Shown one piece after another: positions 1-25,910 of a stretch of DNA of 25,910 nucleotides. The notes under the pieces are model-generated. The model had not been told where the DNA came from, made no database searches, and saw nothing but the letters and a program-made list of their open reading frames with translations. The translations under genes and the position numbers were made by a program. This stretch comes from a virus: IMG/VR virus record IMGVR_UViG_3300023279_000840, positions 1 to 25,910 of that record; one strand, 5' to 3'. The first letter of the stretch is position 1, and every line of letters starts with the position of its first letter.

Positions 1-2
1 GT

Positions 3-134
3 CGAGGGGTCGCCACAGCACTGGTGGGTAGAAGCCGACCGGTGTATGCCACCTACTGGACGAAGTCAGCGGACAAGATCGCAGAGAAACATCCGGAGCT
101 TGTGCTCTACAGGCCGAGCCTAAGAGGGACGTGA
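3..134 (+). CDS. C-terminal end of an upstream gene (partial)
   Basis: This frame is open from the window edge to a TGA at 132-134, which sits directly before the ATG at 136. The last residues include YATYWTKSADKIAEKHPEL and look like a normal soluble protein tail. Frame 1 is also open to a TAA at 121, but its translation is rich in R, S and C and looks like a shadow. No family is recognised. The close spacing to the next ATG suggests it belongs to the same operon. Only about 43 residues are visible, so no function is assigned. Confidence 0.45.
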   Translation, partial: RGVATALVGRSRPVYATYWTKSADKIAEKHPELVLYRPSLRGT

Positions 135-135
135 C

Positions 136-525
136 ATGATTAGACTGAAGGTAGTGAGATTTATAGACCCTCTCTTTGTCGCCGGGATAGGGGGCACGCT
201 CGCGGAGGATGGGGGCGACAAGAAGGACGCCCTCCGAATCTACGAGGTCGAAGGCACCACGGCATGCGTGATGTTCTACAGGAACGGGGAGTATGTCGGG
301 CACACAAAGGGATACGAGTATGCGGCGGAGTACTACCACAAGGCTGACGCCCCAGAGCTGACGGCAGGGCGTGTGCCTCCGGTGCCAGAAAAGGAAGCAG
401 TCGCGCTACCAGCCAAGCCCAAGCGCAAGGGCCCGGCCAAGGGGAGCCGCCACCTGCCGAAGCCTGGAGGTAAGCCGCTTAGTGCGTCGTTCCCTAATGT
501 GTTGAAGGATGGGCAGGTGGGATAA
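136..525 (+). CDS. Hypothetical protein, 129 aa
   Basis: The ATG follows the upstream TGA by one base, and the stop TAA overlaps the next ATG (TAATG), so it is translationally coupled on both sides. The N-terminal two thirds look globular, with a tyrosine-rich stretch (YEYAAEYYHKAD) near residue 65. The last third is low-complexity and basic, rich in Pro, Lys and Gly (PAKPKRKGPAKG), which suggests a flexible and possibly nucleic-acid-contacting tail. It lies upstream of the large terminase, where a small terminase is often found, but I see no helix-turn-helix and do not call it that. Confidence 0.65.
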   Translation: MIRLKVVRFIDPLFVAGIGGTLAEDGGDKKDALRIYEVEGTTACVMFYRNGEYVGHTKGYEYAAEYYHKADAPELTAGRVPPVPEKEAVALPAKPKRKGPAKGSRHLPKPGGKPLSASFPNVLKDGQVG

Positions 526-710
526 TGGACCTGAAGACACTGGCCCGCGGCAGCGGGTGCCTGGCGGGCGCGGGGCTCTTGCTGAAGGACCAGCGGTCCC
601 CGGAGAACAGTCGTAAGGCCAAGACGCTCGCAGAGATACGGGCCCGTCTCTCGGAGTTGCAGTATGACTTGGAGGCTTTGATCACAGATGAGTGCACGCC
701 AAAGAACTGA
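525..710 (+). CDS. Small hypothetical protein, 61 aa
   Basis: It starts at the ATG sharing a base with the preceding TAA. It is a short protein with a Lys/Arg-rich middle and a predicted helix (residues about 33-54, KTLAEIRARLSELQYDLEAL) of coiled-coil character, so it may oligomerise. Its 3' end is overlapped by the short frame starting at ATG 688. No family is recognised. Confidence 0.6.
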   Translation: MDLKTLARGSGCLAGAGLLLKDQRSPENSRKAKTLAEIRARLSELQYDLEALITDECTPKN

Positions 711-768
711 CGAGTGCCCAGGAGACCCCTCTAGGGATTCTGACTTTTCGTGGTACCAGGGTGACTGA
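688..768 (+). CDS. Very small ORF (26 aa) sharing a C-terminal motif with the next gene
   Basis: From ATG 688 the frame encodes a 26-residue peptide ending DSDFSWYQGD and a TGA at 766-768. The next gene ends with nearly the same residues, DSDFAWYQDD, then TGA at 944-946. The underlying DNA repeat keeps this reading frame, with one silent codon difference and two substitutions, so translation of this frame is plausible. A GGAGG at about 671-675 is 12 bases upstream, which is far for a ribosome binding site. It may be a truncated duplicate or a real micro-gene. Confidence 0.4.
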   Translation: MSARQRTDECPGDPSRDSDFSWYQGD

Positions 769-947
769 GCCCCCACATACCCCGGTTAAGACATGGATCG
801 CCACGCGCTGGGGCTGGGTGGAGGTCTTTGGCCCGCGCAGGGCCGTCGAAGCCGTCACGACGCTAGCGGGAGACATGAGGGCGGAGAGGAGGGGACCCTA
901 TGATTCCTCTGGGGACTCTGACTTTGCCTGGTACCAGGATGACTGAG
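734..947 (+). repeat. Pair of 36-bp direct repeats (734-769 and 912-947)
   Basis: The two copies are 178 bases apart and match at 32 of 36 positions by my alignment; mismatches are at 738, 748, 750 and 761 of the first copy. Both copies encode the C-terminal residues DSDF(S/A)WYQ(G/D)D and the stop codon of a small gene, in different absolute frames. This points to duplication of a short gene end. Confidence 0.7.
761..946 (+). CDS. Small hypothetical protein with acidic WYQ tail, about 61 aa
   Basis: I prefer the GTG at 761, which overlaps the stop of the 26-codon ORF (GTGACTGA) and gives a sensible tryptophan-rich N-terminus (TWIATRWGWVEVFG). An earlier in-frame GTG at 692 would add 23 residues, but that stretch overlaps the shadow side of the repeat. 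The C-terminus is the acidic motif SGDSDFAWYQDD. The stop TGA abuts the GTG of the large terminase. The position just before terL would suit a small terminase or packaging accessory protein, but the size is small and no motif supports that. Confidence 0.55.
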   Translation: MTEPPHTPVKTWIATRWGWVEVFGPRRAVEAVTTLAGDMRAERRGPYDSSGDSDFAWYQDD

Positions 948-2533
948 TGCCCCCCGAACGGATAGTCCCCGAGCGCGCATGGAAGGTCCTGAAGTCTCTC
1001 GAGACCTTACTCACCCACCCCGAGGGCTTTGGGCTTGTCACGGCCACCCCTCTCCAGCGTGCTATCTGTCGCATAGCTCAGGGGCTGCCGCTCAAGGAGC
1101 TTGCCGGCCATGAGCATGTGCTGGCGTCGCTGAACATCACCAAGCCGATGGAGCTTGGCGGGCCACCTAAGGAGCTCCTCCTTTTGGCTGGGATCAGAGG
1201 AGCCAAGTCCCTGCTCGCGGCAGCGCTCGGTGTGTGGTGGTCCCAGACCTGCGATCTCTCGGGGTTGGGCAGGGGAGAGGTAGCGCGCGTGAGTCTCGTG
1301 TCCCTCACTCGTGACCTGGCCCACGTGGTGTTCGAGCATCTTCGGGGGAACGTGGTGAGCTCGCCGGTGCTGCGCAGATGGTTGGTCGAGAAGCCTACAG
1401 CGGACACGGTCATGCTCTGGCACCCGCTCGGAGTACCGGTCGAGATTAAGGTAGTCGCTGGTGCCAGGGCCGGAGCCTCTGTAGTCGCCCGTTGGTGCGC
1501 AGGCATTTGCTATGACGAAGCGCCGAGGATGATCGGGGCAGACGAGGGGGTGGTGAATCTGGAACACTCTCAGACAGCCGTCCGTGGCCGCCTTCTCCCT
1601 GGGGCGCAAATGATCAGCATAGGCTCGCCGTGGGCTCCATATGGCCCGGTCTATTCCCAGAAGCAGGAATATTGGGGCAGACCTACTCGAGCGATGGTGG
1701 TCCTCAAAGCCCAGGGCCCATGGCTCAACCCCTACTGGTGGACACCCGAGCGTATCAAGGAGCTAAGGGAGAAGGACGAGACAGCCTACCAGACAGATGT
1801 GCTCGCCGAGTTTGCTGATGCCGAGACCACGATGTTCCCGACAGCCCTCCTCTCAGCCTGTGCCCGCAAGGGTATGGGGAAGCTCGAGCACAACGACCGA
1901 TGCGAGTACGTGGCAGCAATGGACCCAGCTACTCGGGGCAACGCCTGGACTCTGATCATAATGACGAGGGAAAAAGGCAAGAAAACGATCGTCTGTTCTC
2001 GCTACTGGCAGGGAAGCAGGGTCACTCCGCTAAATCCCACCGAGGTGCTCATGGAGATTAGGGAACAGCTGGCCGAATACGGCCTCAACTGGTCCTATAC
2101 CGATCAGTACGCGGGCGATGCCTTAGTGGACATTGCGAGCGACGTAGGCCTCGACCTCGTGATCGATGAGTGGACAGCATCAAACAAAACGAAAGCCTTC
2201 ATGGCACTCCAGACCGAGATGGCTGCTGGGAACGTCGTGATCCCAGACGACCCCATGCTGATCAAGGATATGCAAATGGTGAAGAAGCGCGTAACTGCAG
2301 CAGGTTTCTCTATTGTGCTACCACTCACACCCGACGGCAGACACTGCGACTACGCCCCACCATTGGCCAAGTGTGTGTCTGTGTTCCTTGAAGAGGAGGA
2401 GGAGGTCCTACCTAGACCAGGAACCCGTGAATACGCTACCCTAGAGGCCGAGAAAATCGAACAGAACGAAATGGATCAATTCGACGTAGATCAAAACCGC
2501 CCCTGGTGGGACACTGAGGGCTTAAGGGGGTAA
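947..2533 (+). CDS. terL: Terminase large subunit
   Basis: This is the packaging motor: an ATPase that drives DNA into the prohead and a nuclease that cuts the concatemer. At 528 aa it has normal length. The ATPase half shows a variant Walker A, AGIRGAKS (residues 81-88), a Walker B-like ICYDEAP (187-193, with D190/E191) and a coupling motif SIGSP (224-228). The nuclease half shows the RNase H-like acidic set: D326 in AAMDPATRGN, D386 in YTDQYAGD, and D468 in RHCDYAPP. The start is a GTG directly after the upstream TGA, with AGGA at about 936-939 as ribosome binding site. The assignment is secure; the subfamily and packaging type are not deduced. Confidence 0.93.
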   Translation: MPPERIVPERAWKVLKSLETLLTHPEGFGLVTATPLQRAICRIAQGLPLKELAGHEHVLASLNITKPMELGGPPKELLLLAGIRGAKSLLAAALGVWWSQTCDLSGLGRGEVARVSLVSLTRDLAHVVFEHLRGNVVSSPVLRRWLVEKPTADTVMLWHPLGVPVEIKVVAGARAGASVVARWCAGICYDEAPRMIGADEGVVNLEHSQTAVRGRLLPGAQMISIGSPWAPYGPVYSQKQEYWGRPTRAMVVLKAQGPWLNPYWWTPERIKELREKDETAYQTDVLAEFADAETTMFPTALLSACARKGMGKLEHNDRCEYVAAMDPATRGNAWTLIIMTREKGKKTIVCSRYWQGSRVTPLNPTEVLMEIREQLAEYGLNWSYTDQYAGDALVDIASDVGLDLVIDEWTASNKTKAFMALQTEMAAGNVVIPDDPMLIKDMQMVKKRVTAAGFSIVLPLTPDGRHCDYAPPLAKCVSVFLEEEEEVLPRPGTREYATLEAEKIEQNEMDQFDVDQNRPWWDTEGLRG

Positions 2534-2537
2534 ATCG

Positions 2538-3383
2538 ATGCCAGATATCGAGTACGTAGGACAGGTTAAAACCACATACGCCAGCGGCGTAGCCACTCTC
2601 ACCGTCGATGGTGTCGACCTACTGACACTCGACCCCACCTCCGCAGGGAACGTATCCACCCTGAACAAATCAAACGGCATCCCCATTGCGGAACTACAGT
2701 CCGTAGACCCCTCGCAGAAAGTCACCGTCTTTGATGACTTCCTCGGGGACACACTCCGAGACGAGGGCGCCGTCAAGGCAGGTAGCGGCACAGGCAACGC
2801 GGTGGCTATATCTGCAGGCCAGGGTGGGCGGCTCAGCATCACCACCGCCAGTGACGACGGTACGGTAGCAGCCAACTCATCCGCCTACACGGTGACCTCT
2901 GCTCTCGACTGGAGGGCTGACTCTGGTGGCCTGGTCATGGAGGCGAGACTCCAACTCGATGACATCAGCGAGGCGTATTGTTTTGTCGGTTTCACGGATG
3001 TTCTCCCTACAACTACGCTGGAGCTCCCTATCTTCCTTGTCACAACCGCCATTGACTCCGATGCTGCTAACGCTTGCGGTGTGTGCGTCGATGTCGACGG
3101 CACGACAGAGCAATGGTTCCACGGCGGCGTCAAGGCGAACACGGACACGACCCCAGCCTACTCGGGGGCGACACCGACCGAGGGGGCCTACGAAACCATT
3201 CGGGTTGAGGTATCCGCGGCCGGTGCGGTCCAGGGCTTTGTAGGGGGGACAGCGATCGGAGACGCGGTAGCTGCCGCGGTCACAATAACCACTCCCCTGT
3301 GTCCGGTAGTCATCGTGTCGAACCGCAGCGCCAATCAGATCGTAGCCTTGGTCGACTACATCTGGGTCCAGGCGGACCGCTAA
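2538..3383 (+). CDS. Structural protein with lectin/LamG-like beta-sandwich (copy 1)
   Basis: 281 aa, with a GGGGG ribosome binding site just before the ATG. The N-terminal 50 residues form a short adaptor (VKTTYASGVATLTVDGVDL). The remainder resembles a concanavalin-like beta-sandwich, with FDDFLGD near residue 65, then WRADSGGLVMEARLQLDD, CFVGFTD and a C-terminal VDYIWVQADR. It overlaps the start of a close paralogue (TAATG). Such modules bind sugars or decorate virions. The place between terminase and portal and the Asp/Thr/Gly-rich composition suggest a virion surface, decoration or fibre protein. The fold is inferred from sequence pattern only. Confidence 0.7.
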   Translation: MPDIEYVGQVKTTYASGVATLTVDGVDLLTLDPTSAGNVSTLNKSNGIPIAELQSVDPSQKVTVFDDFLGDTLRDEGAVKAGSGTGNAVAISAGQGGRLSITTASDDGTVAANSSAYTVTSALDWRADSGGLVMEARLQLDDISEAYCFVGFTDVLPTTTLELPIFLVTTAIDSDAANACGVCVDVDGTTEQWFHGGVKANTDTTPAYSGATPTEGAYETIRVEVSAAGAVQGFVGGTAIGDAVAAAVTITTPLCPVVIVSNRSANQIVALVDYIWVQADR

Positions 3384-4393
3384 TGGCCGTACCTGATATA
3401 TTCGCAGGGCCGCTGAAGCTTTCCTACGTCGAGTCCACTAACATCGCGACGGTATCTGTTCGCGGCGTCACGGTGTTTACCTTCGATGCTGACGGCGGGG
3501 GCGCGTCGACGTACCCCGGGAACATGACGGTCACAGGGACGTCCACCACTACCGGTGCATCGACACTCACCGGCAACACCGCAATCACCGGCACCCTGGG
3601 CGTCACAGGGCTCACGTCCGTCGTGAATGCTGCAGCGTCGGGGACCCTGGCCGTCACTGGCGCGTCAACACTCACTGGTGAGGTCAATGGGATACCGAAC
3701 GCAGAGCTAGAGACAATAGACCCCTCGCAGAAGGTGACCTACCTCACTGACTGGCTTGGTGATCTTATCCCAGACGAGCAGGCCGTCACCGCCGGTAGTG
3801 GGACAGGCAACGCGGTGGCGCTCTCTCCGGGCGCAGGAGGTAGGCTTTCTATCACTACCGCGAGTGACGACGGGCTCATCACCGCCAACGCCTCGGCCTG
3901 GGAGCTTGGTGCCTTGGACTGGCGCGCTGACCAGGGTGGTCTCGTCATGGAAGCCCGACTTCAGATCGACGACATCTCAGAAGCGTACATCTTCATCGGG
4001 TTCACCGATGTGCTGCCGAGCGGTACCCTTGAGGCCCCGGTCTTTCTCAACGCGGGCGACATCGACTCCGACGCCGCCAATGCCTGCGGTGTTTTCTACG
4101 ATGTTGACGCGACGACGGACGAGTGGTGCCACGGCGGCGTCGCCGGAGACACAGACACCGTTCCGGCCTTCTCCGGAAGCGCACCGACTGAAGGAGCTTA
4201 CGAGACAATCCGTGTCGAGGTCTCCGCGACGGGCGGGGTCAGGGGCTTCATCGGCGGCACCGCAATCGGCGCGGAGGTCGCGTCTGCGGTGACAGCAACA
4301 ACCCCCTTATGCCCTGTGATTGTCGTGGCCAATCGGAGCGCCAACGCAGTGGTGACGCTCGTGGACTATGTATGGGTACAGGCTGATCGATAA
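3383..4393 (+). CDS. Structural protein with lectin-like beta-sandwich (copy 2, with TG-rich stalk)
   Basis: 336 aa from ATG 3383, which shares a base with the upstream stop; an earlier in-frame GTG lies inside the previous gene and is less likely. It is a paralogue of the preceding protein: DPSQKVT, the WRADQGGLVMEARLQIDD segment, FIGFTDVLP, GAYETIRVEVSA and the C-terminal VDYVWVQADR match closely. It differs by an inserted stalk of about 50 residues made of TG.STLTG-like repeats, typical of trimeric phage fibre shafts. The pair probably arose by tandem duplication and may form two versions of one surface structure. Confidence 0.72.
   Translation: MAVPDIFAGPLKLSYVESTNIATVSVRGVTVFTFDADGGGASTYPGNMTVTGTSTTTGASTLTGNTAITGTLGVTGLTSVVNAAASGTLAVTGASTLTGEVNGIPNAELETIDPSQKVTYLTDWLGDLIPDEQAVTAGSGTGNAVALSPGAGGRLSITTASDDGLITANASAWELGALDWRADQGGLVMEARLQIDDISEAYIFIGFTDVLPSGTLEAPVFLNAGDIDSDAANACGVFYDVDATTDEWCHGGVAGDTDTVPAFSGSAPTEGAYETIRVEVSATGGVRGFIGGTAIGAEVASAVTATTPLCPVIVVANRSANAVVTLVDYVWVQADR
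3521..3679 (+). repeat. TG/STLTG-rich shaft repeats within copy 2
   Basis: The encoded segment repeats short units of the type (V/I)TGT, TTTGASTLTG, AITGTLGVTG and AVTGASTLTG. Related DNA words (for example GCATCGACACTCACCGG and GCGTCAACACTCACTGG) recur. The preceding paralogue lacks the segment, so it is either an insertion here or a deletion there. Repeats of this kind usually form beta-helical or triple-stranded fibre shafts. Confidence 0.6.
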
Positions 4394-5046
4394 TGCCTAA
4401 AGTCCTCAAAGAAGACGGCACCTGGGCTAAGGGGAAGGCGACCCCAAAGCTCTTGCGCGAAGACCTTCGAGTGCTCCCTTCCGAGCTGGTCATCAGCAAT
4501 GACATGGATATCGAAGACGCAGACAAGATTCATGAACTGGACCCACCCCACATCGTCGCAGCCCTCACCTACGAGCACCAGAAGAAGCTCGCGGGGGTGG
4601 ACGACGAGGCTCCTGCGCTAGACACGAGCGACCTTCCTGGCGGCCCTCTGGCGCAGATTGGCCAACGGAAGACGCTCTCTCAACGAGAGGTAGACTGGGT
4701 GCGAGTGCGGCTGCTGAAGGTGCTCATCGACAATGCGATCGCAGCTTCGGACAGCGGCACCGAGCCGGATATGAGTGTCCGCCATGTCTGGTTCCCGGAG
4801 AACGAAGTGAACATCTACGAGCTCAGGGAGGGTAATCCTCCTCCTGCCTGCGAGCGCCCCAGGCATCTCAAGAGCCTGGACTTGTGGATTGATCCCCAGA
4901 GACCAAGCGGTGGCATGCGTGATCTCACGTGTGAGGTGGGGGTCGACTTGGACTGGGATGTTCGTGGTACCTGGGATGAGCTCTACCGGAACAGGCACAA
5001 GATCGAGATCGACAAGGAAGAGAGCGGGATTGTGTGGGCGCAATGA
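4393..5046 (+). CDS. Hypothetical protein, 217 aa
   Basis: Starts at the ATG overlapping the previous stop (TAATG) and ends at a TGA that overlaps the next ATG (ATGA). The product is soluble and acidic, without membrane segments. The N-terminus (PKVLKEDGTWAKGKATPKLL) resembles a short flexible arm; residues about 90-115 form a helix (LSQREVDWVRVRLLKVLID); the C-terminal third is rich in W and D (SLDLWIDPQ, DLDWDVRGTWDEL). No family recognised. Its location between surface proteins and portal suggests a morphogenesis role, which is inference only. Confidence 0.65.
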   Translation: MPKVLKEDGTWAKGKATPKLLREDLRVLPSELVISNDMDIEDADKIHELDPPHIVAALTYEHQKKLAGVDDEAPALDTSDLPGGPLAQIGQRKTLSQREVDWVRVRLLKVLIDNAIAASDSGTEPDMSVRHVWFPENEVNIYELREGNPPPACERPRHLKSLDLWIDPQRPSGGMRDLTCEVGVDLDWDVRGTWDELYRNRHKIEIDKEESGIVWAQ

Positions 5047-5396
5047 GCGTGCAGGCGACCAAAGAGGCAAACAACGCGGGGCTTAGGGCGCAGGAGCAGC
5101 GCGACTTTGCGAGCCAGAAGGCAGCCGGGCAAGTAGACCACCTCCCCCTCGAGGACCACGAGGTTGCCCAAAGGCTGGCCGAGCACTTCCTTAAGAGCCA
5201 TGTAGAGCTGGTCACTGTCGGCAGAGTGACGCTCAAGTTCCGAGAACCAACCACCGTCGAGGAGCAAGCCGACCCTTTCTCTATGCTCTCGACTGGCCAG
5301 CAGGAAGCATTCCTCGAGATTACAGAAGATGATCGTAAAGAGGCGTCTAAAAGACGGGAACAACAGCTCAAGCAGATGATGTTTAGAAGTGCTTGA
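5043..5396 (+). CDS. Hypothetical coiled-coil protein, 117 aa
   Basis: I choose ATG 5043, overlapping the upstream stop as ATGA; an in-frame alternative at 5034 adds only three residues. The protein is highly charged and helical, with the C-terminal DDRKEASKRREQQLKQ likely a coiled coil. It immediately precedes the portal gene. No family is recognised; a small head-morphogenesis or assembly factor is possible. Confidence 0.6.
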   Translation: MSVQATKEANNAGLRAQEQRDFASQKAAGQVDHLPLEDHEVAQRLAEHFLKSHVELVTVGRVTLKFREPTTVEEQADPFSMLSTGQQEAFLEITEDDRKEASKRREQQLKQMMFRSA

Positions 5397-5427
5397 CGTG
5401 ACGTGGATAGGACACTGAGCCCTATGA

Positions 5428-7320
5428 GTGCCGTTTGAGGGAACAACTGGACGCCTAATCCCCAGCGGTGAGGGCACCGACTGGTGGAACCAGGATAAGA
5501 AGACAGCTCACGAGAGTATGTTCCGGGCGGTCGAGTTTCTCGATCAGACCCAGTCGTATCACCGCGCCGTCACAAACCTCTACCTCCGCTTCTACAGCAA
5601 CCGACTATCTGACGGTCTCTCGGGTGGTGAGTTCCTGCTCCAGGACACGGGGGACATTCTCAAACTCAACATCATCAAGGCGGTGGTGGATGCGGCGACT
5701 GCGCACATTGCAGCGAACAGACCACGGCCGCAGTTCCTTACATTCGGTGGGCGCAAGAGTCTTCGAGAGAAGGCGAAGAACCTGGGCAAGTTCGTCTCGG
5801 GGCAGTTCTACAAGAACGACACCTATTCTCTAGGGCTAGAGGTCTTCCGTGACGCCGCGCTCTTCGGGACGGGGTACATGCATGTCTACGAGCGTAACGG
5901 CGACATCGCGATGGAGCGGGTGTTCCCCGATGAGATCATCGTCGATCAGAACGAAGCCCGCTACGCGATGCCTCGCCAGCTCTTTAGACACAAGGAGATC
6001 ACTCGGCACCGCGCTGCAGGTTTATGGCCGTCCCATCGCGAAGACATAGAGCATGCTAGGCTTATAAGGGATGAACAAAACATTGCTGACACGATTGTCG
6101 ACCCGGTCTCTGTCGTAGAGGGCTGGCACCTACCATCTCACCCTGAGGCCAAAGACGGCCGCCACCTCATAGCCACCAGCAACGCTACGCTCGTGGACGA
6201 AAAGTACGAATGGGACTCCTTCCCGTTCGGCACCTTCCGGTGGTCGAAGGCCCCCCTTGGTTGGGAGGGGATCGGTCTCGCCGAAGAGCTCGCGAGCATC
6301 CAGAACGAGATCAACTACCTGCTGCAGAAGGCTCAGCGAATCCTAAATCTGGCGTCGTACCAGATTTGGCTAAAGAAGGGCGACGGCATCCCTGGCTCGA
6401 AGATGCAGAACACGGACATGGGCTTTGGCACATTCAAGTCTCAGCCTCCGGTGCATCTCCCGATCAACACGGGCCTTGGGGAGATCGACAACAAGATCGC
6501 ATTCCTCTGGGACAAGGCGTTCCAGCAAGCAGGCATCAGTCAGCTTCAGGCGCAGGGCAGCATACCGGCTGGCCTGAAGAGCGGTGAGGCCATCATGCGC
6601 TACAGCGATGAGACCTCGCAGCGCTTCCGGCACACGGCCCAAGAGTGGGAGCGGTTCTACATGGACCTCTCGAGCCTGACGCTCCGGCAAGCGGAGCAGG
6701 TCAGAGACCGCGGGGACGGAGACATCCGTGTGCTCGTGCAGGACGACAAAGAGCTGCAGGAGATCCTGTTCGACGACGTCGCGATCGAGGAAAGCGACTA
6801 CACCATGCGCGTCTTCCCGACGAACCTCCTCCCGGACACACCGGCCGGCAAGCTCGAGAGCATCCAGAACCTGGCCCAGGTGTGGCCTGACATTCAACCC
6901 CACATCCCTGAGCTCTTGGACGTCCCGGACCTGGAGTCCATCAAGTCTCGTCTCAGGGCACCGTTCGATCTCGTCGACCTCCAGATCGAGGGCATCCTCG
7001 AGCGCGGCGAGAACCACGAGCCATACCCGCAGGCAGACCTAGAATACGCACTGACGACAGCAAACCTCGCCGTCCTGCAGGCCGCTAAGGACAGCCTCCA
7101 CGAGAGCACGCCAGAGGACGAAGCCAACATTGAGAAGCTGCGAGTGTACGCGACCAGGGCCGCCAACCTCCTCAACCCACAGCCAGAACAGCAGGAACCA
7201 CCGATGCCCCCGCCTCCGCCGGAGGGCGCCATGCCCCCGGGAGGAGGAGGCGAGCCGCCGTTGCCCGCACCACCGGAGGGGCAGGGTCTTCTCCCTCCCC
7301 TCGAAGGACCACTTCAATAG
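5428..7320 (+). CDS. Portal protein
   Basis: The portal forms the dodecameric DNA gate at one capsid vertex and docks the terminase and tail. The 630-aa product has the expected elements: an N-terminal helical segment, ATAHIAANRPRPQFLTFGG (about residue 90), the wing-like GYMHVYERNGDIAMERVFPD (about 150) followed by DEIIVDQNEA, a long helical region with EINYLLQKAQRILNLASYQ (about 295), QLQAQGSIPAGLKSGEAI (about 370) and SDETSQRFRHTAQEWERFY. The GTG start at 5428 is forced because an ATG at 5424 in another frame stops after four codons. The C-terminus is a 47-residue Pro/Gly/Glu-rich tail (7177-7317), likely disordered. Order portal, scaffold, capsid supports the call. Confidence 0.88.
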   Translation: MPFEGTTGRLIPSGEGTDWWNQDKKTAHESMFRAVEFLDQTQSYHRAVTNLYLRFYSNRLSDGLSGGEFLLQDTGDILKLNIIKAVVDAATAHIAANRPRPQFLTFGGRKSLREKAKNLGKFVSGQFYKNDTYSLGLEVFRDAALFGTGYMHVYERNGDIAMERVFPDEIIVDQNEARYAMPRQLFRHKEITRHRAAGLWPSHREDIEHARLIRDEQNIADTIVDPVSVVEGWHLPSHPEAKDGRHLIATSNATLVDEKYEWDSFPFGTFRWSKAPLGWEGIGLAEELASIQNEINYLLQKAQRILNLASYQIWLKKGDGIPGSKMQNTDMGFGTFKSQPPVHLPINTGLGEIDNKIAFLWDKAFQQAGISQLQAQGSIPAGLKSGEAIMRYSDETSQRFRHTAQEWERFYMDLSSLTLRQAEQVRDRGDGDIRVLVQDDKELQEILFDDVAIEESDYTMRVFPTNLLPDTPAGKLESIQNLAQVWPDIQPHIPELLDVPDLESIKSRLRAPFDLVDLQIEGILERGENHEPYPQADLEYALTTANLAVLQAAKDSLHESTPEDEANIEKLRVYATRAANLLNPQPEQQEPPMPPPPPEGAMPPGGGGEPPLPAPPEGQGLLPPLEGPLQ

Positions 7321-7328
7321 GAGATTAG

Positions 7329-8456
7329 ATGGCTGAGGCAGACACACAGGCCCACCCGGGTGAAGAGGGAGAAGCGCAAGCAGCAATCGCAGCCGCAGCG
7401 GCTCAGGCCGCAGGCGTCGAAGCGCCTGTTGAGGATATCCCGGATGTGTCGAACGCCGACGAGAGCGCCAAGCTTCTCTATGAGCTCGCGAGCCAGGTAG
7501 AGGATGAGCTGCCGAAAGAGACTGCAGACGTCCCGTCGGTTGATCCGAAGGAGTCCGAGGAAGAGGAAGAGCCCAAAAAGGAAGAGCCCGAGCCAGACAC
7601 AGAAGAGACGACCATCCCCGGCAGCGACCCGTCGCCAGAGGACCTGGAGGCAAAGCCTGCCGTCGAGGAGGAGAGCTCGGTAGCCACCGCCTGGGCCCGG
7701 GCCAAGAAAGCTCAGAGGGAAAGCCGCGAGCAGCAAAAGACCATCCGGTCGATGCAGGAGCAGATCGACCAGCTATCGCTGAGCGCAAAGAGGGCGCAGG
7801 AAGACCTCCTTCGTGACCCCCTCGCTGAGCTCTCGAAGCACGGGGTGAAGCTTGAGCACTTGAACGACCGCGTCCTCGGGGACGGGAAACAGAGCAATGC
7901 CGAGCAGGCCTCGGTAGCCCAGAGCTCCGCACTCCAGCGTGAGCAGGCACGAGACCGAGAGATCAAAGAGATCAAAGACTACCTCGTTCAAAGAGACAAC
8001 CAGCAAGCGCTGAAAGACTACCGCAACGAGGTGAGCGGTCTTCTTGAAACAGACGACTTCCGCGTCCTGGCCTCCCTCGATGAGGCAGTGGACGAAGTGA
8101 TCGAACATGCCGGCAACTTTGCCGCGGAACATAAACGGGTACCGAGCGCACAAGAGGCCGCGCTTGGTGTTCAGAATGAATACCGGAAGAAGCTGAAACG
8201 ACTCGGGTCGTACGAAGCTGTCCGGCAAGAGCTAGGCCTCATCACAAAACCAGAAAAGACCACAGGCACCAGTAAGCCCCCAGAGACAGAGAAGCAGAGC
8301 GCGCAAAGCAAGAGCGAGGGCGCGTCAACATTATCTAACGAGGAGGCAGCAACCTCGGCGTCGGGTAGCCCGAACGGGTTTGATGACTGGGACGAGACGA
8401 GCCAATTGAAATGGCTCGCCAAGCAGATCCCGGACTCAGCCTGGCCGAGTACGTGA
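7329..8456 (+). CDS. Head scaffolding protein (probable)
   Basis: 375 aa with a GGAG ribosome binding site 6-7 bases before ATG 7329. The N-terminal 110 residues are extremely acidic and low-complexity (ESEEEEEPKKEEPEPDTEE), followed by long helical, coiled-coil stretches rich in Q, R, E and K (about residues 120-160 and 195-220) and a Ser/Thr/Lys-rich tail ending in a helix. This composition and the position between portal and capsid are typical of scaffolding proteins, which guide prohead assembly and then leave. No protease motif is seen. The name rests on composition and synteny, not on a conserved motif. Confidence 0.75.
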   Translation: MAEADTQAHPGEEGEAQAAIAAAAAQAAGVEAPVEDIPDVSNADESAKLLYELASQVEDELPKETADVPSVDPKESEEEEEPKKEEPEPDTEETTIPGSDPSPEDLEAKPAVEEESSVATAWARAKKAQRESREQQKTIRSMQEQIDQLSLSAKRAQEDLLRDPLAELSKHGVKLEHLNDRVLGDGKQSNAEQASVAQSSALQREQARDREIKEIKDYLVQRDNQQALKDYRNEVSGLLETDDFRVLASLDEAVDEVIEHAGNFAAEHKRVPSAQEAALGVQNEYRKKLKRLGSYEAVRQELGLITKPEKTTGTSKPPETEKQSAQSKSEGASTLSNEEAATSASGSPNGFDDWDETSQLKWLAKQIPDSAWPST

Positions 8457-8464
8457 TCTCTAAC

Positions 8465-8470
8465 GGAGGG
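8465..8470 (+). promoter_or_regulatory. Ribosome binding site of the split capsid gene
   Basis: GGAGGG lies 7 bases before GTG 8478. It is one of the strongest ribosome binding sites in the window and fixes the true capsid start here rather than at GTG 8781, which has none. Confidence 0.7.
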
Positions 8471-8477
8471 CTATAAA

Positions 8478-8531
8478 GTGGCAGAACAAACCACAACGAC
8501 TTTTGATGCTGCGTCAATTTCGGCGCCCCGC
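8478..8531 (+). CDS. Major capsid protein, exon 1 (18 codons)
   Basis: From GTG 8478 the frame reads MAEQTTTTFDAASISAPR and would then stop at TGA 8535 inside the intron. Removing the group I intron joins it in frame to the capsid body at 8784. A short, disordered, Thr-rich arm is a plausible capsid N-terminus. Without splicing, ribosomes starting here make only a 19-residue peptide. The alternative junction (exon 1 ending at U8532, exon 2 starting at 8782) also keeps the frame and inserts one Leu. Confidence 0.72.
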
Positions 8532-8783
8532 TTGTGAGAACTTGCGGTGTAATTGGGTGAATTGCTGGAACGCTAAGACGATGAGAATTGTTAAGCCAAT
8601 CAGCAGCCAAGCCGTCCGATGTAAAAGGCGGGCGGAAGGTTCAGAGACTAGCGGCCGAGCGAAAGCAGTAACGCCGCCACGAGCGCCCAACACCCTTCGG
8701 GGTGAAGATATAGTCCAACCCTAGGGGGAAACCTCTAGCGCGGGCACAAACGGTCCGCGGCAGTTGAAAAACTGCTTAGTGTG
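8532..8783 (+). ncRNA. Group I self-splicing intron in the major capsid gene, no ORF
   Basis: The conserved core is readable: P AATTGCTGGAA (8560-8570), Q AATCAGCAGCC (8598-8608), R GTTCAGAGACTA (8639-8650) and S AAGATATAGTCC (8705-8716). Stems I can pair: P1 8528-8531/8544-8547; P3 8553-8559/8684-8690; P4 8562-8567/8601-8606; P5 8572-8574/8594-8596, extended by 8577-8582/8587-8592 with a GAGA loop; P6 8607-8608/8638-8639; P6a 8612-8617/8630-8635; P7 8646-8650/8711-8715; an inserted P7.1-like stem 8651-8655/8673-8677 enclosing a GAAA hairpin; P8 8691-8695/8700-8704 with a UUCG loop; P9 8721-8727/8732-8738 with a GAAA loop; P9.1 8739-8744/8754-8759; P9.2 8760-8765/8770-8775 with a GAAA loop. 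The last nucleotide is a G, as required. A helix between P7 and P3 suggests subgroup IA. No homing endonuclease is encoded. Boundaries are uncertain by a few bases. Confidence 0.9.
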
Positions 8784-9992
8784 AAGCAGATCTACCGGGG
8801 CGACAATTTAAAAAACACCACGTACCAGATGCGTCCGATGTACGCGTCCATTCCTAAGTTTGAAGGACTGGGCGGTCGGAACATGCCGGTCGTGAACATC
8901 TACGCTAATGCGATGGGCAGAAGTGCTGACTTCGCGACAGCGCAGAGCAATGCAACCGCGGCGAAGATTGAGGACTTCCTCATCACTCGCGTCAACGACT
9001 ATTCGGTGGCGACGGTGAGCGGGGAGGCCGTCGAGGCTTCGCAGGGTGACAAGTATGCGTTCCTGAGCGCGATGAAGGTCCAGATTGATACGGCAGCCAA
9101 TGCGCTGGCGGACTCGATCGAGACTCATCTGCCGCGCGCAGGCGATGGTTCGATCGGGACAATCTCGTCCGGGTCAACAGTCACCAACCAGACAATCACT
9201 CTTGATCCTATCCAGGAGGTTTCCAACTTTGAACCGGGCATGACCCTGCAGTCCGCAGCGACTGCTACGGGGGCGACTCGGACAGGGACGGAGATTCTTG
9301 CTGGGGTCAACCGAGTTGCCGGGATTCTAACTGCGACTAGCGCGCAGTGGGACACCGTCTGCACGGCGATTGCAGCTAGTGACCTTCTCTTCGTCGAGGG
9401 CGACGCGAACAACGCTACCGCTAACGTGAAGATGGAGGGTTTCGCTTCCTGGTTTCCGGCGGCAGCTCCTGCGTCAACGGCATTTTTCTCGGTGGACCGC
9501 ACCGCGGACTCCCGTTTGTACGGGCAGTTCCACTCAGGAACCACGCAGCCGATCGAGGAAGCCCTCATCGACGGCGGGTCTCTGACGGCGACTGAAGGCG
9601 GGTCGGTAACCCTGGGGTTCATGCACCATGCTCAGCAGCGGAAGCTAGTGAAACAGATTGGGTCCAAGGTTAACTACCAGCGGACACCTGCTTCCGGGGC
9701 CGGCAAGGAGATGGCAGCTGTCGGGTTCAAGTCGGTCAGAATTATGACTGACAACTCTGAGTGCGACATGGTCGCGGCCAACAAGTGCCAGCCGACCATT
9801 GCCTGGATGCTTGAGAAGAAAACCTGCTTGCTGGCCTCACTTGGTCAGTGCGTAAAGATTTTGAATACTGACGGGCAGAAGATTTTGCGGCAGTCGAGTC
9901 TTGACGGATACGAGGTTCGCCTCGGGTCGAGGCACAACTTCGCGAGCCTGAAGCCTAACCACAACGTGCGCGTGACACTAGCGAGCCCGTGA
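8784..9992 (+). CDS. Major capsid protein, exon 2 (HK97-type fold, probable)
   Basis: 402 codons; with exon 1 the protein is about 420 aa, a usual length for a capsid. It begins KQIYRGDNLKNTTYQMRP, followed by FEGLGGRNMPVVNIYAN, a helical segment around EDFLITRVNDYSVATVSGEA, the DKYAFLSAMKVQIDTAANA helix (spine-helix-like), a beta-rich insertion, and a C-terminal domain with the MHHAQQRKLVKQIGSK helix. Gene order after portal and scaffold supports capsid identity. GTG 8781 is in frame but has no ribosome binding site and lies in the intron. The capsid call rests on length, order and general pattern; I do not see a diagnostic short motif. Confidence 0.82.
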   Translation, partial: KQIYRGDNLKNTTYQMRPMYASIPKFEGLGGRNMPVVNIYANAMGRSADFATAQSNATAAKIEDFLITRVNDYSVATVSGEAVEASQGDKYAFLSAMKVQIDTAANALADSIETHLPRAGDGSIGTISSGSTVTNQTITLDPIQEVSNFEPGMTLQSAATATGATRTGTEILAGVNRVAGILTATSAQWDTVCTAIAASDLLFVEGDANNATANVKMEGFASWFPAAAPASTAFFSVDRTADSRLYGQFHSGTTQPIEEALIDGGSLTATEGGSVTLGFMHHAQQRKLVKQIGSKVNYQRTPASGAGKEMAAVGFKSVRIMTDNSECDMVAANKCQPTIAWMLEKKTCLLASLGQCVKILNTDGQKILRQSSLDGYEVRLGSRHNFASLKPNHNVRVTLASP

Positions 9993-10002
9993 TCAAACTG
10001 AA

Positions 10003-10056
10003 CTTGGGACCTAGCCGTCTACTCCTGTGCACGGGCACGACGGCAGGTCACCCAAG
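10003..10056 (+). other. Long RNA stem-loop between capsid gene and next gene
   Basis: Three stem blocks pair in register: 10003-10008 with 10051-10056 (CTTGGG/CCCAAG), 10009-10012 with 10045-10048 (ACCT/AGGT), and 10014-10019 with 10039-10044 (GCCGTC/GACGGC), 16 pairs with small bulges. The apex holds a further GTGC-ACGG-GCAC hairpin (10027-10038). It ends directly before the AAAGGAG ribosome binding site (10057-10063) of the next gene. There is no T-run, so it is not a standard terminator. Likely roles are mRNA stabilisation, processing or setting capsid-to-downstream expression ratio. Confidence 0.65.
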
Positions 10057-10070
10057 AAAGGAGAGCTCTT

Positions 10071-10448
10071 ATGAGTTTGACTAGAGGCTACGGGAAAATC
10101 CGAGCAGCCGCGCCGTTCGATGTGATTCGCACTTACGGTCAGGTGACCTTCGGGGCTTCCGGTGCCGTAACAACTGACAGTGATGAGAACGGTGTTTGGG
10201 TCTTCGCGAAGACCGCGACAGGCAAGTACACCATCACAACCACAGAGGCTTATGCGGAGCTGATGAGTTTCAGCGGCACCCCGGTGAATACCGGAACGGT
10301 GACCGATGCCGTGTGGCAGATATTCACTGACTACGTCGTGGCGACTAAGCTTGTAGTGTTGTCGCACCTGATCGCCGGCAGTGCCGCTGACCCGGTGTCC
10401 GGCGACGTCCACAGGTTTGCCATCGACTTCAAGGTCTCAGACTTATGA
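10071..10448 (+). CDS. Small structural protein, possible capsid decoration protein, 125 aa
   Basis: Clear AAAGGAG ribosome binding site ahead of ATG 10071. The product is beta-rich (DVIRTYGQVTFGASGAVTTDSD, GKYTITTTEAYAELMSFSGT, VVLSHLIAGSAADPVSGDVHRFAIDF) with little charge, consistent with a compact beta-sandwich. It follows the capsid gene directly, where decoration or head-stabilising proteins often lie, and the strong leader structure suggests tuned, high expression. The decoration role is inferred from position; no family motif is recognised. Confidence 0.65.
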   Translation: MSLTRGYGKIRAAAPFDVIRTYGQVTFGASGAVTTDSDENGVWVFAKTATGKYTITTTEAYAELMSFSGTPVNTGTVTDAVWQIFTDYVVATKLVVLSHLIAGSAADPVSGDVHRFAIDFKVSDL

Positions 10449-10633
10449 TGAGGCTCGCAGCAGCGTTGGCGAAGGGGGCCACTGGGAGGGGCGCCAAGCC
10501 AGAGGGGGATACCGCCTTTGCTGACGCTGCTCGCGAAGCCTACGAGATGGCCAAGGCGGAAGACGTCAAGGGCTACACCGCAGCCTTGAAGGGGGCGATC
10601 GAGATCGCACTGAGCGACGAGAGCCGTGATTAG
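10445..10633 (+). CDS. Small helical protein, 62 aa
   Basis: Starts at ATG 10445 overlapping the previous stop (ATGATGA); a second ATG at 10448 is also possible. The protein is Ala-rich and almost fully helical, with two amphipathic helices (about residues 24-37 and 40-56). No family recognised. Coupling to the flanking head genes suggests a minor head or assembly component. Confidence 0.6.
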   Translation: MMRLAAALAKGATGRGAKPEGDTAFADAAREAYEMAKAEDVKGYTAALKGAIEIALSDESRD

Positions 10634-10635
10634 CC

Positions 10636-11322
10636 GTGGCAAGCCGGGTAACATTCGGCGAGGTAAAGGACCTTGGTCTCCATCAGGTGGAGATGCAGAA
10701 CAGCAAGTATCCTGACCCGGTACGGCTTGACCACATTGCTAACATCGCGTTGTCGAAGACGCGTGATCTCCTCATCGAGTCATTCGAGGACTACTGGCGA
10801 GAGATCGACGCGTTCACCCTGGCGAACGGCCAGAGTGACTACCTGCTGCCGAAGGGGTATTACAAGACCACCAAGGTCTATTACAAAAGCGGCGGGCGCA
10901 GGTATCCGCTCGAGCGCTTCACGTTGGATGGGATCTCAGGCTACTCGGAGAACCCCTCCCTCAGCGGGGCGATCGATCACTGGTACATTCCGGAGTTCAT
11001 TCCCTACACGAATGACGACGACCAGATAGGCTTTCCGATGGTCTCTGGTTGGGAAGACTACGCGTCGCTGTTAATCGCGGTACGGCTTCGGGTCCGCGAG
11101 GAGCTCGATGCCTCGCAGCTCAAGGGCGAGTTGATGGAGGCTAAACAGCACATCATCGACATGGCGACCGAGCGGGACTCGGGGACGATGCAGACGGTCG
11201 GGGATGTCTACAATCGATGGGGCACAGCGGCAGCGTCATTCCCGAATGACGGAAGCTGGCTTCGTTACAGAATCATGGGCGACAAGCTCGTGTTCGTTAA
11301 CTACGAGTACCTGGGGGTTTAA
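10636..11322 (+). CDS. Head-tail adaptor / neck protein (probable), 228 aa
   Basis: GTG start two bases after the upstream stop. The protein combines N-terminal helices (LDHIANIALSKTRDLLIESF) with a beta-hairpin centre (LPKGYYKTTKVYYKSGGRRYPLERF), a SENPSLSGAIDHWYIPE segment, and C-terminal helices (EDYASLLIAVRLRVREELD, LMEAKQHIIDMATERD). Helix bundle plus beta insertion, about 200 residues and the position between capsid and tail-tube-B genes fit the adaptor that extends the portal in podoviruses (T7 gp11 / P22 gp4 role). The call is based on architecture and synteny. Confidence 0.6.
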   Translation: MASRVTFGEVKDLGLHQVEMQNSKYPDPVRLDHIANIALSKTRDLLIESFEDYWREIDAFTLANGQSDYLLPKGYYKTTKVYYKSGGRRYPLERFTLDGISGYSENPSLSGAIDHWYIPEFIPYTNDDDQIGFPMVSGWEDYASLLIAVRLRVREELDASQLKGELMEAKQHIIDMATERDSGTMQTVGDVYNRWGTAAASFPNDGSWLRYRIMGDKLVFVNYEYLGV

Positions 11323-11323
11323 C

Positions 11324-11719
11324 ATGGCAGTTTCGTCAACAAAGCACTTCAAGGCCACGACCCGTTTGCAGGGTTCTCGTGATGCCAACCACACCGATAA
11401 CATCTTCGATGTCACGTACACGGACGAATACACGTACACGCGGCATGTGGCACACTTCGAGGTCTTGGCTCTGACCGACGCCACGACCATCATTGACTTG
11501 TCCATGTTCGGCACTGTCGACGATGTGATCATGACAAATCTGGACTCCACCAACTTCTGCGATGTCGAGTACGACACCACAAAGGGCGGCGTGAATATCG
11601 GCAACGCGTGTCCCGCCGGGCAAACGATCAGGCTCGGGCCAGTGCTTGTCGCGGGCGACCTCACATTCGACGCAGACACAGCGGCGACAGAAATCGTAGT
11701 GACCGTGATCGGGGACTAG
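11324..11719 (+). CDS. Hypothetical virion-associated beta protein, 131 aa
   Basis: I choose ATG 11324, which follows the upstream stop by one base and has a GGGGG ribosome binding site; an in-frame start at 11204 would run inside the previous gene. The sequence has alternating beta pattern (RHVAHFEVLALTDATTIIDL, DDVIMTNLDSTNFCDVEYD, IRLGPVLVAGDLTF, IVVTVIGD). It resembles small phage proteins that form compact beta domains on the head or tail, but no family is certain. Confidence 0.6.
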   Translation: MAVSSTKHFKATTRLQGSRDANHTDNIFDVTYTDEYTYTRHVAHFEVLALTDATTIIDLSMFGTVDDVIMTNLDSTNFCDVEYDTTKGGVNIGNACPAGQTIRLGPVLVAGDLTFDADTAATEIVVTVIGD

Positions 11720-11720
11720 C

Positions 11721-12446
11721 GTGGTCTTGCTTCCCTTCGAGAGAATGCGCTCGCTCCGCACGGAGGCCGAAGGAGATTTCGAAACTCTCCAGGACCGCAT
11801 TGATCAGTTCGACGACAAGCTGGTCGCACAGCCGCATCTAGACGGGAGACTGATCGAAGACATCGCGATCACAACCGGCTCGAACGACATCTCGCATAAG
11901 CTTGGGCGAACCATGAGGGGCTGGTGGACAGCCAGGGATGAGCACGCCACAGCATCGTTCCGTGTCTACCTCGGCACGAACCAGACGACCGTAGCAACAG
12001 GCGATACCATCGCGTTCGACACGGAGACGTACGACCACGGCTCCAACTTTGACAGCACCACCGCTTTCACGTTCACAGCGCCAGTGTCCGGCATCTACAC
12101 GATGACTGCCGCGGTCAGGGTCGATGCACTGGCGGATAGCGAGACGTTGCTGGCGTACATCTCCAACTCGGTAGCCGACGACATCAGCGGTCAGCTCTCC
12201 GAGAGGGGCGGGGCCGCCGACGGTATCGGGCTTGTTTCCGGGACCATCCAGCTTACGAAGGACGAAACCTCGGAGGTGCTCATCTTCTACAGCGCTGGAA
12301 CCCACACGGTAGAGGGGAACGCTAATGCAACGGCGTTCTCTGGGTTCCTGCACACGGGTCTCCACGAAGAAACCAGCCCGAACGAAGCCGACACCCTCCG
12401 GCTGCACTCCGACTGCGACAGGACGCTTGGTGTGGTGGTGTACTGA
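11721..12446 (+). CDS. C1q/TNF-like head or tail fibre protein, 241 aa
   Basis: GTG 11721 with GGGG upstream. Residues 1-40 are helical and probably attach to the virion (RTEAEGDFETLQDRIDQFDDK). Then comes the linker NDISHKLGRTMRGWW, a motif seen in phage fibre proteins before a jelly roll. Residues about 75-220 match the C1q/TNF-like pattern: FRVYLGTNQTTV, TIAFDTETYDHGSNFDSTTA, FTFTAPVSGIYTMTAAVRVD, GTIQLTKDETSEVLIFYS and the closing NATAFSGFLHTGL. C1q-like domains form trimers and bind ligands. The domain call is fairly confident; the location on the particle is not known. Confidence 0.75.
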   Translation: MVLLPFERMRSLRTEAEGDFETLQDRIDQFDDKLVAQPHLDGRLIEDIAITTGSNDISHKLGRTMRGWWTARDEHATASFRVYLGTNQTTVATGDTIAFDTETYDHGSNFDSTTAFTFTAPVSGIYTMTAAVRVDALADSETLLAYISNSVADDISGQLSERGGAADGIGLVSGTIQLTKDETSEVLIFYSAGTHTVEGNANATAFSGFLHTGLHEETSPNEADTLRLHSDCDRTLGVVVY

Positions 12447-15355
12447 TGGTGCTCGAGAGGCAGACGATCGCGCTACCATTTGCGCAGGGCATCGACACCA
12501 AGACGGCCGACATCCATGTCCAACCGGGGAGGCTCCTGGACCTGCAGAACGGGGAGTTCGACAGAGGGGGGAGTGTCTCGAAGCGGAAAGGTTTCGCCCA
12601 GCTAGGTAACGCCACCCTCGATGGGGCCTCGCTGGCAGCCGAGTCACTGCACGTGTTCGACACCGAAATGTACATGTATGGTACAGACGGGACAAACAGC
12701 GGGTATTTCGCCTATGACGACACTGGAGATAAATGGGTCGCCCCGTACTCTGACACGGCCGACAACGCCCTTCACGCCAAGATCAGCACCTCTATTGTCC
12801 CCTCGGGTTTCGCCATCTCGGCACCAACGTCCCCTAGGCGGTGGCAAGACGTTGCGATCAACGCCGGGTATGCGCTGCATTGTTTCTCCGCCCTTATCGG
12901 CGGGGCCGACGCGACCGTTGTTAGTATCGTTGACCTCTCGACAGGCTCGGCTGTCCATCTTGGGACTGCCCTGACAGCCGCAACCAAGTGCAGGGCCATA
13001 GCATTCGGAAATTATCTGGGCGTGGTTATCGGGGTGTCGAACACGTTGAGCTTTCGCTACGTGGATGTGACGTCGGACCCGAGCACGCTGTCATCGGTAA
13101 ACCTCAAAACAGACCTAAACACGAACGCCAATTCTGGCGTTTGGGATGTGTACCCGGGCACCGACCAGGGCGTCGCCTCTTATATGGACACATCCGACGA
13201 CATGTACACGTTCACGTTCACTCAGGCTGGGACAACGGCAACCTCGGCCGCGGTGGCTGTGAACGCGTCGACGAGTTACTGCTCAGTCACGACCAACAGC
13301 GGCGTGGCGAAAACAGCGATCTACAATAGTGCGGCCGTGCAGGGGTTCGGGTTCGCCGTGGCTGGCCTCGCGTCGTCTTACGCCTTAACGGGCATTCTAA
13401 CTGCGGCCAGCGTTACCAAGGTGGTTTGCGAGGACGATGGGACGAAAGTTTTCTGGGAGATACCGGATGTAACGGACTTCTATAAGAGCGACATACAAAC
13501 CGGCACGATCGACAACTCCGGGACGGTGTCCGGTGTGGCATCGCTCACCAAGGGGTCGTTTCTTGTCGGCAGACCAAAGACTGTAGACGGGCGGGCCTTG
13601 GTTCCTGTCCAACGGCTCGGGGACCTGCAGCGGCCGTTCTTCCTTTTGGAGAATGGCACCGGCAGCGAGGTGGTGGTTGCCCATTTCGAAGCGGGCCTCG
13701 GCGTGCCGAACGCCATCTACTCTTCAAACGGCGAAGAGCTCCACAGCAACATGGTCACGTACGACAGCGATGAGTACATGGCCATCAGCACGCAGATAGG
13801 GTTTTTGTCGGGTATCGACGAGGGGATATTCACCACCAAACTTGTCAAGATCGACGTGACGACAGAGCCGGGGAGGTTCGGCCAGGAGTTTATTCTCGGC
13901 GGGACCAAAGGGTTCACAGGGTCGCGGCTGATGCTGATCAATGGCGGCGCCCATACAGAGGCCGGATTCCACCAATCACCCGAGGGCATCTCAGCGGTCG
14001 CGGCTAACAGTGCCAACTCGGTCCCAACCGGGACGTTCAACGTCAAGGCGCTGTACTCCTGGTACGACAAGGAGGGGAACAGGTACACCTCAGCCCCCTC
14101 AGAGGCAGTCAGCATCACGTTGACCGGCGGTGAAGATACGATCACCGTGACTCTCCCGGCCTACTGGAACACGCTACGGGAGGGAGTGAAGATAGAGATA
14201 TACAGGACCAAAAACGCCGGCACGATCTACTACCTGGATGGTGTCGGGACGAGCTCGCTGACCACGGTCAACCCTAGCGTGAGCTGCACGCTGTCGGACG
14301 CGGACGTGGGTGCGAACAGAACCCTCTATACAACGGGCGGCGTGCTGGAGAACCGCCCCATAGGAGCGTGTAGTTCCCCGGTGGTCAGAAGGGACAGGCT
14401 GTTCCTCCTTATGGCGAACGGAGACATTGCCTACAGCAAGAAGTTTATCAGAGGCGAGGGCCTGGCTTTCGCTGACGAGTTTAGAACGGTTCCGGACACT
14501 AAACACGGTCCTGTCCATGGTCTAGCGTCCCAGGATGGTCGAGTCATAGTGCTGGCGAGGGACGGGATTTTCTACTTTGACGGCGACGGCCCGAACAATC
14601 TCGGCCAAGGCGCATTCACGAGTCTTCGTGACGTGGTGTCACCGGTCGGGATGCTGGAAAACTCGCCCCTGCTGACGACTAGCAAAGGGACATTCTTTGT
14701 CTCCCGCCGAGGCCCGGAGCTTCTAAGCAGGGACCTGCAGGTGGTGTATGTGGGGGCACCGGCAGAGAACGCGTACACGGGGACCATCACTGGGGCGGAC
14801 AACTTCCCAGCGAAGAACGAAGTCCGATTCATCACCAGCACCGGGGACAGCCTTTCGTATAACTACCTCTACGACCAATGGAGTACCTGGCCTGGCGTGA
14901 ACGGGCTCACATCCAAGGTCTGGAAAAACGATCACGTGATAATGCAGACCGGGGGCAGGGTGTGGCGCCAAGGCACCGACTTCTTTGACAACGCGGTGGC
15001 GTATCCCATCCTTTTGGATACGGCCTGGGTTAAGGCTGGTGGAGAACAGGGCTGGCAGAAGATTTTCGAGGTGGCGCTGCTTGGCGATTACAAAAGCGAG
15101 CACGTGTTCCAGGTCAAAGCCTACTACGATTACAGCGAGACAGCATCACAGACGGTGTCTCTAACGATGGGCAGTGACCTAGACCCTCTACAGCTCAGCT
15201 TCATACCGGAAACACAGAAGTGTCAGGCGGTCAGATTCCGAGTGGAGGATGTCTCCCCGGCCGGCACAGCAGAGTCCTTTAGTCTTTCACATCTTCAGCT
15301 TACAGTGGCCGATGCAGGCGGCATCGCGCGGCTTGCTGTCGCACAAACGGGGTGA
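12446..15355 (+). CDS. Tail tubular protein B-like / tail nozzle protein, 969 aa
   Basis: ATG 12446 overlaps the upstream TGA (TGATGG). The N-terminus carries the typical beginning of this family, QNGEFDRGGSVSKRKGFAQL (residues about 35-54), where most members have N..F..G..KKRPG. A long series of beta-strand blocks follows, consistent with beta-propeller structure, with a fibronectin-like insertion near residues 530-620 (NVKALYSWYDKEGNRYTSAP, then IEIYRTKNAG), and further propeller-like repeats (RDRLFLLMANGDIAYS, GRVIVLARDGIFYFDGDG, WSTWPG). T7 gp12 and P22 gp10 do this job, forming the distal tail tube. The order adaptor, fibre, this gene, internal proteins supports it. Confidence 0.75.
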   Translation: MVLERQTIALPFAQGIDTKTADIHVQPGRLLDLQNGEFDRGGSVSKRKGFAQLGNATLDGASLAAESLHVFDTEMYMYGTDGTNSGYFAYDDTGDKWVAPYSDTADNALHAKISTSIVPSGFAISAPTSPRRWQDVAINAGYALHCFSALIGGADATVVSIVDLSTGSAVHLGTALTAATKCRAIAFGNYLGVVIGVSNTLSFRYVDVTSDPSTLSSVNLKTDLNTNANSGVWDVYPGTDQGVASYMDTSDDMYTFTFTQAGTTATSAAVAVNASTSYCSVTTNSGVAKTAIYNSAAVQGFGFAVAGLASSYALTGILTAASVTKVVCEDDGTKVFWEIPDVTDFYKSDIQTGTIDNSGTVSGVASLTKGSFLVGRPKTVDGRALVPVQRLGDLQRPFFLLENGTGSEVVVAHFEAGLGVPNAIYSSNGEELHSNMVTYDSDEYMAISTQIGFLSGIDEGIFTTKLVKIDVTTEPGRFGQEFILGGTKGFTGSRLMLINGGAHTEAGFHQSPEGISAVAANSANSVPTGTFNVKALYSWYDKEGNRYTSAPSEAVSITLTGGEDTITVTLPAYWNTLREGVKIEIYRTKNAGTIYYLDGVGTSSLTTVNPSVSCTLSDADVGANRTLYTTGGVLENRPIGACSSPVVRRDRLFLLMANGDIAYSKKFIRGEGLAFADEFRTVPDTKHGPVHGLASQDGRVIVLARDGIFYFDGDGPNNLGQGAFTSLRDVVSPVGMLENSPLLTTSKGTFFVSRRGPELLSRDLQVVYVGAPAENAYTGTITGADNFPAKNEVRFITSTGDSLSYNYLYDQWSTWPGVNGLTSKVWKNDHVIMQTGGRVWRQGTDFFDNAVAYPILLDTAWVKAGGEQGWQKIFEVALLGDYKSEHVFQVKAYYDYSETASQTVSLTMGSDLDPLQLSFIPETQKCQAVRFRVEDVSPAGTAESFSLSHLQLTVADAGGIARLAVAQTG

Positions 15356-15358
15356 GTC

Positions 15359-16378
15359 ATGGGCTACGCAGACGTATTTGGAAAGAGAGGGGGCGAGCCA
15401 ACGGCCGTACCGGTGAGCCGGAGCCGCAGCCCGGCTCCTGGCCAGGACAGCGTCCTGGTCGGTTCTGGCGGGTTCAACCAAATAGATGTGCCCCCTTCGT
15501 GGACGGAAGAAGCCAACGAAGGCAACACCTGGGAGGACTTCCAGAACCGTCTGCGCGGCGGTGGCTACGAGGGCCTAACAGGGCAGCGAGATAACCTGCG
15601 CACCATGCAACAGCAGGGCCCTCTTATGCAGCCAGGCCAAGAGAGGCAGTTTGGCCAAATCGACCCACGGGCGTTTCAGATGAATCAAGGGATGTTGGAT
15701 ACCCTCGGACAACGCGGCCAGACGTCGTTCGACCAACAGCAACAGGCGCTTGGAGACTACCAAGGGGCAAGAGGCGGCCAGATGGACGCCGCGCAGAGGC
15801 TTCTCGGTATCGCAGGCGAGCAGGGCCCGTCGGTCGCCCAGATGCAGCTCCAGAGGGGGATGGAGAGCTCCATTGCCGCGGCCCAGGCACAAGCGGCCTC
15901 AGCCCAAGGAATCAACCCAGCCCTCGCAGCCAGAGGGGCCCAGAGCGGAGCGGAGAACGCCCGTGCCCAGGCAGTGCAGAGTGCAGGGTTTCTCAGGGCA
16001 CAGGAAGAGAAAGATCGACTCTTGAGGGCGATGCAGGCCACCCAGGCCGCTGGGGGCATGATGCGAGGAGTTGCCGGGCAGGACCTCGGTGCTGCGGACA
16101 TGGGACTCCGGGGAGCTCAGGGTTACGGCCAGCTGGGGCTCCAGGGGGAAGGCATGAGAATGGGGGCCGACCAGGGGCTCGAGAGCATGATCCAGGGGGC
16201 TTACGGGAGGACTCTCGGTGCCGAGAGAAATACGATCCAGGACGCCCTTGATGCATGGCGGACGAAGAAGGGGCTTGATGTCACGACCCGGGGGCAGAAC
16301 ATAGGCCTAGTGTCGACCCTGGCCGGCGGAGCCCTCGGCGGAGCCGCCGCAGGCGGCGCCAAGGGGCTCTTTGGCTAG
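15359..16378 (+). CDS. Internal virion / DNA ejection protein candidate 1, 339 aa
   Basis: The product is very rich in Q, A and G, largely helical (residues about 80-270, QQQQALGDYQGARGGQMDAA, ESSIAAAQAQAASAQG), and ends with an amphipathic Gly/Ala segment LAGGALGGAAAGGAKGLFG that can enter membranes. This profile matches the smallest ejectosome protein of T7-like phages (gp14) and P22-like ejection proteins. It is the first of three such genes in a row after the tail gene, the standard position. Assignment by composition and synteny. Confidence 0.65.
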   Translation: MGYADVFGKRGGEPTAVPVSRSRSPAPGQDSVLVGSGGFNQIDVPPSWTEEANEGNTWEDFQNRLRGGGYEGLTGQRDNLRTMQQQGPLMQPGQERQFGQIDPRAFQMNQGMLDTLGQRGQTSFDQQQQALGDYQGARGGQMDAAQRLLGIAGEQGPSVAQMQLQRGMESSIAAAQAQAASAQGINPALAARGAQSGAENARAQAVQSAGFLRAQEEKDRLLRAMQATQAAGGMMRGVAGQDLGAADMGLRGAQGYGQLGLQGEGMRMGADQGLESMIQGAYGRTLGAERNTIQDALDAWRTKKGLDVTTRGQNIGLVSTLAGGALGGAAAGGAKGLFG

Positions 16379-16388
16379 GGGGTAAATT

Positions 16389-18065
16389 ATGGCTTACGAG
16401 GGACTTACAGAAGACGACGAGGTCGTCGATTACGCTGCCGGCCTCTCCCCGGTCGGCAGTATCAACTTCAACCCAGACGGCTCGATAGTGCAGCCACTGG
16501 CCGACCCGACCGCCCCGCCGTCTCCAAATGCGGCCAAGGCAGAGCTTCTCGCCCGCGCTGAGACTGCTCCGCCAATACCTCAGGTGACGGAGGGGGAACT
16601 AGAGACGCAGAAGGCAGCCGAGGAGCCTCCTCGCCAGGAGCGACGCTCGGGTGACCGCAGACTGGCGGGTCTTACCGGCGAGCGTCGTCGGGGCACGGCT
16701 GGGTTCGTGTCGTCCCTTGAGGAGTCACAGCGAGAGGAGAGAGCGGCCTTCGAGCGCTATCAGGCCGCTGAGACCGAGAAGGCAGCTGTCGTAAGAGATC
16801 ACGCGGAGCTCGAGTACCTCAAGCGCCAGCGGTTCGACGAGAAGCTTGCCGATCAACAGCAGGCCAAGCAGAAATACTACAAAGAGTCAGAGGCCGACCT
16901 CGCTAAACAGCTCAAGTATTCTAAGACCTCGCACTCTCGGGAGAAGTTCGACCGCCTGACAGAGCAAGCCAGCGACCCGTCTCTCCCTGAGGAGACGAGG
17001 AAGGCTGCGCGTGCAAGCCTCAAGCAGGCCGAGGAGCTTGACCCTGACCGCATCCTTGGTGGCGCATCGAGTCGCGTCGCAGCCGGCATCTTCACCTTCC
17101 TCGGGTCAATTGGCGCAGCCCTCACCGGTGGTTCGAACTCGGCGCTCGAGATCATAGAGGGGGCCATTGACCGAGACATCGATGCCCAGCGCCACAACTT
17201 CGCCAAGAAGCGGCAAGGGTACCTGGACGAGAAGCAAGCACGTGGAGAGAAGCTGGACTTCATGGAGAGCGAGGAGCGTAACCTCGTGGTCCAGAAACTC
17301 CGGATGTTTGAGGCCGCTGAGGCCAAGGTCAAAGTCGCCGTTGCCCGCTCCGACTCCGAGATGGTCAAGCAGAGAGGCATGCAGCTCTCGGCCGTGATGG
17401 AGCAAAAGCACCAGGCTTTGATCCACGACGCCTCGATGACCAGCGTAAAGGAACGCATGAGCATGGAGGTACAGCAGCAGCAGCTAGGCATGCAGCGAGA
17501 AGGGTTGGGGCTTCAGAAGCTGCGGCTTGGGGCGCAGGCCGGGCAGACACAGCGCGATCAGGTTCTCAAGGCCAATGCGTTACGTGCAACGGGGCTCGCC
17601 ATGGATCCGGAAAGTCCGGTGCCAATAAGCACGGAAGACATCAAAAAGATTCGCGTAGAGACCAGCAACTACAAGGTTTATCGCAACGCCCTGCAGGGGA
17701 TCGTAGATCTGGCGAGGAGCGGAGAATGGAGCAGCATGAACCCGACCGACCGACGGATCATGACAGGCCGGGTTACCGCCGCCATGCTGAAGCTTAAGAA
17801 TGTCGAGAAAGCCGGCGCCCTTGATAAGGGGCTGCAGGAGATTTCCGGGGAAGTGATCCCAGATCCTTCCGAGCTGCTCACGCTGAGCGACCCGGCGGCC
17901 GTCGTGGAGGACGCCATTGCCCGAGCCGACCAAGAGTTCAACCTCTACGCAGGCAACCTCGGGCTGCAGGTGTTACCGCCGCCAACTAAGTTTGACCCTT
18001 CGTTTAGCCCCGGCAGCAAAGGGAACAAGCCGGTCTTCACCAGAGGCGGAGAAGTCTTCAAGTAA
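16389..18065 (+). CDS. Internal virion / DNA ejection protein candidate 2, 558 aa
   Basis: GGGGG ribosome binding site before ATG 16389. A Pro-rich, disordered N-terminus (to about residue 85) precedes a long charged coiled coil (about 105-190), a hydrophobic Gly/Ala segment AAGIFTFLGSIGAALTGG (about 230-247) followed by IEGAIDRDIDAQRHNF, and a second coiled coil (about 260-380, Q- and M-rich). The C-terminus is globular. The mix of coiled coil and a central membrane-prone segment suits a T7 gp15-like ejectosome role. It overlaps the next gene by one base (TAATG). Confidence 0.65.
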   Translation: MAYEGLTEDDEVVDYAAGLSPVGSINFNPDGSIVQPLADPTAPPSPNAAKAELLARAETAPPIPQVTEGELETQKAAEEPPRQERRSGDRRLAGLTGERRRGTAGFVSSLEESQREERAAFERYQAAETEKAAVVRDHAELEYLKRQRFDEKLADQQQAKQKYYKESEADLAKQLKYSKTSHSREKFDRLTEQASDPSLPEETRKAARASLKQAEELDPDRILGGASSRVAAGIFTFLGSIGAALTGGSNSALEIIEGAIDRDIDAQRHNFAKKRQGYLDEKQARGEKLDFMESEERNLVVQKLRMFEAAEAKVKVAVARSDSEMVKQRGMQLSAVMEQKHQALIHDASMTSVKERMSMEVQQQQLGMQREGLGLQKLRLGAQAGQTQRDQVLKANALRATGLAMDPESPVPISTEDIKKIRVETSNYKVYRNALQGIVDLARSGEWSSMNPTDRRIMTGRVTAAMLKLKNVEKAGALDKGLQEISGEVIPDPSELLTLSDPAAVVEDAIARADQEFNLYAGNLGLQVLPPPTKFDPSFSPGSKGNKPVFTRGGEVFK

Positions 18066-20785
18066 TGCCTTACCTCTACGACAACGAGCAGGGGAAGGCG
18101 GTCGAGGTCCCTGCGGACCAGGTGACCAACTCGATTGGCTCGGGGCGCTTTACCTTCGTGCAGGGCAAGCAGAGCTCCGGCGACATCCCTGTGAGGGCGC
18201 CAGACGGCACCCCGGGCATGATCCCGGCCGCCCACGCAAAGCGCCTATTCGACAAAGGGTACACGTACGAGACAGAGGGCCAGGCGAAGGAGCGCGTCGT
18301 CGCTGAGGAAGCCAAGGATTTTGGCCCTCTCGCCACAGGGGCAGTCAGTGCTCTCGACATGTTTACCGGCGGTGTCCCGTTGGCCGGAGCCTTGGGGCAG
18401 ACTGATCGCACCGGAGCCCTCCGGGATTTCATCAAAGCTACTCGCAAAGAATACAAAGGCGCACACGTCGTTGGCAGCGTTCTCGGCGCCCTGGGCCCAG
18501 GGGGCGCGGGGTCCCTCATGGCCAAAGGAGGCGGCGCGCTTGCCCGAGGCCTTGGCGGGTATGCTGCGAAGGGGGCTGCTCGTACGGTCTTGGCCCGCGG
18601 TGCGGGCGGTGCTGTCGAGGGTGGTCTAGCCGGCTACCAGCAGTTCGCCACCGAGGATGCCCTGGGCAATATCGACCCCGAGTACTACGCGGAGAGCCTG
18701 CTTGCGACTGTGAGGACCGGGGCCTTGCTTGGCTTTGGCATGGGCGCGGCAGGAGGGGGCATCGCTGCTGGGCTCGCCTCAAAGGCGGCCAAGAAGGCCG
18801 AGGGCGTTGCGGCCAAGGCCGCGATCGGTGCTTCGGACGAGGTGGCTATCGGAGGCGCCAAGCTGAGGGTGGGGCCTGATGGCAAGGTTCTCGCGGCGGC
18901 AGGCCCGGACGTTGCAGCATCGGCTGCGAAGGCTGCGGGTGAGATCGTAGAGGAGGCGCCCAAGGCTGGGGCGGCTCAGCGTACTGCTAGGTGGGCGGCG
19001 TCGCAGGCGTTGGGGGTTAAACGGAAGACGCTGAACAGCTTCACCAGACGATTCGGCAGCGCGAAGAAGGGTAAGAAAAAGCTACAAGATTCGCTCGACA
19101 TCATTTCGGATGCTCCCCACCCAGATGGTAAGCCGATCATCAAGGCAGCTCGATCGGTTGAGCAGGTATCTGAGCGTCTGGACGAAGCTGTGCAATTTCA
19201 CGGCAAGCGCATTGGCGGCACCATGAGATCTGCGGATGAGATCACCACGACTCAGGCCCTTCCGGATGAGCAGTTGATTTCCGGGAAGACAATCGCAGAC
19301 AAACTTCGGAAGGCGGCCAGAGAGAGGGAGTTCAGTTCTCCGGGGAACAAGGCGGGCAAGAAAAGACTTCTCGAGGCCGCCGACGACTTGGAGCAAATTG
19401 GCAAAATCTCATTCGACGACGCCATGTTCCACCGCGGCGTGTACGGGAAAAGGGCGTACGACCGGGACGTGGTTGCGGGCGATGTGTTTTCCGCTCTCCG
19501 AAAGATAGAACGAACGATCGCTAAAGAGGCGGACGACAAGTTGGTCCCGCTTCTGAAAAAGCACGCCCCGGGCAGCCTCGAGCGCTACGAGGAGAGCAGG
19601 ATATTCTACGCAGCGTCGGCCGATATCGCCGATAAAACCTCCCAGCAAGCATTTCGGAGCGCGTACTCCAATAACCTGTTTTCACTCACATCCAAGATCG
19701 GAGGGGCAGCAATGGCTGCCGGTAGAGCCGGAGATGTCGGAGTATTGGGGGCTGCCGCTGGGGGCACGATGACGGGCATGGCCATAGAGTTTGCCAAGCG
19801 CCGCGGCGCCAGCACGCTCTACGCCATGACCGACAAGATGACCCGTCTCAGGGGCATCACAAAAGCCGCCGAGAAAACCGACGGGGCTATCAAGCGATCT
19901 ATCAAGTCAGCCCTCAGTCGAACGCCGTCCAGGCTCGCGAAGCTCCAGAAAACCACGCGCGTGGCCGCACAAGTAGGTCTAAGGGCCGGCAGAGGGGCGA
20001 CGAAGGAAGCTACACGTCTTGCTGCCATAAAGGCCTCGGAGGAAGGCTTGGCGACTCGCAGGGTAGCCGCGCCGTACATCCCCGCGGCGGTGAAGGCGTT
20101 GCAGAGTAGCGGGGTATTCAGGGCGCCTTCTAAGAAAGACGAGAGCCCTCAGGCCGCTGCGAAGCGCTGGTCTGACGAGCTGGCCAAGATCACAACCTCA
20201 CCAGAGAGGATCGCAGATGTTGTCGCCTCTCAGACCGCTGGTGTGGAGTTTGCTTCTCCGAAGGTGGCCGCTCAGACTGCTGCACTCCTCACGAAGAGGC
20301 TCCAATACCTCCAGGAGCACGCGCCCAAACAACCGCCAAGCGGTAACCTGCTCATGCCGGTCAATCCAGACTGGGAGCCGACGAGAGAAGCCACCGCTGA
20401 GTTTGCGCGCCGGGTAGCCGCGGCCCGTGATCCCATGAGCGTCTTCCGCGACCTTGAGAACGGCACGATCACGAAAGAAGCCGTGGAGACACTGCGTGAG
20501 CTCTACCCGCAGGTCTACGAGAAGGCGAAGATGGAAGTGGTGGGTCAGGTTGCAGAGAATCCAGCCGCTGTCCCGTACGACTCCAAGATAAGGCTGTCGG
20601 TGCTGTTCGATACACCACTGGACGCAACGCTGACGCCAAACTTCATCCGGGCGTCACAGCAAGCCTTTGCGCCGGCCCCGGTAGCCGGGCAAGGTGGCGG
20701 GGGAATGCGAGTGACCGGGCTCGACAAACTAAATCTCGGTGAGCGGGCACAGTCCGCCGCGCAATCAATGGAGGCCCAAAAATGA
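18065..20785 (+). CDS. Internal virion / DNA ejection protein candidate 3, 906 aa
   Basis: The third and largest gene of the set. Residues 1-75 are globular (an SH3-like beta start, VEVPADQVTNSIGSGRFTFV). Residues about 85-250 are very rich in Gly/Ala with several amphipathic or hydrophobic stretches (VVGSVLGALGPGGAGSLMAK, GALLGFGMGAAGGGIAAGLA), then long Lys/Arg-rich helices, another hydrophobic segment (about 545-575), and a C-terminal conserved-looking part (FRDLENGTITKEAVETLREL). It fits the large ejection protein that spans the host envelope (T7 gp16 role). I see no transglycosylase motif, unlike T7 gp16. Its last codons overlap the next gene (ATGA). Confidence 0.65.
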   Translation: MPYLYDNEQGKAVEVPADQVTNSIGSGRFTFVQGKQSSGDIPVRAPDGTPGMIPAAHAKRLFDKGYTYETEGQAKERVVAEEAKDFGPLATGAVSALDMFTGGVPLAGALGQTDRTGALRDFIKATRKEYKGAHVVGSVLGALGPGGAGSLMAKGGGALARGLGGYAAKGAARTVLARGAGGAVEGGLAGYQQFATEDALGNIDPEYYAESLLATVRTGALLGFGMGAAGGGIAAGLASKAAKKAEGVAAKAAIGASDEVAIGGAKLRVGPDGKVLAAAGPDVAASAAKAAGEIVEEAPKAGAAQRTARWAASQALGVKRKTLNSFTRRFGSAKKGKKKLQDSLDIISDAPHPDGKPIIKAARSVEQVSERLDEAVQFHGKRIGGTMRSADEITTTQALPDEQLISGKTIADKLRKAAREREFSSPGNKAGKKRLLEAADDLEQIGKISFDDAMFHRGVYGKRAYDRDVVAGDVFSALRKIERTIAKEADDKLVPLLKKHAPGSLERYEESRIFYAASADIADKTSQQAFRSAYSNNLFSLTSKIGGAAMAAGRAGDVGVLGAAAGGTMTGMAIEFAKRRGASTLYAMTDKMTRLRGITKAAEKTDGAIKRSIKSALSRTPSRLAKLQKTTRVAAQVGLRAGRGATKEATRLAAIKASEEGLATRRVAAPYIPAAVKALQSSGVFRAPSKKDESPQAAAKRWSDELAKITTSPERIADVVASQTAGVEFASPKVAAQTAALLTKRLQYLQEHAPKQPPSGNLLMPVNPDWEPTREATAEFARRVAAARDPMSVFRDLENGTITKEAVETLRELYPQVYEKAKMEVVGQVAENPAAVPYDSKIRLSVLFDTPLDATLTPNFIRASQQAFAPAPVAGQGGGGMRVTGLDKLNLGERAQSAAQSMEAQK

Positions 20786-21264
20786 AAAAGCTATTACTTG
20801 CCGCTACCACGGCCCTTGCGCTCTTTGTGGCACCGGTGACTGCCGGAGCCTCCGAGACGCGAAAGACTCACAAGTTCACAGATCTAGGGACGCTCCTCTC
20901 CGCCGTTGCCCTGAACGCTACAGCCGCGACGAGAACCCTCACGGTGACACAGGCTGACCTTCTCGGCCACGGCCTCTTGGTGGTCTACATTGATTACACC
21001 AATAGCTCGGCGACCACTGTGACGATGGTATGCAGCGCTAGTGATGATTCCGGCACAAAAGAGTTCACAATACAATCATGCGACGTAGCAGCCGGGAACT
21101 GTACTAGCTCGGATAACCTGTTCACGAACGCCGTCTCCGGGGATGAGGACTTCACCTGGAGGGTGGATGTGCTCGGGTTCATCCATGTGACGTGTATTCT
21201 CGGCGGCGCCAGCGCCGACGGCAGTGATCTCGTAACGGTAACCGGGTACACCCTGTCGCTGTAA
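20782..21264 (+). CDS. Exported small beta protein with signal peptide, 160 aa
   Basis: ATG 20782 overlaps the upstream TGA and has GGAGG at 20770-20774. Residues 1-24 are a textbook Sec signal peptide (KK, a hydrophobic core LLLAATTALALFV, then PVTAGASE with likely cleavage after AGA or ASA-like site). The mature part is beta-rich with four cysteines in the SDDSGTKEF..SCDVAAGNCTSSD..HVTCILGG region, consistent with disulfides formed outside the cytoplasm. Export of a phage protein is notable; possible roles are periplasmic factor, superinfection block or lysis helper. Function unknown. Confidence 0.65.
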   Translation: MKKLLLAATTALALFVAPVTAGASETRKTHKFTDLGTLLSAVALNATAATRTLTVTQADLLGHGLLVVYIDYTNSSATTVTMVCSASDDSGTKEFTIQSCDVAAGNCTSSDNLFTNAVSGDEDFTWRVDVLGFIHVTCILGGASADGSDLVTVTGYTLSL

Positions 21265-23324
21265 TGAAACGGACCCTGCTCACACTGCTGGCCGCCCTGG
21301 TACTAGGCACCAGCTACGACAGCGGGACCCATAACGACACCCGGTCGCATTATGACCGGCAGGCGCACTACGACGGCGGCACGCACTATGACGCACCTGG
21401 GGTGGCGGCAGAGGTCACGTACGGTGCATCCCCTCTGAATTCAAATGGGATCACAAGCAAGGCCGATGTCCCCAGTACCGTGGCCGAGCCGACCTTCGCC
21501 TGGTACGGCTGGGACAAGCTTAACATTGACGGGTCGACGGAAACGCTCAGCGAAGCTGGTGATCCTGCAGCTCAAGACACCCCTTTTTGTCCAGACGGTG
21601 ATTTTTCCGACATCACAGATTCTGGAGATCCTGCAAGCGTCAGCTGCATAACGGCCCAACGCTTCGATGGCTCTGCTGATGACTTCACAGGGGCGGACAT
21701 CCTCAACCTTGATAATGACATCTCCTTCTGTGCCCTCGCGCGACCATCTGTCATCAACAACACTATAGCCGGGAGAGTCCATACCGACGGGGATGGCTAT
21801 GTCCTTGCCACCGAAGGCAACGGGTTCCCGGAACTTCGCGCAGAGGTAGGGGCGTCGTTCTCCGAGACACTTGTCGCGACGGACATCATCAAACAGTGGG
21901 CCTTTATCTGTGTAACCATGGATATTGACGGGAATGCGATTGTGTACCTTAACGGTGTCGCGGGATCAGCCGTGGCAATGCCTGCTGGGAACAAGTTCAG
22001 CGCTACGGGGTTTGCCATAGGCCAGGATGCTGGGGGCACATACCCAAACGCTAATGCAGACATTGCCTTTGTCCTTGCTTGGGACGGGACAATCCTCACA
22101 CCCCAAGAAGTCAAAGACATGAGCTGGCACGTAATGGGCTTGACCCCTACCACCGGGGGCGGAGTAAACACGTACACGAACGCCGGCGCGTCCGCGCAGC
22201 TGGTGGATGCGCATATCGAAGAGTTCTCAGCCGGGTGGGCAAAGATTGGCGGACACTCGGCAACAAGGCCTGACGGAGCGGAAACCCCGGGGGGTTACAT
22301 CCCGATCGTAAGCCTGACCAACCGGTTGCCTTACACCCTAGATCTCACGAATTGGACTGCGAACGGCGGGGCGGGTGTTGTCACATGCGGCGTTACCTCA
22401 CCAAAATTGTACCGCGATAGAAATATTTGCACCGTGGAGGACGATGACGGGGCAGGGGCGGAATACGTACATACCACCCTAGATATGACGAGCCTGGTAA
22501 CCGGCGACAGGGTTACGCTCACGGTCGCCGGCCGCACCGCATCTGCCCAGCAGGGCCTTGATGTCATCATGACGGAGCAGACCACTTGCGGAACGCCGGT
22601 CGTCCACAACTTCACCGCACAGAGCATAATTTCCACAGAGTGGCATGTTTTCTTTTACACTTTTTTGGTCAGCGACGGTGATTGCACAGATTTATTGATC
22701 CAGGTTTGCCCGGTCGATTTCGGAGCTGACTGCGCCACAACCAGCGAAACCTCCATTGCGTACGTCGCCCCTCTCGGGCTCGTCTGGGGCGCATCTGGAG
22801 TAGCGGCCCCAGCTATATCGCCTAATGCTTTTTCTGCAGAGACCAACGGGGCAACGGCCGCCTACGGTGACGATGTTCTGATCTACGACATCAGCGCCCC
22901 TCCGCTCGACTCCTCTGGCAACATCGTCAAGACGACCACCCTGTCGCTCGACCTGCTCACCGGCGGTATCGCTGGCTTTGCCAGTAGTGCCACCATGCTG
23001 AACCTCAGCGACGGGTCGTCGGCACTAAGCGAGCTGACGTTCCTCGGCAATGAGGTGGTGCGGATGGTGGACTCGGGTGGGCTCTCTAACTCCAAATCGT
23101 CCGTTGTCTTTGTGTGGGGCACGAACACTATTTTTGACGCAGAGTTCAACTATAGTTCGGACAATTATGACTTGATCCAGGACAACACCAGTCTGGTGAC
23201 TGCGAGCACGGCATTAACATCCCCCACGGCTCTAGACGAACTCGCCGTCGGGTGCGACGAGGCCGGCGCCGCTCAGGTGGCCGAAGGCTTTTGGGTCCAG
23301 AACGTAGAGGTAAGGCGCAAATGA
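21264..23324 (+). CDS. Secreted or virion LamG-like adhesin, 686 aa
   Basis: ATG 21264 overlaps the upstream TAA (TAATG). Residues 1-16 form a short basic/hydrophobic leader (KRTLLTLLAALVLGTS). Residues 20-43 are four hexapeptide repeats of the form xx(S/T/A)H(Y/N)D. Residues about 60-295 look like a LamG/concanavalin-type domain (QRFDGSADDFTGADILNLD, ISFCALARPS, WAFICVTMDIDGNAIVYLNG, GFAIGQDAGG, DIAFVLAWDGTILTPQEVKD). A second beta-rich part (about 360-686) resembles another carbohydrate-binding module. Tail fibres and receptor-binding proteins often carry such domains, but the leader suggests export. Whether it is virion-bound or secreted cannot be settled here. Confidence 0.65.
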   Translation: MKRTLLTLLAALVLGTSYDSGTHNDTRSHYDRQAHYDGGTHYDAPGVAAEVTYGASPLNSNGITSKADVPSTVAEPTFAWYGWDKLNIDGSTETLSEAGDPAAQDTPFCPDGDFSDITDSGDPASVSCITAQRFDGSADDFTGADILNLDNDISFCALARPSVINNTIAGRVHTDGDGYVLATEGNGFPELRAEVGASFSETLVATDIIKQWAFICVTMDIDGNAIVYLNGVAGSAVAMPAGNKFSATGFAIGQDAGGTYPNANADIAFVLAWDGTILTPQEVKDMSWHVMGLTPTTGGGVNTYTNAGASAQLVDAHIEEFSAGWAKIGGHSATRPDGAETPGGYIPIVSLTNRLPYTLDLTNWTANGGAGVVTCGVTSPKLYRDRNICTVEDDDGAGAEYVHTTLDMTSLVTGDRVTLTVAGRTASAQQGLDVIMTEQTTCGTPVVHNFTAQSIISTEWHVFFYTFLVSDGDCTDLLIQVCPVDFGADCATTSETSIAYVAPLGLVWGASGVAAPAISPNAFSAETNGATAAYGDDVLIYDISAPPLDSSGNIVKTTTLSLDLLTGGIAGFASSATMLNLSDGSSALSELTFLGNEVVRMVDSGGLSNSKSSVVFVWGTNTIFDAEFNYSSDNYDLIQDNTSLVTASTALTSPTALDELAVGCDEAGAAQVAEGFWVQNVEVRRK
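21321..21392 (+). repeat. Four hexapeptide-coding repeats xx(S/T/A)H(Y/N)D
   Basis: Residues 20-43 of the LamG-like protein read SGTHND, TRSHYD, RQAHYD, GGTHYD. The exact period of 18 bases and the fixed His and Asp suggest a metal-binding or flexible spacer just after the leader peptide. Confidence 0.75.
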
Positions 23325-23800
23325 GAGCTCGAGTTAAAGCGCTGCTGTTATTCATGGCTACCGCTCTGGGGGCTGGGGTGGGCATAGTCGTGGCGGTGCA
23401 ACAGTCCATCACCGTTGAGGGGTTCAACTGCGGCGACTGGGCCGGCGCCCTCACGGAGCTCAAAGGCACGAAGGAAGCCCTCGAGATCTACCAGCTCGTG
23501 AAGCCTTCCTGCCCAGGGCTGCAGCTTCCTAACGAGTGCTCGATACTGCCCGGCGGAGACCTCTGTTTCCGCGGCCATCGCCAGGGAGGCACTACAAACA
23601 TCGCAAACCCAGCGAACGCTGCGGCCCATAGGCGCCCATGCTCGCCTGCGGTCGGAACGCCTGTCCCATGCCTCAGGGATGATTACGTCGTCTGGGACCC
23701 AGACCCTGACCTGCGGGTCATCAACCGGCGAGGCATCTCTGACAGCGATGTCTTCCACGGCATCAAAACACTGCTCGACGAGATCCCAGAGAACCCATGA
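23321..23800 (+). CDS. Membrane-anchored cysteine-containing protein, 159 aa
   Basis: I choose ATG 23321, overlapping the upstream TGA (ATGA); an earlier in-frame start would lie inside the LamG gene. Residues 5-26 form one membrane-spanning or signal-anchor segment (LLLFMATALGAGVGIVVAV) after a basic N-terminus. The remainder (about 130 residues) would be outside the cytoplasm and has five or more cysteines (FNCGDW, PSCPG, NECSI, LCFRG, RPCSP, PCLRD). It lies just before the lysis genes, so a spanin-like or periplasmic lysis role is possible, but it lacks the coiled coil of inner-membrane spanins. Confidence 0.6.
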   Translation: MRARVKALLLFMATALGAGVGIVVAVQQSITVEGFNCGDWAGALTELKGTKEALEIYQLVKPSCPGLQLPNECSILPGGDLCFRGHRQGGTTNIANPANAAAHRRPCSPAVGTPVPCLRDDYVVWDPDPDLRVINRRGISDSDVFHGIKTLLDEIPENP

Positions 23801-24210
23801 AATATTGGCTCGCCTTCATGGCTCTCGGGCAGACCGGTTACGAGTCCATGAATGCTGGCGAGCGTTTCCTGTACCACGAGATCACAAAGAAGATCACAGT
23901 CCTCGAGGAGAAGATGTCACGAGCGACCAGGCGCCAAGTGGACATGAAGGTAAGGATCGGAGAGACCGCGGTGCGGGTGGGGGCTCTAAAAGAGGAGCTC
24001 GACCGTCGGAGGAAGGAAGTCGACGCGATGCACGTACGCCGCAAGAAGGAGATCGACGCACTCAATGCCTTCAGGGACAACTCCCTCGGTCGTCGCACCG
24101 TTGAAATGGGCGGCGTCGCAGGCGGCACAGGGCTCATAATAGCTTTAGCCAATTACCTCCTGAACAGGAGGCTAGCCACCAAAGGAGGCCGAAATGGCAG
24201 CAGAGGGTAA
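23797..24210 (+). CDS. Coiled-coil protein with C-terminal membrane segment (XhlA-like arrangement), 137 aa
   Basis: ATG 23797 overlaps the upstream TGA. Residues about 27-95 form a highly charged coiled coil (KITVLEEKMSRATRRQ, LKEELDRRRKEVDAMHVRRK). Residues about 106-124 are a transmembrane helix (GGVAGGTGLIIALANYLL), followed by a basic end. Coiled coil then TM just upstream of a holin is the layout of XhlA-type lysis proteins. The holin start lies inside this gene's 3' end. Lysis accessory is the most likely role; a spanin is an alternative, though the TM would be at the wrong end. Confidence 0.6.
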   Translation: MKYWLAFMALGQTGYESMNAGERFLYHEITKKITVLEEKMSRATRRQVDMKVRIGETAVRVGALKEELDRRRKEVDAMHVRRKKEIDALNAFRDNSLGRRTVEMGGVAGGTGLIIALANYLLNRRLATKGGRNGSRG

Positions 24211-24412
24211 GGACACCACCGAGTTCCAACTAGCCAAGCGCTCTACATGGATGAGCGTAGGCGCGATCGCTGTCGGGGCATTCCTCACGGCCTTTCAGGG
24301 CGGCGAGCCGTGGTACGTCGCCGCAGCGGCGGCGTTGTCTGCTGCGGTGGCCTGGATATCGGCGTCGTACAGCAAGAGTCGTGCGATCGCGAAGGCCGCT
24401 AGCCCTACCTGA
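24194..24412 (+). CDS. Holin (two-TM, class II-like), 72 aa
   Basis: Very strong ribosome binding site AAAGGAGG (24181-24188) five bases before ATG 24194, inside the end of the upstream gene. The small protein has a charged N-terminus, two hydrophobic helices (about residues 18-34, WMSVGAIAVGAFLTAFQ, and 42-58, YVAAAAALSAAVAWISA) and a basic C-terminus (SKSRAIAKAA). Size, topology and the amidase nearby fit a holin that opens the inner membrane for the lysis enzyme. Its last codons fall in a 12-bp direct repeat copy. Confidence 0.75.
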   Translation: MAAEGKDTTEFQLAKRSTWMSVGAIAVGAFLTAFQGGEPWYVAAAAALSAAVAWISASYSKSRAIAKAASPT

Positions 24413-24618
24413 GGCAGTTCGGGCTCGGTTTAGACCGAGCTTTCCAGCTGTCAGGCACGGGTGAGGTGAACATCTATGGCTTTGCTAACCAGCAAACCCA
24501 GGGAGCAGGCGTTGAAGCCTACCTGAGGCCATGGAAGAACCTAGGCCTGTACACTCGGGGGGAGTACCAGAGAAACGGGGACTGGACGTCCGAGGCCGGC
24601 TTGCGGCTTCTGTGGTGA
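24403..24618 (+). CDS. Beta-strand-rich ORF with outer-membrane-like C-terminus; no clear start
   Basis: After a TAG at 24400 this frame is open to TGA 24616-24618. The translation includes FGLGLDRAFQLSGTGEVNIY, NLGLYTRGEYQRNGDW and the end TSEAGLRLLW. Alternating polar/apolar residues and a final aromatic are features of outer-membrane beta-barrel strands. There is no ATG; candidate starts are CTG 24409 or GTG 24466, neither with a good ribosome binding site. It overlaps the holin end in another frame. It may be a truncated gene, an unusual start, or an extension reached by frameshift from the holin; no classic slippery site is visible. Confidence 0.4.
   Translation, partial: PYLRQFGLGLDRAFQLSGTGEVNIYGFANQQTQGAGVEAYLRPWKNLGLYTRGEYQRNGDWTSEAGLRLLW
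24404..24529 (+). repeat. 12-bp direct repeat CCTACCTGAGGC (24404-24415 and 24518-24529)
   Basis: Two perfect copies, 114 bases apart, both in the same frame of the beta-strand-rich ORF where they encode YLRQ/YLRP. The first copy also supplies the holin stop codon. Could mark a small duplication or a recombination point, or simply repeated protein sequence. Confidence 0.6.
24423..24440 (+). other. Stem-loop after the holin gene
   Basis: GCTCGGT (24423-24429) pairs perfectly with ACCGAGC (24434-24440) around a TTAG loop, followed by TTTCC. Only three T residues follow, so as an intrinsic terminator it would be weak. It lies inside the beta-strand-rich frame. Confidence 0.35.
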
Positions 24619-24623
24619 ATACC

Positions 24624-25277
24624 ATGCGAGAGCTCACTCGGGGGATGTCGAACCCGTGCCTTATAGACGAGACCAGCCTCGGCGAGCTCGATGTCTCGAG
24701 CGTTATCCACAAGACATTTGCCTCAGCGCGTGCTCGGAGGAAGCGACAGAAGCGGGACAGGAGAGAGATCAAGAGGATCATAATCCACCGCCTGGGGCCG
24801 AAGGTTGGCGTAGTCCCTGAGAAGCTAATCGAGTCGTTCAGCAACATGGGCGAGTTCCAGGCGGGCAGTTACACGGACGGCCGCTTCCCTTATTGCGTGG
24901 GAGTAGACCCCTGGGCTTTCGTCACCCAGTACGCTCCGATTTTGGACATCACCCCCCACGCAGCAGCGTTCAACAAGGAGTCGATCGGGGTCTTCGTGTC
25001 GGGGGATTTCCGTGTGCACCCTCCTACCTGGGTGGCGGACATTGCCCTCAAGAAGCTCTGCGTCGTGTTGGCCTACTGGATAGGTCCGGGCTACTCGATC
25101 CATGGCCACTCCGAGCTTGGGGAGAGGGCTACGGGTAACCCGGACAAAGTGTGCCCTGGGGGGTTCCTGGACCTTGTGGACTTGCGCAGGGTGGTGAGTA
25201 TGCGGGTAGAGGAAATGTGGCCCTTCGCCCGGGAGAACCGCGATCTAATCCTCAGGAATTACGGGCTCGTGATCTGA
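24624..25277 (+). CDS. N-acetylmuramoyl-L-alanine amidase (endolysin, Amidase_2-like), 217 aa
   Basis: Cleaves the bond between muramic acid and the stem peptide to lyse the host. Zinc-ligand pattern: H55 in RIIIHRLGP, H162 in HGHSELGE and C177 in KVCPGGF, with FNKESIGVFVSGDF (about 116-129) matching the family's core strand. ATG 24624, six bases after the preceding TGA, is preferred; an upstream in-frame ATG at 24531 would run through the beta-strand-rich ORF, and ATG 24645 is also possible. Before the catalytic core lies a very basic stretch (residues 34-51, ARARRKRQKRDRREIKR), which may bind cell wall polymer or lipopolysaccharide. No signal peptide, so release depends on the holin. Confidence 0.85.
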   Translation: MRELTRGMSNPCLIDETSLGELDVSSVIHKTFASARARRKRQKRDRREIKRIIIHRLGPKVGVVPEKLIESFSNMGEFQAGSYTDGRFPYCVGVDPWAFVTQYAPILDITPHAAAFNKESIGVFVSGDFRVHPPTWVADIALKKLCVVLAYWIGPGYSIHGHSELGERATGNPDKVCPGGFLDLVDLRRVVSMRVEEMWPFARENRDLILRNYGLVI

Positions 25278-25895
25278 GTGCCGTTCCTCAATGCCTCGGT
25301 GCCGCACTGGTACTGCTACTTCCGCAAGCAGTTTTTCTACAACCAGGAGAGCCATCACGACGAAACGGTCGAGTGCATCGTGTTTGGGGTGGCCTCCGTG
25401 CCCGGCCGAGCTTTGGGCTTCCATGTCATTACAGAGGAGGGTGCATGCTTTTGGAGGGCGCCTGTGTCTGCGTTGTGTCACAAGCCAGACGCCCCATGGC
25501 AGCCCCACCACCATCTGCAGCTCTGGGACTGCTTCGGCGAGACGGTCTCAGTTACAAAGTTCGACTACCTGGACGGCCTCCGGTGCAAGGTGATGTTGCC
25601 GGTGGGGCCAGCGCTCCTTGCTTTTAGCGGAGCATATAAGATGACCTTCGACTGGAGCGGGAACGGGTTCTCGGACGAGCCGAGCCAGAACAAGTGCGCG
25701 CACCTGATCGAGCTCGACCACGGCAACTACGCCCTGCAGCCGAATAACCGTATCTATTGGCGGGATTCCAGTTTTGTCACGAATCCTTTAACGGAGAACC
25801 CGGGCTTTAAAGTAAACGAGCAGCTGTGGACGTGTGAGGCAGAGCGGGACTGGATCGCGACCGACGAGTATTTCTACAAAGAGAAGAAAGAATGA
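25278..25895 (+). CDS. Hypothetical protein, 205 aa
   Basis: GTG 25278 directly follows the amidase TGA (TGAGTG). The protein is rich in aromatic residues, His and Cys (HWYCYFRKQFFYNQESHHDE, WQPHHHLQLWDCFGE) and has a C-terminal part with GNYALQPNNRIYWRDSSFV and LWTCEAERDWIATDEYFY. There is no signal peptide or membrane segment. It looks well folded and conserved but I cannot name its family. Confidence 0.65.
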   Translation: MPFLNASVPHWYCYFRKQFFYNQESHHDETVECIVFGVASVPGRALGFHVITEEGACFWRAPVSALCHKPDAPWQPHHHLQLWDCFGETVSVTKFDYLDGLRCKVMLPVGPALLAFSGAYKMTFDWSGNGFSDEPSQNKCAHLIELDHGNYALQPNNRIYWRDSSFVTNPLTENPGFKVNEQLWTCEAERDWIATDEYFYKEKKE

Positions 25896-25910
25896 GGACC
25901 CTGGAGGGCT
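25892..25910 (+). CDS. Start of next gene (partial)
   Basis: ATG 25892 overlaps the preceding TGA (ATGA), the coupling used throughout the window, and reads MRTLEG before the edge. An AGAGAAG-type purine stretch precedes it. Too short for more. Confidence 0.4.

Follow-up and report, generated by a model that had tools for sequence, protein, structure and literature searches.

The DNA analysed here (the window) is an entire IMG/VR record of 25,910 bases. Its head genes run in the order terminase, portal, scaffold-like gene and capsid, with several structural genes between the terminase and the portal, and the predicted intron lies between the scaffold-like gene and the body of the capsid gene. 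The following features define the locus:

947-2533: terminase large subunit (phrog_5909, E 5e-5)
5428-7320, + strand: portal (phrog_332, E 1.3e-11; phrog_156; P22_portal, 28.2 bits against a cut-off of 26.1)
7329-8456, + strand: upstream scaffold-like gene, without a family match
8465-8469, + strand: Shine-Dalgarno-like GGAGG, 8 nt ahead of GTG 8478 (sequence)
8478-8507, + strand: predicted exon 1, GTG ... TTT GAT, 10 codons, ending in U8507 (best in-frame stop-free junction, translation)
8508-8759, + strand: predicted group I intron (subgroup IA-like), 252 nt, ending in G8759 (RF00028, covariation, P1/P10 and frame)
8760-9992, + strand: predicted exon 2, probable major capsid protein, 410 codons and then a stop (phrog_14242, gene order)

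Downstream of the intron lies a long open reading frame (8781-9992), and the host gene probably encodes the major capsid protein. The single family match of this protein, to the major head protein family phrog_14242, is weak (E 2.1e-4) and aligns residues 83–219 of the exon 2 frame to profile positions 90–216 of 396. The order of terminase, portal, scaffold-like gene and capsid supports the name. A Pfam search with the capsid protein gave no match and a PDB search gave nothing useful, while a single-sequence structure model of the exon 2 protein alone had a pLDDT of 31, too poor for fold comparison. When the exons are joined, residue ∼93 sits on phrog_14242 position 90. The profile match thus leaves about as much N-terminal room as the spliced protein has, so the spliced length fits.

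From the P22-type portal match slightly over its cut-off and a sub-threshold SU10 adaptor match in the window, it is plausible that the phage is podovirus-like. Peptide scans of IMG/VR gave no usable relatives of the capsid, portal or terminase, and a scan of bacterial and archaeal genomes gave no capsid relatives. Searching phage genomes with tblastn returned two very distant terminases only, those of S-CBS4 and Rctr16k, and the Rctr16k genome carries no annotated capsid gene for comparison. The phage is without a close relative in the collections searched. No intronless relative of the capsid gene that would display the empty site appeared in the phage, viral (IMG/VR) or bacterial and archaeal genome collections searched. 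The capsid of locus L040, which has phrog_14242 in common with the window, was considered as a relative and rejected, as BLASTP gave no real alignment.

Elsewhere in the window, 25278-25895 matches phrog_3704 (ferredoxin / auxiliary metabolic gene) with 172 bits and E 2e-50 at the contig end, and the contig that ends in this gene is otherwise mostly without matches. The neighbouring proteins of 2538-3383 and 3299-4393 appear alike by eye, and at L128 2306-2965, just 3′ of another group I intron core, lies a relative of the first with 27% identity. No tRNA was detected when the window was searched for them.

Family membership and fold of the intron

The original prediction placed an ORF-less group I intron between the scaffold gene and the capsid body and proposed an Infernal search with the Rfam model Intron_gpI. 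That search bore the prediction out: RF00028, the Rfam group I intron family, matched 8493-8738 on the + strand over the full length of the model (1–253) with 83.5 bits (E 3.8e-20), against a curated cut-off of 50 bits. This was the sole covariance-model match in the window, and relaxing E to 1 within 8300-9000 brought up no other RNA family. A scan with a further guessed intron core pattern gave zero matches. As had been claimed, the P (AATTGCTGGAA, 8560), Q (AATCAGCAGCC, 8598), R (GTTCAGAGACTA, 8639) and S (AAGATATAGTCC, 8705) elements occur in order, each string in a single copy in the window.

The fold was drawn by hand with helices P1, P2, P3, P4, P5, P6/P6a, P7, P7.1, P7.2, P8, P9 and P9.2. 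Those downstream of P1 are:

8528-8547, + strand: P2 with a GAGA loop (manual fold, sequence; outside the covariation test)
8553-8690, + strand: P3, 8553-8559 with 8684-8690 (covariation: 95% of cells paired, two-sided changes in 6 of 7 pairs)
8563-8605, + strand: P4, 8563-8568 with 8600-8605, and inside it P5 with a GAGA loop (RF00028, covariation)
8606-8640, + strand: P6 and P6a, the latter 8612-8618 with 8629-8635 (P6a 89% paired, two-sided changes in 7 of 7 pairs)
8646-8715, + strand: P7, the guanosine-binding helix, 8646-8650 with 8711-8715 (RF00028, covariation alignment, in which it is invariant)
8651-8677, + strand: P7.1, 8651-8655 with 8673-8677, and P7.2 with a GAAA loop, 8659-8666 (sequence; 48–64% paired)
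8691-8704, + strand: P8, CACCC-UUCG-GGGUG (covariation: 93% paired, two-sided changes in 5 of 5 pairs)
8721-8738, + strand: P9 with a GAAA loop (RF00028, computed fold)
8739-8759, + strand: P9.2-like hairpin CGCGGGC...GUCCGCG, adjoining the 3′ splice site (computed fold)

The P3–P8 core, including the P3/P7 pseudoknot, is present in the window intron, with standard pairs at every position of the core fold. The hand-drawn fold holds the at least four GNRA-type loops that had been predicted: GAGA in L2 (8536-8539) and L5 (8583-8586), and GAAA in L7.2 (8661-8664) and L9 (8728-8731). P8 is capped by UUCG. The final hairpin extends to the proposed G8759, so P9.0 is indistinct. An additional P7.1/P7.2 that follows P7 and comes ahead of the 3′ strand of P3 is a mark of subgroup IA; its presence at 8651-8677 places the intron in this subgroup, with the qualification that P7.1/P7.2 is only partly backed by covariation and differs in length among relatives.

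We scored the window intron's own fold on an alignment of 64 phage intron cores differing by more than 10%, taken from the IMG/VR core-pattern matches listed. Over these 64 introns 84.6% of cells were paired, compared with a shuffle mean of 66.7% and with about 29–45% when partners were slid by one to three columns. The covariation score was 0.420 versus 0.134 in shuffles, none of 500 of which equalled it, and two-sided changes numbered 584 versus 214. Most of the signal came from P3, P6a and P8, which have two-sided changes in nearly all of their pairs. P4 and P7 are invariant across the alignment, P4 partly because the sampling pattern selects for it, and P4, P6 and P7 of the window intron equal the sample consensus at each pair. 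Thus, the core of the hand-drawn fold was upheld on related phage introns. The unconstrained minimum-energy fold of the intron is only mildly unusual (z −2.0); since such a fold cannot display the P3/P7 pseudoknot, we kept it out of the evidence for the core.

Predicted splice junctions and reading frame

To place the junctions, every U...G combination whose P1 reaches 4 bp or more was considered. The best junction with an open frame cuts between U8507 and 8508 and between G8759 and 8760, excising 252 nt, and has a P1 and a P10 of 5 bp each:

8503-8517, + strand: P1, UUGAU (8503-8507) with GUCAA (8513-8517), with a U8507-G8513 wobble at the 5′ splice site
8508-8512, + strand: guide GCUGC, which pairs with exon 2 GCAGU (8760-8764) as P10 (junction search)

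At these predicted ends exon 1 finishes in a U paired to a G in P1 (U8507-G8513) and the intron finishes in a G (G8759). Taking out 8508-8759 joins the GTG 8478 frame to the capsid, as the original prediction of a 252-nt removal had stated, and opens a frame of 421 codons that includes its stop, at 9992. A capsid protein begun at GTG 8478 would include VAEQTTTTFDAVEKLL, the predicted spliced product reads VAEQTTTTFDAVEKLLSVKQIYRGDN..., and the predicted intronless reading across the junction is ...TTTTFDAVEKLL.... The strong ribosome binding site that had been noted upstream is GGAGG at 8465-8469, which stands at normal spacing before GTG 8478; GTG 8781 has no comparable site.

Dinucleotide shuffles of both sides reached the same or a better in-frame junction score in 2–7% of cases and shuffles of the 3′ side only in 13%, and three further in-frame junctions score within 2 bp of U8507/G8759. 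Given these rates and near-equal alternatives, we regard U8507 and G8759 as the likely ends of the intron, short of proven. It is accordingly conceivable, if unlikely, that a group I intron is present with its splice sites shifted by a few bases and the capsid N-terminus slightly altered, for example at U8510/G8759 (249 nt out) or U8514/G8781 (267 nt out). The three other in-frame, stop-free junctions reach 8–9 paired bases versus 10, but 8507/8759 keeps the frame open with the best total for P1 plus P10, and its P1 loop has the usual short length. As a separate observation, exon 2 opens with a perfect hairpin, GCAGUU-GAAA-AACUGC (8760-8775); because the first five of these bases also serve as the P10 partner, the hairpin and P10 would compete.

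It is much less probable that the element is a degenerate, non-splicing relic and that capsid synthesis starts only at GTG 8781. That GTG does head an open frame, and splicing of the intron is predicted from sequence. However, P4, P6 and P7 are at consensus in all pairs and the core has standard pairs throughout, the ribosome site follows the upstream gene at GTG 8478 and not at GTG 8781, and a start at 8781 would shorten the protein N-terminus by ∼17 residues. About as improbable is an element that only looks like a group I intron and acts as a regulatory structure or untranslated leader for the capsid. Its position would suit this, as high expression is expected of the gene that follows, but the catalytic intron model is matched full-length, with the guanosine site and all four of P, Q, R and S included; a start codon preceded by a ribosome site lies upstream, and excision restores the frame.

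Our preferred reading, to which we assign a probability of about 0.93, is that 8508-8759 is a compact IA-like group I intron inserted after capsid codon 10 and spliced as follows. In the late transcript the intron would fold into its P3–P9 core, and guanosine bound in P7 would attack 3′ of U8507, which the U-G pair of P1 holds in place. Exon 1 would then attack after G8759, aligned via P10, and translation of the spliced message from GTG 8478 would yield the capsid protein. Family membership follows from the covariance model, the core helices from covariation, and the junction from the restored frame together with P1 and P10; catalysis, the exact ends and the mode of spread we infer. Taken together, this is a genuine compact group I intron in a probable major capsid gene, and it is probably functional. 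Capsid protein ranks with the most abundant products of an infection, so such an intron must splice efficiently. Gene callers would misplace the capsid start, missing the first ∼17 residues, and start miscalls of this kind probably affect many phage records with like insertions.

Mobility and capsid genes as intron hosts

In agreement with the original prediction, the intron (8508-8759) carries no endonuclease ORF. Nor did any of the window proteins scanned match a homing endonuclease. The mark of a mobile intron, a homing endonuclease encoded within it, is thus absent. With no endonuclease of its own, the intron would be either stably inherited or able to spread only with an endonuclease from elsewhere. 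There is precedent for collaborative homing that involves introns without an ORF (PMC3984707), and as the contig is possibly incomplete, a trans-acting endonuclease may be encoded outside it. At locus L044, an HNH-like motif (by eye) occurs in the open frame at 8249-8600 on the reverse strand, upstream of the intron's P3. This intron has a related core and precedes a capsid gene also matching phrog_14242, which suggests that L044 is an endonuclease-bearing relative.

Hosts were counted in two samples of IMG/VR loci whose introns were found by core pattern, L002-L120 and, for another core variant, L122-L188. Short introns account for 84 of 123 first-sample matches listed. Among those matches, 39 of the 72 downstream ORFs of usable length are major head proteins, where BLAST clusters or single proteins were called by a scanned representative and near-duplicates were counted; the families include phrog_1328, 267/27239, 1357, 334, 10, 283, 9953 and 422. 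In the second sample 12 of 55 downstream ORFs match phrog_10, and ∼20 of 55 match a major head protein family of one kind or another, provided that no ORF falls under two families. Head-gene hosts span at least eight PHROG families, with insertions at differing points in the gene. Capsid genes are therefore the commonest recognised intron hosts in both samples, within the limits of sampling, as IMG/VR contigs are selected partly for hallmark genes. A literature search that covered few subscription journals found no paper stating that capsid genes are the commonest intron hosts. Two intron cores per contig, a few hundred to ∼900 bases apart, were seen at L057, L097 and L070; at L057 (3973 and 4345, reverse strand) and L097 (1016 and 1932) both cores apparently lie in one head gene.

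This wider count suggests that capsid genes are favoured by small group I introns, beyond the nucleotide-metabolism genes of the classic isolates. We raise, tentatively and as a doubtful generalization, the idea that, among uncultured phages generally, small group I introns without an endonuclease have major capsid genes as their main target and hit them independently, at many points, in several capsid families. If so, the cause could be homing endonucleases that act in trans on capsid genes, or a gain from splicing-dependent capsid synthesis, and the window intron would be one example of capsid-targeted introns.

Comparison with known systems

The original prediction had treated a capsid insertion as unusual, and this part of it found no support. 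Split capsid genes are already known, in LittleE, Tuc2009 and crAss-like phages, and they are common among uncultured phages, being the commonest recognised host in our IMG/VR samples. A capsid-gene intron has been demonstrated in the Cluster J mycobacteriophage LittleE (PMC3706429), and the same paper cites the capsid intron of Tuc2009. Like the LittleE element, ours is a probable group I intron within a major capsid gene, here a probable one, with exon 1 ending in U and the intron in G, ends that are predicted for ours. Splicing was shown for LittleE by RT-PCR and N-terminal sequencing (PMC3706429), whereas here it is predicted from sequence. The LittleE intron spans ∼820 bp, is predicted to encode a LAGLIDADG endonuclease and interrupts a siphovirus HK97-type capsid gene; the window intron is 252 nt without an ORF and lies after codon 10 in a different capsid family.

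In size the window intron is closer to that of the BAKA/Optimus minor tail gene, which is also small (265 bp), endonuclease-free and located in a virion gene, and whose splicing was confirmed (PMC3706429); the two differ in that one interrupts a tail gene and the other a capsid gene. Capsid-gene introns have also been described in crAss-like phages, where group I introns occur in MCP genes of the Delta and Zeta groups as one does here (PMC7886860). Those introns were found via endonuclease domains, and one MCP gene is in five pieces (PMC7886860). The window intron also resembles the short head-gene introns from IMG/VR (for example L006, L032, L040 and L026), which have the same core as it does and mostly the same short size class, and the L040 head gene also matches phrog_14242. 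These IMG/VR introns otherwise occupy other capsid families and other insertion points, and their cores are at most 79% identical to that of the window.
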